DNA of 64,000 nt, from positions 154,918 to 218,917 of the forward strand of contig MWDJ01000001.1 of assembly GCA_002070505.1 (NCBI GenBank), read 5' to 3'. The DNA comes from Bacteroidetes bacterium ADurb.Bin145 (GTDB lineage: Bacteria > Bacteroidota > Bacteroidia > Bacteroidales > VadinHA17). The translations under genes and the position numbers were made by a program. Each line of letters begins with the position of its first letter. Position 1 is the stretch's first letter. This document shows positions 1 through 64,000 of this stretch, in pieces. The notes beneath the pieces were generated by a model that was not told where the DNA came from, ran no database searches, and was given only the letters and a program-made list of their open reading frames with translations.

Positions 1-237
1 GATATCATTATCAACACTACTCCGCTGGGTATGTATCCCAGTACCGGTTCAAAACCTGATATCAGATACGATCTCCTGAATGAAAAGCATATACTTTTTG
101 ATCTTGTTTATAATCCGGAGATGACTGAATTCCTGAAAATGGGAGAGGAGAGGGGATGCAGGGTGATCACAGGTTTGAAAATGCTCTATTCTCAGGCAGA
201 AAGGTCATGGGAGATCTGGAATTCTCCGCTATTCTGA
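1..237 (+). CDS. aroE: Shikimate dehydrogenase, C-terminal fragment
   Basis: This is the last 78 codons of a gene that begins before the window; the frame is open from base 1. It contains the shikimate dehydrogenase motif NTTPLGM near the start and the C-terminal sequence around MLYSQAERSWEIW, typical of the NADP-binding domain end. The enzyme reduces 3-dehydroshikimate to shikimate in the cytoplasmic pathway to aromatic amino acids. Its stop lies 9 bases inside the 3' end of the convergent truA gene, so the two genes overlap tail to tail. The N-terminal catalytic domain is not visible, so activity cannot be judged. Confidence 0.85.
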   Translation, partial: DIIINTTPLGMYPSTGSKPDIRYDLLNEKHILFDLVYNPEMTEFLKMGEERGCRVITGLKMLYSQAERSWEIWNSPLF

Positions 238-1017
238 TAAATCCGGACTCGATTTTATAAATACCTCATCAGGATATTCTATATCCGTAAGGAATAATCC
301 TTTAGCTGGAGCAGATTGTCCTGCCCGGCAACGGTCCCTTGCAAGTATTATCTCCTCAAATTCCATAAGATCAATCCTGCCCGTACCCACTTCAATCATT
401 GTTCCTACAATTGCCCTCACCATGTTTCTCAGGAATCTGTCGGCTTTTATTGTAAAGACAAGTTTATCCCTGGATTCCTCCCAGCGTGCGAGGTATATTC
501 TGCACAGATTGTTCTTTACGTCAGTGTGAAGTCTGCTGAAACTAGTAAAATCACTGTGTTTCATTAATATAAGACAGGCTTCATTCATCCTGTTTACATT
601 TATATCACTATGAAAATACCAGGCTGAATCATCAGTAAAAGGATCTTTTATCCTTGAAATATAATATTCATATGTCCTTGATATCGCACTGAACCTGGCA
701 TGCGCACCAGGTAAGACTTTTATCAGCCGCGAGACAGAGATATCCTTTGGCAGTAAACCATTCAGCCTGTATAATATCTTGTTATCTGCATCAAGTTCAA
801 TAAAAGAGCAGTCAAAATGAGCACAGAACATCCTTGCATGAACACCGGCATCTGTTCTTCCGGCTCCGGTTGTATTAATTCTTTCATTCAGAATGATGCT
901 TAGCGCATCATCAAGGACTTTCTGTATAGTGGCAGATCCTGGCTGAACCTGCCATCCATGATATAAAGTACCCTTAAAAGAGATGAATAAAAAATATCTT
1001 GCCTTCAGATTGCTCAT
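229..1017 (-). CDS. truA: tRNA pseudouridine(38-40) synthase TruA
   Basis: This 262-residue protein has the usual TruA length. The catalytic motif GAGRTDAGVHA is present with the catalytic aspartate at about residue 56, and the N-terminal YHGWQVQP segment and the later FLRNMVRAIVGTMIEVG segment are both family signatures. TruA isomerises uridines 38-40 in the anticodon arm of many tRNAs. It is convergent with the aroE fragment and overlaps its end by 9 bases. The roughly 190 bases upstream, between truA and the divergent symporter, hold no other gene. Confidence 0.96.
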   Translation of the reverse strand: MSNLKARYFLFISFKGTLYHGWQVQPGSATIQKVLDDALSIILNERINTTGAGRTDAGVHARMFCAHFDCSFIELDADNKILYRLNGLLPKDISVSRLIKVLPGAHARFSAISRTYEYYISRIKDPFTDDSAWYFHSDINVNRMNEACLILMKHSDFTSFSRLHTDVKNNLCRIYLARWEESRDKLVFTIKADRFLRNMVRAIVGTMIEVGTGRIDLMEFEEIILARDRCRAGQSAPAKGLFLTDIEYPDEVFIKSSPDLSE

Positions 1018-1211
1018 CCTGCAAATATAGTATTAGCATGCGATTTAAAAATATCCCCTGGGCATAAGATGCCCTTTGGTGGATCCTATAAAATAATCCT
1101 GCCGTTCTGGAGAAATTCCGATCTTTAAATGTATTTTTACCATTACCTAAACAGATTGTGACATTGATCGTACTGTAGCTGAAAATATCTTCAACAATAA
1201 ACCTTTAAACT

Positions 1212-2936
1212 ATGAAAGTTGATTTAAGCTGGATAGATTATTGTATAATGATAATCTATTTCATTTTCGTGCTGGGTATTGGCTGGTTTCTCAGGAAGTA
1301 TATGAAAAATGCCAATGCTTTTCTGGAAGCAGGGAGGTCTATCCCGGCATGGGTGGCCGGACTTGCTTTCATTTCAACTAACCTTGGCGCCCTTGAAGTG
1401 ATGGGTATGTGTGGCTCTGGAATGAAATACGGGATGTTACAGACCCATTTCTATTGGATAGGGGCAATACCGGCTATGATATTCCTGGCACTGTTTATGA
1501 TGCCTTTTTATTACGGGTCAAAGGCCAGGTCAGTGCCTGAATTTCTCAAGCTGAGGTTTGACGAGAAAACGAGGGCATTGAACGCCATCCTGTTTGCCGT
1601 GATGACAATCCTTGCATCAGGAATATCAATGTATGCCCTTGCTATTCTTATGGAGAAGGTTTTGGGCTGGGATTATAATTTAAGTCTTTGGATATCAGCA
1701 CTTATAGTACTGGGATATACCTATCTTGGCGGTCTCTCATCAGCAATCTACAATGAGGTACTCCAGTTTTTTATTATAGTAATAGGTCTGCTTCCCCTGG
1801 TATTTCTGAGCCTGACTGACGTTGGGGGATGGGGAGGTTTGAAAGACGGACTCGCTCCAATTGCGCAAGCTGGTGGTTACGCTCCGGATACCTGGACAAC
1901 TACCTGGAAGTACACCGCCAATATCACTCAAAATCCAATGGGTGTTGAATGGTTCGGTATCCTGTTTGGACTTGGATTTGTTCTTTCGTTCGGATACTGG
2001 TGTACAAATTTCCTGATAGTGCAGAGGGCTTTTGCCGCAGAATCGAAGATAGCTGCAAGAAGAGTTCCGCTTATCGGGGCACTGCCTAAGATGTTCATCC
2101 CATTTCTAATTATAGTACCGGGAATAATAGCTCTGGTTCTTTTCAAAGATCCTTCAAAGAATTTTGTCCTTCCTCTGGACACATCGGGGAAGCCGATTTA
2201 TGACTATACAATAATTATGCTGTTAAAGCAATACCTCCCGGCGGGTGTCCTCGGGCTTGGTATTACAGCCCTGCTTGCCTCATTCATGTCAGGAATGGCC
2301 GGAAACGTTTCTGCATTCAACACAGTATGGACCTATGATATTTATCAGAGCTATATCCGTAAGAGAACGAATAATCCTGAGGCAGATGACAGGCACTATC
2401 TTAATGTAGGAAGAGTTGCAACAGTAGCAGGTGTATTGCTGAGCATAGCTTCAGCATATATCGCAAGCAAATTCGGTAATATCATGGATTTCCTGCAGAC
2501 TATTTTCAGCATGATCAATGCACCTTTGTTTGCCGTTATCTTTCTTGGGATGTTCTGGAAGCGCACCACCGGGCACGCTGCTTTTACCGGCCTTCTGATC
2601 GGATTCCTTGTTGCACTGATGCATCACGGACTCACAGCTCCTGTCGGAGCGACTACTTTATTCAAAGGAGGATGGCTCGGACACATTCATACTTACCCTG
2701 TTGAAATGGCTCAGAATTTCTGGACTGCGATTATTGCATTTTCCGTGAGCACTGTCCTTACAGTAGGATTATCACTTATTACACAACAGAAAAAAACCGT
2801 TGCAGAACTTACAGGGTTGGTGTATTCCCTTACTCCTCATGAGGTCGATAAAGATATGCCATGGCACAAAAAGCCGGCAGGCCTCGCAATCATTGTTGGT
2901 GTAATCTGTATTGTTTTAAGCATTATATTCTGGTAG
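1212..2936 (+). CDS. Sodium:solute symporter (SSS/SLC5 family)
   Basis: A 574-residue polytopic membrane protein with about 13-14 hydrophobic segments along its whole length. The segments around LAFISTNLGALEVMG (residues 50-65) and YTYLGGLSSAIYNEVLQ (about 170-185) match the SLC5 family, which couples sodium influx to uptake of sugars, carboxylates or similar solutes across the inner membrane. The substrate cannot be read from the sequence. It is followed after 12 bases by a small two-helix membrane protein and then by a threonine aldolase on the same strand, suggesting one transcript. The second gene could be an accessory subunit. Confidence 0.9.
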   Translation: MKVDLSWIDYCIMIIYFIFVLGIGWFLRKYMKNANAFLEAGRSIPAWVAGLAFISTNLGALEVMGMCGSGMKYGMLQTHFYWIGAIPAMIFLALFMMPFYYGSKARSVPEFLKLRFDEKTRALNAILFAVMTILASGISMYALAILMEKVLGWDYNLSLWISALIVLGYTYLGGLSSAIYNEVLQFFIIVIGLLPLVFLSLTDVGGWGGLKDGLAPIAQAGGYAPDTWTTTWKYTANITQNPMGVEWFGILFGLGFVLSFGYWCTNFLIVQRAFAAESKIAARRVPLIGALPKMFIPFLIIVPGIIALVLFKDPSKNFVLPLDTSGKPIYDYTIIMLLKQYLPAGVLGLGITALLASFMSGMAGNVSAFNTVWTYDIYQSYIRKRTNNPEADDRHYLNVGRVATVAGVLLSIASAYIASKFGNIMDFLQTIFSMINAPLFAVIFLGMFWKRTTGHAAFTGLLIGFLVALMHHGLTAPVGATTLFKGGWLGHIHTYPVEMAQNFWTAIIAFSVSTVLTVGLSLITQQKKTVAELTGLVYSLTPHEVDKDMPWHKKPAGLAIIVGVICIVLSIIFW

Positions 2937-2948
2937 GAGGAAAGTAAA

Positions 2949-3146
2949 ATGGTAGATATAAGAATTCCAATAGGACTTATGTTTTCAATACTGGGAGTGT
3001 TGATAACAATTTTTGGTGTTTTCACAGCTTCTGATAGTGAAATGTATCAGAAATCCCTCGGAGTCAATGTGAATATTATCATGGGCATTATTATGCTCAT
3101 ATTCGGATTGTCAATGCTGTTCTTTGCCAGAAGGAAAAAGAAATAG
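2949..3146 (+). CDS. Small two-helix membrane protein downstream of symporter
   Basis: A 65-residue protein with two predicted membrane segments (about residues 5-27 and 40-60) and a basic C-terminal tail, RRKKK, which would face the cytoplasm. A purine-rich GGAGGAAAG lies just before its start, and it sits 12 bases after the symporter stop. It resembles small membrane proteins often encoded next to SSS transporters, but I assign no function. It ends 7 bases before the preferred start of the next gene, consistent with translational coupling. Confidence 0.7.
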   Translation: MVDIRIPIGLMFSILGVLITIFGVFTASDSEMYQKSLGVNVNIIMGIIMLIFGLSMLFFARRKKK

Positions 3147-3153
3147 AAGGGAA

Positions 3154-4191
3154 ATGATAAGCAAAAGAGGGTTTGCAAGCGATAATAATGCCGGGGTCCA
3201 TCCTGAAATTCTCAGGGAACTTGCCCGGGTTAATTCCGGTCACGTTATAGGATACGGTTCAGATATATATACTGAAGAAGCAAAAAGACTTTTTAAGGAA
3301 AAGCTGGGTACTGATACCGAGACTTATTTTGTATTTACAGGAACAGCTGCAAATGTTCTAGGAATATCAGGGGTTACGCGTTCATGGAATTCGATAATCA
3401 CAGCAGCTACGGCGCATCTCCAGCAGGACGAATGCGGAGCTCCTGAGAAATTTACCGGTTGCAAGGTTCTTACGGTGGATACACCTGACGGGAAGATTGA
3501 TCCGGAGATGGTTGAAAAATACATGTATGGATTTGATTTTGAACATCATTCTCAGCCAGGTGTCATATCAGTTTCGCAATCTACAGAGATGGGTACAGTC
3601 TATTCGGTACAGGAGATTATCCGGCTTGCCGATTATGCTCATTCAAAAGGATTGCTTCTTCATATGGATGGAGCCAGGCTGGCAAATTCGGCTGTATCGC
3701 TTGATCTTCCCTTCAAGGCTTTTACGACCGATGCTGGGGTTGATCTTCTTTCATTCGGAGGTACAAAGAATGGGATGATGGGAGCGGAGGCTGTCTGTTT
3801 TCTGAGGAAAGGATTATCTCCTGATTTTAAATATATAAGGAAACAGGGTATGCATCTGGCTTCAAAAATGAGATTTATTGCGGCTCAATATATTGCTTAT
3901 TTCCGGGATGACCTGTGGAAACGATGTGCTTCCCATGCCAATGAAATGGCAAGGATCCTTGCCGGTAGGTTAAACGAGATTAAGCAGATCAGCATAACCC
4001 AGAAAGTACAGTCAAACGGGATTTTTGTGATCATGCCGGCCCACGTTGCAGAAAAGGTAATGAAACAATATTTTTTTTATTCCTGGAATGAAAAACGTTC
4101 GGAATACAGGCTGATGACAAGCTGGGACACAACTGAAGAGGATATAAATGATTTTATCCTCGCTCTAAAAAATGCTATCGGCCGTAATTAA
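3154..4191 (+). CDS. Low-specificity threonine aldolase / beta-eliminating lyase
   Basis: This 345-residue PLP enzyme begins MISKRGFASDNNAGVHPEIL, and the FASDNNAGVHP segment is the N-terminal signature of the threonine aldolase family. LLHMDGARLANSA contains the conserved PLP-contacting aspartate and arginine, and LLSFGGTKNGMMGAEAV contains the PLP lysine (SFGGTKNG). The enzyme cleaves L-threonine or allo-threonine to glycine and acetaldehyde in the cytoplasm. An upstream TTG at 3124 would extend the frame by 10 residues over the previous gene, but ATG 3154 has GAAGGGA just before it and matches family N-termini. It is the last gene of the symporter group. Confidence 0.93.
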   Translation: MISKRGFASDNNAGVHPEILRELARVNSGHVIGYGSDIYTEEAKRLFKEKLGTDTETYFVFTGTAANVLGISGVTRSWNSIITAATAHLQQDECGAPEKFTGCKVLTVDTPDGKIDPEMVEKYMYGFDFEHHSQPGVISVSQSTEMGTVYSVQEIIRLADYAHSKGLLLHMDGARLANSAVSLDLPFKAFTTDAGVDLLSFGGTKNGMMGAEAVCFLRKGLSPDFKYIRKQGMHLASKMRFIAAQYIAYFRDDLWKRCASHANEMARILAGRLNEIKQISITQKVQSNGIFVIMPAHVAEKVMKQYFFYSWNEKRSEYRLMTSWDTTEEDINDFILALKNAIGRN

Positions 4192-4232
4192 AAGAAGCTC
4201 TATCATATATCCCCATTGGGAGATAGGGGTAT

Positions 4233-4265
4233 AAAAAAGGAGGGTATCGGTTTACGATACCCTCC
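4233..4265 (-). terminator. Intrinsic terminator of the tonB operon
   Basis: An 11-bp perfect stem (4239-4249 with 4255-4265) encloses a 5-base loop. On the minus strand it is followed by a run of six T (4233-4238). It lies 22 bases past the tonB stop and also faces the end of the convergent threonine aldolase gene. Confidence 0.9.
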
Positions 4266-4286
4266 TTATATTAAAACAAATCAGTT

Positions 4287-5075
4287 CTATTTGAGTGTAA
4301 AAGTAATAGGTACCATGTACCAGACAGGTACTGGTTTACCTCCCTGTTTTCCGGGTTTAAATGCCGGGAGTGTAGTTACGACCCTGACAGCTTCAGCATC
4401 AAGATCGGGATCGACTCCCTTAAGTACGCTAACCTGGCTTACAGTACCTTTCGAAGTAACACAGAATCTTACGATTACTCGACCCTGGATGTTATTTTCC
4501 TTGGCAGCTTCAGGATACTGTGTGTGTGCAGATATGTATGCAAGCAGTTCTGCATCACCGCCCGGGAACATAGGCATTTCTTCAACCACAACGAATGGTT
4601 CCGGTTCCGGTTCCTCTTCTGCTACTTCCTCTTTTACTTCTTCAATAATTTGAATTGCAGTAACATCAGCGTCAACAACTGTTTCGATAGCCTGATCTGC
4701 TGTCATAAGCTGAACAACTTCTTCCGGTTTAAGAGTATCAACAACAACCGGAGGAGCATATCTTGCCTGGGTTACGGCTTCAGTTGGAGGAGGAGGTGGT
4801 GGTGGAGGTGGAGCAACCTGTTCAGTTGGCTGATCAAGATTTTCCAATTGAATCTCAACCTGGGTTTCTTTCCTCATGGTTCTTGATCTTTCTGCTGCTT
4901 TCGCATTAATAAAAGGACCTATTACAGCAGAACATAGGATTACAAGGCCAATAAATAGAGCAATAAGCATATTACGGCTGTATCTTTTCCTCAGCTTATA
5001 GGCTCCGTATTCCTTATTTCTCAGCTCGAACACAATGTCATCGAAGGCAGGTGCTCTTAATTTTTCTTTTGCCAT
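4287..5075 (-). CDS. Energy transducer TonB
   Basis: A 262-residue protein with a cytoplasmic N-terminus, one membrane helix at about residues 34-54, a periplasmic proline-rich stretch of nine consecutive prolines at about 88-96, acidic Glu/Pro repeats at about 150-160, and a TonB C-terminal domain (about 170-262) with YPEAAKENNIQGRV. The start MAKEKLRAPAFDDIVFELRNKEYGAYKLRK is typical of Bacteroidota TonB proteins. It transmits energy from ExbB/ExbD to outer-membrane TonB-dependent transporters. It is the last gene of the exbB-exbD-exbD-tonB run and ends at a strong terminator. Confidence 0.93.
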   Translation of the reverse strand: MAKEKLRAPAFDDIVFELRNKEYGAYKLRKRYSRNMLIALFIGLVILCSAVIGPFINAKAAERSRTMRKETQVEIQLENLDQPTEQVAPPPPPPPPPTEAVTQARYAPPVVVDTLKPEEVVQLMTADQAIETVVDADVTAIQIIEEVKEEVAEEEPEPEPFVVVEEMPMFPGGDAELLAYISAHTQYPEAAKENNIQGRVIVRFCVTSKGTVSQVSVLKGVDPDLDAEAVRVVTTLPAFKPGKQGGKPVPVWYMVPITFTLK

Positions 5076-5093
5076 TTTCTTGAGGTTTACAGT

Positions 5094-5759
5094 TTAATTG
5101 GTCGAGGCTGTTGATGGTGTTATACCAGCAGCTTTCTCTACCATTGTATTTTCGTAAAATGCAATATCCATGATTGTATACCTGGCAATGCCACATATGT
5201 TCATTTCATCAAGGATATCAACGAAGTTGCCATAATTAGCCTTTTTATATGCTTTAATAAGAACGATAGGACCAGTGTCGTCATCAGTTTTCAATTTACT
5301 GATGGCACTTTGTACTGAGTCCCGTGGTATCTTTATCTTTCCCTCAAGGACCTGCTGTTCAAAGTCATTGATTTTTCTGAAAAGAGCCCTGTTTCTTTCG
5401 AGAAGCAAAGCACGGATACCTTCGGCGCTATAATCTGTTTCTCTTACCGGAGGCAGATTATTATATTCATCTGGGCTTACTCCACCTGTATACCAGTATA
5501 TTTTATTTTCCGGTCCGAGGAGTATGTTCAGAGTACGACTTGCTATGATCTTAGGCGGTTCAGCATTCGGATCTTTGAGCTTTGGGGGAAGGATCATTTC
5601 CATAACTTTCGATTTACTCAAAGAAGTCGTAAGCATAAAGAATGTTATAAGTAACATCATAAGGTCCACCATAGGAGTCATGTCCATATGTGGAAGGAGT
5701 TTCTTGGCCCTTTTCTTTCCTCCTTTTCCACCTTTTTCCGCTTGAATTATTTCAGCCAT
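5094..5759 (-). CDS. Biopolymer transport protein ExbD (second copy)
   Basis: A 221-residue protein with the ExbD signature HMDMTPMVDLMMLLITFFMLTT at about residues 24-45: a single membrane helix that begins after the conserved aspartate needed for proton use. The N-terminus is lysine/glycine rich, and the rest is periplasmic. It starts 1 base after the stop of the first exbD and ends 18 bases before tonB, so it lies in a tight operon. The paired, unequal ExbD proteins are common in Bacteroidota. This one is distinguished by its basic N-terminal extension. Confidence 0.93.
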   Translation of the reverse strand: MAEIIQAEKGGKGGKKRAKKLLPHMDMTPMVDLMMLLITFFMLTTSLSKSKVMEMILPPKLKDPNAEPPKIIASRTLNILLGPENKIYWYTGGVSPDEYNNLPPVRETDYSAEGIRALLLERNRALFRKINDFEQQVLEGKIKIPRDSVQSAISKLKTDDDTGPIVLIKAYKKANYGNFVDILDEMNICGIARYTIMDIAFYENTMVEKAAGITPSTASTN

Positions 5760-5760
5760 T

Positions 5761-6396
5761 TCACTTTTGTATTTCGTCTAGGTTAATTTTAACTGCTTCA
5801 AGGCTGGTAACAAGATTGAACCTGTTCACATTCTTCTCCTGAAGGATATTAAGGACTTTCTGCACTGCAGGGATTTCGGTTTCAGAGTCACCTTTTATAG
5901 TGGCTCTGACATTCGGATTGACCTGGCGTGCGTATAGTATCCACATTGACAGCTGGTTATCGGCTGAATCAATTGGAATACCAGTTTCCATGTTTTTCCT
6001 TTCAGCAGAATTGGCGTTTAAAAAATCTTTCATATTCTGAATAGGAAGTCCTATTGGTGAAGGATATTTTTCAAATAACGTCAGCTCTTTATCTGTGAAT
6101 TCAATGTTATAGGCTTTTCCCATCTCCTCAAGGATCTTTCTCCTGAACTTCAGTGTTGTATCAGGTCCGTTATCGACATTGAAATAAACCTTGCTATCAT
6201 TTGAAATAAGAAATGTCATTGAATTAACATCAGGAATAGGTGTTTCTGATATTGAGAAGGGCATATCAACATTGGCCGGTTCAGGTGATCTCATCTGTGA
6301 AGTCAGCAGAAGGAAAATTAAGATCACCGCGAAGGTGTCAACCATCGGGGTCATGTCGATTCGGGGAGACTTTGTCGGTAATTTAATCTTTGGCAT
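5761..6396 (-). CDS. Biopolymer transport protein ExbD (first copy)
   Basis: A 211-residue ExbD with the membrane-entry motif RIDMTPMVDTFAVILIFLLL at about residues 13-32. The periplasmic part carries the late ExbD beta/alpha element near TIKGDSETEIPAVQKVLNIL. Together with ExbB and the second ExbD it should form the proton-driven motor that powers TonB. It lies 43 bases downstream of exbB and 1 base upstream of the next exbD. Confidence 0.93.
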   Translation of the reverse strand: MPKIKLPTKSPRIDMTPMVDTFAVILIFLLLTSQMRSPEPANVDMPFSISETPIPDVNSMTFLISNDSKVYFNVDNGPDTTLKFRRKILEEMGKAYNIEFTDKELTLFEKYPSPIGLPIQNMKDFLNANSAERKNMETGIPIDSADNQLSMWILYARQVNPNVRATIKGDSETEIPAVQKVLNILQEKNVNRFNLVTSLEAVKINLDEIQK

Positions 6397-6439
6397 TACA
6401 GTCTGATTTAGTTATTGTGTCCAAAAGATAAATTCTTAA

Positions 6440-7258
6440 CTAAGCATTTTTCAGGGATGCAGCAAAATTCTGTGTCAGACTAAATCCTGCTTCATCAATT
6501 TTGTAGGTATATCCGTCAATGTTTGAAGAGAAGAAGTTAAAAGCTATGATTGACAGGGTTGATCCTGTAATACCGAAAGCTGTATTAACGAGTGCTTCAG
6601 AGATACCTTGTGACAGTGCAAGTGCGTCAGGTGCTCCTGATTGAGCAAGAGCTGCGAATGCACGGATCATACCAAGAACTGTTCCGATAAGACCGATAAG
6701 CACTGATATTGATGCAAGGGTTGAGAAAATGACCATGTTCTTTGAAAGCATCGGAAGCTCAAGTGCAGTAGCTTCTTCAAATGATTTCTGAATTGAAAGT
6801 ATCTTCTGGTCTTTTTCAAGTTCTTTGTCTTTCTGAAGATCACGGTAACGTGCCAGACCAGCCTTCATAACATTAGCAAGTGAGCCTTTTTGCTTGTCAC
6901 AGGCTTCCAGAGCTTCTTCAATTTTATCTTCTGCAAGAAGATTCTGAAGTTTCCTGACGAATACGTTCAGTCTGCCCTTACCTTTTGCTCTTGAGAGCGT
7001 GATAAGCCTTTCAATAACGAAAATGATCAGTGAGAGCACACAGGTCATTAGAATAGGAACAATGAAACCACCTTTGTAGATAATACCAAGATAATTTCCT
7101 TCCAGGGCATGTCCAGCCGGATTACCAGCTTCAAAATTAACCGGATTACCCATAACATTGTCGAACAATAGTTTGGATACCACAAAAGCTATTAAAATAG
7201 CGCTTACTGCGAAAATATTCTGCAGTGATTCTCTGAATGAACTTCCTTGTTTACTCAT
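6440..7258 (-). CDS. ExbB/TolQ/MotA-family proton channel
   Basis: A 272-residue inner-membrane protein with membrane segments at about residues 15-32, 60-85, 170-200 and 215-245. The region LASISVLIGLIGTVLGMIRAF is the MotA/TolQ/ExbB channel signature. The long cytoplasmic loop between the second and third helices is charged, as expected. It heads the exbB-exbD-exbD-tonB operon. A match to the Bacteroidota -7 element lies about 40 bases before the start codon. Confidence 0.93.
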   Translation of the reverse strand: MSKQGSSFRESLQNIFAVSAILIAFVVSKLLFDNVMGNPVNFEAGNPAGHALEGNYLGIIYKGGFIVPILMTCVLSLIIFVIERLITLSRAKGKGRLNVFVRKLQNLLAEDKIEEALEACDKQKGSLANVMKAGLARYRDLQKDKELEKDQKILSIQKSFEEATALELPMLSKNMVIFSTLASISVLIGLIGTVLGMIRAFAALAQSGAPDALALSQGISEALVNTAFGITGSTLSIIAFNFFSSNIDGYTYKIDEAGFSLTQNFAASLKNA

Positions 7259-7297
7259 TTTTATCGATTTTGTTTAGGTTTAAGATTTAACAATTCG

Positions 7298-7305
7298 CAA
7301 ATATA
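7298..7305 (-). promoter_or_regulatory. Candidate -7 element for exbB
   Basis: The minus strand reads TATATTTG here, an exact match to the Bacteroidota TAnnTTTG core, 40 bases before the exbB ATG. No TTTG is found at the best spacing upstream (the nearest useful one is about 25 bases away), so the promoter call is tentative. The surrounding 260-base gap (7259-7522) is AT rich and contains no gene. Confidence 0.4.
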
Positions 7306-7522
7306 TATCATCAAATGTTTTTTTCCAACACAAAGGAAAATATTATTATTTTTATTAAAGATCAAAAAGGTATTCTCTATCAGATTAATGACACTTATCC
7401 TGTATGAAAACCCTATCCATTTTTTATTATTTTTTAACATAAATTTTACAGGCTGCAATTTAAAACTTTATGCAGCCTGTAAAAATTTATTCAATGTATA
7501 TTTTATGACCTTAAGTTGACCT

Positions 7523-9781
7523 CTATTTCTCAAGCTGTATATTATACACCCTTGACTTGGTAACAGGCACCTCCTTGGCCTGGTATCCGGGGGCTGTTAT
7601 AATAAGAGCTTCAGAGCTTTGAGGTATTTCGAACTTGTATTCGCCTTTTGCATTTGTCCGAGATTCAGCAGCTGTATCCTTGACCCTGACCGAGGCAAAA
7701 GCGATTGGCTGCTTTGTGGCTGAATCACTGATCACACCCTTTATCTCGTTAGGATTTATCCCTTTTCTAACCTGTGCTTCAAAATCCCTGACATAATTCA
7801 GCTGGTTCTTTGCCGAAGCATTGTTAGGATCAAGTTCCAGGATCTTATCATATGCATCCTTCGATCTTGCAAGATATGCCAGCCGTCCTTCTATTGTCTT
7901 TTCATTTCCGGCAGCCTGCAACTCGAGAACTCCAAGCCCATTGTAGGCCCTTATCTTCTGTTCCTTGTTGTTAGGATTGAGATTTATCCATCTGTTATAT
8001 ATTTCCTTTGCTTTGCCGTAATCGTTCTTGGATGAAAAATAGTAGCCAAGGTAGCCAAAGGCTTCACCCATCTCTGAATCATATTTCAGAGAATCGGCTT
8101 TTGCCACCTGGATAAGCTTCTCAAACTTTGGTCTGGCAATTCCGGTCTTATAATCGGGATCAAGTTTGGTATATGTCCTGGCTATCCAGAGATAAGCGGG
8201 TACATAATCAGGAGATCTTTTTATTACATCATTGAACACTGAATCAGCAGTCTTGTAATTCTCACCATTATAATATGCCCTTCCTACCTGCATCAGATCT
8301 TCAAGCTTCACATCATTCGGATCAATCATCCTGGCAAGAGTCTTGGCTGCCTTATCATAACGCCTGAAAAAGTAGTACTGTGTTGCCATTTCACTTAGAA
8401 CCCCTCTGTCCTGAGGTTTCATCTGGCTAACTTTCTCGAACTCACTGAAAGCTCTGTCCAGTTCTTTATCAGCATTGCTGATGTTTGCTTTAAGTGCAGT
8501 TATTTTTGCAGTGAGATCATCAACTGCAGGTTGTATTTTAGCCTTGGCCGCAGGAGTTGTAGCAGCAGCAAGATTTCTTTTTTCCCTTGCCAGCTGGCTC
8601 TCAAGAGCAGGAAGTTCTTCAACCATCTTCGTGTAGTTCTGATTCTTCCTTACCAATATCCTTGCCATATAATGATGGTCTTTCCAGAGTATTCTTTCCT
8701 CAGGAAGAGCTTTGAACAACTCTTCCATATATCCTAATGCTTTACTGTAATCTTCACTTTTGTTCTTTGCACTCAATTCAAAGCTTGAATATCCTGCAAG
8801 ACGATTCATTACAGGTCTTGATTTGTCAACAGCAAGTATCTCATCTACATTCTTGATAACCTGGTCATAATCTCCGGCATAGAATAAGGAGTTTACATAT
8901 CTTGTCTGTGCCGGGATATTACCTTTGCTCAGGTCAATATACTTTTTATAATTGGTTGTTGATTGCTCATTTCTTCCGGCCCTCCAGTATAATTCACCAA
9001 GTTCCCTATATGCAGGAGCATAATTGGGATCAATGCTTATTGCTTCTTCAAATAATGGTATTGCAGCCGAAAGGTTCTTTCCCCTGACATAAATATTACC
9101 CTGCTTCATTAAGGCGGTTGGTGATTTCGGATCATAATACTGAGCCATGCTGTAATTCTTGATCGCTCCTGAACCGTCGGGAGCAAGAATGTAAATATCC
9201 CCTGCAATAAGATAGATCTCAGGATTCTTAGCATCAATTTTAAGAGCCTGTCTTATAAACGGAAGTGCAGCCGCTGTGTCTACTTCACCTTCCTTTATGA
9301 AGGATTCTGCTATTTTTGCCAGTGCAAAAGCATAATCAGGTGCCGGAGGTGTCATCTTCTTGATATTCTTGTAAGGAAGGAGGTAACTGCGTGCTTTTGT
9401 TCTCATCTCTTCGGCAGTTTTCAGATCATTGAGATAAGTTGCTACTTTAGCCAGTCCTATATAGTTGAGAGGATCATTAGGGTTTGCGGTGATTCCTTTC
9501 TGGAATGTTTCCTTAGCCAGATTCGTAAATTCTGTAAGTGAATTGGAGATGGTATCTGAATAATAATCCAGCAGATAATTTTCTCCCAGGTAAAAAAAGT
9601 ATTTACTGTTTGAAGGTTCTTTCTGAATCAATTGTTTAAGCATCTCCCCGGCCTTATCATATTGCTCACTCTTTGTAAGCAATATTGCTGATTTCAGATC
9701 CTGTCCCAATGCATTGGCCGCAAATACAAATGCAAGAGCAGCTGTCAGAATAAACCTTGTTTTAAAAATCATACGTTTCAT
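7523..9781 (-). CDS. Exported TPR protein with C-terminal carboxypeptidase-regulatory-like domain
   Basis: A 752-residue protein with an N-terminal signal peptide (about residues 1-26, ending ANALGQ). Repeated tetratricopeptide units follow, for example YFFYLGENYLLDYY, AYRELGELYWRAGR and AYNGLGVLELQAAG. A charged coiled segment lies at about 395-450. The last 90 residues, from NEIKGVISDSATKQPIAFASVRVK, form a beta-sandwich domain of the carboxypeptidase-regulatory-like type found at the N-termini of SusC proteins. It is probably a periplasmic scaffold tied to TonB-dependent transport. It sits between the PstS-like lipoprotein and exbB on the same strand. Confidence 0.8.
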   Translation of the reverse strand: MKRMIFKTRFILTAALAFVFAANALGQDLKSAILLTKSEQYDKAGEMLKQLIQKEPSNSKYFFYLGENYLLDYYSDTISNSLTEFTNLAKETFQKGITANPNDPLNYIGLAKVATYLNDLKTAEEMRTKARSYLLPYKNIKKMTPPAPDYAFALAKIAESFIKEGEVDTAAALPFIRQALKIDAKNPEIYLIAGDIYILAPDGSGAIKNYSMAQYYDPKSPTALMKQGNIYVRGKNLSAAIPLFEEAISIDPNYAPAYRELGELYWRAGRNEQSTTNYKKYIDLSKGNIPAQTRYVNSLFYAGDYDQVIKNVDEILAVDKSRPVMNRLAGYSSFELSAKNKSEDYSKALGYMEELFKALPEERILWKDHHYMARILVRKNQNYTKMVEELPALESQLAREKRNLAAATTPAAKAKIQPAVDDLTAKITALKANISNADKELDRAFSEFEKVSQMKPQDRGVLSEMATQYYFFRRYDKAAKTLARMIDPNDVKLEDLMQVGRAYYNGENYKTADSVFNDVIKRSPDYVPAYLWIARTYTKLDPDYKTGIARPKFEKLIQVAKADSLKYDSEMGEAFGYLGYYFSSKNDYGKAKEIYNRWINLNPNNKEQKIRAYNGLGVLELQAAGNEKTIEGRLAYLARSKDAYDKILELDPNNASAKNQLNYVRDFEAQVRKGINPNEIKGVISDSATKQPIAFASVRVKDTAAESRTNAKGEYKFEIPQSSEALIITAPGYQAKEVPVTKSRVYNIQLEK

Positions 9782-9908
9782 GGTTTCAATTATTTTGAGG
9801 TCAATTATACTAATTTTTATTATTTATCAATCTTTTAGTTATGAAATCTTTTCTTTTTTCTTCTGTTTATATATAATCTTCAGTTATTCTCCGGCAAATT
9901 AAGTGCTA

Positions 9909-10946
9909 TTATTTTTTAACCTGGACTAATCTTATCGGCATTGTGGCAGGAACCAATCCTGATTTTAATACAATGGTTTGTCCTCTGTCGCTGGCCACCC
10001 ATTGTATAAAACCTGAGCCCAGTCCTGTGAATGACTCCCTTGAGATAAGATATATTTCCCTCACAAATGGATATGACCTGTCGTAGATCCACCCCTGATC
10101 AGGTCTGTAATAAGTATTATCATTAAAGAAAGGTTTTGATACTCCAACAACCCTTACCTTCTTTACCCAACCCATACCTGTTGAATCATCCTTGTCACTG
10201 ATCCAGTTCACACTGATTATTCCCAGAGCATCACTGTTCCTTGAGACGAAATTAACAACCTCTTCATTATTGTTTACAGCAAAGAAATTTTCGGGAAGAT
10301 TCTCATGGATATCGTAAAGCTCCTTGAAATATCTTATATTCCCTGATTTTGTATTATCAAAAATGACCCTGATATTACCGAGCTTTGATTTCGGATCAAG
10401 CTCTTTCCATGTCTTTTTTTTGCCAAGGAAAATATCTTTTATATCGTCGTATTTAAGCAATGTGTCGTAATTGTTTCTGTTAATTACCAGAGCAAGAGCA
10501 TCGTATGCAACAGTCACTGTCCTGGCAACTACCAGGGTATCTCTCAGGTATCGGATCTGGTCCTCTGTCAGCTTCTTGCTGGTAACTATCACCTTTACGG
10601 AGTCATTCATGAAGTCATTGATGACATCAAATTCCGGTTTATACTGAGCTTTTATCTTTGCATTGGTATATAAATGAGTAAAGGCGAAAACCTCAGAATC
10701 AATAAGCGGCTTAAAAGATTCATCAGCAGTGATCCTGATATTGCCCCGGGTAGGAGTTTCCTGATCAGCCTGAATGCCACCCTTGCATGAATATAAAAGG
10801 ATAAGCAAACCGGCAGGTAAGAAACGTAAATGTCTGTAAAAACTATGTTCTTTAAAGCGGATCACTGGAAACCTTAAGAAGGATGTTAATTTTTGGCAAG
10901 CAAAACTAATAATTTTTTGATTATTTGTCACTATTCTCATAGTCAT
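9909..10946 (-). CDS. PstS-like substrate-binding lipoprotein
   Basis: The frame encodes 345 residues. A lipobox-like LLILLYSC at about residues 47-54 predicts lipidation. The following part resembles the phosphate/tungstate-type periplasmic binding fold, with VTVAYDALALVINRNNYD, a TKSGNIRYFKELY segment and DALGIISVNWISD. The lipobox is unusually far from the first ATG. A GTG at codon 28 (10865-10863), with TAAGG a few bases upstream, would give a normal-length signal peptide and is a good alternative start. No PstA/B/C genes are nearby. In Bacteroidota such proteins commonly accompany ExbB/ExbD/TPR genes, so a role in envelope energisation is plausible but unproved. Confidence 0.75.
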   Translation of the reverse strand: MTMRIVTNNQKIISFACQKLTSFLRFPVIRFKEHSFYRHLRFLPAGLLILLYSCKGGIQADQETPTRGNIRITADESFKPLIDSEVFAFTHLYTNAKIKAQYKPEFDVINDFMNDSVKVIVTSKKLTEDQIRYLRDTLVVARTVTVAYDALALVINRNNYDTLLKYDDIKDIFLGKKKTWKELDPKSKLGNIRVIFDNTKSGNIRYFKELYDIHENLPENFFAVNNNEEVVNFVSRNSDALGIISVNWISDKDDSTGMGWVKKVRVVGVSKPFFNDNTYYRPDQGWIYDRSYPFVREIYLISRESFTGLGSGFIQWVASDRGQTIVLKSGLVPATMPIRLVQVKK

Positions 10947-11043
10947 AAAATTAAAAAGTTTTCATTTATAACCATTTTGAATATGATACTGCAAAGGGTA
11001 TGCCAATACTTTTTTGGTGCATTAATGATTACCATAGCTTTTA

Positions 11044-11277
11044 TTATTCCTCGTCTCTGCCTGACGAAAATGCTTCTGATATCTGTCTTATAGTAGCAAA
11101 AATCCTGTAAGTCCCGTATAACAGAAATGTTCCTCCCAGAATACTTCTCAAAGCTTTGTCGATATCAAATATTCTCTGAGCAAAGAATAGTAAAAATATT
11201 CCCATCCCCAGGTAAAATATTACCATGAATATTCCAAATACCGCGTTAAACTGTTGAAGTATTTTATTGTTGTTCAT
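11044..11277 (-). CDS. Small two-helix membrane protein
   Basis: A 77-residue protein with two hydrophobic segments (about residues 13-32 and 43-60) and a charged C-terminus ending SGRDEE. It lies 97 bases before the PstS-like gene on the same strand and could share its transcript. I recognise no motif. Its steady position in front of the PstS/TPR/ExbB group suggests an accessory membrane role. Confidence 0.6.
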   Translation of the reverse strand: MNNNKILQQFNAVFGIFMVIFYLGMGIFLLFFAQRIFDIDKALRSILGGTFLLYGTYRIFATIRQISEAFSSGRDEE

Positions 11278-11372
11278 GATGTTAAAATTTGTACGAATAA
11301 CGTAAAAAACAAATTAATTTCAAAGGATAAAATAAATCTATTGATGAACAGGACAAAACAGATGGTGAATAT

Positions 11373-12599
11373 CTATTTCATTAACAGTGAACTATCACCA
11401 TAGCTGAGGAACCTGAAATTGTTACAAAGTGCGAACCTGTAGATCTTTTTCCAATCCTGACCTGTCCAGGCTGAAATAAGCAGCAATAAAGTGCTCTTCG
11501 GCATGTGAAAATTTGTAATGATCCCATTAGTGATCCTGAATTCATATCCGGGCACGATCATTATTCGTGTAGTGGCATTCATGAATGAAATCTTCCTTTG
11601 GTCAAGGTAGTCAAGCAATGCAGTCAGGGAATCTTTAACCGGCGCGCGTGTTTCCGATAAATATGGTTCCCATTGGTCTGTGTGCAGATCCGAAGTATTT
11701 AAAAATTGGTTATTCAATAGTTTATTGCCCAGCCAGAATATGCTCTCAAGAGTCCTTACGGAAGTTGTGCCACAGGCTATAATTCTATCTTCAGTTTGCA
11801 GCAGTTCTTCAATAAGCTTCCTGCTTATAATATAATGTTCACAATGCATTTTATGCTTTGTGATATCACTTCCTCTTACTGGCTGAAATGTGCCGGCTCC
11901 GGTATGAAGAGTGATCTCTTTCATTTTAATACCTTTTCCCAGGATTGAGTTAATAACATTATTTGTAAAATGCAATCCGGCAGTAGGGGAGGCAACCGAT
12001 CCTTCAATGCTCGAATATATTGTCTGATACCTTATATAATCTAATTCTTCATCATTCCTCTTTACGTATGGTGGAAGAGGAATGTGCCCGAAAGATCCTA
12101 TAACTTCACCGAAAGTCAATTCTCCCGGAATCCATTTAAACCTTATTCTCCATGCATCTCCTTCTTCTTTTATTTTTTCAGCTGTCAGCTCATATTCCTT
12201 TCCATTGCAGCAGAATGTCTTTGAGATTGTTCTTCTTTTCCATTTTTTCAGATTTCCTATAAGGCATTTCCACTCCGCTTGTCCCTTTGCTGTAAGAGAT
12301 AATTCGTAGCTGCCCGGATTTAAAGGCTCCAGGCAGAATATTTCTATGGCAGCTCCTGTTTCTTTTGTAAAAAGAAGACGAGCTCTGATGACTTTTGTAT
12401 TGTTGAATACCAGGAGTGAATCTGATGGTATGTAATTAGCAATATTTCTGAATATATCTTTCGAGATCCTTCCTCCAGTAAAGACAAGTAATTGAGACAT
12501 GTCCCTTTCCTTCAGCGGATATTGGGCTATCCTTTCCTCGGGAAGGTCATAGTTGTATTCATCAATATTGATCTTATCCGTTATTTCTTTAAGACCCAT
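11373..12599 (-). CDS. QueA-family tRNA ribosyltransferase-isomerase (long paralogue)
   Basis: The 408-residue product starting at ATG 12599 (MGLKEITDKINIDEYNYDLPEERIAQYPL) matches S-adenosylmethionine:tRNA ribosyltransferase-isomerase. Motifs include DLPEERIAQYP, VFNNTKVIRARL, EGSVASPTAGLHFT and TLHTGAGTFQPVR. QueA transfers the ribosyl part of SAM to 7-aminomethyl-7-deazaguanine in tRNA, the step before queuosine. The frame stays open upstream to 12692, but those residues do not resemble the family. It is about 50 residues longer than classic QueA, like a second QueA-type protein seen in Bacteroidota, so its exact substrate is less certain. It is divergent from rnpB. Confidence 0.85.
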   Translation of the reverse strand: MGLKEITDKINIDEYNYDLPEERIAQYPLKERDMSQLLVFTGGRISKDIFRNIANYIPSDSLLVFNNTKVIRARLLFTKETGAAIEIFCLEPLNPGSYELSLTAKGQAEWKCLIGNLKKWKRRTISKTFCCNGKEYELTAEKIKEEGDAWRIRFKWIPGELTFGEVIGSFGHIPLPPYVKRNDEELDYIRYQTIYSSIEGSVASPTAGLHFTNNVINSILGKGIKMKEITLHTGAGTFQPVRGSDITKHKMHCEHYIISRKLIEELLQTEDRIIACGTTSVRTLESIFWLGNKLLNNQFLNTSDLHTDQWEPYLSETRAPVKDSLTALLDYLDQRKISFMNATTRIMIVPGYEFRITNGIITNFHMPKSTLLLLISAWTGQDWKKIYRFALCNNFRFLSYGDSSLLMK

Positions 12600-12702
12600 A
12601 ATTAATTTCTCAGTTCTCTTATTACATCCGCCCTTTATCTTAGCTCCGCCATATTCCATGAAAGATATATGGTATGCATCAGCGACTGGCAAAAATAGCT
12701 TA

Positions 12703-12734
12703 TTTTCAGATATTGAGTATTATTCATAACTTTG
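12703..12734 (+). promoter_or_regulatory. Promoter of RNase P RNA
   Basis: An exact Bacteroidota -7 element, TAACTTTG (12727-12734), is preceded after 20 bases by TTTC (12703-12706), close to the -33 TTTG. The expected start point, about 5 bases past the -7 element, coincides with the start of the RNase P P1 helix at 12739. That agreement makes this one of the firmest promoter calls in the window. Confidence 0.65.
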
Positions 12735-12738
12735 CAGG

Positions 12739-13129
12739 GCAGCAAGTTGTTCCATCGCTCATGGTATTCCGGTGTTTTCCGGATGTACGTGAGAGGAAAG
12801 TCCGGGCAACAGAGAGCACCATGCTTCCTAACGGGAAGATATCCGTGAGGGTATATTAAGTGTAACAGAGAATAACCGTCCTGCCTCAGGCGGGATAAGG
12901 GTGAAAAGGCGGGGTAAGAGCCCACCGGTTCCTGTGGTGACACAGGAAGCCGTACACATCATGGGTTGAAAGACCATGTATACCGGCGCTGAGGGCTGCT
13001 CGTCCGATGCCGGGGGGTAGGTCGTATGATCCCTGCAGTAATGCCGGGACAAGATAAATGATGGGAAACGGTTCTGGATCCTTTCGCAGGAGGCTGATCC
13101 GTACAGAACCCGGCTTACAGACTGGCTGC
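12739..13129 (+). ncRNA. rnpB: RNase P RNA, bacterial class A
   Basis: The RNA subunit of RNase P, which removes 5' leaders from precursor tRNAs. The universal 5' core GAGGAAAGTCCGGGC lies at 12793-12807, the central GGTAAGAGCCCACCG element at about 12913-12927, and the 3' core ACAGAACCCGGCTTA at 13103-13117. The 5' bases 12739-12747 can pair with 13121-13129 (one mismatch) to form helix P1. The length of about 390 bases is typical. Several open frames on the minus strand here are not genes. A strong hairpin follows directly. Confidence 0.96.
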
Positions 13130-13135
13130 ATAAAA

Positions 13136-13165
13136 TGAAGGGATGCATTTCAAAGCGTCCCTTCA
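13136..13165 (+). terminator. Hairpin terminator after rnpB
   Basis: An 11-bp stem (13136-13146 with 13155-13165, one G-T pair) with an 8-base loop starts 6 bases after the RNase P RNA. It lacks a clean U-run (the tail is CCATTAAATAA), so it may act as an RNA 3' end or a bidirectional barrier to the convergent LolA-like gene. Confidence 0.6.
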
Positions 13166-13185
13166 CCATTAAATAATACTCAGTG

Positions 13186-13887
13186 TCATTTCAATTTAAA
13201 TACACTGTCGTCAATCGGAATATCAACTTCAACCTTTGAATAAGAAGTCACCATCTCCATCCCGCTCATTGAAACAGTATTCTTCATTGGAAGAATAATA
13301 CCGTTATTATCTTTGTAATCAGAAGGATAAGTCTCAACAGATATTTTCATTCCACCCTGGTTTACATCAGCTATCTGCTTTACAACTAAAAAGGAGTTTT
13401 TATCAATGAACAAGGTAGCATTCAATCCTCCTTCCAATGCAGCTTTGATTTTGTAAGCGGGTTTACCGTTTACATCTTCCTCCCCGTTTAGTGTAAGCTG
13501 ACCTTTTTTAAGATATTCGGCCAAAGCGTTCCTGAAAACGTTGTTGTTCTGTATCTGCGATACCTGATCAGGAGTCATCTCGACAGGTTCAGTTGATCCC
13601 ATCATTGCATTGATAATATATCCTTTCTCTCCGTCGAAAGCCTGAACTGTGGCCTGACCATTCATTGTGGTTACGGTTTTTATTTTATTTGGACTTTTCA
13701 TCCATACCTCAACCGGCATATCCATACCCATTACAGAGACTTTTCCTGTTATTTTGAGGGATTTAAAGGATGTTATCTTATCCAGTTTATTGGCGACTGT
13801 ATATTTGCCGATAATATCCTCAAGTGATTGAGCATTCAGTGAAATAATTATCAAGAATGCGCTTAAAGTAAGAACAAGTTTTTTCAT
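13186..13887 (-). CDS. LolA-like outer-membrane lipoprotein carrier family protein
   Basis: A 233-residue protein with an N-terminal signal peptide (MKKLVLTLSAFLIIISLNAQ). The body has alternating beta strands of the LolA/LolB type: KITGKVSVMGMDMPVEVWMKSPNKIKTV, AFDGEKGYIIN, and FIDKNSFLVVKQ followed by a final VFKLK. Proteins of this fold bind lipid or lipoprotein acyl chains in the periplasm. It differs from LolA proper, so the cargo is unknown. It starts 10 bases after the kdsA stop on the same strand, in the rarA-kdsA-lolA-like run. Confidence 0.7.
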   Translation of the reverse strand: MKKLVLTLSAFLIIISLNAQSLEDIIGKYTVANKLDKITSFKSLKITGKVSVMGMDMPVEVWMKSPNKIKTVTTMNGQATVQAFDGEKGYIINAMMGSTEPVEMTPDQVSQIQNNNVFRNALAEYLKKGQLTLNGEEDVNGKPAYKIKAALEGGLNATLFIDKNSFLVVKQIADVNQGGMKISVETYPSDYKDNNGIILPMKNTVSMSGMEMVTSYSKVEVDIPIDDSVFKLK

Positions 13888-13897
13888 ACGGTTTTTA

Positions 13898-14734
13898 TTA
13901 GTTATTGTTGAATGAATTAATAGTCTTTCTCAACGCCACAAGTTTCTTTATAAGATTTTCAGTTTCAGTAAGCTTCAGCATGTTGGCCCCATCTGATTTT
14001 GCTGACGAAGGATCGGGATGGGTTTCCATGAATATACCATCAGCACCGACACTAATAGCGGCTTTTCCTATCGTTTCTATCATTTCCGGCAATCCTCCCG
14101 AAACACCCGTATCCTGGTTGGGTTGCTGAAGGGAATGAGTGATATCCATTATCACAGGAACACCATTTTTTTGAATTATCGGAATATTCCTGAAATCAAC
14201 AACGATATCCTGGTAACCGTACATGTTCCCCCGGTCGGTTACTATTATATTATTATTACCCGAGTCCCTGACTTTTCCGACTCCAAATTTCATCGATGCA
14301 CCAGATACGAACTGACCTTTCTTTATATTGATCCATTTGCCTGTTACAGCAGCAGCGACAAGGAGATCTGTCTGCCTGCAAAGAAATGCGGGTATCTGCA
14401 GCACATCGACATAACGGGCCGCAATTACAGCTTCTTCGGGGTTATGGATATCTGTTATAACCGGAACTGAATATTTCTCTTTAACAGCAGCCAGTATTTC
14501 AAGTGCTTTAATATCCCCTATTCCCGAAAATGAATCCAGCCGTGACCGGTTAGCCTTTCTGTAGGAGGCTTTGAAAACAAAGGGTAGCTGGTATTTTTCT
14601 GATAGTCCACACAGGTGTTCTGCAGTTGCAAAGGTAATTTCCCTGCTTTCCACTACACATGGTCCTGCAATAAGGAGGAAGTTTTCTGATTGCCCATGCC
14701 TGATGCCAGGAATATTTATGTTCATTTTTTTCAT
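13898..14734 (-). CDS. kdsA: 3-deoxy-8-phosphooctulonate synthase KdsA
   Basis: A 278-residue aldolase-fold enzyme with FLLIAGPCVVESRE near the N-terminus, FKASYRKANRSRLDSFSGIG, the DITHSLQQPN segment and the GADGIFMETHPDPSSAKSDG motif, all diagnostic of KdsA. It condenses arabinose-5-phosphate with phosphoenolpyruvate to make KDO-8-phosphate for lipopolysaccharide. This implies a Gram-negative envelope with KDO-containing lipid A core. The start could be the first ATG or the fourth codon (MNINIP). It lies 20 bases after rarA. Confidence 0.95.
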   Translation of the reverse strand: MKKMNINIPGIRHGQSENFLLIAGPCVVESREITFATAEHLCGLSEKYQLPFVFKASYRKANRSRLDSFSGIGDIKALEILAAVKEKYSVPVITDIHNPEEAVIAARYVDVLQIPAFLCRQTDLLVAAAVTGKWINIKKGQFVSGASMKFGVGKVRDSGNNNIIVTDRGNMYGYQDIVVDFRNIPIIQKNGVPVIMDITHSLQQPNQDTGVSGGLPEMIETIGKAAISVGADGIFMETHPDPSSAKSDGANMLKLTETENLIKKLVALRKTINSFNNN

Positions 14735-14754
14735 TGGGTCATAAAGGTAGAAAA

Positions 14755-16053
14755 TTATTTTTCGTAATTATAGTTTTCCTTCCATAATCCCCTGAGCCTT
14801 CTTCTTATCTCCTCTTCCTTCGGATTAGTCCCCGGATCGTAGAATATCGTGCCTTTCATCTCTTCAGGAAGGAAATTGTCTTCAATGAAATTTCCCTGAT
14901 AGCTGTGGGCATATTTATACCCATCGCTATAACCTATATCTTTCATCAGCTTTGTTGGTGCGTTTCTCAGATGCAGCGGGACCGGAAGATCACCTTTTTC
15001 CCTTACGGCTTCACCTGCTTTTTCAATGGCCATATATGAGGCGTTGCTTTTTGGAGACGTGGCAAGATAAACTGCAGCTTCAGACAGGATTATCCTCGAT
15101 TCAGGCCATCCTATAACATTAACAGCTTCAAAACATGTCTGGGCCATTAGCAGGGCATTAGGATTTGCCAGACCAATGTCTTCAGCTGCAAGTATCAGCA
15201 TCCTCCGGGCAATGAATTTGGGATCTTCTCCGCCTTCAACCATCCGGGCAAGCCAGTAAACAGCTGCATTCGGATCACTGCCTCTCAACGACTTTATAAA
15301 AGCTGAGATTATATCATAATGCTGTTCCCCGTTCTTATCATACAACGCAAGATTCTTCTGGACATGCTTTAATACCTTTTCATCCGTTATGACTATCATT
15401 TCAGAACCGCTGGCGTCAGCTTCAGACGCCACTACCAATTCAAGCGCGTTATATAATTTTCTTGCGTCACCTCCTGATACGCGCAGCAGGGCTTCATATT
15501 CTTTTATCGTGATGTTGTATTGCTTAAGGTACAAATCCTTCTTTACAGCTTTGTCAACTAATGAAATCAGTATATCTTCCTCAAGGGGGTTCATTATGTA
15601 GACCTGGCATCTTGATAGTAACGGGGATATTACTTCAAATGAAGGGTTTTCCGTTGTTGCTCCGATAAGTGTTATAATCCCCTGTTCTACGGCGCTAAGC
15701 AGGGAATCCTGCTGTGATTTATTGAAACGGTGGATCTCATCGATGAACAGGATTGGATTAGGCTGGTTGAAGAACTGTTGTTTTTTTGCCTTTTCGATTG
15801 TACTTCTTACGTCTTTAACACCTGAATGAACCGCGCTCAGGTGATAAAAAGGCCTTTTCAGAGTATTGGATATAATATTTGCCAGGGTGGTTTTGCCAAC
15901 TCCCGGCGGGCCCCAGAGAATAAAAGAAGGTATGTTACCTGATTCAATTACTTTTCTCAAAACACCATTTTCGCCGACAAGATGTTCCTGCCCGTAGAAT
16001 TCATCAAGATCCCTCGGCCTCAGCCTGTCTGCCAGAGGTTGATTTGTCAGCAT
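14755..16053 (-). CDS. rarA: Replication-associated recombination protein RarA (MgsA)
   Basis: From ATG 16053 the protein is 432 residues and begins MLTNQPLADRLRPRDLDEFYGQEHL, the standard RarA start; the frame extends upstream to 16179 without family similarity. Walker A is GPPGVGKTTLA and Walker B is LFIDEIHRFNKSQQD. The C-terminal tetramerisation region carries DPNAAVYWLARMVEGGEDPKF. RarA is an AAA+ ATPase acting at stalled replication forks. It is divergent from the unknown protein at 16325. Confidence 0.95.
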   Translation of the reverse strand: MLTNQPLADRLRPRDLDEFYGQEHLVGENGVLRKVIESGNIPSFILWGPPGVGKTTLANIISNTLKRPFYHLSAVHSGVKDVRSTIEKAKKQQFFNQPNPILFIDEIHRFNKSQQDSLLSAVEQGIITLIGATTENPSFEVISPLLSRCQVYIMNPLEEDILISLVDKAVKKDLYLKQYNITIKEYEALLRVSGGDARKLYNALELVVASEADASGSEMIVITDEKVLKHVQKNLALYDKNGEQHYDIISAFIKSLRGSDPNAAVYWLARMVEGGEDPKFIARRMLILAAEDIGLANPNALLMAQTCFEAVNVIGWPESRIILSEAAVYLATSPKSNASYMAIEKAGEAVREKGDLPVPLHLRNAPTKLMKDIGYSDGYKYAHSYQGNFIEDNFLPEEMKGTIFYDPGTNPKEEEIRRRLRGLWKENYNYEK

Positions 16054-16324
16054 CTGTAAATAAGTTTGTGTAAAAGTAATAAAATTAATGTTTTTAAGTT
16101 GAGTATAGAAAACAGTCATTGTAACCGGCAAGATTAATGCATAAAACAAGGATAAACACGATTTATGGATGGTTAACAATTTTTGCGGTTAAATAATTTT
16201 TACTAAATTGCTTCGAATTTATTTTCATGAAAAAAAATAAATTAATACATTTAACAGTTGAATTAGAGATATTAACAAAGTTTTGAACCGCTAGTATTGA
16301 ATATTATCAGATAGTAATTCAATT

Positions 16325-17479
16325 ATGAAAAAACCTCTGCTAATTGTGATTATTATTCTGGCAGTGATCCTTGCCCTGCCGGTAATTAACCTGATCCGCT
16401 GGTCTTCTCAGACAAAAAAACCCATGGGTATCATTATCGTTGATAAGACAGTTCCTACTCCTCAACGGGTAAAACATAAGTCTTTTAACTGGGTTCTGAC
16501 AAATAACCGATTTGTTAAAAAGGATAAAAACAAGTCTTATTCCTTTCGTACAGATTATTTTGGATTTGTACCGACCCGGCCACTAAAGGAAAGACAATGG
16601 GACAGGAATGAATATCGTCTGGCCGATCTGGCTGACCTTCCGGAACAAGCCGATGCATTATATATTACCGATACTTACGGCGTATTCTTTAATGACTGGT
16701 ATCAGGGAGTGAAAAAAAGCCGTACATCAACAAAACTGTACGGAGGACTTAACAATAACGACAATCTCCTGATTAAAGAAATGAAGGACCGCAATAAACT
16801 TATAATTCTTGAGTATAACTCATTTGATTATCCTACCGCAGAATTTGAATCATACAGGATACAGGAGAGACTCAATATTAAATTCAACGGCTGGACAGGA
16901 AAATACTTCAGCTCTCTGGATACTACAAAACCTGGTTTTCCAATCTGGATGACGTCAATGTACAGGAAACAGTACAGGAAACCATGGAATTTTGTGAAAC
17001 CGGGTATTGTAATTCTGAATCAGAGGCAGATACTAATCCTTGAGGAAGGGACTCAGCTGAAATCTTCCCTTCCTGTTATCGTAACAGATTCTGCATATTG
17101 CTCCAAATGGGACCTTCCGCCTTCAATTACATTCGATAACTGGTTCGATATCATTGATCCTCTTGATAATAACGTTATTTCAAATTTTAAACTTGAGACA
17201 ACCAGCACAGGTGACACTCTGCTTTCTGATTACGGTCTGGATAATTTATTCCCTGCAGTTATTCAGGAACCTGCAGCCCAGAGGACATATTACTTCAGTG
17301 GAGATTTTACCAATACTGATGTCCCCATCTGGACATCAAAATTCTTTGGTGTCGAAAAACTGAAAGGTATACTTTATTCAAAGAAAGCCGACGATACCAG
17401 GCGCTTTTTCTGGCTGTATTACAGACCTCTTATCAAGGGAATTTTCAATGATTATTATAATTCCCTCTCATCAAAATAG
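16325..17479 (+). CDS. Membrane-anchored protein of unknown function
   Basis: I do not recognise this 384-residue protein. It has one N-terminal hydrophobic helix (about residues 4-24), which is probably an uncleaved anchor, followed by a large soluble domain rich in aromatic residues. Notable segments are QADALYITDTYGVFFNDWY, GGLNNNDNLLIKEMKDRNKLIILEYNSFDYPT and a C-terminal RRFFWLYYRPLIKGIFNDYY. The alternating pattern after residue 110 could be an alpha/beta fold, possibly glutamine-amidotransferase-like, but no catalytic motif is clear. It stands alone between a divergent rarA and a strong terminator, so it is probably a single-gene transcript. Confidence 0.7.
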   Translation: MKKPLLIVIIILAVILALPVINLIRWSSQTKKPMGIIIVDKTVPTPQRVKHKSFNWVLTNNRFVKKDKNKSYSFRTDYFGFVPTRPLKERQWDRNEYRLADLADLPEQADALYITDTYGVFFNDWYQGVKKSRTSTKLYGGLNNNDNLLIKEMKDRNKLIILEYNSFDYPTAEFESYRIQERLNIKFNGWTGKYFSSLDTTKPGFPIWMTSMYRKQYRKPWNFVKPGIVILNQRQILILEEGTQLKSSLPVIVTDSAYCSKWDLPPSITFDNWFDIIDPLDNNVISNFKLETTSTGDTLLSDYGLDNLFPAVIQEPAAQRTYYFSGDFTNTDVPIWTSKFFGVEKLKGILYSKKADDTRRFFWLYYRPLIKGIFNDYYNSLSSK

Positions 17480-17500
17480 ATCTTTAAATGATAACCTGAT

Positions 17501-17536
17501 AAAAGTACAGGCAACGTGTAGCCTGTACTTTTTTAT
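17501..17536 (+). terminator. Strong intrinsic terminator
   Basis: A 12-bp stem (17501-17512 with 17521-17532) and an 8-base loop end in a T-rich tail. It follows the unknown membrane-anchored gene by 21 bases and isolates it from the amidase gene downstream. Confidence 0.93.
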
Positions 17537-17573
17537 TTTGTACCAGTATCCATATTGTTAAAAAACATCGTTA

Positions 17574-18344
17574 ATGAAGATTGCCATAATACAACCAGAT
17601 ACAATCTGGGAATCAAAAAATGAAAACTTCAGCAGACTGGATAAGCAGATAGGCAGTCTTGACAATGATACTGATTTAATAATCCTTCCGGAAATGTTCA
17701 ATACCGGTTTCTCGATGAATCCAACAAAACTGGCTGAATCTCCTCACTCAGAAACGTTTGAATGGATGTCAGGGATCGCAGCTTCCCGGCAGGCTGGAAT
17801 TGGCGGCAGCTATATTTTAAGGATCAGAAATAACTTCTATAACAGATGGGTGTTTGTTGCTCCGAATATCAGTACACGTACTTATGATAAACGTCATCTC
17901 TTTAGTCTTACTGGAGAGAATATGCATTTTACCGCCGGTAAAAAACCTCTTGTGTTCAAATTTCATGAGTTCAGGATCTCGGCAACAATCTGTTATGACC
18001 TCAGATTTCCTGTCTGGAGCAGAAATATAAATAAGTACGATCTGCTTATAAATTCCGCCAACTGGCCTGATGCCAGGAGAGATGTATGGATTACACTCCT
18101 TAAAGCCAGGGCGATTGAGAACCAGTGTTATGTGGCTGGAGCAAACAGGGTAGGAACTGATGGGAATGGCTATTCATATTCGGGAGAATCAGTTATCATA
18201 GATCCAAAAGGAAGGATACTTGCTTCAGGTTCCAGGAAAGAAGAGTGCATAATATCTGCAGTTCTAAACATCAGTGAGCTAAGCGACTTCAGGAAAAAAT
18301 TCCCGGTCCTTCGTGATGCCGACAAGTTTCGGATAGATCCTTGA
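17574..18344 (+). CDS. Omega-amidase / carbon-nitrogen hydrolase (YafV type)
   Basis: A 256-residue nitrilase-superfamily protein with the catalytic triad in place: E40 in ILPEMF, K106 in TYDKRHLF and C140 in ATICYDLRFP. The NTGFSMNP and LINSANWPDARRDVW segments are typical of the YafV/omega-amidase branch, which hydrolyses alpha-ketoglutaramate and alpha-ketosuccinamate formed by glutamine or methionine transaminases. It is cytoplasmic, with no signal peptide. The gene stands between a terminator and a convergent dehydrogenase gene. Confidence 0.88.
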   Translation: MKIAIIQPDTIWESKNENFSRLDKQIGSLDNDTDLIILPEMFNTGFSMNPTKLAESPHSETFEWMSGIAASRQAGIGGSYILRIRNNFYNRWVFVAPNISTRTYDKRHLFSLTGENMHFTAGKKPLVFKFHEFRISATICYDLRFPVWSRNINKYDLLINSANWPDARRDVWITLLKARAIENQCYVAGANRVGTDGNGYSYSGESVIIDPKGRILASGSRKEECIISAVLNISELSDFRKKFPVLRDADKFRIDP

Positions 18345-18405
18345 AAACTGTTTTTCAATCCTGCGTAAAACTCTTTAAATCAAAGGTTTATTCTTTTCGT
18401 CCTGT

Positions 18406-21354
18406 TTACGAATTCTTGAATTTCAGAGCATTGAACAGGATAACGACAGGGTGGAAAGCTTTCCGGCCGGTACCCTCTTCAATATGATGCCTGCAGCTGG
18501 TCCCGGGTGCAGCTATTATAACATCTGCACCGGCGCTCCTAACTTCCGGAAACAATACCATTTCCCCGATCTTGTTAGAGAGATCATAATGTTCTTTTTC
18601 ATAGCCGAATGAACCGGCCATTCCGCAACAACCCGACGGGATCTCCCTGACAGAGTATTTCCGTGGGATTGACAACATTTCAATTGTGCTTTGAGAAGAT
18701 GATATCGCCTTCTGCTGACAGTGGGCATGGAGAAGTATCTCCTTCCCTGTATTTTCAAAGAGATCCCTGTCAATCCTTCCTTCTCTGTATTCTTTTGCGA
18801 TGAATTCATCAATCATAAATGAGTTCTGAGCGATCTTTTCAGCGGTCGTTTTCAGATCACTTCCTGCCAGCTCAGGGTACTCATCGCGGAATCCAAGTAT
18901 TGCAGAGGGTTCAATACCAACCAGCGGGATATCTTCACAAACCACCCCCGACAGAGCATTAATATTCTGCCGTATTATTTTTTCAGCTCGTCTGATAAGA
19001 CCTTTTGACAGATAAGTCCTGGCACTTACACCGTGGTTCGCAGTGATCACCTTAAACCCTAACGAAGTCAGCAGTTTGACAGCAGCGATGCCTGTTTCGG
19101 TGTCATTTAAATCCGTAAATTCATCAACAAACAGACATACAGTACCCCGGGGATTACGAGGGATCAAATTTCCCTGATTCTTTTTCAGCCATTTCCTGAG
19201 AGTTATATTATATAATAAAGGTATACCTCTCTTCGGTGCAAAACCTATCATTCTCTTGATCATTCCTGAAATTACCTGATTTCTTACAAAAAAATTAAAA
19301 ATAACAGGTATGAATGACCCGGCTTTATTTATCCATGTGATATGGGCAATGAGCAATGTTCTCAATGGTATGCCATGCTTATCATACCAGTGTTGCATGA
19401 ACTCACCCTTTAGTTTTGCAATATCAACACCTGAAGGGCATTCTGCCTTACAGCCCTTGCAGGAAAGACAAAGATCTAGGATATTGTAAACTTCACGGTG
19501 ATCCCAGGGATTATTCTCATCGGCGCTTAAAAATTCGCGTAGCATATTAGCCCTGGCCCTTGTACAATTTTCTTCTTCGCCGGTTGCCATAAATGAGGGG
19601 CACATTGTTCCGCCGATGATCTTTGTTTTCCGGCAATCGCCTGAGCCATTGCATTTTTCAGCAGCTCTTACAATTCCATCTGTCGATGTAAAATCATAAA
19701 TAGTATTTATTTCCGGAGTCTTCTTGCCGGGAACATATCTCAGTGATGTGTTCATCTGAGGTGTGTCCGTTATCTTACCGGGATTCAGTATATTATGGGG
19801 GTCCCAGGTCAGTTTTATTCTTTTAAGCAGGTTGTAGTTGTACTCTCCAAGGATTATCGGAATAAACTCACCTCTCAGCCTCCCGTCACCATGCTCTCCG
19901 CTCATTGATCCCTTGTATTTCTTTACGAGCCTTGCCGTCTCCAGGCCTATGGTCCTGAAAAGCTCCACGTCACCAGGATCTTTGAGGTTAAGGACCGGTC
20001 TTATATGCAATTCCCCGGTCCCTATATGAGCATGATATACAACCTCTTTATCATATACAGCAAGCATTTTCTCGAAATCATCAATATACCCGGGCATCTG
20101 GTCCACATTCACTGCAGTATCTTCAATCAGAGAGACGGGTTTATGATCTCCCTTCATATTTGTAAGAACACCAAGTCCCGCTTTTCTAAGATCCCAAACC
20201 TTGCTTATGTCCCGGCCTCTCACTACCGGAAAAGCGTAACCGTAATTTGAAGCTCTCAGATCTTTAACCAGATCTTCGATTGCCTTTTCTACTAGATCAG
20301 GATTTTCTCTTACGAATTCTACTATCACTATCGATCCCGGGTTGCCTTCAAGAAAGAACCTGTTGCTTCTTTGACTTAGGTTGTTTTCAGTCAGTTTTAA
20401 TATTCTGTCATCCATCATTTCGACTGCTGAAGGATTATGCTTCAGGGCTATCAGGTTTACCAGAAACGCGTCATTTCTCTTTTCCAGATGGATACATAAC
20501 AAGGCTTTGTGAGGCGGTGGGAGCTTTACAAGATTAAGTTTGATTTCTGTGGTGATAGCCAGCGTACCTTCCGAGCCTGCAAGTAATTTGCAGAAATTGA
20601 AAGGTTTGTCTGATTTATTATCAAATACAATATTATCAAGAAGAAGATCAAGAGCATATCCTGTATTTCTTCTCGGTATTTTTTTATCAGGAAATCCTTT
20701 AGATATCTGCTCTCTGTTAGCAGGATTATCAAGCATATCCTTTATTTCACGGTATAGTGAACCTTCGAAATTTGAACTTTTACACTTCTCTTTGAATCCA
20801 TCCTTATCGAGAGGTCCGAATACAGCCTCACTGCCATCGCTTAAAATAGTTTTAAGTTCAATTGTATGATCCCTTGTTGAGCCATAAATTATTGAATGTG
20901 AGCCACATGCGTTATTACCAACCATTCCTCCAAGATTGCACCTGCTTGAAGTTGATGTTTCCGGACCAAAGAAAAGACCCTTTTTACGAAGAAACAGATT
21001 AAGTTCATCCAGTACCACACCGGGTTGCACCCTTACCCACATTTCCTCTTCGTTCAGCTCGATGATATCCTTCATGTATTTTGATACGTCGACTATAATA
21101 CCGGAACTGACCACTTGTCCGGCCAGTGATGTTCCGGCAGCCCTCATTGTCAGTCCGATTTTTTCACGCGAAGCAAATGCAAGTACCTTCTTAATGTCGG
21201 CAGGAGATCTGGGCCATACAACAGCAAGCGGAACTTCTTTGTAGGCTGATGCATCGGTAGAATATATAACCCTTGTTACCTCATCATATCTGAGATCTCC
21301 TTCAATCTCATTTTTCAGAGAGTCAAGGCTTGAAAATATTGAATCAGATTTCAT
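18406..21354 (-). CDS. FAD- and Fe-S-binding 2-hydroxyacid dehydrogenase (D-lactate/glycolate type)
   Basis: A 982-residue fusion. Residues about 1-250 form a PCMH-type FAD-binding domain (MRAAGTSLAGQ, NLGGMVGNNACGSHSI). About 250-530 is the FAD-linked oxidase C-terminal domain, with YHAHIGTGELHIRPVLNL and SGEHGDGRLRG. About 570-650 carries two 4Fe-4S sites, CNGSGDCRK with MCPSF, and CLSCKGCKAECP. The end has CCG-type cysteine motifs, including SGCCGMAGSFGYE. This GlcD plus GlcF-like layout fits a membrane-associated D-lactate or other 2-hydroxyacid dehydrogenase passing electrons to quinone or a flavoprotein. The substrate is inferred. It is divergent from pta, suggesting that lactate carbon feeds acetyl-phosphate formation. 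Confidence 0.85.
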   Translation of the reverse strand: MKSDSIFSSLDSLKNEIEGDLRYDEVTRVIYSTDASAYKEVPLAVVWPRSPADIKKVLAFASREKIGLTMRAAGTSLAGQVVSSGIIVDVSKYMKDIIELNEEEMWVRVQPGVVLDELNLFLRKKGLFFGPETSTSSRCNLGGMVGNNACGSHSIIYGSTRDHTIELKTILSDGSEAVFGPLDKDGFKEKCKSSNFEGSLYREIKDMLDNPANREQISKGFPDKKIPRRNTGYALDLLLDNIVFDNKSDKPFNFCKLLAGSEGTLAITTEIKLNLVKLPPPHKALLCIHLEKRNDAFLVNLIALKHNPSAVEMMDDRILKLTENNLSQRSNRFFLEGNPGSIVIVEFVRENPDLVEKAIEDLVKDLRASNYGYAFPVVRGRDISKVWDLRKAGLGVLTNMKGDHKPVSLIEDTAVNVDQMPGYIDDFEKMLAVYDKEVVYHAHIGTGELHIRPVLNLKDPGDVELFRTIGLETARLVKKYKGSMSGEHGDGRLRGEFIPIILGEYNYNLLKRIKLTWDPHNILNPGKITDTPQMNTSLRYVPGKKTPEINTIYDFTSTDGIVRAAEKCNGSGDCRKTKIIGGTMCPSFMATGEEENCTRARANMLREFLSADENNPWDHREVYNILDLCLSCKGCKAECPSGVDIAKLKGEFMQHWYDKHGIPLRTLLIAHITWINKAGSFIPVIFNFFVRNQVISGMIKRMIGFAPKRGIPLLYNITLRKWLKKNQGNLIPRNPRGTVCLFVDEFTDLNDTETGIAAVKLLTSLGFKVITANHGVSARTYLSKGLIRRAEKIIRQNINALSGVVCEDIPLVGIEPSAILGFRDEYPELAGSDLKTTAEKIAQNSFMIDEFIAKEYREGRIDRDLFENTGKEILLHAHCQQKAISSSQSTIEMLSIPRKYSVREIPSGCCGMAGSFGYEKEHYDLSNKIGEMVLFPEVRSAGADVIIAAPGTSCRHHIEEGTGRKAFHPVVILFNALKFKNS

Positions 21355-21527
21355 AATAATTTATCGAACTGCTAAATTAGAAAAAATAGCTAAACCCTGA
21401 AAAATCATGATATCCGGATGATGGTACAAAATTCTGAAAATAATCATACCACAGCAGGTTGTAAATTCGAACTTTTTTTTCGTACATTTAGAAAAAAAAT
21501 TTTACATATTTAAAATATTGATATACA

Positions 21528-22535
21528 ATGGAATTATTGGATAGTATAAAACAGAAAGCAAAATCATTCAACAAAAGGATAGTCCTCCCGGAAGGGTATG
21601 AAGAGAGAACGATAAAAGCGGCTGATATAGCAATAGCAGAAGGTCTGGCTCAGATCATTCTTATTGGCGATCCGGCTGAAATTAAATCTCATTCAGAAAA
21701 GCTCGGATTAAGGAATATCAGTAAGGCAACTGTCATTGATCCGCTATCGCACTCAAAGAAGAGCCATTATATTGATATGATGGTTGAGATGAGAAAACAC
21801 AAGGGCATGACAAAGGAGGAAGCTTCGAAGTTGATAGAAGATCCGCTTTACCTAGGAGTACTCATGATTAAGAACGGTGATGCTGACGGTGAGGTTTCAG
21901 GGGCAGATCATGCGACAGGAGATGTACTCAGGCCGGCTTTTCATTATATTAAGACTGCACCCGGAATATCCGTTGTATCGGGCGCATTTATAATGATCGT
22001 TAAAAACAAGGCATACGGAGATAACGGTGTACTTATATTCGCTGATGGAGGTGTTCATCCGAATCCTACAGATAAAGAACTGGCAGAAATAGCAGTCGCA
22101 TCCGGGAGAACAGCAAAGGTCCTTGCCGGGATTGAACCCAGGGTAGCTTTGTTAAGCTTCTCGACAAAAGGCAGTGCAAAACATGAAATGGTGGATAAGG
22201 TCATAAGCGCTACAAAGATCGCTCAGCAAATGGCTCCCGATATGATGATTGATGGCGAACTTCAGGGCGACGCTGCACTCGTTGAGTCTATCGGACAGAA
22301 GAAAGCACCCGCAAGTAAAATTGCAGGCAAGGCTAATGTACTTATTTTTCCTGACCTGAATTGTGGAAATATAGCCTATAAGCTTGTTCAGCGCCTTGCT
22401 GATGCAGAAGCTATCGGGCCAATACTTCAGGGCATTGCGGCCCCGATAAACGACTTATCCAGAGGCTGCTCAGTGAGCGATATAGTAAGCATGATAGCAA
22501 TCACAGCTACTCAGGCATCAGGTATAAAGAAATAA
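21528..22535 (+). CDS. pta: Phosphate acetyltransferase (short form)
   Basis: A 335-residue protein made only of the catalytic PTA_PTB domain, as in short bacterial Pta enzymes. It starts MELLDSIKQKAKSFNKRIVLPEGYEERT and has GEVSGADHATGDVLRPAFHYIKT, the ADGGVHPNPTDKELAEIA region and LIFPDLNCGNIAYKL, all typical of Pta. It converts acetyl-CoA and phosphate to acetyl-phosphate. The first of five genes read together, it is 20 bases upstream of ackA. The 170 bases before it are AT rich with no certain promoter. Confidence 0.95.
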   Translation: MELLDSIKQKAKSFNKRIVLPEGYEERTIKAADIAIAEGLAQIILIGDPAEIKSHSEKLGLRNISKATVIDPLSHSKKSHYIDMMVEMRKHKGMTKEEASKLIEDPLYLGVLMIKNGDADGEVSGADHATGDVLRPAFHYIKTAPGISVVSGAFIMIVKNKAYGDNGVLIFADGGVHPNPTDKELAEIAVASGRTAKVLAGIEPRVALLSFSTKGSAKHEMVDKVISATKIAQQMAPDMMIDGELQGDAALVESIGQKKAPASKIAGKANVLIFPDLNCGNIAYKLVQRLADAEAIGPILQGIAAPINDLSRGCSVSDIVSMIAITATQASGIKK

Positions 22536-22555
22536 TTTCAGTAAATAGTCAGAAG

Positions 22556-23767
22556 ATGATCATTTTAGTTTTAAACTGTGGCAGTTCCTCAATAAAATAC
22601 CAGGTGTTTGATATGTCTGACGGTTATGAGATGCTTGCCAAAGGGCTCCTGGAACGTATCGGACTGAACGAAAGCATTATCACCCATAAACCTACAGGTA
22701 AGGAACAGTATAAAGTAATCACCGATATACCGGATCATACAACTGGGATAAACATGGTGATGGATGTACTGTGCCACCCGGTTCATGGGGTCATTAAGAG
22801 CGTTAATGAGATAAAAGCTGTTGGTCACAGAGTGGTAAACGGAGGCGAGAATTACAAAGAAAGCGTATTGATTGACAACGACGTCAAAAAAGTGATAGAG
22901 GAATGTATTGAACTGGCCCCGCTGCATAATCCTGCCAATCTGAAAGGAATTCTTTCTGTTGAGAAACTGATCCCGGGAGTGCCGCAGGTTGCTGTATTTG
23001 ATACATCATTTCATCAGACAATGCCGGATTACGCTTATATGTATGCTATCCCATACGAATATTATGAGAAGTACAAAATAAGAAAATACGGTTATCATGG
23101 CACTAGCCATAAATATGTTGCCAACAAGGCGGCAAAATTGGCGGGCAAGGATATTAAGAATATAAAGGTAATAACCTGCCACCTTGGAAACGGAGCTTCA
23201 ATCACGGCTGTCAATAAGGGTGAATCTATTGATACATCCATGGGTTTCACTCCTGTTGACGGATTGATAATGGGCACAAGAACCGGAGAAGTTGATCCTG
23301 GCGTTCTTGTCTATATAGCAGATAAAGAGCACCTTAATGTTACTGGTGTTAATAATATGATCAACAAAAAGAGCGGAGTATTCGGGATCTCCCAGATCTC
23401 ATCAGATATGAGGGATCTTGAGACAGCAGCAGATGCCGGAAATAAAAAAGCAATACTTGCTCTTAAGATGTATGCCTATAAAGTGAAGAAATTCATCGGT
23501 TCCTATATGGCAGCACTTAACGGATGCGACCTCCTCGTTTTCACAGGAGGAATAGGAGAGAATGATTTCAGGATGAGAAAGAATATCTGTTCCGACATGG
23601 AAAACCTGGGGATACTATTTGATGATTCTAAAAATGATGGCGCAAGGGGACATGACATTATCATTTCCAGGCCTGAATCAAGAGTTACAGTAATGGCTGT
23701 CAATACTGATGAGGAATTCGTGATTGCTTCAGATACCCGGTATATCGTTGAACACCACACAGTATAA
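22556..23767 (+). CDS. ackA: Acetate kinase
   Basis: A 403-residue ASKHA-fold kinase with MIILVLNCGSSSIKYQVF at the N-terminus, AVGHRVVNGGE, the KYGYHGTSHKYV segment, ITCHLGNGASITAV and TGEVDPGVLVYIADKE. It transfers phosphate from acetyl-phosphate to ADP, forming acetate and ATP. It follows pta directly, the standard fermentative ATP-generating pair, and leads into the acyl-phosphate genes downstream. Confidence 0.96.
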   Translation: MIILVLNCGSSSIKYQVFDMSDGYEMLAKGLLERIGLNESIITHKPTGKEQYKVITDIPDHTTGINMVMDVLCHPVHGVIKSVNEIKAVGHRVVNGGENYKESVLIDNDVKKVIEECIELAPLHNPANLKGILSVEKLIPGVPQVAVFDTSFHQTMPDYAYMYAIPYEYYEKYKIRKYGYHGTSHKYVANKAAKLAGKDIKNIKVITCHLGNGASITAVNKGESIDTSMGFTPVDGLIMGTRTGEVDPGVLVYIADKEHLNVTGVNNMINKKSGVFGISQISSDMRDLETAADAGNKKAILALKMYAYKVKKFIGSYMAALNGCDLLVFTGGIGENDFRMRKNICSDMENLGILFDDSKNDGARGHDIIISRPESRVTVMAVNTDEEFVIASDTRYIVEHHTV

Positions 23768-23778
23768 AATTTTTGCAG

Positions 23779-24681
23779 ATGGTTCTGAAAACTCTGTCTG
23801 ATCTTAAAGGAATAGTGGCCGGCGGCCCTCGTAAGAAACTAATTGTTGCTGCGGCCCAGGACCAGCATTCCCTGGGAGCAGTAATAAGAGCATGGCAGGA
23901 CAGTATTGTTGAACCAATACTGGTGGGGGACCAGGAAAATATCAGAAACATCTGTGCTGCAAATAATTACAATATCGACGGCCTTACAATAATAAATGAA
24001 CCGGATACCGAGGCAGCAGTTCAGACATCTGTAAAGATGGTCAGCAACAGACAGGGAGACATTCTGATGAAAGGTAAAGTAGGTACGTCATCACTTTTAA
24101 AAAGCGTATTAAATAAAGAATGGGGTTTAAGAACTGGTAATCTTTTATCTCATTTTGCGCTTTTTGAGGTTGAGACCTATCCAAAAGTAATTGCAGTAAC
24201 AGACGTTGCCATGAATATTGCTCCAAATCTCCAGGATAAGATAGCAATAATCAATAACTCAGTCTCATGCCTGATCAAGCTTGGCTACAGAATGCCCAAG
24301 GTAGCCGTGCTTGGTGCAGTCGAAATGGTAAATGAGAACATGGAAGCAACCCTTGATGCGGCGCTCCTTTCAAAAATGAACCAGCGCGACCAGATCAAGA
24401 ATTGCATAATTGATGGGCCCCTGGCTTTTGATAATGCTGTCAGTTACGAAAGTGCCCAGCATAAAGGCATAAGGAGCGAAGTGGCCGGCGACACAGATCT
24501 TCTGCTGATGCCCGATATTGAAGTAGGTAATGTACTTTATAAATCGCTGGTTTTCTTTGCAAAAGCAAAAGTTGCATCGGTCATCCTTGGCGCCAGGGTA
24601 CCAATAGTTCTTACATCAAGGTCAGATTCAGAACAGGCAAAATACGATAGTATACTTCTTTCTGCAGCTGCAAGCAAATAG
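23779..24681 (+). CDS. ptb: Phosphate butyryltransferase (first copy)
   Basis: A 300-residue PTA_PTB-family protein. Motifs include AAAQDQHSLGAVIRAW near the N-terminus, DILMKGKVGTSSLLKSVLNKEWGLR, VIAVTDVAMNIAPNL and LLLMPDIEVGNVLYKSLVFFAKA. Together with a butyrate kinase two genes downstream, it points to butyryl-phosphate (or branched acyl-phosphate) formation from acyl-CoA. The start is uncertain: a TTG at 23773 and an ATG at 23779 are both possible, and ATG is preferred. It follows ackA by a few bases in the same transcript. Confidence 0.88.
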   Translation: MVLKTLSDLKGIVAGGPRKKLIVAAAQDQHSLGAVIRAWQDSIVEPILVGDQENIRNICAANNYNIDGLTIINEPDTEAAVQTSVKMVSNRQGDILMKGKVGTSSLLKSVLNKEWGLRTGNLLSHFALFEVETYPKVIAVTDVAMNIAPNLQDKIAIINNSVSCLIKLGYRMPKVAVLGAVEMVNENMEATLDAALLSKMNQRDQIKNCIIDGPLAFDNAVSYESAQHKGIRSEVAGDTDLLLMPDIEVGNVLYKSLVFFAKAKVASVILGARVPIVLTSRSDSEQAKYDSILLSAAASK

Positions 24682-24688
24682 ACACATT

Positions 24689-25591
24689 ATGGTCACTTCC
24701 CTTGATCAGATGGTAAATAAAGTGCTTGAATCGGGGAAAAAGCACAGAATAGCCGTTGCATGGGCACACGATAAAAATACAATCAGGGCTCTCAGTGAAG
24801 CTGTCAGAAAAGGTTTTGCGTCAGCAGTAATGACAGGTATACCCGGGAAAATAATCAGCGTTTGCAGAGATGCAGGTATTGATCACAGAATTTTTTCGAT
24901 AATAGATTGTGATAATGAGGATGCTGCTACCAGACTTGCCGTAAAGCTTGTGAGGGAAGGTGATGCGGATGTCATAATGAAAGGCCTTGTTTCGACCGAT
25001 AAATACCTGAAAGCAATAATGGATAAGGAAAACGGACTTATGGTTCCGGGATCAATTCTAAGCTATACAGGAGCAATAGAAGTACCGGCCTACCATAAGC
25101 TTTTTATTATAACTGATTGTGCAGTAATACCTTATCCAAACCTTAAGCAGAAGGTCGCTATGACCAGATATGCAATTGAAATGGCCTGGAAATTCGGTAT
25201 TGAAAAACCAAAGATAGCCCTTGTAGGAGCTTCCGAGAAGCCAAGCAGTCATTTTTCATATTCAGCTGATTACCTCGAAATGCTAAGGATGAGAGAAGAG
25301 GGTGAGTTTGGAGATGTTATTATGGATGGCCCGATGGATATCTTTCTTGCCTGCGACAGGAACAGTTCGACGATCAAGGGTGTCAATACATTCATCGGCG
25401 GAGATGCCGATATCCTTATCTTCCCCTCACTGGAGTCCTGTAATCCCTTCTATAAAGGATTGATGCTTTTTGCTGATGGTAAAATTGCAGGCCTTATAAG
25501 AGGAACTGAGAAACCGGTCGTCCTTATGTCGAGAAGTGAAACAGAAAAATCGAAGTACTATTGCATTGCGCTCTCATGCCTTATGGTATAA
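24689..25591 (+). CDS. Phosphate butyryltransferase-like protein (second, diverged copy)
   Basis: A 300-residue PTA_PTB-family protein 7 bases after the first. It shares the family framework with its neighbour (DVIMKGLVSTDKYLKAIMDKENGL, FIITDCAVIPYPNLKQKV, ILIFPSLESCNPFYKGLMLFADGK) but differs over most of its length. It starts MVTSLDQMVNKVLESGKKHRIAVAWAHDK, unlike copy one. This is too diverged for a recent duplication, so it may favour a different acyl group or form a hetero-oligomer with copy one. It lies directly before the butyrate kinase. Confidence 0.82.
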   Translation: MVTSLDQMVNKVLESGKKHRIAVAWAHDKNTIRALSEAVRKGFASAVMTGIPGKIISVCRDAGIDHRIFSIIDCDNEDAATRLAVKLVREGDADVIMKGLVSTDKYLKAIMDKENGLMVPGSILSYTGAIEVPAYHKLFIITDCAVIPYPNLKQKVAMTRYAIEMAWKFGIEKPKIALVGASEKPSSHFSYSADYLEMLRMREEGEFGDVIMDGPMDIFLACDRNSSTIKGVNTFIGGDADILIFPSLESCNPFYKGLMLFADGKIAGLIRGTEKPVVLMSRSETEKSKYYCIALSCLMV

Positions 25592-25608
25592 AATAATGAC
25601 ATCTGCTT

Positions 25609-26709
25609 ATGAATGATGAAAGCACAAGTAAGTTAGCCAAACGTCTTCTTTTAATAATAAACCCCGGGTCTACTTCTACAAAATTTGCTCTTTATGAAGA
25701 AGATCAATCTCTTTTTGAGATCACTCTTGCCCATACTACTGAGGAGTTGTCGGGATTTGAAAAGATAACCGATCAGTTCCATTTCAGACGTGAATTAATA
25801 CTATCAGAATTATCAACAAGAAAGGTCAATCTTAACAGGATTTCAGCTGTTATAGGAAGGGGAGGCCTCATTAAACCGATAGAATCCGGGATATATCGTG
25901 TCAACAACAGAATGGTAGACGATCTCAGAAAAGGTCTGCTGGGCCAGCATGCGAGTAATCTCGGCGGCCTTATTGCCATTGATATCGCAACGAAACTTCC
26001 TAATGCTGATGCTTATATTGTTGATCCTGTTGTAGTTGATGAGTTACAGCCTGTCGCACGGCTTTCAGGTCATCCGGAGATAGACAGGATATCAATTTTC
26101 CATGCTCTCAATCAGAAGGCAGTTGGCCGGATGCATGCAGAAAAATCTGGGAAGAAATATGAAGATCTTAATCTTATAATAGCGCATCTGGGAGGAGGTA
26201 TCAGTATAGGAGCTCACAGAAAAGGAAAGGTTATTGATGTGAATAATGCCCTTAACGGTGACGGACCATATTCACCTGAACGATCTGGAGGCCTTCCGTC
26301 AGGGCAGCTCGTCGATTTGTGCTTCAGCGGGAGGTTTACACACCAGGAGGTGAAATCGATGATTACCGGAAAGGGTGGTATGGTGGCTTATCTTGGTACC
26401 AATGACTTCAGGAAAGTGAACGAAATGGCGGCCAACGGGGATCCAAAAGCTGCGCTTATAATTGATGGTGCAGTCTACCAGATTGCCAAAGAGATAGGAG
26501 CAATGGCTGCAGTACTTAAAGGAGATATTGATGGCGTGATCCTGACAGGCGGGATGGCATACCAGGAGTCATTTGTCGATAAAATAATATTAATGATCGG
26601 TTTTTTATCGAAGGTATACGTGTATCCCGGAGAAGATGAAATCAAATCCCTTGCATTCAATGGATTGCTGGCCCTTGATGGAAAGATCGGGATTAAAACA
26701 TACAAATGA
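25609..26709 (+). CDS. buk: Butyrate kinase
   Basis: A 366-residue acetokinase-family enzyme of the butyrate-kinase branch. It has LLIINPGSTSTKFALYEED, AVIGRGGLIKPIESGIY, LIIAHLGGGISIGAHRKGKV and DVNNALNGDGPYSPERSGGLP. It makes ATP and butyrate (or isobutyrate/isovalerate) from the acyl-phosphate. It completes the five-gene run pta-ackA-ptb-ptb2-buk and is followed by a hairpin shared with the convergent SDR gene. Confidence 0.94.
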   Translation: MNDESTSKLAKRLLLIINPGSTSTKFALYEEDQSLFEITLAHTTEELSGFEKITDQFHFRRELILSELSTRKVNLNRISAVIGRGGLIKPIESGIYRVNNRMVDDLRKGLLGQHASNLGGLIAIDIATKLPNADAYIVDPVVVDELQPVARLSGHPEIDRISIFHALNQKAVGRMHAEKSGKKYEDLNLIIAHLGGGISIGAHRKGKVIDVNNALNGDGPYSPERSGGLPSGQLVDLCFSGRFTHQEVKSMITGKGGMVAYLGTNDFRKVNEMAANGDPKAALIIDGAVYQIAKEIGAMAAVLKGDIDGVILTGGMAYQESFVDKIILMIGFLSKVYVYPGEDEIKSLAFNGLLALDGKIGIKTYK

Positions 26710-26713
26710 TCCG

Positions 26714-26757
26714 CTGACAGGTTTTACTCTTTATCAGTGAAAATGTCAGGAATTTTA
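26714..26757. terminator. Hairpin between convergent buk and SDR genes
   Basis: Outer arms CTGACA (26714-26719) and TGTCAG (26744-26749) enclose an imperfect inner pairing of TTTTACT with AGTGAAAA. The tail AATTTTATC is T-rich on the plus strand. It sits between two convergent genes and could serve both. Confidence 0.45.
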
Positions 26758-26780
26758 TCATATCAGACCACAATCAGGTC

Positions 26781-27476
26781 TCATGGATTGCTCAATGCAA
26801 CAGGTAAAACTTTACCATTGAAGAATTTACTGCCATTCAGGGCGAAATCAGCTATAAAACCTGCTATTTCCCTGGCAGTGACAGAGGCTTCATTTCCCGG
26901 GAAGGCTTCCCTGAACATCTCAGTATCTGATGAACCGAGCGCAAGACAGTTCACTATGATCCCATCTTCATTGAATTCCGAAGCCAGACACTCAGACAGA
27001 CAAGCTAATGCAGCTTTAGATGCACTGTAGTATGCGAGTCCTCTGTATTTCTGACTGCCCTGATAACCTCCCATACTGGAAATATTGACAATGTGGCTTC
27101 CCTTATGCATATAGGGTTTCAACACCCTTATAAGTTCTGCAGGACCCAGAAAATTTGTCTGAACCATCTTAAGTGCTTCGCCTGAAGTAAGATCGCCAAA
27201 ATCCTTTTTAATAAGCAGGCCTGCCATATTTATTAAAATATCAACACTTTTCAGCTGATTGCGTAAAACTTCAATGAGATCACTTTCATAATTGTCAAAT
27301 GAGGACATATCAAGCTTTTGGGAAATAATATTCCCGTATTGGCTTGTTTTGGTCAGCATGCTTAATGCCTCAATGTTCCTTCCCGTTGCCAGAATGAGAT
27401 TTTCCGTATTCCCGGCCAGTATCAGAACGACCTCTTTACCGATACCCCTTGTACCTCCGTTAACTATAATATTCAT
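26781..27476 (-). CDS. Short-chain dehydrogenase/reductase
   Basis: A 231-residue Rossmann-fold protein. The cofactor motif is NGGTRGIGKE at about residues 6-15, NMAG at about 82 supports the fold, and the catalytic YxxxK is in YYSASKAALACLSE with the preceding serine in NISSMGGYQG. It should use NAD(P)H on a carbonyl or hydroxyl substrate that the sequence does not reveal. It is convergent with buk. Confidence 0.85.
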   Translation of the reverse strand: MNIIVNGGTRGIGKEVVLILAGNTENLILATGRNIEALSMLTKTSQYGNIISQKLDMSSFDNYESDLIEVLRNQLKSVDILINMAGLLIKKDFGDLTSGEALKMVQTNFLGPAELIRVLKPYMHKGSHIVNISSMGGYQGSQKYRGLAYYSASKAALACLSECLASEFNEDGIIVNCLALGSSDTEMFREAFPGNEASVTAREIAGFIADFALNGSKFFNGKVLPVALSNP

Positions 27477-27623
27477 GAGCAGCCTAATATATTAAATGGC
27501 AGGAATTTTTCGTTTATTTGTATGATTACTCAAAGTTAAGAAAAAAAGAATCGATCATGACTATCTCAAGGAAGTCAGTAAGATTGATAGTAATTAAATG
27601 ACTGATATATAAAATAATACAAC

Positions 27624-28232
27624 ATGGTACAGGAGAAGAGATCACGGATATCGGGCTTAACCGTAGTTTTATTTATATTACTATTCCTGTTTCTTATTTC
27701 AATAGGTGAGGTATTCAGTCAAAGTGTAACCCGGAATGATGTACCTCCCATTAAAGAAAGGTTGTTTTACGGAGGTAGCTTTGGCCTCCAATTCGGAACA
27801 GTGACTGACATTGATATATCACCTGTGGTTGGAATCTGGCTTTTACCGCGCTTAAATATAGCTGCCGGTCCAAAGTACAGATATTATAAGGACAGATACA
27901 GTGGCAGCACCGGGATCTATGGTGGAAGGGTGTACTCAGAAATCGTTCTCTTAAAAGATCTTAATAATATAATTCCGGTCGGGCTTCATTTTGGTTTCTT
28001 CCTTCATGCTGAAGATGAATTGCTGAGTCTGGAATCTTCATTCTGGCAATATCAGCCTTCTTCAAACAGGCTTATTACAAATACTGTGCTTGCAGGTGTA
28101 GGAATAAGTCAGCCTATGGGCGTCAGATCATCACTTAACATGATGTTTCTCTGGACATTAAATAACGCATTCGAGGATCTGGCCTTCAATCTGTATGGTA
28201 ATCCGGAGATCCGCTTCGCTGTTATTTTTTGA
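27624..28232 (+). CDS. Predicted outer-membrane beta-barrel protein, unknown function
   Basis: A 202-residue protein with an N-terminal hydrophobic signal (about residues 12-33, ending GEVFSQ). Alternating amphipathic strands with aromatic girdles follow, such as YGGSFGLQFGTVTDIDISPVVGIWL and NIAAGPKYRYY, and the C-terminus ends IRFAVIF with a terminal phenylalanine, typical of barrel proteins. I recognise no specific family. It is convergent with the dicarboxylate symporter downstream. Confidence 0.6.
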   Translation: MVQEKRSRISGLTVVLFILLFLFLISIGEVFSQSVTRNDVPPIKERLFYGGSFGLQFGTVTDIDISPVVGIWLLPRLNIAAGPKYRYYKDRYSGSTGIYGGRVYSEIVLLKDLNNIIPVGLHFGFFLHAEDELLSLESSFWQYQPSSNRLITNTVLAGVGISQPMGVRSSLNMMFLWTLNNAFEDLAFNLYGNPEIRFAVIF

Positions 28233-28293
28233 AATTTCCTCTTTTTCACGGGATTGCCTTCTGGCAAGTCAAAATTATCCTGACCAATCTGAT

Positions 28294-29529
28294 TCAGATA
28301 TTTAAAGTCTCTCCTTCAGATTTTGCTATTATGACTGCAGCGCAGGTATCGCCATATACATTGATTGTTGTTCTGAACATATCGAGTATCCTGTCGACAG
28401 CAAGGACCAATCCAATACCTTCAAGAGGCAGACCGACAGCTTTAAGGACAACGGCCATCATTACCAGGCCTGCCATTGGTATTCCGGCAGATCCGATAGC
28501 GGCCAGGAGTGCCGTAAATACAATGGTCAGTTGCTGTACATGTGTCAGCTCTATACCGTAGGCTTGTGCAATGAAAATTACAGCAACACATTCATATAAT
28601 GCAGTACCATTCATGTTTATTGTAGCCCCCAGCGGCAGGGTAAAGCTTGCAATTTTATTTGAGACACCGTCCTTAAATTCTACGGCTTCCATTGTAAGAG
28701 GCAGAGTTGCATTCGATGAAGAAGTAGAGAAAGCAGTGAGAAGAGGTGTGGCCATATTCTTAAGATGCTTTAATGGATTTGCCTGCCCGAGAAGCCTGAC
28801 AGATAATGGCAAAGTAATGAGTCCGTGGATCAGAAGACCGGTGAGAACTGTTATGAAATAAAGACCGAGCCTGCTGATGACCTCTCCGATATCATTGCCC
28901 ATCAGAACCTGCTGTGAAATTACCTTGGCAGAGATGCTGAATACGCCAAGAGGAGTGAATTTAATAACGAACATTGTGATTTTCATTATTACTTCAAGCA
29001 ATGCATTCAGCAATTCCATTATGGAATGCCTGGGCTTTTCATTTATCCTGGTTATAAAGTATCCGAATAATACAGCAAAAAAGATTATTGACAGCATGTT
29101 ACCATCCGCAACGGACTTGAAGATATTAGTCGGGATAATTTCTATCAGGGTTTTTCCAAAACTGTCTGCAGCAACTGAAATGTTTTCCACTGGCGTGGAA
29201 AAGCCAAGCTCAGACCCTGTTCCAGGCTTAATAATACTTACAAGCAGGAAGCCTGTAATAATGGCTGCCAGTGTTGAAACAACATAGAAACTTACAGTTT
29301 TCAATCCAATGCGGCCGAGGTTTCCACCGCTGCCCACGCTTGCAACGCCTGTAATTATCGATGTCAGGATCAAAGGAATTATGATCATATTCAGGGCTCT
29401 GAGGAAGATATCTCCCATCCAGTTAATATAAGGTGCTGCCGAAGGAAAGAAATAGCCGAAAAATCCTCCGGCGATAAGCATTATTATGATCTGGTAATGC
29501 AGGGGGAGGGAAATCCTGGTTCTGTTCAT
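28294..29529 (-). CDS. Dicarboxylate/amino acid:cation symporter (DAACS family)
   Basis: From ATG 29529 the product is 411 residues. It has the DAACS transport core, AFSTSSSNATLPLTME (serine-rich re-entrant loop) and GATINMNGTALYEC (the NMDGT-like motif), and hydrophobic segments throughout. Relatives take up glutamate, aspartate or C4-dicarboxylates with sodium or protons. The NMNGT form, in place of NMDGT, is worth noting but occurs in the family. An ORF start at 29556 adds 9 residues unlike the family. Confidence 0.9.
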   Translation of the reverse strand: MNRTRISLPLHYQIIIMLIAGGFFGYFFPSAAPYINWMGDIFLRALNMIIIPLILTSIITGVASVGSGGNLGRIGLKTVSFYVVSTLAAIITGFLLVSIIKPGTGSELGFSTPVENISVAADSFGKTLIEIIPTNIFKSVADGNMLSIIFFAVLFGYFITRINEKPRHSIMELLNALLEVIMKITMFVIKFTPLGVFSISAKVISQQVLMGNDIGEVISRLGLYFITVLTGLLIHGLITLPLSVRLLGQANPLKHLKNMATPLLTAFSTSSSNATLPLTMEAVEFKDGVSNKIASFTLPLGATINMNGTALYECVAVIFIAQAYGIELTHVQQLTIVFTALLAAIGSAGIPMAGLVMMAVVLKAVGLPLEGIGLVLAVDRILDMFRTTINVYGDTCAAVIIAKSEGETLNI

Positions 29530-29556
29530 AAGAAATATTTTCCAAAAGAAACACAT

Positions 29557-30156
29557 TCCGCCCGATTAATCGCTTCAATCCTGCATTTTTTTATCTGATT
29601 AAAGTTCCTGAGAATTGAATATTTGAGCTTAGAGCATATAACCGGATTAAAAAATCGAATCTCGGACGGGTAGGGGTTACCGGATTTATGCAGAATTATG
29701 TTCTTCTTCAAATTTCCTGTCTGAGTATAGAGATTACATCTGTAAACAGGGGATTATAAGGCACAAATATACAGTTGTAACTCGATCATAGGTATAAGTT
29801 GATTTACAAATGTATACTTTAGTATTATTAATTTACGAATTTAGTAATCAGAATAAATTCAATGTTTTAAATCGTTTTATTTAAAGATAAGATGATGTTG
29901 GCAAGGTATTAAATCATTAAATTTCCATTCCGGAATTTAGAAAATACATATATATTATTATATACCAGTGTTTTAATGATCTAAACTCAAGTAAAAGTTC
30001 ACATAATACGATTTGTAATACATTGATAATCAATTATGTAAATTATAAGTAATAATACTTATCATACAATGATAATTTACTAATTACAAATGTAATTATT
30101 GATATTTACAATAGTAATTAATAATAAATTTACATTTGTATACAAATAGTGATCTT
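29557..30156. other. AT-rich regulatory region without genes
   Basis: About 600 bases between the symporter and the XRE regulator contain no credible gene. The last 350 bases are very AT rich and carry several near-copies of TTACAAATGTAA: 29804-29815, a perfect extended palindrome at 30081-30098, a one-mismatch form at 30106-30117 and a related site at 30130-30141. It probably holds the control sites of the XRE gene and possibly of the divergent symporter. Confidence 0.6.
30081..30098. promoter_or_regulatory. Perfect palindrome, candidate operator of the XRE regulator
   Basis: TAATTACAAATGTAATTA has two perfect 8-base arms around AA, 59 bases before the XRE start codon. The minus strand also reads TACATTTG, an exact -7-like core, so it might instead be part of a divergent promoter. 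A plus-strand TACATTTG at 30131-30138 could be the regulator's own -7 element. Confidence 0.45.
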
Positions 30157-30576
30157 ATGAAAGACAGAATACTTGAGTTTTTAAAAGCTGAAAACAAATC
30201 ATCTGCCCAGCTTGCTGAAGAAATTGGGGTACAGCCTTCAGGAATATCGCATATAATTTCAGGCAGAAACAAGCCAAGTCTTGATTTTGTATTGAAAATG
30301 CTTGAAAAATATCCCTTTATCTCAACAGAATGGCTGCTTTTTGGCCGTGGTACAATGTACAACGATAAATCAATGCAGGAATTATTCGATAAAAGCAGTT
30401 ATATAGCTCTCCAAAATGAGAATGAATCAGATAAAAAAGATATTGTCAGGCCCGAGATTAATAAAAATGACATCCCAAATGTAAATCCGCAAAAGAAGGA
30501 AAATGTATCAATTACACGGATAGTTCTTTTTTATAGTAATAATAGTTTTCAGGAATATTTTCCCGGAAATAATTAA
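30157..30576 (+). CDS. XRE-family transcriptional regulator
   Basis: From ATG 30157 (MKDRILEFLKAENKSSAQLA) the protein has 139 residues; the frame upstream opens at a TTG within the AT-rich control region and is not preferred. An N-terminal helix-turn-helix occupies about residues 3-55 (SAQLAEEIGVQPSGISHIISGRNKPSLDF), then a polar linker, then a short C-terminal SITRIVLFYSNNSFQEYFP strand typical of Bacteroidales XRE proteins. Autoregulation is likely given the palindromes upstream. Confidence 0.8.
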   Translation: MKDRILEFLKAENKSSAQLAEEIGVQPSGISHIISGRNKPSLDFVLKMLEKYPFISTEWLLFGRGTMYNDKSMQELFDKSSYIALQNENESDKKDIVRPEINKNDIPNVNPQKKENVSITRIVLFYSNNSFQEYFPGNN

Positions 30577-30620
30577 AACTCCGGAATATCGGCTAAATCT
30601 GGTGAATTAAAGTCAAAAAT

Positions 30621-30651
30621 TTTCTGAAATTCCTTATTAAAGATATATTTG
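30621..30651 (+). promoter_or_regulatory. Promoter of pyrK-pyrD
   Basis: TTTC (30621-30624), a 19-base spacer and an exact TATATTTG (30644-30651) match the Bacteroidota -33/-7 pattern. The predicted start point lies about 12 bases before the pyrK ATG. Confidence 0.6.
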
Positions 30652-30668
30652 TGTCATAGATCATTTGG

Positions 30669-31436
30669 ATGGCAAAGCGGATAGAATCGCTCAAAATAAT
30701 CGAAAATAAGCCCCTGAAGAAGGATTTCTTCATCCTGGCGCTGGCAGGGAATGGTAAAATCCCCGAGATGAAGCCAGGCCAGTTTGTCGAGGTAAGAGTT
30801 GACGGAAGCCCCGGCACTTTCTTAAGACGTCCGGTATCAATTCATGATGTTAACTATGGTCAGAATACTTTTTCACTTCTGATACAGGTCGTTGGAAAAG
30901 GTACGGAAACTTTGTCCGGACTGAAAAGAGGGGAATTCCTTAACCTTATCTACCCTCTCGGTAACTCATTCTCGCTTCCGAAAAGCGGAAAGAACGTGCT
31001 CCTGATCGGAGGAGGTTGTGGTATTGCACCCTTATTGTTCCTTGGTAAGTACTTAAAATCAAATAATTATTCTCCTGATGTGCTGCTCGGTTTCAGAAAT
31101 GCTGAACGAATTATTGAGTTTGATGATTACAGGCAGATTGGAAAAGTATTCCTGACAACCGAGGACGGTTCCCAGGGAGAAAAAGGCTATGTAACTGATC
31201 ATTCCATACTTAAAACAGCTGAGTATGAAAATATTTATTGCTGTGGTCCGGAACCGATGCTTAAAGCTGTTGCCATATACTGCAGTAAGAGGAACATAAA
31301 CTGTGAAGTATCTCTTGAAAATCTTATGGGATGCGGTATTGGAGCATGTCTATGCTGTGTGGTGAACACGGTTAAGGGTAATCTATGCACATGTATTGAC
31401 GGACCAGTTTTCAATATTAAGGATCTGAAATGGTAA
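30669..31436 (+). CDS. pyrK: Dihydroorotate dehydrogenase electron transfer subunit PyrK
   Basis: A 255-residue protein with a ferredoxin-reductase-like FAD domain ([23 protein letters not shown]), an NAD-binding part ([19 protein letters not shown]) and a C-terminal 2Fe-2S site in [11 protein letters not shown] followed by two further cysteines in [11 protein letters not shown]. It passes electrons from dihydroorotate oxidation to NAD+. It overlaps the start of pyrD by 7 bases, so the two subunits are translationally coupled. Confidence 0.95.
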
Positions 31437-32344
31437 ATATGGGTTTCAATATAGGCGATCTTCATTTCAAGAACCCGGTTCTTACTGCTTCAGGCACTTT
31501 TGGGTATGGTTCCGAGTTTGATGATTTTATTAATGTATCGGATCTTGGAGGTATAATTCTCAAAGGTACGACACTTGAGCCACGGGAGGGTAATCCTTAT
31601 CCGAGAATGGCTGAAACAGCATCAGGGATGCTTAATTCGGTAGGGCTGCAGAATAAGGGGATTGACTATTTTGAACAGGTAATTTATGATAAGGTTACCC
31701 GGTATGATACTAATGTTATCATCAACATAAATGGCAGCACAATAGATGATTATGTTGCACTTGCTGAAAGAGTCGGCAGGCTGGAAAAGATCCCTGCAAT
31801 CGAACTGAATATCTCCTGCCCGAATGTCAAAATGGGAGGAATGGCCTTTGGCACAAATCCTTATTCAACGCGGGAAGTAACCAAAGCTGTGAGAGCTGTT
31901 TACAAGAAGAAATTGATTGTCAAACTATCTCCGAACGTTACAAATATTGTCGATTTCGCGCGGATTGTTGAAGAGGAGGGGGCTGATGCCGTTTCTCTTA
32001 TCAACACACTGCTTGGAATGGCTGTTGATGTAAAATCAATGAAACCATCCCTCGCGACTATAACCGGTGGACTATCAGGTCCCGCTATTAAACCCGTGGC
32101 ATTGAGAATGGTGTGGCAGGTCGCGAATGCTGTATCAATTCCGGTTATTGGTATAGGAGGAATAATGAATACCACCGATGCCCTGGAGTTTTTTCTTGCT
32201 GGAGCATCTGCGATCCAGGTCGGTACCGCATCATTTGTTGATCCGCAGATCTCAATAAAGATATTGGAAGGTATTGAAAAATACCTGGTTACCAAAGGTT
32301 ATTCAGATATCAGGGATATTGTCGGCATAATTAACAGGAGGTGA
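31430..32344 (+). CDS. pyrD: Dihydroorotate dehydrogenase catalytic subunit, class 1B
   Basis: A 304-residue TIM-barrel FMN enzyme with [33 protein letters not shown], the active-site cysteine in [12 protein letters not shown] (class 1B type) and [28 protein letters not shown]. It oxidises dihydroorotate to orotate in pyrimidine synthesis and works with PyrK. The first ATG overlaps the pyrK end; a second in-frame ATG at 31439 is also possible. Confidence 0.95.
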
Positions 32345-32389
32345 CCGGCTTTTAGTTTTTTCTGTGTTATTTTTTTTAGAAGTTAATAT

Positions 32390-32422
32390 TTTGTAAATTC
32401 AGATAATTTTTTCTATCTTTTG
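32390..32422 (+). promoter_or_regulatory. Candidate promoter of the Lrp/AsnC gene
   Basis: TTTG (32390-32393), a 20-base spacer, and TATCTTTTG (32414-32422), which is one base longer than the TAnnTTTG consensus. It lies about 60 bases before the gene in an otherwise empty 136-base gap. Confidence 0.35.
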
Positions 32423-32480
32423 CTTGATTTTTTTCATATAATATAGAGAATTATTTTAATCCATTAATCAATCAGCAATA

Positions 32481-32963
32481 ATGTCAGACAGTTTACCAAT
32501 CGATAATCTCGACAGGAAAATCCTGGATATCATTACAAATAATGCCAGGATACCTTACCTTGAAGTTGCAAGGGAATGCGGCGTTTCAGGTGCAGCAATT
32601 CATCAGCGCGTGCAAAGACTCATGAGAATAGGGGTGATCAAAGGATCAGAATTCAAGGTCGACCCCGTGCTGGTTGGTTTTAAGACCTGCGCTTATATAG
32701 GGATATTTTTAGAACACCCTGGACATTTCCGGGAAGTTGTCAAGAAATTCAGGGATATACCAGAAATTATTGAATGTCACTATACAACAGGGAATTATTC
32801 ATTATTCGTTAAAGTCTATACAAGAGATAATGAACACCTGAAGGACATTCTTACTGATAAAATTCAGAATACCCCCGGAATAGTCAGAACCGAGACACTT
32901 ATCTCTCTTGAGGAGTCGATAAACAGGCAGATCCCGGTGCTTTCACAAACAGAAGGCAAATAA
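32481..32963 (+). CDS. Lrp/AsnC-family transcriptional regulator
   Basis: A 160-residue protein. The N-terminal winged helix-turn-helix starts LDRKILDIITNNARIPYLEVARECGVSGAAIHQRVQRL (about residues 10-48). The C-terminal RAM/AsnC ligand-binding domain includes IIECHYTTGNYSLFVKVY and TETLISLEE. Such regulators sense amino acids. No obvious target gene is adjacent on the same transcript. The following 246 bases to the RraA-like gene are empty except for its promoter and ribosome site. Confidence 0.93.
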   Translation: MSDSLPIDNLDRKILDIITNNARIPYLEVARECGVSGAAIHQRVQRLMRIGVIKGSEFKVDPVLVGFKTCAYIGIFLEHPGHFREVVKKFRDIPEIIECHYTTGNYSLFVKVYTRDNEHLKDILTDKIQNTPGIVRTETLISLEESINRQIPVLSQTEGK

Positions 32964-33196
32964 GCTGAACTTATTAAGGTATCCGAAAACTCATATCTTT
33001 GGATAATTACATAATAAGTTGTACGGGTTATCAAACAGGTTTATCATTTAATCAGGTTTTGATTTTCATGATTATTGCCAAATTATCATTGTTCTGATCC
33101 ATATTGTTCCAGAATTATTGTCATCCATGTTATTTATTATGTAAGTTCTTTTCTGACATTGAATTTCTAAGTTGATTATGAATAACTTTACTTAAA

Positions 33197-33204
33197 AAGG
33201 AGGT
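33197..33204 (+). promoter_or_regulatory. Strong Shine-Dalgarno site before the RraA-like gene
   Basis: AAGGAGGT, a full match to the 16S anti-SD, lies 5 bases before the ATG. Most genes here lack one, as is usual in Bacteroidota, so this gene may be highly translated. A weak promoter match (ATTG, 21 bases, TAACTTTA at 33183-33190) overlaps the region just upstream. Confidence 0.7.
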
Positions 33205-33209
33205 AATTT

Positions 33210-34238
33210 ATGAAACTTCGAAGACTCAATTTTTTAATATGCTTTCTGACAGCATTTGTTTTCATTTCATCTGCTAGTGCTCAACCCTACACACTTACCA
33301 GGGATGTACTTATCCAATATACACCTCTCTGGAAAGGTGAACGTTTTCCTGATGGCAGACCAAAAGTTTCTGATGATATCGTTTCAAGAATGAAGTATGT
33401 ATCGATCACTGAAGCCTGGGGGTCACTTCGCGGAATGAGCGATACAGAAGCAGCAGCTTCAGCAGGAGCCCGTGCAAATACCTACACTAACCAGTATTAC
33501 GGCGGATTCAAGAGGTTGTATGATGATGTAACCATATGTGGCAGGGCAGCTACTATTCAGTTTATGCCTTACCGGCCAGACGTCAACAGCGCTATTCAGG
33601 AACAGGGGAAGAAAGATGGGAAGACCGGCGGTCAGATTACCTGGCTTATTGATTACCTGCAGAAAGGCGATGTATATGTTGCCAACGTATGTGAGGGAAT
33701 ATTGGATGCATCACATGTGGGGGATAATCTTGGTACAACAATCTGGACACGTTCAGGAAATGGAGCCATTATCAGGGGAACGGTTCGTGATACTAAGGGT
33801 AATATGAAGCTTGAAGGGATGAACTTTTTTGTAAGGGATTTCCGTCCTGAAAGTAATAGTTCAAATATGGTCATAGGAATAAACGGGCCAATTCAGATAG
33901 GATACGTTACTGTAATGCCGGGTGATATTGTTCTTGCCAAGTTTGAAGGGGTTGTTATTATTCCTCCGCATTTAGCAGAGGAAGTGGTTGTTGCATCTGA
34001 AAAGTCACGCCTGAGAGATACTTGGGCACATGCACAGGTAAAAGCAGGTAAGATTACTGCGTCCCAGGCAGATGGTGGCTATACAGAAGCAATGAACAAG
34101 GAATTCAATGAATGGCTGAGAACGAATGCTGATAATATGGGCAAATTCTTCGATGATCCTAAAGAAGCACCTTCTCCATCTTTTATACGCGCATATCTGA
34201 AGGAAAGGGAGGATAATCCGCCGAGACCAAGGCAATAA
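33210..34238 (+). CDS. Exported RraA/HMG-aldolase-family protein
   Basis: A 342-residue protein with a signal peptide (about residues 1-24, ending SSASAQ). The second half matches the RraA-like/dimethylmenaquinone methyltransferase family: GDVYVANVCEGILDASHVGDNLGTT, then D172-X20-R193-D194, a spacing shared with HMG/CHA aldolases of the family, and VMPGDIVLAKFEGVVIIPPHLAEEV near residues 240-265. Such enzymes usually act in the cytoplasm on 4-hydroxy-4-methyl-2-oxoglutarate or related acids, or inhibit RNase E; export is unusual. The usual aspartate before EGV/DGV is lysine here. Its 3' end overlaps an antisense GIY-YIG gene by 56 bases. Confidence 0.75.
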   Translation: MKLRRLNFLICFLTAFVFISSASAQPYTLTRDVLIQYTPLWKGERFPDGRPKVSDDIVSRMKYVSITEAWGSLRGMSDTEAAASAGARANTYTNQYYGGFKRLYDDVTICGRAATIQFMPYRPDVNSAIQEQGKKDGKTGGQITWLIDYLQKGDVYVANVCEGILDASHVGDNLGTTIWTRSGNGAIIRGTVRDTKGNMKLEGMNFFVRDFRPESNSSNMVIGINGPIQIGYVTVMPGDIVLAKFEGVVIIPPHLAEEVVVASEKSRLRDTWAHAQVKAGKITASQADGGYTEAMNKEFNEWLRTNADNMGKFFDDPKEAPSPSFIRAYLKEREDNPPRPRQ

Positions 34239-34467
34239 GGTCGGTTATAAAGTGTTTTGATTTCCTGCTTTTGATAAACAGTTCCCTGGCATGAGCCTCT
34301 CTCTTTGATGAGTAGGTCTCGGTATAAACTACTTTCCATGGGATACCATTGTCGGTGAATTTCTTTTTCGGCCGGTTATGCTCTGACATTCTTCTGTCAA
34401 GGTCATTTGTATACCCAACATAAAAGCGGTCAATCCTTTCACTATAAAGAAAATAAAGAGTGTACAT
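34183..34467 (-). CDS. GIY-YIG domain protein
   Basis: A 94-residue small nuclease-like protein. It has YTLYFLYSERIDRFYVGYTNDLDRRMSEHN, where the YFLYS...YVGYT pair stands for GIY-YIG, with the conserved arginine in DLDRRM, and KVVYTETYSSKREAHARELFIKSRK with the downstream glutamate. This is the standalone UPF0213-like family common in Bacteroidota. The C-terminal 18 codons overlap the 3' end of the RraA-like gene on the other strand, so the two genes are convergent and overlapping. Function is unknown; a role in DNA repair is often suggested. Confidence 0.8.
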   Translation of the reverse strand: MYTLYFLYSERIDRFYVGYTNDLDRRMSEHNRPKKKFTDNGIPWKVVYTETYSSKREAHARELFIKSRKSKHFITDLIALVSADYPPFPSDMRV

Positions 34468-34513
34468 TTCGCGAGACTGAAAAGATAGTAATTAATTGTT
34501 AATTAGTACTTTG

Positions 34514-34578
34514 TGATCCAGCTGGGATTCGAACCCAGGACCCTTCCGCAAAGCGGAATGCTCTACCTGCTGTTAATC
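34514..34578 (-). pseudogene. Decayed tRNA-Lys-like copy (R1)
   Basis: On the minus strand this has the T arm and 3' acceptor half of the nearby tRNA-Lys (GGTTCGAATCCCAGCTGGATCA), but the 5' part is damaged. GATTAACAGCAGGTAGAGC lacks the GCTC of the D stem and the acceptor no longer pairs. The anticodon arm has shrunk to a perfect TTCCGC/GCGGAA stem with a three-base loop. It sits in an 89-bp direct repeat and is unlikely to be a working tRNA. Confidence 0.8.
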
Positions 34579-34602
34579 AATTAAATGTTTTATAGCACTT
34601 TG

Positions 34603-34667
34603 TGATCCAGCTGGGATTCGAACCCAGTACCCTTCCGCAAAGCGGAATGCTCTACCTGCTGTTAATC
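34603..34667 (-). pseudogene. Decayed tRNA-Lys-like copy (R2)
   Basis: Nearly identical to R1, exactly 89 bases away, with the same D-stem loss and collapsed anticodon arm. It differs in having TACTGG in place of TCCTGG at the T stem. The spacer to the intact tRNA is also repeated, so R1 and R2 arose by tandem duplication of one already damaged unit. Confidence 0.8.
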
Positions 34668-34691
34668 AATTAAATGTTTTATAGTACTTTG

Positions 34692-34764
34692 TGATCCAGC
34701 TGGGATTCGAACCCAGGACCCCATCCTTAAAAGGGATGTGCTCTACCTGCTGAGCTACTGAATC
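34692..34764 (-). tRNA. tRNA-Lys (anticodon UUU)
   Basis: A complete 73-nt cloverleaf on the minus strand: acceptor GATTCAG with CTGGATC, D stem GCTC/GAGC, anticodon stem CATCC/GGATG with loop CTTTTAA (anticodon TTT), T arm CTGGG TTCGAAT CCCAG and discriminator A. CCA is not encoded. It is the only intact gene in a cluster of degenerate copies. Confidence 0.95.
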
Positions 34765-34869
34765 AAAATATCAATAAAAAGAACCGCGCAGGACCCTTCC
34801 GCTGAAAGCGGAATGCTCTACCTGCTGAGCTACTGAATCAAAATATTATTAAAAAGAACCGCGCAGGAC
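34740..34869. repeat. 75-bp-period direct repeat containing the tRNA 5' half
   Basis: Bases 34740-34794 and 34815-34869 are nearly identical 55-bp direct repeats, each holding the tRNA 5' part and its leader. The junction in both lies at GTCCTG, a short sequence shared by the tRNA T arm and the leader. This suggests a slipped or unequal recombination event. Confidence 0.8.
34789..34839 (-). pseudogene. Truncated tRNA copy with Glu-type anticodon (UUC)
   Basis: This unit on the minus strand has an intact acceptor 5' strand, D arm and anticodon arm (TTCCG, loop CTTTCAG, CGGAA), giving anticodon TTC. After GGGTCCTG it switches to a leader sequence (CGCGGTTC) and lacks the T arm and 3' acceptor. 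The body is Lys-like while the anticodon would read glutamate codons. It is probably non-functional. Confidence 0.7.
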
Positions 34870-35106
34870 TCAAATTAGAAACTGATAACAGATCACTTTA
34901 TTAATTTGAGGTGGCAAATGTATGATATTTTTATAAAGTTTGCAAAGCATAATTTCTTTTTTCAATCTCAACTACCAAGTTAAGTATTTTCTGAAAAGTG
35001 AAGCATTAAAAGCTTTCAGGTTTTTAAAATATCAGGGTTTTTTTGTAATGATTCCTTGTCTTGTTCGTCTTGCATAAAAACATAGGTCAAACTTAAATAT
35101 ACAGAA

Positions 35107-35610
35107 ATGAAAAGCTTTATTGCAGGATTCGTACTAATCATGGTCACCATAACGGTAAACGGTCAGAGATCTGTTGATGCACTGTTTGAAAAATATGAAG
35201 GATCTGATAATTTTGTTTGTATCACTATCGATGCTGACCTTATTAAAATAGCTAAAGCGCTAAATTGTTTCGACGATATGGATGATTGCTTGCCATCGAA
35301 CATTTCGAGAATAAGGATCCTGACACAGGGTAAGGATGACAATCACAATACTAATTTTTATAAGCTGGTTGAAAGAGATCTGGACAGAAAGAATTATGAA
35401 GAGCTTATGAGAATTAAGGAGTCCGATCAGGATTTGGTCCTTCTTGCCAGAGCTGAAGGAAGAAGCTACAAGGAACTGCTGCTGGTAGGAGGGGGCCAGG
35501 ATAATCTGATAATCCAGCTCAAAGGGAAGATGACATATAAAGAAGCCAGGAAATTCGCTGAAAGAATGCACAGGGATCGGCATGTGAATATCGATCTCGA
35601 CTGGGATTGA
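35107..35610 (+). CDS. DUF4252 family protein (first copy)
   Basis: A 167-residue protein with a short signal (about residues 1-19, ending VNGQ). The body has SVDALFEKYEGSDNFVCITIDADLI and a later ELLLVGGGQDNLIIQLKGKMTYKEARKFAE segment, which match the DUF4252 family known only from Bacteroidota. It is probably periplasmic or lipid-associated and of unknown role. It overlaps no certain start downstream: the sigma-factor gene begins 50 bases after its stop when read from its preferred ATG. Confidence 0.8.
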   Translation: MKSFIAGFVLIMVTITVNGQRSVDALFEKYEGSDNFVCITIDADLIKIAKALNCFDDMDDCLPSNISRIRILTQGKDDNHNTNFYKLVERDLDRKNYEELMRIKESDQDLVLLARAEGRSYKELLLVGGGQDNLIIQLKGKMTYKEARKFAERMHRDRHVNIDLDWD

Positions 35611-35623
35611 GCTTTAATGTTCC

Positions 35624-35631
35624 TATCTTTG
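35624..35631 (+). promoter_or_regulatory. Candidate -7 element before the ECF sigma gene
   Basis: An exact TATCTTTG lies 30 bases before the preferred sigma ATG at 35661. The same octamer occurs upstream of the DUF6588 gene (37280-37287). No TTTG is found at the correct distance upstream, so an alternative sigma factor could be involved. Confidence 0.4.
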
Positions 35632-35660
35632 TATTGAAGCTGTCATTCTTCTTACCTCTG

Positions 35661-36203
35661 ATGGACCATAATAGATTCAATGATATAATACATCAATTAA
35701 ACCGGAAACTGTTTATGGTCGCTTATGGGATCCTCAGGAACAGGGAGGAAGCTGAAGATGCTGTTCAGGATGTTTTTATTAAAATGTGGGAAATGAGGAA
35801 GAGTCTTGACAAATATAATGACCCTCTTGCTCTGTCCGTCACAATGACGAGAAATAAATGTATTGACAGACTTAGAAAATGGAAGTTCATTGATAATAAA
35901 GAGGTTAATGCGGATTTTCCGGAGCATGATAATTCGCCATCACCATTTGATGAACTTGTTATGTCGGAGAATATACGGATACTCCAGGAGATTATTGGTA
36001 AACTCCCGCAGCCTTACAGGGAAGTGATTGAACTTAAAGAAATAAGAGGATTATCTTACGAGGAGATATCCCAGCTTAACGATTGCAATATAAACACTTT
36101 AAGAGTGAATGTATCAAGGGGACGGAAGTTGATAAAAGAAAAATATTTGAATTATATATATGAAAAAAGAAGAACTGAAGAAACTGCTGGAAAAGTATTA
36201 TAG
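35661..36203 (+). CDS. ECF RNA polymerase sigma factor
   Basis: From ATG 35661 (MDHNRFNDIIHQLNRKLF) the product has 180 residues; the open frame extends upstream to 35607 through the candidate promoter. Region 2 is AYGILRNREEAEDAVQDVFIKMWEMR, and region 4 is LPQPYREVIELKEIRGLSYEEISQLNDCNINTLRVNVSRGRKLIKE. It directs RNA polymerase to stress or envelope promoters. Its last 44 bases overlap the start of the anti-sigma-like gene, typical of a co-expressed sigma/anti-sigma pair. Confidence 0.92.
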   Translation: MDHNRFNDIIHQLNRKLFMVAYGILRNREEAEDAVQDVFIKMWEMRKSLDKYNDPLALSVTMTRNKCIDRLRKWKFIDNKEVNADFPEHDNSPSPFDELVMSENIRILQEIIGKLPQPYREVIELKEIRGLSYEEISQLNDCNINTLRVNVSRGRKLIKEKYLNYIYEKRRTEETAGKVL

Positions 36204-36726
36204 CGGAGAGACGACAAACGATGAGGAAAAGCTGTTGAAGGACTTTTTTTCAGATCGTAAAGTTGATGATGGTTTTGATGCTGACAGGGCTTTTTTTTCG
36301 GCTCTATCAGATCTTGAAAAGATGCCGGAACCCTCTTTTGATTTTGAAAGCAGGATATCTAAAGCTATCACTGGTATTAACAGGAAGAAAAGCCTGAACA
36401 TCTTTTCCAGACACTATATTTCATTAATTGGAATGGCAGCTGCCTTTCTTCTATTGATTGGCTCTTACTTCCTTTTCATTTATAAAGCTGAGCCAAAAGA
36501 TACATACTCTGATCCGCAGATCGCATATGCTGAAACAATTAAGATCCTCAGAGAAGTATCGGTTAAATTTAACAAGGGAAAAGCTGAGCTCAAACCTTTA
36601 ACTCGTATGAGCAATGCCACAAAGCTGGGACTGGAAACACTTGACAGATCGGCTGACGTAATCACCTCAAACCTTGATAAACTCGAACCTTTCAGCCAAC
36701 TATCGGATATAGATGTAAATAATTAA
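36160..36726 (+). CDS. Anti-sigma-factor-like membrane protein
   Basis: A 188-residue protein with a cytoplasmic, charged N-terminal half (LEKYYSGETTNDEEKLLKDFF), one membrane helix (about residues 86-108) and a periplasmic C-terminal domain of about 80 residues. The topology and the 44-bp overlap with the ECF sigma gene suggest an anti-sigma factor. The N-terminal EKYYSGETTNDEE resembles the start of FecR-type and related anti-sigma proteins in Bacteroidota. The input signal is unknown. Confidence 0.7.
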   Translation: MKKEELKKLLEKYYSGETTNDEEKLLKDFFSDRKVDDGFDADRAFFSALSDLEKMPEPSFDFESRISKAITGINRKKSLNIFSRHYISLIGMAAAFLLLIGSYFLFIYKAEPKDTYSDPQIAYAETIKILREVSVKFNKGKAELKPLTRMSNATKLGLETLDRSADVITSNLDKLEPFSQLSDIDVNN

Positions 36727-36753
36727 TTTGATAATAATTTTTGAAACATAAAT

Positions 36754-37266
36754 ATGAAAAAATCATTTATTATAATCGCTGCATTTCTTATCAACGGTAT
36801 AATTAATGCACAGAACAATCCCGTTGATGCATTATTTGACAGATATTCTGAAAAAGATGGATTCACCTCCGTCTATATCTCTGGAAAAATGCTCAGTATG
36901 TTCTCCGGGTCAAGGGAAAGATCAAAAAACCCTGATAATATTGTCTTTCGCCTTAACTCGATCAGAATAATTTCGCAGGACTCAGCTTCGAGAGAAAAGA
37001 TTAATTTTTATGAGGAACTGAAAGGCAAGCTCGATTTCTCTGTATACGAAGAACTTATGGTTGTACAGGAGGGTAAGAATGTAACAAAATTCCTTGTCCG
37101 GCAGTCACGAGACAGAATATCTGAATTGCTTGTCATTACCGGAGGCAAGGGTGGCAATTCAGTAATAGCCATAAGGGGGGATTTTAGTCTGAAAGAACTC
37201 TCTGAAGTATCGAAATCACTTGGAATTGAGGAACTTGAAAAGCTGGAAGTGTCAGATGATATGTAA
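36754..37266 (+). CDS. DUF4252 family protein (second copy)
   Basis: A 170-residue protein with a signal peptide (about residues 1-19, ending IINAQ). PVDALFDRYSEKDGFTSVYISGKML and LLVITGGKGGNSVIAIRGDFSLKELSEV parallel the first DUF4252 protein, with the same spacing of motifs. It follows the anti-sigma-like gene by 27 bases. The two DUF4252 proteins bracket the sigma/anti-sigma pair, so they may be its sensors or targets. Confidence 0.8.
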   Translation: MKKSFIIIAAFLINGIINAQNNPVDALFDRYSEKDGFTSVYISGKMLSMFSGSRERSKNPDNIVFRLNSIRIISQDSASREKINFYEELKGKLDFSVYEELMVVQEGKNVTKFLVRQSRDRISELLVITGGKGGNSVIAIRGDFSLKELSEVSKSLGIEELEKLEVSDDM

Positions 37267-37279
37267 TTTGAGATTTTTA

Positions 37280-37287
37280 TATCTTTG
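37280..37287 (+). promoter_or_regulatory. Candidate -7 element before the DUF6588-like gene
   Basis: An exact TATCTTTG lies 41 bases before the ATG, identical to the octamer before the sigma gene. No matching -33 box is at normal distance. The shared octamer could mark genes read by the same sigma factor, but this is inferred from two copies only. Confidence 0.35.
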
Positions 37288-37320
37288 TTATATGCTAAGG
37301 TTAATCTCATTTAAAATTAT

Positions 37321-38391
37321 ATGTCCGGACTATTCAAACTTCGCTTGGCGGCAGTAATTCTGTCGGTATTGCTTTTTACAAATGTGGTTTCTGCTCAGTT
37401 TAAGGAAACTGATTTTCTCAGGAGCACTCCTGCTGATGGTGTTAAATTTCTCGAAGCTTACATCTCTCCATGGATCAATGCTTTTGGCGCTGGTCTTAAC
37501 GGGAATTGGTATAACACTGCAAAGCCTCATGAATTAGGAGGGTTCGATATTACTTTCGGAATCAGTGCCGGTATTGTTCCATCATCTGAAACAACATTTG
37601 ATATATCATCCATTGGACTTTCTTCATCAATTTCCGGTTCAGGGCTGGCACCAACTGTTGCGGGACCCACATCAGATGGACCTGAACTGATATATTCGCA
37701 GGGAGGAGTTGAACTCTCAAGATTTAATACTCCGCAGGGAACAGACTGGAGATACATTCCCGTACCGATTGCTCAGGCAGGTATTGGTCTGCCTTTAGGT
37801 ACAGAGATTAAAGCAAGATTTATCCCTCGTATTCCTGTGAGTGACGGAGATTTTATGCTATGGGGCGCAGGATTGATGCACAGCATAATGCAATATATCC
37901 CGGGGAATAAATTATTGCCTGTCGATGTATCTGTCTTTGGAGCTTTTACAAGGATAACAGGTAATGTTCCGCTGAGCCTTGATCCGGGATCTCCGACAAG
38001 CTATGCAACTTACAACGCCATAACAGATTTCAATGATCAGAACTTTTCACTTAATGTAAGCGCATTTAATGTTGGCGCCATAGCTTCTTTTAACCTTCCA
38101 GTTATTAACTTCTACGGAGGACTTGGATATAGCAAGACCAGTACTGTACTGGAACTGAGTGGTAACTTCCCGACACCGGTCCTTGTTTCTAACCCGACGC
38201 CTCATGCTGAGTATAATGACAGCGGGGTAAAGAAAGGTACAGATTTCCCGGATATGAATATTGAAAATTTCTCGGGACTTAGAGCAAATATAGGGTTCAG
38301 GGTGAAACTGGCAGTTGTGACATTCCACGCTGACTACACCTGGGCGCAATACAGTGTTCTATCGACCGGACTTGGAATCTCTTTCAGATAG
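37321..38391 (+). CDS. Outer-membrane protein, DUF6588-like
   Basis: A 356-residue exported protein with a signal peptide (about residues 1-26, ending VVSAQ). Amphipathic strands suggest a barrel, including YISPWINAFGAGLNGNWYNTAKPHELGGFDITFGISAGIVP, EIKARFIPRIPV and the C-terminal YTWAQYSVLSTGLGISFR ending in a strand. It resembles the DUF6588 group of Bacteroidota outer-membrane proteins. It closes the DUF4252/sigma island before a strong terminator. Confidence 0.65.
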   Translation: MSGLFKLRLAAVILSVLLFTNVVSAQFKETDFLRSTPADGVKFLEAYISPWINAFGAGLNGNWYNTAKPHELGGFDITFGISAGIVPSSETTFDISSIGLSSSISGSGLAPTVAGPTSDGPELIYSQGGVELSRFNTPQGTDWRYIPVPIAQAGIGLPLGTEIKARFIPRIPVSDGDFMLWGAGLMHSIMQYIPGNKLLPVDVSVFGAFTRITGNVPLSLDPGSPTSYATYNAITDFNDQNFSLNVSAFNVGAIASFNLPVINFYGGLGYSKTSTVLELSGNFPTPVLVSNPTPHAEYNDSGVKKGTDFPDMNIENFSGLRANIGFRVKLAVVTFHADYTWAQYSVLSTGLGISFR

Positions 38392-38411
38392 GCGTTAATA
38401 CATAACTAACA

Positions 38412-38446
38412 CCGGAATAATATCAACCTTATTCCGGATTTTTTTT
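38412..38446 (+). terminator. Strong intrinsic terminator
   Basis: A perfect 9-bp stem (CCGGAATAA, 38412-38420, with 38429-38437), an 8-base loop and a run of eight T follow the DUF6588-like gene by 21 bases. Confidence 0.95.
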
Positions 38447-38507
38447 GCCTTTTTTCATTATCTTTCTTTCTTAAAAAGCTTCCGGGCTTCCGGATTTCAG
38501 TCATTCT

Positions 38508-40679
38508 ATGAGGACTCAGAAACTATATTCAGGATACAAGGGCTTACTGCTGGTGGCAAAGAATACGATTGCACCTGGTGATACAAAAAAGATCAGGAAA
38601 GCCCTCGATCTGGCTGCAAGTGCCTGTGGAGATAATGTCACTCTGACCGGTGAACTCCAGATACAACATGCACTCTCCGTTGCACGAATAGTAGCCGAAG
38701 AGATGGGACTTGGCGTAACCTCGATAGTTACAGCAATCCTGCATGATTCGTATAATAAACTGGATATCAGTACTAAAGAACTTGAGAAAGAATTCGGTAG
38801 CAAAGTTGTGGAAATACTGGATGGTTTTTCAAGGATCACCGGGATTGATTCAATGCATTCGTCATACCAGGCAGAGAACTTCCGCAAACTGCTGCTCAGT
38901 CTCGCTGATGATGTCAGGGTGATACTAATCAAACTTGTTGAGCGTCTGGAATATATGCGGAACCTGGATAATGCTCCGGAAAAGGAGAGAATGCCCATGG
39001 CTTCAGAAACATATTTTCTTTATGCTCCATTGGCTCACCGGCTTGGATTTTACAATATCAAGTCGGAAATGGAAGATCTTTCAATCAAATACCTTGAACC
39101 TGAACAATACAGATTCATCGAGAACAGGCTGAAACAGACTACAGCCTCAAGGAACAGACTGATTCGGGAATTCTCGGCTCCAATACAGGAGAAACTCGAG
39201 AAGACAGGCTTTAGATTCACTATCAAAAGCCGCACAAAATCAATACATTCCATCATGACGAAAATGAAGAAGCAGGGGGTGGAATTTGAGGAGGTCTTTG
39301 ATATTTTTGCGGTCAGAATAATTATTGATAGTGAAAATAATAATGATAAGGCAGATTGCTGGCGGGTCTATTCAATAGTTACAGATCTCTATCAGCCAAA
39401 TCCCAGCAGATTACGCGACTGGATATCTGTTCCGAAATCAAATGGATATGAATCGCTTCATACGACAGTCATTGGTCCCAGGGGCCGGTGGGTTGAGGTA
39501 CAGATCCGTTCCAGACGTATGGATGAGATAGCTGAAAAAGGCCTGGCTGCGCATTTTAAATATAAAGGACTGAAAGGAGAGGGGGGACTTGATACATGGC
39601 TGACAAAAATACGGGAATTACTGGAATCTTCTGACAAAGAAGACAAGGAGTTCCTTGATAACGTAAGATCAGGTTTATACACTGATGAAGTATTTGTGTT
39701 TACGCCGAAAGGTGATCTCAGGCAACTGCCTGCCGGAGCTACAGTCCTGGATTTCGCATTTGACATCCATACAGCATTAGGGTCCTCTTGTGTCGGAGGA
39801 AAAGTAAATGGGAAAAACGTGCCACTCAGGTATGTGCTTCAAAATGGCGATCATGTGGATGTCATAAGATCAAAAAATCAGCGGCCCAAACGCGACTGGC
39901 TGTCCATTGTAGTTACAAATAAAGCCAGGACGAAGATAAAACTTGCTCTTAACGAAGAAAGGGCGAAGGCAGCTGCTGAAGGCAAAGAGATCCTTATGCG
40001 CCGTTTGAAGAACTGGAAGATCCCATACGGAGATACAATAATTCAGAGACTTATCAACCATTATAACTTTAAGACAGCACAGGATCTTTATTATAGTATT
40101 GAATCAGGAAAGCTGGAATTGCTCGAGATCAAGGATATCCTGCTGAAAGAGGAATCCACCGGAGGAGTAATTCCTCCAGGGACAATATCTGAAAAAGAAA
40201 CCAGGGAACTCTTTGAATCGCAATTCTCTGATTTTCTATCTATTGAAGATAAGGTCGAGGGACTTGATTACAAACTGTCAAAGTGTTGCAATCCTGTTCC
40301 CGGAGATTCAATATTCGGATTTGTGACAATTTCAGAAGGAATAAAAATACACCGGACTGCTTGTCCTAATGCCCATAACATGCTAGCAAGATATCCGTAT
40401 AGGGTTATTTCTGCACGTTGGACCAAATCAAAAAGCGGGACATCATTTATAGCTACTATTAAGGTAACCGGGGTTGAAGATATCGGTATTGTGAACAAAA
40501 TATCTGAAGTGATAACCGGTTTCAATGCCACTGTAAGGAGTTTTAACTACAACATGGAAGAGGGTATGTTTGAAGGGACTATTAATCTGTTAGTTGCGAA
40601 TAATGACATGCTGTATGGAATAATAAGAAAAATCCATTCAATAAAAGGAATCCTGAAAGTTAACCGTCAAAATAACTGA
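38508..40679 (+). CDS. RelA/SpoT-family (p)ppGpp synthetase with altered hydrolase motifs
   Basis: A 723-residue RSH protein with an N-terminal HD-like domain, synthetase domain (about residues 235-350, RTKSIHSIMTKMKKQGVEF, SNGYESLHTTVIGP, AEKGLAAHFKYK), TGS domain (DEVFVFTPKGDLRQLP), a zinc-finger-like CCNPVPGDSIFGF region and a C-terminal ACT domain. H54 and H79-D80 are kept, but the ED pair after HD is NK (HDSYNK) and the usual aspartate in LADR is glutamate (LVERLEYMR). Hydrolysis of (p)ppGpp is therefore probably lost. The synthetase basic RxxD motif (SRLRDW) resembles bifunctional SpoT/Rel enzymes. Its stop lies in a hairpin shared with the convergent dnaE gene. Confidence 0.88.
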   Translation: MRTQKLYSGYKGLLLVAKNTIAPGDTKKIRKALDLAASACGDNVTLTGELQIQHALSVARIVAEEMGLGVTSIVTAILHDSYNKLDISTKELEKEFGSKVVEILDGFSRITGIDSMHSSYQAENFRKLLLSLADDVRVILIKLVERLEYMRNLDNAPEKERMPMASETYFLYAPLAHRLGFYNIKSEMEDLSIKYLEPEQYRFIENRLKQTTASRNRLIREFSAPIQEKLEKTGFRFTIKSRTKSIHSIMTKMKKQGVEFEEVFDIFAVRIIIDSENNNDKADCWRVYSIVTDLYQPNPSRLRDWISVPKSNGYESLHTTVIGPRGRWVEVQIRSRRMDEIAEKGLAAHFKYKGLKGEGGLDTWLTKIRELLESSDKEDKEFLDNVRSGLYTDEVFVFTPKGDLRQLPAGATVLDFAFDIHTALGSSCVGGKVNGKNVPLRYVLQNGDHVDVIRSKNQRPKRDWLSIVVTNKARTKIKLALNEERAKAAAEGKEILMRRLKNWKIPYGDTIIQRLINHYNFKTAQDLYYSIESGKLELLEIKDILLKEESTGGVIPPGTISEKETRELFESQFSDFLSIEDKVEGLDYKLSKCCNPVPGDSIFGFVTISEGIKIHRTACPNAHNMLARYPYRVISARWTKSKSGTSFIATIKVTGVEDIGIVNKISEVITGFNATVRSFNYNMEEGMFEGTINLLVANNDMLYGIIRKIHSIKGILKVNRQNN

Positions 40680-40693
40680 ATATCACTATTCAG
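40676..40693. terminator. Short hairpin spanning both convergent stop codons
   Basis: CTGAATA (40676-40682) and TATTCAG (40687-40693) form a 7-bp stem that covers the stop codons of the RSH gene and the convergent dnaE gene. There is no T-run, so it is at best a weak terminator. Confidence 0.35.
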
Positions 40694-43623
40694 TAACGTT
40701 TGTCGGGTTTCACGGGTAATTTTGCCATCTTTTCTACTTCCAGTGACGGATATCCGAATTCTTCGACAACTTTTCCCAGTATAAGATAGGTTCCTGCTCC
40801 TTTGAAGGGATATAACTTAAGTGATTGCGGGAAATGGGTTGTATCAAAGTAGTTTCCTTCAGGATCAATAAAGCATCCGAAATTCATCCATTCACGTTTT
40901 ATTGTCTTTATATATTTAATAGTAACCAGGTGACCTATCATCCTGATTGACATGCCTTTATTTTTGATCATCTCACGTGCTGCAACATCACCGCGATATG
41001 ATGTTTCAAGCATATCGAACCAGGTAAGAGATACAGGGAAACCCAGTAACTCAATTTCATCATAGGCATCATCGAGATTATCCTTTTCAAGCCGGGGAAG
41101 CGAGAAATTCCTGGCCGGCTGGGCAAAGAGGGGCCTTATAAGGTCAGGCTTGCTTTTATTTATCAGCATATGGGCCTCCCACAGAAGAACTGCTTTCTGT
41201 TTGCCTGTAAATCTTAATGCACCGGTCCGGATTAAAAGGATAAGCTGCTCAAGCCCCGGATTTATGCGTGATATGAAATCATTTAGATCAGAAAAATCAC
41301 CACCGGTCTTTCGGTTCTCTTCGATCATTGTGCCAAGATTGTATTCAAGACCCTGAATATGAATGAAACCAAGGTATATATCAGTGCCGTAAATAGTTGT
41401 TTTATAGTTGCTTTTATTAATACATGGAAGCTGGATTGTCGCGCCATATCGTCTGGCTTCATGGACATACACCCACGTACGGTAGAATCCGCCGAAATTA
41501 TTTATTACGGCTACCATGAATTCAAGAGGAAAGTGGGCCTTGAGGTACAGGCTCTGGAAGCTTTCAACAGCGTAGGAAGCGGAGTGCGCCTTAGAGAAGG
41601 AGTATCCGGCAAAAGACTCGATCTGTCGCCATACCTCTTTAGTCAGTTCTTCACTGTACCCTTTTTCGCGACAGTTTGAAAAGAACTTGCTGACAATCCG
41701 TTTCATCTCTTCCTTCGAGCGGTATTTTCCGCTCATAGCCCGGCGCAGCGTATCAGCATCAGCAAGATCAAGGCCTGCAAAGTGATGGCATACTTTGAGG
41801 ACATCTTCCTGGTAGACCATGACTCCGAATGTCTCCTCAAGCTGTTCTTTCATTACCGGATGTAAATACTTGAAATTATTGGGATTATGGAACCGGTAAA
41901 TATACTCACGCATCATTCCGGAGCGTGCTACGCCGGGTCTGATTATTGAGCTGGCTGCGACAAGTGTTGTATAATCATCGCATCTTAGCTTCTGCAGCAA
42001 TCCGCGCATCGATGGGCTCTCTACATAGAAACATCCTTTTGTCTCGCCTGACCGAAGGTATTCTTTAATCAGAGGATTTTTCTTAAAGTCCTGTATTGCA
42101 TGAACATCCACATCAATTGACCTGTTCCTGAGAATGATCTCAGCGCTTTCACTGATATGTCCGATACCCCTCTGGCTTAAGATATCCAGTTTCTCAAAGC
42201 CAATCTCCTCAGCAGTGTACATGTCCCATTGAGTTGTCTGGAACCCCTTTGGCGGCATATCAAGAGCGGTATAGAACGTTATCGGCTCTTCAGAGATGAG
42301 AATGCCACCTGCGTGAATACTGCGCATATTCGGAAAATCAGCTATCCTGAGACCGGTTTTGAAAATGATATTTGTTATTTCGTTCCTGTTTGTCTCGTTG
42401 GACGGATTATCAATTATAGCATCGATCTCTTCCTTTGGCAGTCCATGGACCTTACCCAGTTCCCTGACAATAGATTTTCCCCTGAAGGTGCTGCTTGTCC
42501 CAAGAAGTGCGGTATGTCCGGCCCCATATCTCTTGAAAATATAATCGATGACTTCATCTCTTTCTTTCCATGAATAATCAATGTCAAAATCGGGAGGACT
42601 GCTTCTTTTCGGGTTTATAAAACGCTCGAAGTAAAGGTTGAGATCAATTGGGTCAACGTTGGTGATTTTCAAGCAATAAGCAACAATAGAATTAGCTCCG
42701 CTTCCTCTTCCTACATGGTAAAAACCCCTTGACATTGAGTAACGGATAATGTCCCATGTGATAAGAAAATATGCTGAGAAACCGAGTTTATCGATTACCT
42801 CCAGTTCATGCCGGATCCTTTTCTTTGCTTCAGGGTTATTTCTGCCGTATCTGTAAATCATTCCATCCCAGGCAAGTTTTTCAAGGAGGAGCTTATCGTC
42901 ATACCGGCTTGCTGAAAAGATCTTTTTGTTTTTCTGGCTTTCAAAATCAAATTCTATCTTACAGTCATCAAGCAGGTTATCAGTGTTGGTTATTATTTCT
43001 TCATATCCCTTAAAGCTGTTTCTTATGGTTTCAGGGGTATGGAAGATCTCATCTTCTCCGGCGCAGTGTGAAGGTTTAAGATGACTCAGAAGGATATTAT
43101 TATCGATTGCTCTAAGGCATCTGTGGATGAAAAGATCCTCATTGCCTGCCAGAGTAACAGGATTAAGGATCACCATTCTGCTCTTTTCTGACATTGAGAG
43201 TGTAAGCAATCTGTTTGCCTCACCGGGTCTTATTCCAATACGTTCATTGTCTGACAGTTTTCGTTTCGGGTATTTATTAAATGGGTAGATAATACAGGCT
43301 TCTGAGAAGGGGGGAGCAGATAGGGGCAGATCAGTTTTTTCGATATTATGTTTCGAAAGGAATTCGTTCAGTTCCCTTAATCCGTTGTTATTGCGGGCTA
43401 TGCCTATGTACAGCAGTTCATTTCCGTTCCTGAACTCAATTCCGGCTACAGGCCGCACGTTGTTTTTGCCGCATTCCTTTACAAATTCGGGTATTGCCGT
43501 TGAATTGTTTATGTCGGTTAGGGCAATAGTTTGAGCTCCGGCAACTTTTGCTTTTTGCACCAGTTGTTCCACGGACATTGTTCCGTAGCGAAGGCTGTAA
43601 TATGAGTGGCAGTTCAGGTACAT
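40690..43623 (-). CDS. DnaE-type DNA polymerase III alpha, probable error-prone form
   Basis: A 977-residue polymerase, shorter than replicative DnaE. A PHP domain covers about residues 1-250 (MYLNCHSYYSLRYGTMS, IALTDINNSTAIPEF). The polymerase core has GRGSGANSIVAYCL and the catalytic aspartates in PPDFDIDYSW, with a third expected in FEKLDILSQRG, and FSKAHSASYAVESFQSLYLK. It lacks the beta-clamp and tau-binding tail of DnaE1. With dinB upstream and a LexA-like gene divergent, it fits the DnaE2/ImuC-like role in damage-induced synthesis. The 91-base gap to dinB holds repeats. Confidence 0.88.
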   Translation of the reverse strand: MYLNCHSYYSLRYGTMSVEQLVQKAKVAGAQTIALTDINNSTAIPEFVKECGKNNVRPVAGIEFRNGNELLYIGIARNNNGLRELNEFLSKHNIEKTDLPLSAPPFSEACIIYPFNKYPKRKLSDNERIGIRPGEANRLLTLSMSEKSRMVILNPVTLAGNEDLFIHRCLRAIDNNILLSHLKPSHCAGEDEIFHTPETIRNSFKGYEEIITNTDNLLDDCKIEFDFESQKNKKIFSASRYDDKLLLEKLAWDGMIYRYGRNNPEAKKRIRHELEVIDKLGFSAYFLITWDIIRYSMSRGFYHVGRGSGANSIVAYCLKITNVDPIDLNLYFERFINPKRSSPPDFDIDYSWKERDEVIDYIFKRYGAGHTALLGTSSTFRGKSIVRELGKVHGLPKEEIDAIIDNPSNETNRNEITNIIFKTGLRIADFPNMRSIHAGGILISEEPITFYTALDMPPKGFQTTQWDMYTAEEIGFEKLDILSQRGIGHISESAEIILRNRSIDVDVHAIQDFKKNPLIKEYLRSGETKGCFYVESPSMRGLLQKLRCDDYTTLVAASSIIRPGVARSGMMREYIYRFHNPNNFKYLHPVMKEQLEETFGVMVYQEDVLKVCHHFAGLDLADADTLRRAMSGKYRSKEEMKRIVSKFFSNCREKGYSEELTKEVWRQIESFAGYSFSKAHSASYAVESFQSLYLKAHFPLEFMVAVINNFGGFYRTWVYVHEARRYGATIQLPCINKSNYKTTIYGTDIYLGFIHIQGLEYNLGTMIEENRKTGGDFSDLNDFISRINPGLEQLILLIRTGALRFTGKQKAVLLWEAHMLINKSKPDLIRPLFAQPARNFSLPRLEKDNLDDAYDEIELLGFPVSLTWFDMLETSYRGDVAAREMIKNKGMSIRMIGHLVTIKYIKTIKREWMNFGCFIDPEGNYFDTTHFPQSLKLYPFKGAGTYLILGKVVEEFGYPSLEVEKMAKLPVKPDKRY

Positions 43624-43629
43624 TGTTTG

Positions 43630-43713
43630 AAGTGCCTAGAGTGCCTAGAGTGCCTGGAATGCCTAGAGTTATTTTTAACTCTAAGTACTCCAAACTCTAG
43701 CTCACTCCAAACT
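43630..43713. repeat. Short-unit repeat cluster between dinB and dnaE
   Basis: Tandem near-copies of a 10-base unit (GTGCCTAGAG) run from 43632 to 43668, followed by inverted partners ACTCCAAACTCTAGC and CACTCCAAACT. TAGAGTTA (43664-43671) and TAACTCTA (43676-43683) form a perfect 8-bp hairpin. Matching sequence lies on the far side of dinB (44988-45100). Confidence 0.75.
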
Positions 43714-43714
43714 T

Positions 43715-44980
43715 TTATCTCCCATAAATATAATATCCCCTTAGTCTCTGTTCCATCATTTCCTGCTCTTTCAGGGCGTTTTCGATCTGTCTGCGGGCTT
43801 TTTCCTCGCGTTCGACTGTAGTCATCACTCCGGCGGCCCTTCGCACAGCATCCTTCCCGAAACGTTTTCTGAGCTTATCCATGGCCATATAAAGGCTCAC
43901 TTTCTCGGGAGTGTCGTCGAACATATCGAGTTGCTGGACTCCCCGTACAAGGTGACTGAATCTCACGCCAATAAGCCTGATCAGCATTCTCCGCTGGTAC
44001 AGCCGGCTGAAAAGCTCTTTGGAGATATCGATAAGTACATGATCGAAAGCAGTATAGGGAATCCTTTTCTGAAGGGTATGAGTATCGAAGTTAGAGTATC
44101 TGATCTTTACCGTGACGCATGAGGTAAGCTTTTCGTGCTTTCGCAGGTCATAGGCTATCTTTTCCACCATGCTCACCAGCAGCTGGTTAAGCATTGCAAT
44201 ATCGGTTGTGTCTTTTTCAAAGGTATGCTCAGTGCTTATTGATTTCTGTTCGGAATAGCTTATGACAGGCGTTGAGTCTATTCCGTTTGCCCTCTTCCAT
44301 ATCTCAATGCCATTTCTGCCCATCAGCTTTTCAAGCATTTCAGCCGGAATGTTTCTCAGGGTATATATTGTAGCTATACCCATTGAACGAAGCACATGAT
44401 AAGTTTTAACCCCGATCATTGGTATTTTGCTTATTGACAGGGGATCGAGGAAGGGGAGGACTATCTCTTTCCCGACCTCTATTTCTCCGTTTGGCTTTGC
44501 TTCTCCGGTCGCAATCTTCGATACGGTCTTGTTTATTGATAGTCCGGCTGAAATAGGCAATCCGGTTTCCTTTATTATATACCGGCGCAATTCATGTGAC
44601 CATTTGGTACATCCGTAGAAGCGATCCATACCGGTTATATCTATATAATGTTCATCAATAGATGATTTCTCATATAGAGGGGATCTTTGGGCAATTATTT
44701 CGGTCACAATATTAGAATATCTGGAGTATGCCTCCATGTCACCTCTTATTACAACGGCATCGGGACATAAATTCCTTGCCATTTTCATGGGCATTGCAGA
44801 GTTAACTCCATATTTTCTGGCCTCGTAGCTGCAACTGGAGACCACGCTGCGATCTGACATGCCGCCTATTATAACAGGCTTCCCGATAAGTCTGCTGTTC
44901 TTAAGCCTCTCCACCGATACGAAGAAAGTGTCGAGGTCGAGATGCAGTATGGAACGTTCTATATTGCCTGATAACCACAT
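43715..44980 (-). CDS. dinB: Y-family DNA polymerase IV (DinB-like)
   Basis: A 421-residue translesion polymerase. The catalytic aspartate D15 lies in ILHLDLDTFFVSVE, with the D109-E110 pair in SSIDEHYIDITG. The finger, palm and thumb motifs PVIIGG, SCSYEARKYGV and LSINKTVSKIATGEAKPNG are all present. Because all catalytic residues remain, it resembles an active DinB and not the inactive ImuB type. It has an extra C-terminal tail of about 50 residues, MTTVEREEKARRQIENALKEQEMMEQRLRGYY, perhaps for contact with the dnaE partner downstream. It is divergent from the LexA-like gene. Confidence 0.92.
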   Translation of the reverse strand: MWLSGNIERSILHLDLDTFFVSVERLKNSRLIGKPVIIGGMSDRSVVSSCSYEARKYGVNSAMPMKMARNLCPDAVVIRGDMEAYSRYSNIVTEIIAQRSPLYEKSSIDEHYIDITGMDRFYGCTKWSHELRRYIIKETGLPISAGLSINKTVSKIATGEAKPNGEIEVGKEIVLPFLDPLSISKIPMIGVKTYHVLRSMGIATIYTLRNIPAEMLEKLMGRNGIEIWKRANGIDSTPVISYSEQKSISTEHTFEKDTTDIAMLNQLLVSMVEKIAYDLRKHEKLTSCVTVKIRYSNFDTHTLQKRIPYTAFDHVLIDISKELFSRLYQRRMLIRLIGVRFSHLVRGVQQLDMFDDTPEKVSLYMAMDKLRKRFGKDAVRRAAGVMTTVEREEKARRQIENALKEQEMMEQRLRGYYIYGR

Positions 44981-44987
44981 TTTACAA

Positions 44988-45100
44988 GTTTGGAGTTTGG
45001 AGTTTGAAGTGCCTAGAGTTTTAAGTTTTTACCAATCGATGTGAAAATTGCGAGTAACTCATTATTTTCCATATTTTTTAACTTTAGTCACTCCAAATTT
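44988..45100. repeat. Dispersed repeat between dinB and the LexA-like gene
   Basis: GTTTGGAGTTTGGAGTTTG is followed by AAGTGCCTAGAG (44988-45019), and an inverted ACTTTAGTCACTCCAAAT lies at 45081-45098. The same words occur on the other side of dinB at 43630-43713. Confidence 0.7.
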
Positions 45101-45111
45101 TTTTAAAAAAA

Positions 45112-45143
45112 CTTGTTTATATAACAATTATATTATACTTTTG
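45112..45143 (+). promoter_or_regulatory. Promoter of the LexA-like gene
   Basis: CTTG (45112-45115), a 20-base spacer and an exact TACTTTTG (45136-45143) match the Bacteroidota pattern. The -7 element overlaps the first of two palindromic operators, so a bound repressor would block it. Confidence 0.6.
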
Positions 45144-45181
45144 ATTAAAAATTAATCAATTTAATGATTACAATATAATCA
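45142..45181. promoter_or_regulatory. Twin operator for the LexA-like repressor
   Basis: Two palindromes with the same half-sites: TGATTAAAAATTAATCA (45142-45158) and TGATTACAATATAATCA (45165-45181). Both read TGATTA-N5-TAATCA, and their centres are 23 bases apart, about two helical turns. The first overlaps the -7 element and the second ends 10 bases before the ATG. The layout predicts autorepression and probably joint control of the divergent dinB-dnaE genes. Confidence 0.65.
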
Positions 45182-45191
45182 ATTTTATATT

Positions 45192-46019
45192 ATGTACTTC
45201 ACATCTAACATAAAATTTTTAAGGAAAAGGAGGGGCAGAACTCAGGACGAAGTTGCTGCTGCCCTTAACCTGAAACGTTCAACCCTTAGCGGTTATGAGA
45301 ACGGTGTAGCACAGCCGGGCATTGACATACTTGTTTCATTTTCAAAGTATTTCAATATGTCAATTGATACATTGCTTAAGATCGACATGACAAAGCTTTC
45401 AGAAAGCCAGCTTGGCGAACTGGAAAGAGGTTATGATGCTTATATAAAAGGAAGTAATCTCAGGGTTCTGACAACCACTGTAGGTTCTGATAATGTTGAA
45501 AATATCGAGCTGGTCCCTGAGAAGGCCAAGGCCGGTTATACAACAGGATATGCTGATCCGGAATATATTGAAGAGCTGCCGAGATTCAGACTTCCCTTCC
45601 TTTCAGAGAAGCGAAAATACCGCACTTTTCAGCTTAAAGGTGATTCTATGCTGCCAATACCTGACGGGTCGTGGGTGACGGGTGAATATATTCAGGACTG
45701 GCACGAGATAATCAGCGGCAAAGCTTATGTAGTCTTTACAATAAACGATGGCATAGTATTTAAGGTTATCGAAAATAACCTTAATAAAGATGGGAAACTA
45801 GTTCTCTATTCACTTAATCCAATATATGAACCCTATGAGGTCCATATTAATGAAGTGAAAGAAATCTGGAAATTCATTAATTACATCAGCAATGAACTTC
45901 CTGACCCTGTCTTACCTGAAAAACAACTTTTTAAAGCAGTAGCCACAATAAAAAACGACCTTGAGAGAATAAAGGCAAGGATAGGAAAGGATATATCCGA
46001 TGCAGATGAACTGAAATGA
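45192..46019 (+). CDS. LexA-like regulator (XRE helix-turn-helix plus S24 peptidase)
   Basis: A 275-residue protein. Residues about 5-60 form an XRE helix-turn-helix (TQDEVAAALNLKRSTLSGYENGVAQP). An A114-G115 cleavage site (KAKAGYTTG) is followed by an S24/LexA peptidase domain with catalytic S152 in KGDSMLPIPDGS and K191 in IVFKVIENN. Such proteins bind operators and cut themselves when RecA filaments form after DNA damage. The start is fixed by the promoter and operators just upstream. It is divergent from dinB-dnaE and convergent, with abutting stops, to the YtfJ-like gene. Confidence 0.9.
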   Translation: MYFTSNIKFLRKRRGRTQDEVAAALNLKRSTLSGYENGVAQPGIDILVSFSKYFNMSIDTLLKIDMTKLSESQLGELERGYDAYIKGSNLRVLTTTVGSDNVENIELVPEKAKAGYTTGYADPEYIEELPRFRLPFLSEKRKYRTFQLKGDSMLPIPDGSWVTGEYIQDWHEIISGKAYVVFTINDGIVFKVIENNLNKDGKLVLYSLNPIYEPYEVHINEVKEIWKFINYISNELPDPVLPEKQLFKAVATIKNDLERIKARIGKDISDADELK

Positions 46020-46556
46020 TTATTCCTTGGTAAGTCCGATTATCAGCTGAATGATCTTTTCATTCTCTGACTCAGGTATCTTGCCTTTGTAGATAGCTCT
46101 TACTATACGGTTCTTATCAACGATCACAACACTGTAACTGTCTTTTGGAAGACCCCATTCTTTCTGAAGGGTAGCATCATAATCAAATAATATTGTTGTA
46201 TCGTATTTCTTTGCTTTGTTACCAGCAATAATCCTGATAAGTCCTTTTGGCTTCCAGGTCGATTTTGTATCGACAATTCCAAAGCCTTTAAAATAGTCTT
46301 TATTGATCCTCTTGTCAACATCGGTTGCCTTGTCAATGGCATCGTTGAAAGCATCATTAAGGTCTGATTCATCAGGATCAACATAATTGATCTGAAGAAC
46401 CTTCCCTGGCCAGGAATTCATTGTAAATTCCTTTTTATCAGCATCCTCAAAAGTCCATTCAGGAGCTTTCATTCCGACTTCCAGTTTCGCAGCCTGGCTG
46501 CAGAGGTAGGAAATTGTCAATAGAGAGAATAACAGAGTGAAGATCAGCTTTTTCAT
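46020..46556 (-). CDS. YtfJ-family thioredoxin-fold protein
   Basis: A 178-residue exported protein with a signal peptide (about residues 1-21). It has a thioredoxin-like fold in which TILFDYDATLQKEWGLPKDSYSVVIVDKN matches the YtfJ family, while the usual CXXC redox pair is absent. It is probably periplasmic with no redox role. Its stop abuts the LexA-like stop on the other strand. Confidence 0.65.
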   Translation of the reverse strand: MKKLIFTLLFSLLTISYLCSQAAKLEVGMKAPEWTFEDADKKEFTMNSWPGKVLQINYVDPDESDLNDAFNDAIDKATDVDKRINKDYFKGFGIVDTKSTWKPKGLIRIIAGNKAKKYDTTILFDYDATLQKEWGLPKDSYSVVIVDKNRIVRAIYKGKIPESENEKIIQLIIGLTKE

Positions 46557-46660
46557 ACTCAGAATTTTAATTTCACGAAATATATAAATTTTTTATCAGA
46601 ATAAACAAATTACACGGAGTATGATGCAGGTTTCCTTTTATTTGTCGTCATATCACATAC

Positions 46661-46760
46661 TGCCCAGCGCCTTGAAACTTGCAATCTTTCCGCTTGTTCG
46701 AAATCTCCGCTGCGCTGCGAGCTTCGAGCACCCTGCACCATGCAACCTGCAACTTGCACC
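46661..46760. repeat. Non-coding short-period repeat
   Basis: Degenerate units of about 10 bases, such as CTTGAAACTTGCAATC and CCCTGCACCATGCAACCTGC with AACTTGCACC, form a stretch that is richer in G+C than its flanks. Any open frame across it (for example at 46610-46804 on the minus strand) is a by-product of the repeat. Similar degenerate decamer repeats are common between genes in Bacteroidota. Confidence 0.6.
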
Positions 46761-46793
46761 AAATGCCCTGAAAGTACAGTGTTAACAATATGA

Positions 46794-47459
46794 TCAGTAC
46801 TCATTTAAAAAATCATTAAGCGGTTTCATTATCCTTGAGGCTCTCACTATAAGATCAAAACAGCGGGGATCCAGTATTTCCTTGTCTGTAATCATCCTTG
46901 AAACGAGAAAACTCTTAAGTCTGAGATATTCAATATACGGATGATCTCTTTTAAATCCTTTCGGAGCAGATTTAAGTTTCTCTCCCCCGATCTCTCCGAA
47001 TAACTCCCTGAACTCCTTTTTGGAGATAATACTGACAAATTTCTCACCCTCTTCATCAATTTTCTCACGAATGGCCGTAAGCCATGGCATCGGAGGCAGG
47101 TAGGCACCGCCTGCTATCATACTGTTATTTCCCGGCTCCACATGTATATAATATCCTGCTAACCTGTCACCATTCCTCTTGCCTCCGCGAACAACAAAGG
47201 CCCCCAGATGCGTTTTGTAAATTGTTTTGTCATTTGAGAACCTTATATCCCTGTTGATCCTGTAAGTACAGCTTTTTACTTCCAATCCTTTCAGAATAGG
47301 ATCGAATTTTACTATCTCATCCATCACCGCCTGTACAAATGATTCGAAATCGTTCCTTGCCCCCTCATACCTTGGTCTGTTTTTATTGAACCATTCCCTT
47401 TCATTATGTTGCTTAAGGTCAGAAAGAAATTCTAGAGTATGCTTATGTATTTGATTCAT
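46794..47459 (-). CDS. DUF2461 family protein
   Basis: A 221-residue cytoplasmic protein. It opens THEFLSDLKQHNEREWFNKNRP-like (TLEFLSDLKQHNEREWFNKN), then has TYRINRDIRFSNDKTIYKTHLGAFV and GGYYIHVEPG-like (AGYYIHVEPGNNSMIAGGAYLPP) motifs typical of the DUF2461/TIGR02453 family. Function is unknown. It is divergent from the nucleotide-sugar dehydrogenase. The 274-base gap between them holds an unexplained hairpin and a promoter. Confidence 0.88.
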   Translation of the reverse strand: MNQIHKHTLEFLSDLKQHNEREWFNKNRPRYEGARNDFESFVQAVMDEIVKFDPILKGLEVKSCTYRINRDIRFSNDKTIYKTHLGAFVVRGGKRNGDRLAGYYIHVEPGNNSMIAGGAYLPPMPWLTAIREKIDEEGEKFVSIISKKEFRELFGEIGGEKLKSAPKGFKRDHPYIEYLRLKSFLVSRMITDKEILDPRCFDLIVRASRIMKPLNDFLNEY

Positions 47460-47559
47460 AATTATTTAAATATAAAATTTTGTTTATTGTCTTGTTTTTT
47501 CCAAACTTCCGGTAATAGCATTGATGTTAAAAATAATGAAATGAAAGATAAGAATATAA

Positions 47560-47592
47560 AAAATCAGGTTTTCAGTTTGTATACCTGATTTT
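47560..47592 (-). terminator. Orphan hairpin with T-run on the minus strand
   Basis: AAAATCAGGT (47560-47569) pairs with ACCTGATTTT (47583-47592) in a 10-bp stem. On the minus strand it is followed by TTTTTTAT. No minus-strand gene ends just upstream, so it may end a small RNA or act as a leader attenuator for the DUF2461 gene. Confidence 0.5.
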
Positions 47593-47657
47593 ATCTGTTG
47601 ATCACAGAATTACGTTAATTCATAAAATCATTTATATGAATCATCATATTGCCGTAA

Positions 47658-47690
47658 TTTGTTAACATACAATTACTAATTTTACGTTTT
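47658..47690 (+). promoter_or_regulatory. Candidate promoter of the nucleotide-sugar dehydrogenase
   Basis: TTTG (47658-47661), a 21-base spacer and TACGTTTT (47683-47690) are close to the Bacteroidota pattern, differing from TAnnTTTG only in the last base. The gene starts 43 bases downstream. Confidence 0.45.
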
Positions 47691-47733
47691 CAAAGTGAAA
47701 AGTATATAATCTGCAACAGTTAATTTAAACAAT

Positions 47734-49368
47734 ATGAGTGAGAAATATTCCATCAGTCCGGCAGGGGAGAGGTTTCCTATACCGAAGCCAGAAGATTACA
47801 AGGCTGAATTTGAGCGACTTAAAAAGCTTGTCGAAAAGGAAAGAAAAAAAGGCCGTGAAATTGTAGTTGTTATGGGAGTAGGGTTTGTCGGTGCAGTAAT
47901 GGCAGCCATTGTGGCTGATACAGTGGATAAAAAAGGTCAGCCTTCGAAATTTGTAATTGGCATGCAGCGTCCCAGTGCCCGCAGTTTCTGGAAGATCCCG
48001 CTGCTCAATAGGGGGATTTCTCCGGTAAAGGCTGAAGATCCGGAAGTGGATCCTATGATAGATCGCTGCGTGAATAAAAAGAAGACTTTAATAGCTACAT
48101 ATACCTATGATGTTCTGAAACTTGCAGATGTAGTTGTGGTTGATGTTCAGTGCGATTATGTTAAAGAAGACCTGGGAAATGTCAGGTCAGGAGAAACAGA
48201 CATGGCAGCTCTTGAGGCATCCCTGCACGTCATTGCTGAAAATATTCCGGCTGATGCTCTTGTGCTTATTGAGACAACTGTTGCACCCGGTACTACAGAA
48301 CAGGTTGCATATCCAATAATGAAGAAGGTTTTCAGAAAGAGAGGAATAAAATCAGATCCTTTACTTGCTCATAGTTATGAGAGAGTGATGCCTGGCCGTA
48401 ACTATGTTGCCAGCATAAGGGATTTCTGGAGGGTTTGCAGTGGAATTAATGAAAAAGCAAGGCAAAGAGTCGAGAAATTCCTTACGGAAGTGCTCAATAC
48501 TGATAAATTCCCGCTGACAGTAATGGAAAGGCCAATAGAATCGGAAACAGCAAAGATAATAGAGAACAGCTACAGGGCTACGATCCTGGCATTTCTTGAT
48601 GAATGGAGCCTGTTTGCCGAGCGGAACGGAGTCGATCTGATCAAGGTGATAAAGGCAATAAAAATGCGTCCCACTCACAGTAATATGATATTCCCGGGTC
48701 CGGGTATAGGAGGCTATTGTCTTCCGAAAGATGGTGGCCTCGGGCTGTGGGCCTATAAGCATATCCTTGGTTTTGAGGATGATATATTCAAGATCACGCC
48801 AATGGCTATCGATATCAACGACACGCGCGGCCTGCATGTAGGTCAGCTTACGCGTGATGCACTGCGTAATATGGGACAGCCAATCGCCGGTGCTGATGTT
48901 CTTGTACTTGGTGCTGCTTACCGCGAAGATGTGGGTGATACAAGGTATAGCGGATCGGAGATTGTTATTAGAAAACTGACGGAAATGGGTGCCGAGATAA
49001 GGGTTCATGATCCATATGTGGAGCACTGGTGGGAATTTGAACAACAGGATACATATCCGGGTGTCGGACAGAGCAAGGCAAGGTTTTTCAGGAATCAGGA
49101 AAAACTGAAAGAGATCCATGTTGAACAAAACCTGAACAAAGCTCTGAAAGATGCTGATGCTGTGATACTTGCGGTGCCTCATAAGGAGTACCTTGATCTT
49201 GATCCGGAAAAAATCGTAAAAACTATCGGAAAACCTGCTGCAATAATTGATTGCTTTGGAATTCTGACCGATGACAGGATACGGAAGTATTTCAAGCTGG
49301 GTTGTGAAGTCAAGGGTCTGGGACGCGGTCATATTCAAAGGATCAAGGAGGAAATCCGTAAGAAGTAA
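47734..49368 (+). CDS. Nucleotide-sugar dehydrogenase (UDP-glucose/GDP-mannose DH family)
   Basis: A 544-residue NAD-dependent enzyme. It has a Rossmann region (VVVMGVGFVGAVMAAIVADTV, with an unusual 40-residue N-terminal extension), TTVAPGTTEQVAYPIM, the catalytic cysteine in GPGIGGYCLPKDGG, and a C-terminal UDP-binding domain (YSGSEIVIRKLTEMGAEIRVHDPY). It oxidises a UDP- or GDP-sugar alcohol to a uronic acid for surface polysaccharide. The exact sugar is unknown. It stands alone between a divergent gene and a long hairpin. Confidence 0.9.
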   Translation: MSEKYSISPAGERFPIPKPEDYKAEFERLKKLVEKERKKGREIVVVMGVGFVGAVMAAIVADTVDKKGQPSKFVIGMQRPSARSFWKIPLLNRGISPVKAEDPEVDPMIDRCVNKKKTLIATYTYDVLKLADVVVVDVQCDYVKEDLGNVRSGETDMAALEASLHVIAENIPADALVLIETTVAPGTTEQVAYPIMKKVFRKRGIKSDPLLAHSYERVMPGRNYVASIRDFWRVCSGINEKARQRVEKFLTEVLNTDKFPLTVMERPIESETAKIIENSYRATILAFLDEWSLFAERNGVDLIKVIKAIKMRPTHSNMIFPGPGIGGYCLPKDGGLGLWAYKHILGFEDDIFKITPMAIDINDTRGLHVGQLTRDALRNMGQPIAGADVLVLGAAYREDVGDTRYSGSEIVIRKLTEMGAEIRVHDPYVEHWWEFEQQDTYPGVGQSKARFFRNQEKLKEIHVEQNLNKALKDADAVILAVPHKEYLDLDPEKIVKTIGKPAAIIDCFGILTDDRIRKYFKLGCEVKGLGRGHIQRIKEEIRKK

Positions 49369-49384
49369 AAAATATAAATTTGCT

Positions 49385-49445
49385 TTGACATAAAATCGAA
49401 CGATATGATCCTGATGGATCAGGCTCATATCTGATTTTATGTCAA
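49385..49445. repeat. Long near-perfect palindromic hairpin
   Basis: TTGACATAAAATC (49385-49397) and GATTTTATGTCAA (49433-49445) are perfect 13-base arms. Inside them GATATGA-T-CCTGAT pairs with ATCAGG-C-TCATATC (one T/C mismatch). In total about 26 bp pair over 61 bases, with a 2-base loop. There is no T-run. It follows the dehydrogenase stop by 16 bases. Confidence 0.8.
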
Positions 49446-49582
49446 TCAGCAGAGCTGACCGCAAATTTTTATTGATTTCCTATAATTAATATTATGTCAA
49501 ATAGAAATAATTGGTATTGTAAAGATATTAATCCGCTACATCTGTTCTTCTCTCCTTTTGATAATTGGTTAGTTGTCGGAAA

Positions 49583-50383
49583 TCAGATACCAAGGTAATA
49601 CCATATGGCATCTGATGGCGTGTTGTCAAGCATAGGGATTGCTGGTATCTGAAAAAGATCCTGATCAGGAACATTTATTGTTGACTGGATTGATGTACGG
49701 ATAAACTTGTATCCGTTTCTTTCTGCAGCAGAAATAATATTCTCATCACCTGCCCCGTCGCCGAAAGGAAGAGCAAATACTTCAACTTTTCCAGGGATAT
49801 GCTGCTCGATAATTCTTTTTGATTCTCCAAATTCATAATCCAGAAACCTGTTATATTCATTAAAATCCTGGAACTTGCTCCTGTCAGTATAAAGATATGC
49901 ATGTGAAAATGAATGTGATCCGAAGTTAAAAGGATGAACTCCGCCTTCCAGGGTGTAATAACTCATCATTTCTACATCCTCCCATTCCATAAAGGAATTT
50001 CGACCTATCATATGGACCCAAAGAAAAAATGTAGCCTTGTACCTGTATTCTTTCAATAATGGCTGAACAAGACTAAACCAGGAATAGTCTCCATCATCAA
50101 AAGTTATGATAGCAGAGTTTCCCGCAGGCATTTTCCCTGATTCTTTAATAACTGTAAGATCATTAAAACTTATTACGTTAATGTTGTGCTTCCTTAGATA
50201 TTCAAAGTCATTTTTGAGGTTTTCTATGCTTCGCTCATAGAGATTGGCAGCTTCCTGGCTTGTTATACGGTGATACATCAGGACTATTATTTTACCTTCA
50301 TTGTCAGGTTCAGGTTCGTCGTACCTGTAGCAACCTGTTAATATTAAAGTACTGAGAATCAATATTGTATGAATATTTTTCAT
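49583..50383 (-). CDS. Polysaccharide deacetylase-family lipoprotein
   Basis: A 266-residue lipoprotein with a lipobox LILTGC at about residues 13-18. The NodB-like core carries IITFDDGD (metal and catalytic aspartates) and GSHSFSH (metal-binding histidines), preceded by VLMYHRIT and followed by FALPFGDGAGDE. It probably removes acetyl groups from peptidoglycan or exported polysaccharide at the cell surface. It is convergent with the dehydrogenase gene across the hairpin. Confidence 0.88.
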   Translation of the reverse strand: MKNIHTILILSTLILTGCYRYDEPEPDNEGKIIVLMYHRITSQEAANLYERSIENLKNDFEYLRKHNINVISFNDLTVIKESGKMPAGNSAIITFDDGDYSWFSLVQPLLKEYRYKATFFLWVHMIGRNSFMEWEDVEMMSYYTLEGGVHPFNFGSHSFSHAYLYTDRSKFQDFNEYNRFLDYEFGESKRIIEQHIPGKVEVFALPFGDGAGDENIISAAERNGYKFIRTSIQSTINVPDQDLFQIPAIPMLDNTPSDAIWYYLGI

Positions 50384-50421
50384 TTTACACCGTGTGTCCT
50401 GAATTATATGGCAATATATGA

Positions 50422-50454
50422 AAAGCCCTTCAATTTACTAAACTGAAGGGCTTT
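50422..50454 (-). terminator. Terminator after the gyrA-TPR unit
   Basis: AAAGCCCTTCA (50422-50432) and TGAAGGGCTTT (50444-50454) form an 11-bp stem, ending on the minus strand in TTTT. It lies 22 bases after the TPR stop. Confidence 0.88.
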
Positions 50455-50476
50455 AATTATATATATCACAAAAAGT

Positions 50477-51652
50477 CTATCTACTCTGGAGGGCGCTAAG
50501 TTTTGCTTTTGTAGCTTCATATTTAGCGTTCAGTGAAGGATCTTTCTGTCTGAACCTGTAGTACAGTTCCTGAAGACTCTTCAGGGCATCTATATCGTCA
50601 GGTCTAAGTTCAAGAGCTTTTTCCATAATCGGAAGAGCTTTTTCATAGACAGCGTTTGCTTCATCAATAGCAGCAGAGTATTTATTCACGTCCATTATTT
50701 CGTTTGCTTTCTCAAACATCTTGGCTGCCTTATTTATATATGCTGCACCAAGTCCATAGTGTGTATCGTAAAGATCATTTTTAAGTTCAATCGATTTTCC
50801 GAGTTCAGCTATAGCTTCATCGTACTTCTCGAGGTTAAGGTACATTATCCCTGCAGCATAATAGAGACTGTAATTACTTGGATTTTTGGCTTTTGCCATA
50901 TCGATATACTTGAGAGCATTATCATATTTACCTGCTTTAAGGTAAAAGTCAATGAGCTGCAAAGTAATGTTTTCATCTCCAGGAAATTTATTCGGAAGAT
51001 CCAGCAGATACTGTTCTGCTTTCGCTGTGTCACCAAGGCCCATATAACTTTCAGATATCTGAATAAAAGGTGTAATACCCTGATATTGAAGTTCAACGCA
51101 TTTTTCGAAATATTTAATTGCATCATTGTACTTATGAGCATTCATAGCGGCAAGGCCGGCATTATAATACATTCCTGTATCCAGAGCGCTGACATATTTA
51201 TCACTTTCCGTTATCTCTATTTGTGTCGCAAATGATTTGAGTGCGTTCTCAAAATCCTTAGCCTCGAACATTTTACTTCCCTGATTATACATATCGAGAG
51301 CTAGTGAATTATAGATCATACCGGTTATGATCTTTTTCTTTGTACCCCCCTTAGTATCAAGGGCAAGTGCTTTTTCATATGCTGCATACGCTTCTGCAAG
51401 CGGGTCGGCACAATATGAACTGAATTTGGGATTATCAGATTCAAATACAGCCTGGCAAAATTTTCCTTTTGCAAAGTATGTATTGAACCAGTCTTTTGAT
51501 TTTTCATTGGCGAAAGCTGCATCAAGAGCCTCTTTTGCCTTATCAAGAGCTCCCTGTTCAATGAAGCTGAGAGCTGCGGTCACTTTGCCTTTTTGTGCCC
51601 ATACTCCTGTTGAGATACTAATAACTGCTATCAGCAGAAATAACTTTTTCAT
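50477..51652 (-). CDS. Exported TPR protein
   Basis: A 391-residue protein with a signal peptide (about residues 1-20, ending GVWAQ) and at least six tetratricopeptide units, for example YNAGLAAMNAHKYNDAIKYFEKC, YAAGIMYLNLEKYDEAIAELGKS and DTHYGLGAAYINKAAKMFE. It lies 87 bases downstream of gyrA on the same strand and may be cotranscribed. It should act as a periplasmic scaffold; its partner is unknown. Confidence 0.85.
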   Translation of the reverse strand: MKKLFLLIAVISISTGVWAQKGKVTAALSFIEQGALDKAKEALDAAFANEKSKDWFNTYFAKGKFCQAVFESDNPKFSSYCADPLAEAYAAYEKALALDTKGGTKKKIITGMIYNSLALDMYNQGSKMFEAKDFENALKSFATQIEITESDKYVSALDTGMYYNAGLAAMNAHKYNDAIKYFEKCVELQYQGITPFIQISESYMGLGDTAKAEQYLLDLPNKFPGDENITLQLIDFYLKAGKYDNALKYIDMAKAKNPSNYSLYYAAGIMYLNLEKYDEAIAELGKSIELKNDLYDTHYGLGAAYINKAAKMFEKANEIMDVNKYSAAIDEANAVYEKALPIMEKALELRPDDIDALKSLQELYYRFRQKDPSLNAKYEATKAKLSALQSR

Positions 51653-51739
51653 GATTTAATTTTTAATTTAAAATTGTAGTCTAAAATAATTTTCCAAATT
51701 TATAACATTACTTCTTAATCTTCAAATTCTTTGCCAAAA

Positions 51740-54235
51740 TCATAAGGTTTCATTTTTATCATCTGTAACTACCTCATTATCATTATCATCCTCATTGACC
51801 AGGACACATGCAACTGAGGCAATTATATCATTTTCCCTGAGGTTTATCAGTCTGACACCCTGCGTAGCTCTACCCATTACCCTTAATGCAGCCACAGGAC
51901 TTCTTAAGACATTACCAAACTGGGTAATAATCATCAGGTCGTGATTATCGGTTACGTCTTTAAGTGCGATAAGCGAACCGGTTTTTTCGGTAATGTTGAT
52001 TGTCTTTACACCTTTTCCTCCTCTGTTGGTTATCCTGTAACCATCAATATCAGATCTCTTTCCATAACCCTTTTCAGAAACCACCAGTATATCCTTTTCT
52101 TTGTTTTCAACGGTTATCATTCCGACCACGATATCAGTCTTATCGTCTGCAAGTCTTATTCCCCGTACTCCGGAAGCAATTCTTCCCATCGGCCTTACAG
52201 ATTTTTCGGGGAAACGGATTGCGCGTCCTGATTTTACTGCAAGCATAATATGATGGTTACCGTTTGTCATTCTTGCTTCCAGCAGTTCATCTCCTTCCCT
52301 TACTGTTATAGCATTAACTCCATTGGCTCTTGGTCGTGAATAAGCCTCAAGAGAAGTCTTTTTGATAATACCTTTTGTTGTGCACAACACAATGAAATTA
52401 TTGTTGATATAATCGGGATCATTCAAGGTCTTTATGTTAATGAATGCCTTGACTTTATCATCCGGTTCTATATTTATGAGGTTCTGCATTGCTCTTCCTT
52501 TTGAAGTGCGTGAACCTTCCGGTATTTCATAAACTTTAAGCCAGTAGCATTTTCCTTTGGTTGTAAAGAAGAGCATAGTATTATGCATAGTGGCAATATA
52601 CAGGTGTTCGATAAAATCCTCATCCCTTGTAGTGCCTCCCTTGGCTCCGGTACCTCCCCTGTTCTGCCTTCTGAATTCAGTCAGAGGGGTCCTCTTTATA
52701 TATCCCATATGTGATATTGTGATAACCATTTCATCATCGGGGTAGAAATCCTCAGGAATAAATTCCTCAGCGTTCGGTATTATCAGTGTACGCCTTTTGT
52801 CACCATATTTATCTTTAATTTCTGTCAGTTCGTCCTTTATGATCTTCATCTGCAGGTCTGCACTGGCCAGTACTTTCTTAAAGTACTCAATCTGATCCAT
52901 TACTTCCTTATACTCGGCCCTTAACTTATCCTGTTCGAGTCCGGTGAGCTGCCTCAGTCTCATTTCAACAATTGCCCTTGCCTGGATCTCCGAGAGGCTG
53001 AAACGCTCCATCAGCCTGTCGCGGGCTTCATCAGGAGTCTGTGACGACTTGATGATTGCAATTACCTCATCAATATTATCACTTGCAATAATCAATCCCT
53101 CAAGTATGTGCGCTCTCTTTTCAGCCTGATCAAGATCGAATTTTGTTCTTCTGATTATTATTTCATGCCTGTGCTTTACAAAATATGAAATAAGATCTTT
53201 TGTATTGAGTGTTTTTGGCCTTCCTTTTACAAGGGCTATATTATTGACATTGAATGTAGTTTGTAAGGAAGAGTATTTATAGAGATTATTGAGAACAACA
53301 TTTGCACTTGCATCTTTTTTAAGGATGATTACTATCCTCATGCCGTTGCGATCCGATTCATCGTTGATATACGATATACCTTCAAGTTTTTTCTCGTTAA
53401 TAAGGTCGGCTATTTTACGGATCATCTCAGCCTTGTTTACCATGTATGGAATCTCTGTGACCACGATGCATTCACGTCCGGAATGCGTCAGTTCTATCTC
53501 GGTCTTTGCCCTTACAACAATCCTTCCACGGCCTGTCTCGCAGGCGTCCTTTATCCCCTGCTCTCCATATATTATTCCACCGGTCGGGAAATCCGGACCT
53601 TTTACAAGTTTCAGTATTTCATCGGTGGTGATATTATTATTATCTATATAAGCTATGGTTGCATCAACAATTTCGGATAGGTTATGAGGTGCCATGTTTG
53701 TTGCCATTCCCACGGCGATCCCTGAAGCTCCGTTAACAAGAAGGTTTGGGATCCTTGTCGGAAGTACTACAGGTTCAGAGAGGGAATCGTCAAAATTAGG
53801 CTGGAAATCAACAGTGTTCCTGTCAATATCGGCCAGTGTCTCTTCTGCTATCTTACGGAGTCTGGCTTCAGTATATCTCATAGCTGCAGGACTATCGCCG
53901 TCGACTGATCCGAAATTACCCTGACCGTCAACAAGAGGATATCTCATTGACCAGTCCTGGGCTAACCGTACCATGGCTTCATATACAGATGAGTCTCCGT
54001 GCGGGTGATATTTACCCAGCACCTCTCCCACTATCCTTGCTGATTTTTTATAAGCCCTGTTTGAAAGAACTCCAAGCTCCGACATTCCGAAAAGAACACG
54101 CCGGTGTACCGGCTTAAGACCGTCACGCACATCAGGTAAAGCCCTCGAAACAATGACAGACATCGAGTAATCGATGTAAGCCGACTTCATTTCCTCCTCG
54201 ATGTTTACCTGAACCACCCTTTCTCGTTCTGCCAT
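51740..54235 (-). CDS. gyrA: DNA gyrase subunit A
   Basis: An 831-residue type II topoisomerase subunit. It starts [39 protein letters not shown], with the active-site tyrosine Y121 in [10 protein letters not shown] and the C-terminal beta-pinwheel starting near residue 500 with the GyrA box ([10 protein letters not shown]). Quinolone-contact positions carry S82 and E86 ([10 protein letters not shown]), like the usual S83/D87 with E for D. It supercoils DNA with GyrB. It heads the gyrA-TPR unit and is divergent from clpC. Confidence 0.96.
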
Positions 54236-54401
54236 AAGATATTAATAATTAAATGATTACAACGCACAAACCATATCAGCGATTTGAATTACGAAAATAG
54301 TGATTATTTGAGTAATTTTGAGATAATAAAATGGTGAATTTTTAACACCCATTGTTCATAAATGGGCATGAAAATTGCCATACTTAAATAGCACTTGAAG
54401 T

Positions 54402-54466
54402 ACCTTTACGTTGGTCACAAGTGGAATATTTGTCCGAAATGATGCTGACAGAATGACCGTAAAGGT
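54402..54466. promoter_or_regulatory. Inverted repeat in the clpC leader
   Basis: ACCTTTACGTTGGTCA (54402-54417) can pair with TGACCGTAAAGGT (54454-54466) with a 3-base bulge, giving a 13-bp stem 26 bases before the clpC ATG. A second small palindrome, CCCATT (54348-54353) with AATGGG (54361-54366), lies further upstream in the 257-base divergent gap. A heat-shock operator or an RNA thermosensor is possible but unproved. Confidence 0.5.
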
Positions 54467-54492
54467 AGATTTAAAACTTACGTTTTATTAAT

Positions 54493-57030
54493 ATGGATTC
54501 ACAATTTTCGCAGAGGGTTAAGGATATCCTGGGATACAGCAAGGAAGAAGCAATAAGGCTTGGGAACAGTCATATAAGTCCGGAGCATTTATTCCTTGGC
54601 ATATTGCGGGATGGAGAAGGTGTAGCTGTTGAAATTCTTATCAATCAGGGTATTGATCTGATGGTACTTAAGGGATCCCTTGAGAAAAGCATTAAGGTCG
54701 ACATTCCCGTCTCCGTTGCAGATAATGAAGTATTACCCTTATTAAGGAGCACTGAAAGAATACTTAAGCTTGTTTATCTTGAGGCCAAAGCCTTGAAAAG
54801 CCCAGTTATAGAGTCAGAACATCTTCTTCTGGCTATCCTGAAGGATGAAAATACCCTTGTTACAAGGTTCCTGTCTGAGATGGATGTTGATTATCAGTCT
54901 GTCAGGCGGATGGTTGAAGCCGGTTCTCCGAGTGCCAAAGCCGATTATCCAAGGGATGAAGATGATGAAGGTCAGGGATTCGGAGCCCAGGGCAAAGGCC
55001 CTGCAGGCAATGCAGCATCTGCAAAGTCATCTTCAGATACTCCTGTTCTTGATAATTTCGGGATCGATCTGACCAAAGCGGCGGAAGAAGGCCGGCTTGA
55101 TCCGGTCGTCGGCCGGGAACGTGAAATAGAAAGACTTGCCCAGATTCTGTCGAGGAGAAAAAAGAATAATCCCGTACTTATTGGTGAGCCGGGCGTTGGA
55201 AAATCTGCAATTGCCGAAGGGCTGGCTCTCCGGATAACAAAGAAGAACGTCTCAAGGGTACTGTTCAATAAGAGGGTTGTAGCCCTTGACCTTGCTTCTA
55301 TTGTGGCTGGGACAAAATACCGGGGACAGTTTGAAGAGAGGATGAAGGCAATTCTGAACGAGCTTTCAAAAAATGACAACATAATACTGTTCATCGACGA
55401 GATACATACAATAGTAGGAGCCGGAGGTGCCACAGGATCACTTGATGCAGCAAATATGCTTAAGCCTGCCCTTGCCAGAGGCGAGATACAGTGTATCGGA
55501 GCAACAACTCTTGATGAGTACAGGCAACATATTGAAAAAGATGGTGCACTTGAAAGAAGATTCCAGAAGGTGCTTGTCGATCCTACCACTATAGAAGAGA
55601 CTATACTCATTCTGCAGAATATAAAGGAGAGATATGAAGAACATCATAACGTTATTTACACGGATGAAGCCATCGAAGCCTGCGTTAAACTGACAAACCG
55701 CTACATCTCTGACCGTCATCTTCCTGATAAAGCCATTGATGCTCTCGATGAATCAGGATCAAGGGTTCATATATCCAATATTGTGGTTCCTGAAAAGATA
55801 CTTACACTTGAGAAGCAACTGGAGGATACGAAAAAGGAAAAAATGACAGCTGTAAAGAACCAGAATTTTGAGAAGGCTGCAAGCTTCCGTGACCGAGAAA
55901 AGGATCTGCTTGATGCAATAGAACTTGAGAAGAAAAAGTGGGAAAAAGAACTTGCTGTCAACAGGGAAACAGTTGATGCTGAGAAAGTTGCAGAAGTAGT
56001 GGCAATGATGACAGGCGTTCCTGTTCAAAGAATAGCCCAGACCGAAGGAACAAGACTTCTGAAGATGGCTGATGAGCTCAGGGGAAGCGTTATCGGACAG
56101 GATGAAGCCATTCAGAAAGTAGTTAAGTCAATTCAGAGGAACAGAGCCGGTTTGAAAGATCCCAATAAGCCAATAGGTACTTTTATTTTCCTCGGTCCCA
56201 CAGGTGTCGGGAAGACCCAGCTGGCGAAAGTGCTGGCAAAATTCCTCTTTGATACAACTGATAATCTTGTCAGGATAGATATGAGCGAGTATATGGAAAA
56301 GTTTTCAGTATCAAGACTCGTCGGAGCACCTCCCGGATATGTGGGATATGAAGAGGGCGGCCAGCTTACCGAAAAAGTGAGAAGAAAACCATACTCTGTT
56401 GTGCTTCTCGATGAGATTGAGAAAGCTCATCCTGATGTCTTCCACATACTCCTGCAGGTACTCGATGAAGGTCAGCTGACTGACAGTCTGGGCAGAAGGG
56501 TAGACTTCAGGAATACAATTGTTATCCTTACTTCTAATATAGGTACCCGTCAGATAGCCGAATTCGGACACGGTATCGGTTTTGACACCCAGGCAAAGAA
56601 AGCTTCAAGGGATGAACAGACCAAGAGCATACTTCAGAAAGCATTGCAGAAGACATTCGCACCGGAATTCCTGAACAGGATTGATGATGTAATAATGTTC
56701 AACTCCCTGGGCAAGGAAGAGATCAATAAGATAATTGACCTTGAACTTAAGGGCCTCTTCGACAGGGTTAAATCGCTGGGCTACCAGCTTAAGATCGCTC
56801 CTGCTGCCAGGGATTTCATCGCTGAGAGAGGATTTGATGCAACTTATGGAGCAAGGCCACTGAAACGTGCGATCCAGAAATACCTTGAGGACCCGATGGC
56901 AGAAATTCTCATCAAAGCTGTTCCCGGTGAAGGAGAAGTGATCAATGTCGGATTCAACAGCGCGAAGTCAGAGATCAAAATCAAGATCCAGAAGAAGAAA
57001 GAAACTGCAGAGGAACAGGAGGATAGTTAG
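54493..57030 (+). CDS. clpC: ATP-dependent Clp protease ATP-binding subunit ClpC
   Basis: An 845-residue Hsp100. The N-terminal double Clp repeat is at residues 1-150 (FSQRVKDILGYSKEEAIRLG). The first AAA+ domain has GEPGVGKSAIAEG, a UVR-like middle segment (LEKQLEDTKKEKMTAVKNQNFEKAASFRDREKDLL) suits ClpC more than ClpB, and the second AAA+ domain has GPTGVGKTQLAKVLA. It unfolds damaged proteins for ClpP. Its stop overlaps the end of the convergent rimO gene by 4 bases. Confidence 0.93.
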   Translation: MDSQFSQRVKDILGYSKEEAIRLGNSHISPEHLFLGILRDGEGVAVEILINQGIDLMVLKGSLEKSIKVDIPVSVADNEVLPLLRSTERILKLVYLEAKALKSPVIESEHLLLAILKDENTLVTRFLSEMDVDYQSVRRMVEAGSPSAKADYPRDEDDEGQGFGAQGKGPAGNAASAKSSSDTPVLDNFGIDLTKAAEEGRLDPVVGREREIERLAQILSRRKKNNPVLIGEPGVGKSAIAEGLALRITKKNVSRVLFNKRVVALDLASIVAGTKYRGQFEERMKAILNELSKNDNIILFIDEIHTIVGAGGATGSLDAANMLKPALARGEIQCIGATTLDEYRQHIEKDGALERRFQKVLVDPTTIEETILILQNIKERYEEHHNVIYTDEAIEACVKLTNRYISDRHLPDKAIDALDESGSRVHISNIVVPEKILTLEKQLEDTKKEKMTAVKNQNFEKAASFRDREKDLLDAIELEKKKWEKELAVNRETVDAEKVAEVVAMMTGVPVQRIAQTEGTRLLKMADELRGSVIGQDEAIQKVVKSIQRNRAGLKDPNKPIGTFIFLGPTGVGKTQLAKVLAKFLFDTTDNLVRIDMSEYMEKFSVSRLVGAPPGYVGYEEGGQLTEKVRRKPYSVVLLDEIEKAHPDVFHILLQVLDEGQLTDSLGRRVDFRNTIVILTSNIGTRQIAEFGHGIGFDTQAKKASRDEQTKSILQKALQKTFAPEFLNRIDDVIMFNSLGKEEINKIIDLELKGLFDRVKSLGYQLKIAPAARDFIAERGFDATYGARPLKRAIQKYLEDPMAEILIKAVPGEGEVINVGFNSAKSEIKIKIQKKKETAEEQEDS

Positions 57031-58322
57031 ATCAGTTTACCGAACAGGTCAAATTCTGCAGAGTTCGTGATCATGACATTGTAGAAGTTTCCGGGTGAGA
57101 TATTATATTCTGCAGGGATCAGTACCTCCTGGTCAATTTCGGGAGAGTCATACTCAGTTCTGCCGATATAATGATCTCCTTCCCTCCTGTCGATAATTAC
57201 TTTAATTACCTGTCCCATAAGCCTTTCGTTGAGCCCGGCAGAAATGGACTGCTGTAATTCCATGATTTGTGATACTCTCAATTCCTTTACATCTTCCGGT
57301 ACTTCATCGTTATAATGTTCATAGGAATAAGTATCTTCTTCATGCGAATAAGCAAAAACCCCGAGTCTGTCAAAGCGGAAATCTTCGACAAACTTTTTTA
57401 GTTCAAGAAAATCTTTTTCCGTTTCACCCGGGTGACCGGCAATGAGAGTTGTACGGATAGCAGCACCCGGTATCTCAGTCCTTATTTTATTCAGGATACT
57501 TTCAGTCTCCCTGCGGTCATGGGATCTTCTCATTATGCCCAGCATTCTGTCAGTTATATGCTGGACCGGAATATCAATATAGTTACATATCCTCTTATTA
57601 TCCCGTATAAGAGGAATAAGTTCTTCAGGAAAACCTGACGGATAGAGATAATGAAGTCTTATCCATTCTAGTTTCTCAATTTTAAGGAGCCCGGAAACAA
57701 GATCAGGCAATCTCTGCTTTTTATATAGGTCGAGGCCATAATAACTGAGGTCCTGTGCCACGAGAATAAGTTCCTTCACTCCGGAATCAGCAAGAATTTC
57801 AGCCTCTGCGATAAGCTCTTCAAGAGGTCGGGAAATACATCTTCCTCTTATAAGAGGTATAGCACAGAATGCACAATGCCTGTCACAGCCTTCCGATATT
57901 TTCAGATATGCATAATGGCCGGGACTGGTCAGTATCCTCATTGCCGACAGGTCATTCCTGTAATCAATACCCAATTCTCTGAGAATCATAGGGGTGTCAT
58001 GAACTCCGAAATACCTGGTCACTTCGGGGATCTGCATTTTTAGCTCTTCCTTGTATCGCTCAGATAAACAGCCTATTACATAAAGATTGTCTATAAGTCC
58101 TTTTTCTTTTTTCCGGACATAACGGAGTATCGTGTCTATGCTCTCCTCCTTGGCATCATTGATAAAACCGCAGGTATTTATTATTACTGTTCCGGCATCA
58201 GATTCTTCTGAGTCATGCTTTATTTCATAACCGCCAGACTGAAGCTGCTTTAGAAGTTTTTCAGAGTCGACGGTATTCTTTGAACAGCCGAGAGTTATGA
58301 CGTTGATTTTCTTTTTTTTCAT
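57027..58322 (-). CDS. rimO: Ribosomal protein S12 methylthiotransferase RimO
   Basis: A 431-residue radical-SAM enzyme. The UPF0004 N-terminal cluster cysteines are in LGCSKNTVDSE, NTCGFINDAKEES and IGCLSERY, and the radical-SAM CxxxCxxC is in CDRHCAFCAIP. A C-terminal TRAM domain (IKVIIDRREGDHYIGRTEYDSPEID) follows. It adds a methylthio group to Asp89 of ribosomal protein S12. It overlaps the ftsY end by 4 bases, suggesting one transcript with ftsY upstream. Confidence 0.95.
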   Translation of the reverse strand: MKKKKINVITLGCSKNTVDSEKLLKQLQSGGYEIKHDSEESDAGTVIINTCGFINDAKEESIDTILRYVRKKEKGLIDNLYVIGCLSERYKEELKMQIPEVTRYFGVHDTPMILRELGIDYRNDLSAMRILTSPGHYAYLKISEGCDRHCAFCAIPLIRGRCISRPLEELIAEAEILADSGVKELILVAQDLSYYGLDLYKKQRLPDLVSGLLKIEKLEWIRLHYLYPSGFPEELIPLIRDNKRICNYIDIPVQHITDRMLGIMRRSHDRRETESILNKIRTEIPGAAIRTTLIAGHPGETEKDFLELKKFVEDFRFDRLGVFAYSHEEDTYSYEHYNDEVPEDVKELRVSQIMELQQSISAGLNERLMGQVIKVIIDRREGDHYIGRTEYDSPEIDQEVLIPAEYNISPGNFYNVMITNSAEFDLFGKLI

Positions 58323-59266
58323 ACAAACAGGGAATCCACGAATTCTGTCCGGTTGAATACCTGGAGATCTTCCATTTTTTCTCCGATCCCGATATATTTG
58401 ACGGGAATTTTAAACTGGTCAGAAATTCCTATAACAACGCCGCCTTTAGCTGTTCCATCAAGTTTTGTGACAGCTATTGCTGTTACATTTGTTGAGGACA
58501 TGAATTCCCGCGCCTGTTCGAATGCGTTCTGTCCGGTTGATCCGTCGAGTACCAGAAGCACCTCATGAGGGGCATCGGGAACGACTTTTTCCATTACTCT
58601 CCGGATCTTTGACAGCTCGTTCATCAGGTTTATTTTATTATGCAGTCTCCCGGCAGTATCAATTATAGCGACATCATAATTTCCGGCCACAGCCGACTTA
58701 AGAGTATCGAAGGCCACAGATGCAGGATCAGATCCCATTTGCTGCCTGACAACCGACACCCCTGCCCTTTCGGCCCATATCTGAAGCTGGTCGATGGCGG
58801 CGGCTCTGAAAGTATCGGCAGCACCCAGGAGTACCTTTTTCCCGTTCATTCTGTATTTGTAGGCCAGCTTGGCAATCGTTGTAGTCTTTCCTGAACCGTT
58901 GACGCCAACAATCATTATTACATGAGGTTTGGACTTAAGCGGAGATGAGAAATCTGATCCGGAATCTGATTTGTTCTCCTCAAGAAGAGCAGCGATCTCC
59001 TGTTTTAAGATAGTATTTAATTCATTTGTATTCAAATATTTATCGCGTGCCACTCTTGCCTCTATCCTTTCTATGATCCGGATAGTAGTTGCAACGCCGA
59101 CATCAGATGAGACCAGTACTTCCTCGAGATTATCAAGAACTTCGTCATCTACCTTTGATTTACCGACAACTGCCCTTGAAAGTTTGACGAATACTGATTC
59201 CTTAGTCTTTTCGAGTCCTTTATTCAGACTCTCCTTTTCTTTTGAAAAAAAATCCAGCAGAGCCAT
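58319..59266 (-). CDS. ftsY: Signal recognition particle receptor FtsY
   Basis: From ATG 59266 (MALLDFFSKEKESL) the product has 315 residues; a TTG at 59278 would add 4. It has an N domain and a GTPase G domain with GVNGSGKTTTIAKLA, ADTFRAAAIDQLQ, IIDTAGRL and TKLDGTAKGGV. It docks ribosome-nascent-chain complexes at the inner membrane. The acidic A domain is very short, as is common in this phylum. It reads directly into rimO. Confidence 0.96.
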   Translation of the reverse strand: MALLDFFSKEKESLNKGLEKTKESVFVKLSRAVVGKSKVDDEVLDNLEEVLVSSDVGVATTIRIIERIEARVARDKYLNTNELNTILKQEIAALLEENKSDSGSDFSSPLKSKPHVIMIVGVNGSGKTTTIAKLAYKYRMNGKKVLLGAADTFRAAAIDQLQIWAERAGVSVVRQQMGSDPASVAFDTLKSAVAGNYDVAIIDTAGRLHNKINLMNELSKIRRVMEKVVPDAPHEVLLVLDGSTGQNAFEQAREFMSSTNVTAIAVTKLDGTAKGGVVIGISDQFKIPVKYIGIGEKMEDLQVFNRTEFVDSLFV

Positions 59267-59293
59267 TATGCTGATCAATAAAATTAAACAAAT

Positions 59294-59328
59294 ATAAAAA
59301 AAGCTTCCTTCACGATGAAGAAAGCTTT
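59294..59328 (-). terminator. Terminator of the rpmB-rpmG-DUF4295 operon
   Basis: A 13-bp stem with one mismatch (59300-59312 with 59316-59328) and a 3-base loop, followed on the minus strand by a run of seven T. It separates the ribosomal genes from ftsY, which starts 28 bases later. Confidence 0.88.
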
Positions 59329-59355
59329 GAATATCTTCCTGTTAAACAATTATTC

Positions 59356-59511
59356 TTAATTCTTCCTGAAGAAGTCCTTGATATGATCATTATGGACTAT
59401 CTCTTCCTTGAACTGGTAAGCTCCGGTCTTATCAGATTTCGACATCTTGATGCATTTCGTGAAGATCTTGCCTGAGCCTGTTTTAAGTGATGCAACAACT
59501 TTCTTTGCCAT
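59356..59511 (-). CDS. DUF4295 family protein
   Basis: A 51-residue basic protein (MAKKVVASLKTGSGKIFTKC ... HIKDFFRKN) read from ATG 59511. It belongs to the DUF4295 group, which in Bacteroidota always accompanies rpmG and rpmB. It is probably ribosome- or translation-associated; its function is unknown. It starts 12 bases after the rpmG stop and ends 28 bases before the terminator. Confidence 0.9.
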   Translation of the reverse strand: MAKKVVASLKTGSGKIFTKCIKMSKSDKTGAYQFKEEIVHNDHIKDFFRKN

Positions 59512-59523
59512 TTTATGCTGATA

Positions 59524-59712
59524 TTACTTAATTTCTCTGTGAAGTGTATATTTCTTGAGGATCGGATTATATTTCATTCTCTCGATCCTGTCAGGAGTAT
59601 TTTTCCTGTTCTTAGTTGTAATATATCTCGACATTCCCGGAAGTCCGCTTTCTTTATGTTCGGTACATTCCAGAATTATCTGCTGCCTGTTCCCTTTTGC
59701 CTTCTTAGCCAT
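59524..59712 (-). CDS. rpmG: 50S ribosomal protein L33
   Basis: A 62-residue basic protein. [35 protein letters not shown] is a classic L33 C-terminus. Only one cysteine is present, so it is the zinc-free (C-minus) form of L33. It lies between rpmB (12 bases upstream) and DUF4295 in the usual Bacteroidota order. Confidence 0.96.
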
Positions 59713-59724
59713 TTCCTGATCTTA

Positions 59725-59967
59725 TTAGTAATTCACAATGTAGCCTTTTTCTTTTGCTTCCTTGAGAGCGGAAGTAAGACCTTTCTTATTAATTAACCGG
59801 ATCCCGGCTGCTGATATTTTAAGCGAGATCCACCTTTCTTCTTCGGGCAGGAAATATCTCTTCTCAAAAAGATTCGGCTGGAATTTTCTCTTAGTCCTTC
59901 TTCTTGAATGAGATACATTATTACCTACTACCGCTTTCTTTCCTGTTACCTGACAAATCTTTGACAT
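59725..59967 (-). CDS. rpmB: 50S ribosomal protein L28
   Basis: From ATG 59967 ([33 protein letters not shown]) the product has 80 residues; the open frame starts at 60045 but the extra residues are not part of L28. [16 protein letters not shown] and [19 protein letters not shown] are family signatures. It heads the rpmB-rpmG-DUF4295 operon. The gap to cinA is 113 bases. Confidence 0.96.
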
Positions 59968-60080
59968 TGTTCCGTTCTGTTTTTTCTGCTTAAAAAGCCT
60001 TATAAAATGAAGCGCAAAATAAATGATTTTAATCTGATTAACCAAATATTAAGTTGACTTTTTTTATGAGATATGTTAAT

Positions 60081-61334
60081 TCATTTCTGCAATTGTAATA
60101 TCTGCCTTCTGACGAGGTTCAGTGAGGCAATTGAAAACCTGTTGATATTCAATATCCTTTCATTGCCGAAAACATATTTTTCTGTAATCACTCCCACCCC
60201 ATTGTCAGAACTTACAGCAATACAAACTGTTCCGACAGGTTTTGATTCACTTCCTCCGTCTGGTCCGGCTATACCTGATGTAGCAACCGAGTAATCCGTC
60301 CTGAATTTTTTACGTACTTCTGTTGCCATTTTTGCAACCACCTGTTCGCTTACGGCACCATAATTACTGATCATCTCCTCCGGAACGTTAAGCAGGCTGG
60401 TCTTAATACTGTTGTCATATGCGATTACCGATCCTTTGTAGTATTGTGAGCTTCCGGGGATACTAGTAAGCATCTGAGCTATCTTTCCTCCCGTGCAGCT
60501 TTCGGCAGTACAGATTGTCAGTCCCCGCTCCTTAAGCAGGTTGCCGATGAAACTCTCAATCGGTTCATCAATTTCACTGTAAATTAATTGTGGAATTATT
60601 GAATATAATTTTTTAACCTGTTCATCTACAATATTTTCGACAATCTCCCGATTTCGGCCCGTACCGGTCAGTCTCAATTTGATTATGCCATAAGATGGAA
60701 GGTATGCAAGCTTTATCTCTGGGGGAAGAGATTTCTCAAAACCGCTGAGTATTTCAGCCAGCTTTGATTCAGAGGTTCCATAAGTCATTATATTTCTGTG
60801 AATTATAACCTGCGACTGAAATCGCTTTTTTAGTTCAGGCAGTACATGCTCATTCATGATATATTTCATTTCGTATGGGACCCCGGGCAATGAAATAAAA
60901 ATGGTCCCCTCCTTTTCAAACCACATTCCCGGCGCTGTTCCCATCTTGTTATACAGTACCCTGCATGAATCAGGCACTTCAGCCTGTTTCCTGTTATTCT
61001 CATTCATGGCGATACCCCTGCGCTTCATCATCTCATCTATCATTGAAAGAACTGTAGGATTTAAGACCATGCGTCCATTGAATATATCGCACAGAGTCTG
61101 TTTTGTTATATCATCACTGGTAGGACCCAGACCGCCGGTTATAATTACTATATCATATCTTGAAACAGCTTCACTTACAGCATCCAGAATATCTTCTCTT
61201 CTGTCGTGTATTGAAATTTTACGGCAGATATCGAAGCCCGCCTGGCTCAGTTCCGCTCCTATCCATGCCGAATTTGTGTCAACTGTCTGTCCTATGAGTA
61301 ATTCATCTCCTATTGTAATTATCTCTGCTTTCAT
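60081..61334 (-). CDS. cinA: CinA (NMN deamidase / competence-damage protein)
   Basis: A 417-residue two-domain protein. The N-terminal MoCF-like domain has AEIITIGDELLIGQTVDTNSAWI and ITGGLGPTSDDITK. The C-terminal PncC/CinA_C domain has TICTAESCTGGKIAQMLTSIPGSSQYYKGSVIAY and the GIAGPDGGSESKPVGTV motif. It hydrolyses NMN in NAD recycling. A promoter-like TAATTTTG (61354-61361, minus) with ATTG 19 bases upstream lies 20 bases before the start. Confidence 0.95.
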   Translation of the reverse strand: MKAEIITIGDELLIGQTVDTNSAWIGAELSQAGFDICRKISIHDRREDILDAVSEAVSRYDIVIITGGLGPTSDDITKQTLCDIFNGRMVLNPTVLSMIDEMMKRRGIAMNENNRKQAEVPDSCRVLYNKMGTAPGMWFEKEGTIFISLPGVPYEMKYIMNEHVLPELKKRFQSQVIIHRNIMTYGTSESKLAEILSGFEKSLPPEIKLAYLPSYGIIKLRLTGTGRNREIVENIVDEQVKKLYSIIPQLIYSEIDEPIESFIGNLLKERGLTICTAESCTGGKIAQMLTSIPGSSQYYKGSVIAYDNSIKTSLLNVPEEMISNYGAVSEQVVAKMATEVRKKFRTDYSVATSGIAGPDGGSESKPVGTVCIAVSSDNGVGVITEKYVFGNERILNINRFSIASLNLVRRQILQLQK

Positions 61335-61471
61335 TCCATCTTTAATGAATGCACAAAATTATATTTAGAAATTTAAATGGCAATAAACTAATGAACATTC
61401 AGGTTCCTGTGGCACGAAAATTGGGGCAAATAATATACCTTTAAACTGATACTCTTAAACCTCGTGAAAAA

Positions 61472-62485
61472 ATGAAAAGGGTAACTGTTTTTATATTTCT
61501 GATATTTTCTCTTATTATCAGCTCCTGTGAGAAGGAAGGTTCTTGTGAGAAATATCCTGAAGGAGTTAACTTCAATATCTCCTACCGCCTTCTTGAAGGC
61601 AGAAGGATCACTTGTCTGGATGTCGGCCAGGATGGAAGCATTTGTGCCGCTTCTGATAACCAGCTTATTCTGATAGACAGACATAAAGATAAGAAGATAA
61701 TAAATCTGGGCTATGATATATGGGACGTCGCTATTACAGAGGATGGAAGTGTCTGGGCAGGTACAAATGGAGGCGGTCTGGCACATACTGACGGGAACGG
61801 GATTAAATATTTCAATGCTTCGAATTCAGGCTTGCCAAGAGATTATGTATCTGAAGTTGAGATAGCTCCTGATGGAAAAGTATGGTTTACAAGCTGTGCA
61901 TTCGACAATGGCGGATTAGGGATTTATGATGGCAGGAAGTTTGAATTCCTGACTCCTGAAAATTCTCCATTGAATCAGCACGTGATTTATGCACTTGATA
62001 TAAACAGCGATGGTGTGGTATATTTAGCCACAAGCGGAACTGTTGGCAGGACAAATATATACCGGATCACCGGACGAAAATGGGAATGTCTCGGTGATGA
62101 AGGTGGTACATTTTACTGGGTTTTTTCATTTGATGCCGGTCCTTCAGGTCTGCTATACCTGATTGAGGATTTTTCATTATCATCAGCCTTTCATACAACA
62201 AATAACTTATACAAATTGCAGGATGATAAATGGAAGCTAATCGATTCAGATAATATTTCAGGGATAGGTTTTTCTGCCAGGGTTGCTTTGGACAGGAGGA
62301 ATTATTGCTGGATAGCAGACCGCAAAGACGGCTCAATTATCCTTAATGTTTATAATGGCCGATCCTGGCGAAGCTCAATGCCCGGATCATTTCCGGATGA
62401 TTTTATAACTACCCTTAAAGTTGATTATGAAAATAACATTTGGTTAGGCACCTATGAGAATGGCATAATTGTTCTAAATCAATAA
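61472..62485 (+). CDS. Beta-propeller lipoprotein (two-component-regulator propeller repeats)
   Basis: A 337-residue lipoprotein with lipobox LIISSC (about residues 14-19). The body has repeated propeller blades ending in W/F-A-G/T-N motifs: DGSVWAGTNGGGLAHTDGNGIKYF, DGKVWFTSCAFDNGGLGIYDG and NNIWLGTYENGIIVLN at the C-terminus. These resemble the sensor propellers of hybrid two-component systems, but here there is no kinase or DNA-binding domain. It is 9 bases upstream of a small exported protein gene and probably cotranscribed with it. Confidence 0.8.
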   Translation: MKRVTVFIFLIFSLIISSCEKEGSCEKYPEGVNFNISYRLLEGRRITCLDVGQDGSICAASDNQLILIDRHKDKKIINLGYDIWDVAITEDGSVWAGTNGGGLAHTDGNGIKYFNASNSGLPRDYVSEVEIAPDGKVWFTSCAFDNGGLGIYDGRKFEFLTPENSPLNQHVIYALDINSDGVVYLATSGTVGRTNIYRITGRKWECLGDEGGTFYWVFSFDAGPSGLLYLIEDFSLSSAFHTTNNLYKLQDDKWKLIDSDNISGIGFSARVALDRRNYCWIADRKDGSIILNVYNGRSWRSSMPGSFPDDFITTLKVDYENNIWLGTYENGIIVLNQ

Positions 62486-62493
62486 CATACCTT

Positions 62494-62964
62494 ATGAAAA
62501 GAAAACTCATATCAGGTTTTATTATTTTATTTTTCCTGACCATTTCTGCCAATGCACAGCTTGCACTAGGGTATAATACCGACGGAAATACTCTTTGCCT
62601 TTCCTACAGCCCTATAAACAGGGTATGGGGAGAATTCAGGATCAACACACGGGATTACAGCCAGTCAGGCTGGTCTCACAGCGACAGAGGGATCACACAG
62701 GTTTATTGTTTGGCATCGCTTTTTACAGCAAACGGAATTGTTTTTTATGCCGGAGGTGGTGCAGGTGTGAACCTTCTATCGACAGACAATGAAAAATGGG
62801 CCAGTATCAATGTACCTGTCGGATTGAAACTAAACCCATTCAGTAAGTTCCCTGGGCTCTACTTATTCGGAGAATACGATCCCATGTTCGTTGTTGAAGA
62901 GGATATACCGATTATTCACAGCATATCAGCAGGATTCAGGATTCTCCTGACAAATAGCAATTAA
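62494..62964 (+). CDS. Small exported protein, possibly outer-membrane
   Basis: A 156-residue protein with a signal peptide (about residues 1-21, ending SANAQ). It has alternating strands (WGEFRINTRDYSQSGW, IVFYAGGGAGVNLLS, LYLFGEYDPMFVV) but no recognised family. It follows the propeller lipoprotein by 8 bases and overlaps the esterase end by 4 bases. A role with the propeller lipoprotein is a guess from position only. Confidence 0.6.
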   Translation: MKRKLISGFIILFFLTISANAQLALGYNTDGNTLCLSYSPINRVWGEFRINTRDYSQSGWSHSDRGITQVYCLASLFTANGIVFYAGGGAGVNLLSTDNEKWASINVPVGLKLNPFSKFPGLYLFGEYDPMFVVEEDIPIIHSISAGFRILLTNSN

Positions 62965-64000
62965 GGATTTTGTTTTGCAGCCGGGCTTAACGGTTTACCC
63001 ATTGATGAAGTGTTTACTTTTTCATCAGTTGTGAAAAGCATGAAATCAGGAGTGCTTTTGGTATAGGGTTTCCATTTCTCCTCTCCTTTTCCGTTCGGAT
63101 CACCATATTTAGCAAAATTAGTCCAGCATCCGACCATATACTGGCTAAGAGCTTCATCGCCTGGTGTCAGAGGGCGCCAGCAACGGTCAAGGGTGTGAAA
63201 CACAAACCATAGCTCTGAAGAGTGGAATGCTCCGGCATCGTCACCCGGTAAAGGACGTGCGAATTGATATGCATAAGCTTTCCCGCCCTGCTCTTCGCGG
63301 ACCAGGCAGAAGTCTTCCACAGGCTTGCTGTTGCCTCTCATATCTACTATTGTGCCTCCTATAATGTACGGTATATCAGCCAGATTGCCGTTTCTTGCAG
63401 CATCGCTGAAGCTTTCTTTCAGAACGTAACCATCGACTACCGGCCCCAGAGAAGCCATCCTCTTTTCAGCTTTCATAAAATCTTCGGTACGATTCTCAAA
63501 ATCACCGAAATCTTCTGCCTTTGCAGCACGCATTTCTTCAAGTGAATTACAGCCATAATATCTCATTATGCTCTCGCCTGCCTGTTCTGCATTGGCAAGG
63601 CTTGTTCCCGGGCGGCTGCCAATACCTCCACCGCTTTGTATGATTGCACGATGGATAAGACCTTTGGTAAGTGGTGATGCAACAAGTGTCTGAACGCTGC
63701 CAGCTCCAGCGCTTTGTCCGAAAATAGTTACATTATCAGGATTTCCGCCGAACTGGACAATATTGGCTTTGATCCATTTAAGAGCAGCAATCTGGTCAAG
63801 TATGCCGTAGTTACCGGAGAATTTATGCGGGCTTTCTGCTGTCAGTGCAGGATGAGAAAGAAAACCGAGTATACCGAGGCGGTAATTAATAGTAACAAGG
63901 ATAACACCACGTTCAGCCCAGGCAACTCCATCAAATTCATTCTCATGACCGAAACCGTTCCGGTAAGCTCCACCGTGGATCCACATTGCAACGGGCAGAC
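62961..64000 (-). CDS. Carboxylesterase type B family protein (5' end outside window)
   Basis: The gene runs off the right edge; the window holds 346 codons including the stop (the open frame continues through base 64000). It starts within the first core, LPVAMWIHGGAYRNG, and has the nucleophile serine in TIFGQSAGAGSV. The catalytic-histidine region is in DDAGAFHSSELWFVFHTLDRCWRPLTPGD. The esterase-type GQSAG replaces the more common GESAG. It belongs to a Bacteroidota exported carboxylesterase group; its signal peptide is not in the window. Substrate unknown. Confidence 0.85.
   Translation of the reverse strand, partial: LPVAMWIHGGAYRNGFGHENEFDGVAWAERGVILVTINYRLGILGFLSHPALTAESPHKFSGNYGILDQIAALKWIKANIVQFGGNPDNVTIFGQSAGAGSVQTLVASPLTKGLIHRAIIQSGGGIGSRPGTSLANAEQAGESIMRYYGCNSLEEMRAAKAEDFGDFENRTEDFMKAEKRMASLGPVVDGYVLKESFSDAARNGNLADIPYIIGGTIVDMRGNSKPVEDFCLVREEQGGKAYAYQFARPLPGDDAGAFHSSELWFVFHTLDRCWRPLTPGDEALSQYMVGCWTNFAKYGDPNGKGEEKWKPYTKSTPDFMLFTTDEKVNTSSMGKPLSPAAKQNP

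Follow-up and report, generated by a model that had tools for sequence, protein, structure and literature searches.

A predicted damage-inducible mutagenesis cassette with paired operators under a CI-like S24 repressor in Bacteroidales

Several described systems come close to the locus that we analysed here. Sanchez-Osuna et al. (2021, PMC8565304) published non-canonical LexA repressors of Bacteroidetes with the operators GGA-N5-TCC and CTAA-N5-TTAG, along with further diverged motifs that include TTAC-N5-GTAA. In that paper, the COG4277 group is listed as an SOS target, the regulator gene of E. anophelis and the polymerase gene opposite to it are induced by mitomycin, small regulons are reported near clades without the regulators, and both non-canonical LexA groups are reported absent from Bacteroidales on the basis of complete genomes. 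For the polymerases, PMC6511836 describes a RecA-NT motif in the polymerase C-terminus.

The window, that is, the whole stretch of 64,000 nucleotides that was analysed, comes from Bacteroidetes bacterium ADurb.Bin145 and lies on contig 1 of a genome of 3.95 Mb in 218 contigs. The original prediction, made from the letters alone, had seen in it a form of damage-induced mutagenesis in Bacteroidota, and this is also the best reading that we can offer: the cassette is quite probably a damage-inducible mutagenesis switch under a CI-like S24 repressor, with SOS induction as a part that we infer. A relative of the regulator was found, at E <= 1e-20, in 169 of the 393 genomes of the window's order (the window's genome included). 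The GTDB order Bacteroidales is wider than the Bacteroidales of NCBI, and the published survey used complete genomes, so the contrast with the reported absence may be partly due to sampling and naming.

Genes of the cassette

The features of the locus are listed in Table 1. The dnaE gene is the next one after dinB on the same strand, and the regulator is divergent from both.

Table 1. Features of the cassette, with positions in the window
Feature	Positions	Strand	Basis
Predicted non-canonical LexA-type repressor, 275 aa	45192-46019	+	Pfam, conserved residues, AlphaFold2 model, PDB fold matches
Repressor parts (residues): CI-like HTH about 1-65; linker with predicted A114-G115 scissile bond; S24 with S152/K191; C-terminal helix 242-272			C-terminal helix: model
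dinB, Y-family polymerase, 421 aa	43715-44980	-	Pfam IMS + IMS_C
dnaE, short accessory DnaE2-type, 977 aa	40690-43623	-	Pfam PHP + DNA_pol3_alpha (alpha NTPase) + finger + HHH_6
Operator 1, TGATTA-aaaat-TAATCA	45142-45158	.	Sequence; conserved pair
Operator 2, TGATTA-caata-TAATCA	45165-45181	.	Sequence; ends 10 bp before regulator start codon
Predicted Bacteroidota -7 element TACTTTTG (TAnnTTTG), regulator promoter	45136-45143	+	Promoter consensus and conservation
CTTG, possible -33 element of regulator promoter	45112-45115	+	Sequence

The regulator had been described as an XRE-S24 protein with A114-G115, S152 and K191, and this description holds: it matches HTH_3 (PF01381, 6.3e-15) and Peptidase_S24 (PF00717, 2.8e-8), and the residues are found at those positions. 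All four are identical in the alignment of the 99 loci that carry an operator pair (see below); among all 184 aligned loci, G115, S152 and K191 are invariant and A114 is kept in 183. In a model made with AlphaFold2 from an alignment of 33 rows (mean pLDDT 70.8, pTM 0.43), the N-terminal domain consists of helices only, the S24 domain is rich in beta structure and a helix spans 242-272; this terminal helix after S24 is modelled at low confidence (pLDDT blocks 46-73) and the cleavage-site linker at pLDDT below 50. When the model was compared with the PDB by Foldseek, the best match was the lambda repressor 3bdn, followed by LexA. Close relatives of the regulator are 80-91% identical, and a more distant relative, from Lentimicrobiaceae, is 60% identical. 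The canonical LexA_DNA_bind domain (PF01726) is absent from the Pfam matches of the regulator and was found in 0 of 41 genomes (its own and 40 relatives), and RecA is present in all 41. Of the non-canonical LexA criteria, the regulator shows HTH_3 with S24, the Ala-Gly site, the Ser-Lys dyad and an N5-spaced palindrome in its own promoter region. As part of the explanation given below, it probably belongs to the published non-canonical LexA family, within which it would form a clade of Bacteroidales, and its cleavage would be driven by RecA.

A catalytically intact Y-family polymerase and a DnaE-type polymerase, divergent from the regulator, had also been predicted, and both carry the respective Pfam domains, although dnaE lies beyond the range 43630-46019 to which the prediction referred. 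The carboxylates of E. coli Pol IV, which are its catalytic residues, align with D15, D109 and E110 of DinB. The protein also contains QLDMF, which we take to be a clamp-binding-like motif, and its residues 362-381 align with the N-terminus of the RecA of the same genome with a score of 35, compared with 27 for the best of 300 shuffles (C-terminal 81 residues). Since a separate DnaE frame of 1166 aa exists elsewhere in the genome, the 977-aa protein is the accessory one. We recognised no ImuA-like gene by eye among the open reading frames of 40000-52000. A search with NF033429, presumably the ImuA family accession, gave matches at recA places only and none above the cut-off in the 41 genomes; of 14 control genomes, likewise, 0 passed the cut-off. 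We rejected membership in the ImuA-ImuB-DnaE2 class, as DinB keeps its catalytic carboxylates and no ImuA-like gene was recognised in 40000-52000. The idea that an active DinB and the lack of ImuA make this cassette special did not survive, because such sets are already described in Bacteroidetes, as PolY2 + DnaE2 (PMC6511836) and as DnaE2B-PolY-RecA (PMC12926913).

Tandem repeats of 9 bp, (AGTGCCTAG)n, flank dinB on either side (43631-43669 and 45008-45019 of the window). A 21-base form of the AGTGCCTAG repeat occurs at 16 places of the genome with at most one mismatch, some of them overlapping, and the reversed control gave 0.

The operator pair and the predicted promoters

The two matching TGATTA-N5-TAATCA palindromes of the original prediction are both exact and lie 23 bp apart. 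The search of the genome for more such sites that it had proposed returned three exact ones, two of them at this locus. It had also named conservation of the palindromes beside the regulator in relatives as a test, and in that test they proved conserved. The loci came from 80 of 286 regulator matches, from 41 genomes (30 loci) and from a search of the order (30 loci), partly overlapping; 60 further ones, strong and weak, were picked by hand from the list of the order search. After removal of duplicates and of rows below 48% identity there were 126 loci, 124 of which had at least 45 bp of upstream sequence. We called a locus twin if two sites like TGATTA-N5-TAATCA, with at most 4 mismatches over 24 positions, were 22-24 bp apart. 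Such a pair was present in 99 of the 124 testable loci and in 0 of 2480 dinucleotide shuffles. The spacing is 23 bp in 92 and 24 bp in 7 of the twin loci, and operator 1 has G at position 2 and C at position 16 in all 99. The pair is missing from 25 loci; 15 of these fall below 58% identity, and in 16 the stretch contained no divergent dinB. Over all 126 loci, dinB is divergent from the regulator in 97. Neither CTAA-N5-TTAG nor GGA-N5-TCC was found in the 250 bp before the regulator of the window (L087). A few other rows do have chance matches to GGA-N5-TCC, among them a twin-operator locus (L246).

For the promoters we assume a Bacteroidota consensus with TAnnTTTG at -7 and an element at -33. 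In 80 of the 91 twin loci with enough sequence, the last two bases of TAnnTTTG are also the first two of operator 1, and 75 of these 80 also have TTG at a plausible -33 position. By this placement, operator 1 covers the predicted core promoter and operator 2 follows immediately after it, in agreement with the earlier claim that the twin sites lie over promoter and leader. At each of five shifted positions the -7 element was found 0 times; note that this control is fair for upstream shifts only, because the operator itself constrains the downstream ones. Element and operator also share the TG. Facing dinB, on the minus strand, TAnnTTTG is exact in 13 of 97 loci and has at most one mismatch at one fixed place in 38, with no exact occurrence in the window, which hints weakly at a dinB-facing -7 element.

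In 15 loci the regulator is 300-1050 bp away from operator 2. The operator pair starts 45-90 bp from the dinB match in ten of them, and 21, 173, 227, 255 and 613 bp from it in the remaining five.

Reading frames of 122-150 aa are found between the operator pair and the regulator in 11 loci (L029, L147, L167, L172, L246, L247, L254, L255, L258, L266, L291), in 9 of which the operators start at most 90 bp from the dinB match. Judged by eye, we take these frames to be of the four-helix-bundle/IVS, GxxExxY or Y1-transposase type, and the gap between operators and regulator in these loci is possibly an insertion hotspot.

Regulon and operator specificity

In the 25 genomes of the genus there are 60 exact operators, of which 37 belong to regulator loci and 23 lie at other places; in the same genomes the reversed control gave 5. 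Eleven of the 23 lie inside reading frames of at least 150 aa and 12 do not. A COG4277-type radical SAM gene follows three of these 12, a DUF3795 gene three more and a zinc-ribbon gene one; the other five have no common theme. The label COG4277 was assigned by resemblance; the Pfam matches are Radical_SAM and DUF3795.

The radical SAM gene occurs in three of the 25 genus genomes, each time with an exact operator, and twice a weaker partner site, with 3 mismatches, lies 23 bp away. A single full-length regulator is present in two of these genomes, and none was found in the third (G002, 75% complete). Across the order the gene is present in 49 of 295 genomes. We read 35 of its loci, 30 from the order and 5 from the genus search; the three genus loci are the only ones with exact TGATTA sites. 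CTAA-N5-TTAG is found in 5 of the 8 loci that have a regulator on the fetched stretch, and in 2 further loci with no regulator there. The operator type at this gene is thus swapped, TGATTA in the genus and CTAA in 5 of those 8 loci from the order, and the gene is likely to be a second target of the repressor.

At ten loci (L115, L037, L280, L281, L282, L355, L358, L360, L363, L365) a second type of regulator, of about 40-44% identity, stands back to back with the COG4277-type gene. Several of them carry CTAA-N5-TTAG, nine are in the window's order, and L280 and L360 belong to one genome.

Among 11 close full-length genus homologues of the DUF3795 gene, the site is exact in 3 (one being the window's genome), has two mismatches in 2 and more in 6. 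The DUF3795 protein gene may be regarded as a candidate damage-response gene. The exact operator lies 29-37 bp upstream of a 112-aa DUF3795 gene in L206 (1166-1504, on contig C60 of the window's own genome), L177 and L182. Another exact operator, at 1598-1614 of L185 (genome G013, on the contig that carries the cassette of that genome), is followed after 12 bp by a zinc-ribbon (PF12674) gene and has a DUF2461-like gene at 132 bp; a DUF2461 gene is also found near the cassette in the window (46794-47459).

We rejected recA as a target of the repressor: in the 300 bp upstream of 20 genus recA loci there is no operator with two or fewer mismatches, and the best site has at least 3. The sole recA site with 2 mismatches, among 30 recA loci read, is from another family (G036). 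With recA lacking the operator, the regulon looks small and unlike a full SOS regulon. In the window's own genome we counted 31 sites with at most one mismatch, compared with 10 in the reversed control; 28 of them (L292-L319) have exactly one mismatch, a threefold excess. A wider regulon in this genome was rejected, as no SOS gene was recognised by eye at these 28 sites.

The regulator tree comprises 89 rows, namely 30 of the 99 twin-operator loci, all 9 CTAA loci and 50 of 76 others. All 30 twin rows fall into one branch of 55 rows (SH-aLRT 99) with zero CTAA rows. Of the 9 CTAA rows, 7 are in the adjoining branch and 2 in the other deep branch, and the window's regulator is placed beside CTAA-bearing rows. 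The remaining 25 rows of the 55-row branch have no operator pair, which means that the TGATTA pair is not universal there. Provided that midpoint rooting is about right, CTAA would be the older and TGATTA the derived type. In and after the recognition helix, the twin class has S33 (94 of 99), N37 (97 of 99) and V39 (83 of 99), and the CTAA class has G33, E37 and R39 in 9 of 9 rows each.

Interpretation and comparison with described systems

In the mechanism that we propose, a dimeric repressor would occupy both 17-bp operators, which lie 23 bp apart, and two dimers would probably cooperate in this. The -7 element and the leader of the regulator's own promoter would thereby be covered and the divergent dinB-dnaE promoter blocked. 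On damage, RecA-ssDNA filaments would trigger cleavage of A114-G115 by the S152/K191 dyad; with repression lifted, the active Y-family polymerase and the accessory DnaE2 would carry out error-prone bypass of lesions, with RecA probably bound at the RecA-NT-like motif of PolY. Several observations sit less well with this mechanism: the operator was not seen at recA in the genus loci read, a promoter towards dinB is not evident, 25 of the 124 loci and 25 rows of the twin branch have no pair, G002 combines an operator at the COG4277-type gene with no detected regulator, and the cleavage-site linker is poorly modelled.

We weighed three other readings of the locus. The palindromes might be due to chance, or be structural repeats, in an AT-rich stretch between genes. 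The intergenic region of the window has only 21% GC, and 1101 of its 5000 dinucleotide shuffles contain at least one 6-bp/N5 inverted repeat; at least two such repeats with the same arms appear in 14 of 5000. Because AT-rich shuffles yield such repeats, the palindromes of the window alone are suggestive, and it is their conservation across loci that makes the case decisive. With the pair in 99 loci and in none of the shuffles, G2 and C16 unchanged and the spacing held to 23 or 24 bp, an origin by chance is hardly credible. The repressor might also come from a prophage, either domesticated or left as a remnant, and its sites might be lysogeny operators with no relation to SOS. The CI-like N-terminal domain and the fold match to lambda CI speak for this origin, as do the top sequence matches of the HTH, which are small XRE-type and mobile-element regulators. 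On the other hand, no phage genes were recognised by eye among the open reading frames of 40000-52000, whose outer members resemble relA/spoT and gyrA; the linkage of regulator and dinB recurs together with the operators over many families, as a conserved chromosomal linkage, and exact operators also precede the COG4277-type gene. We consider this reading very improbable.

A somewhat more serious rival is that the repressor regulates itself alone and that dinB-dnaE is merely adjacent, with an independent promoter. Operator 1 does overlap the predicted -7 element of the regulator, an exact dinB-facing -7 element is restricted to the 13 loci mentioned above, and the operator is 161 bp from dinB in the window. 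Self-regulation alone would still leave the divergent linkage in 97 of 126 loci to be accounted for, and ten of the 15 loci with a distant regulator keep the operator pair 45-90 bp from the dinB match. The opposite polymerase gene is, moreover, induced in E. anophelis, according to PMC8565304. We therefore regard this rival as improbable and prefer the damage-inducible switch.

There is maybe a more general lesson, for which we see the case as evenly balanced. Bacteroidales, reported to be without SOS repressors, would hold a widespread clade of phage-derived repressors whose specificity has changed from a CTAA to a TGATTA half-site with matching changes within and behind the recognition helix, and which uses a lambda-like fixed pair of 17-bp sites. 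Its small, mutagenesis-centred regulon, uncoupled from recA, would amount to a mutator switch that is inducible while a general SOS response is lacking, and would also have taken over a repair gene where no CTAA-type paralogue was detected. If true, this fills the apparent gap of SOS regulators in a large, mostly uncultured part of Bacteroidales and gives a repressor family known for changing its specificity one more class of operator. It would also be a compact natural case of co-evolution between repressor and operator, because the target gene tends to carry the operator of the resident clade. It suggests that the part of the response that persists is the control of mutagenic polymerases rather than that of recA.

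In the lambda CI system, the spacing of OR1 and OR2 is about two helical turns. The cassette shares with it the 17-bp operators about two helical turns apart and the CI-like DNA-binding domain, and differs from it as a chromosomal locus with polymerase targets and an extra C-terminal helix. ImuA-ImuB-DnaE2 likewise links a Y-family protein to a repressor and an accessory DnaE; in the window, however, the Y-family protein keeps its catalytic residues and no ImuA-like gene was recognised beside it. An active PolY adjoining an accessory DnaE and a RecA-NT-like motif are shared with DnaE2B-PolY-RecA (PMC12926913; PolY2 + DnaE2, PMC6511836); in gene set and motif, we found no difference between the two. 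With non-canonical LexA, as described in PMC8565304, the locus has in common the CI-like HTH with S24, the Ala-Gly/Ser/Lys residues and the C-terminal helix, N5 palindromes upstream of its own gene, an opposite error-prone polymerase gene, a COG4277 target, and two or more sites in several promoters. It differs in having TGATTA-N5-TAATCA in a fixed 23-bp pair and not GGA-N5-TCC or CTAA-N5-TTAG, and the diverged motifs given in the same paper mean that this mismatch is no bar to membership. In searches of open-licence PMC papers we found mention neither of this operator nor of the family in Bacteroidales. Both halves of the system have already been described; the features that seem to be new are its occurrence in this order, the sequence of the operator, its pairing at a fixed 23 bp and the small size of the regulon.
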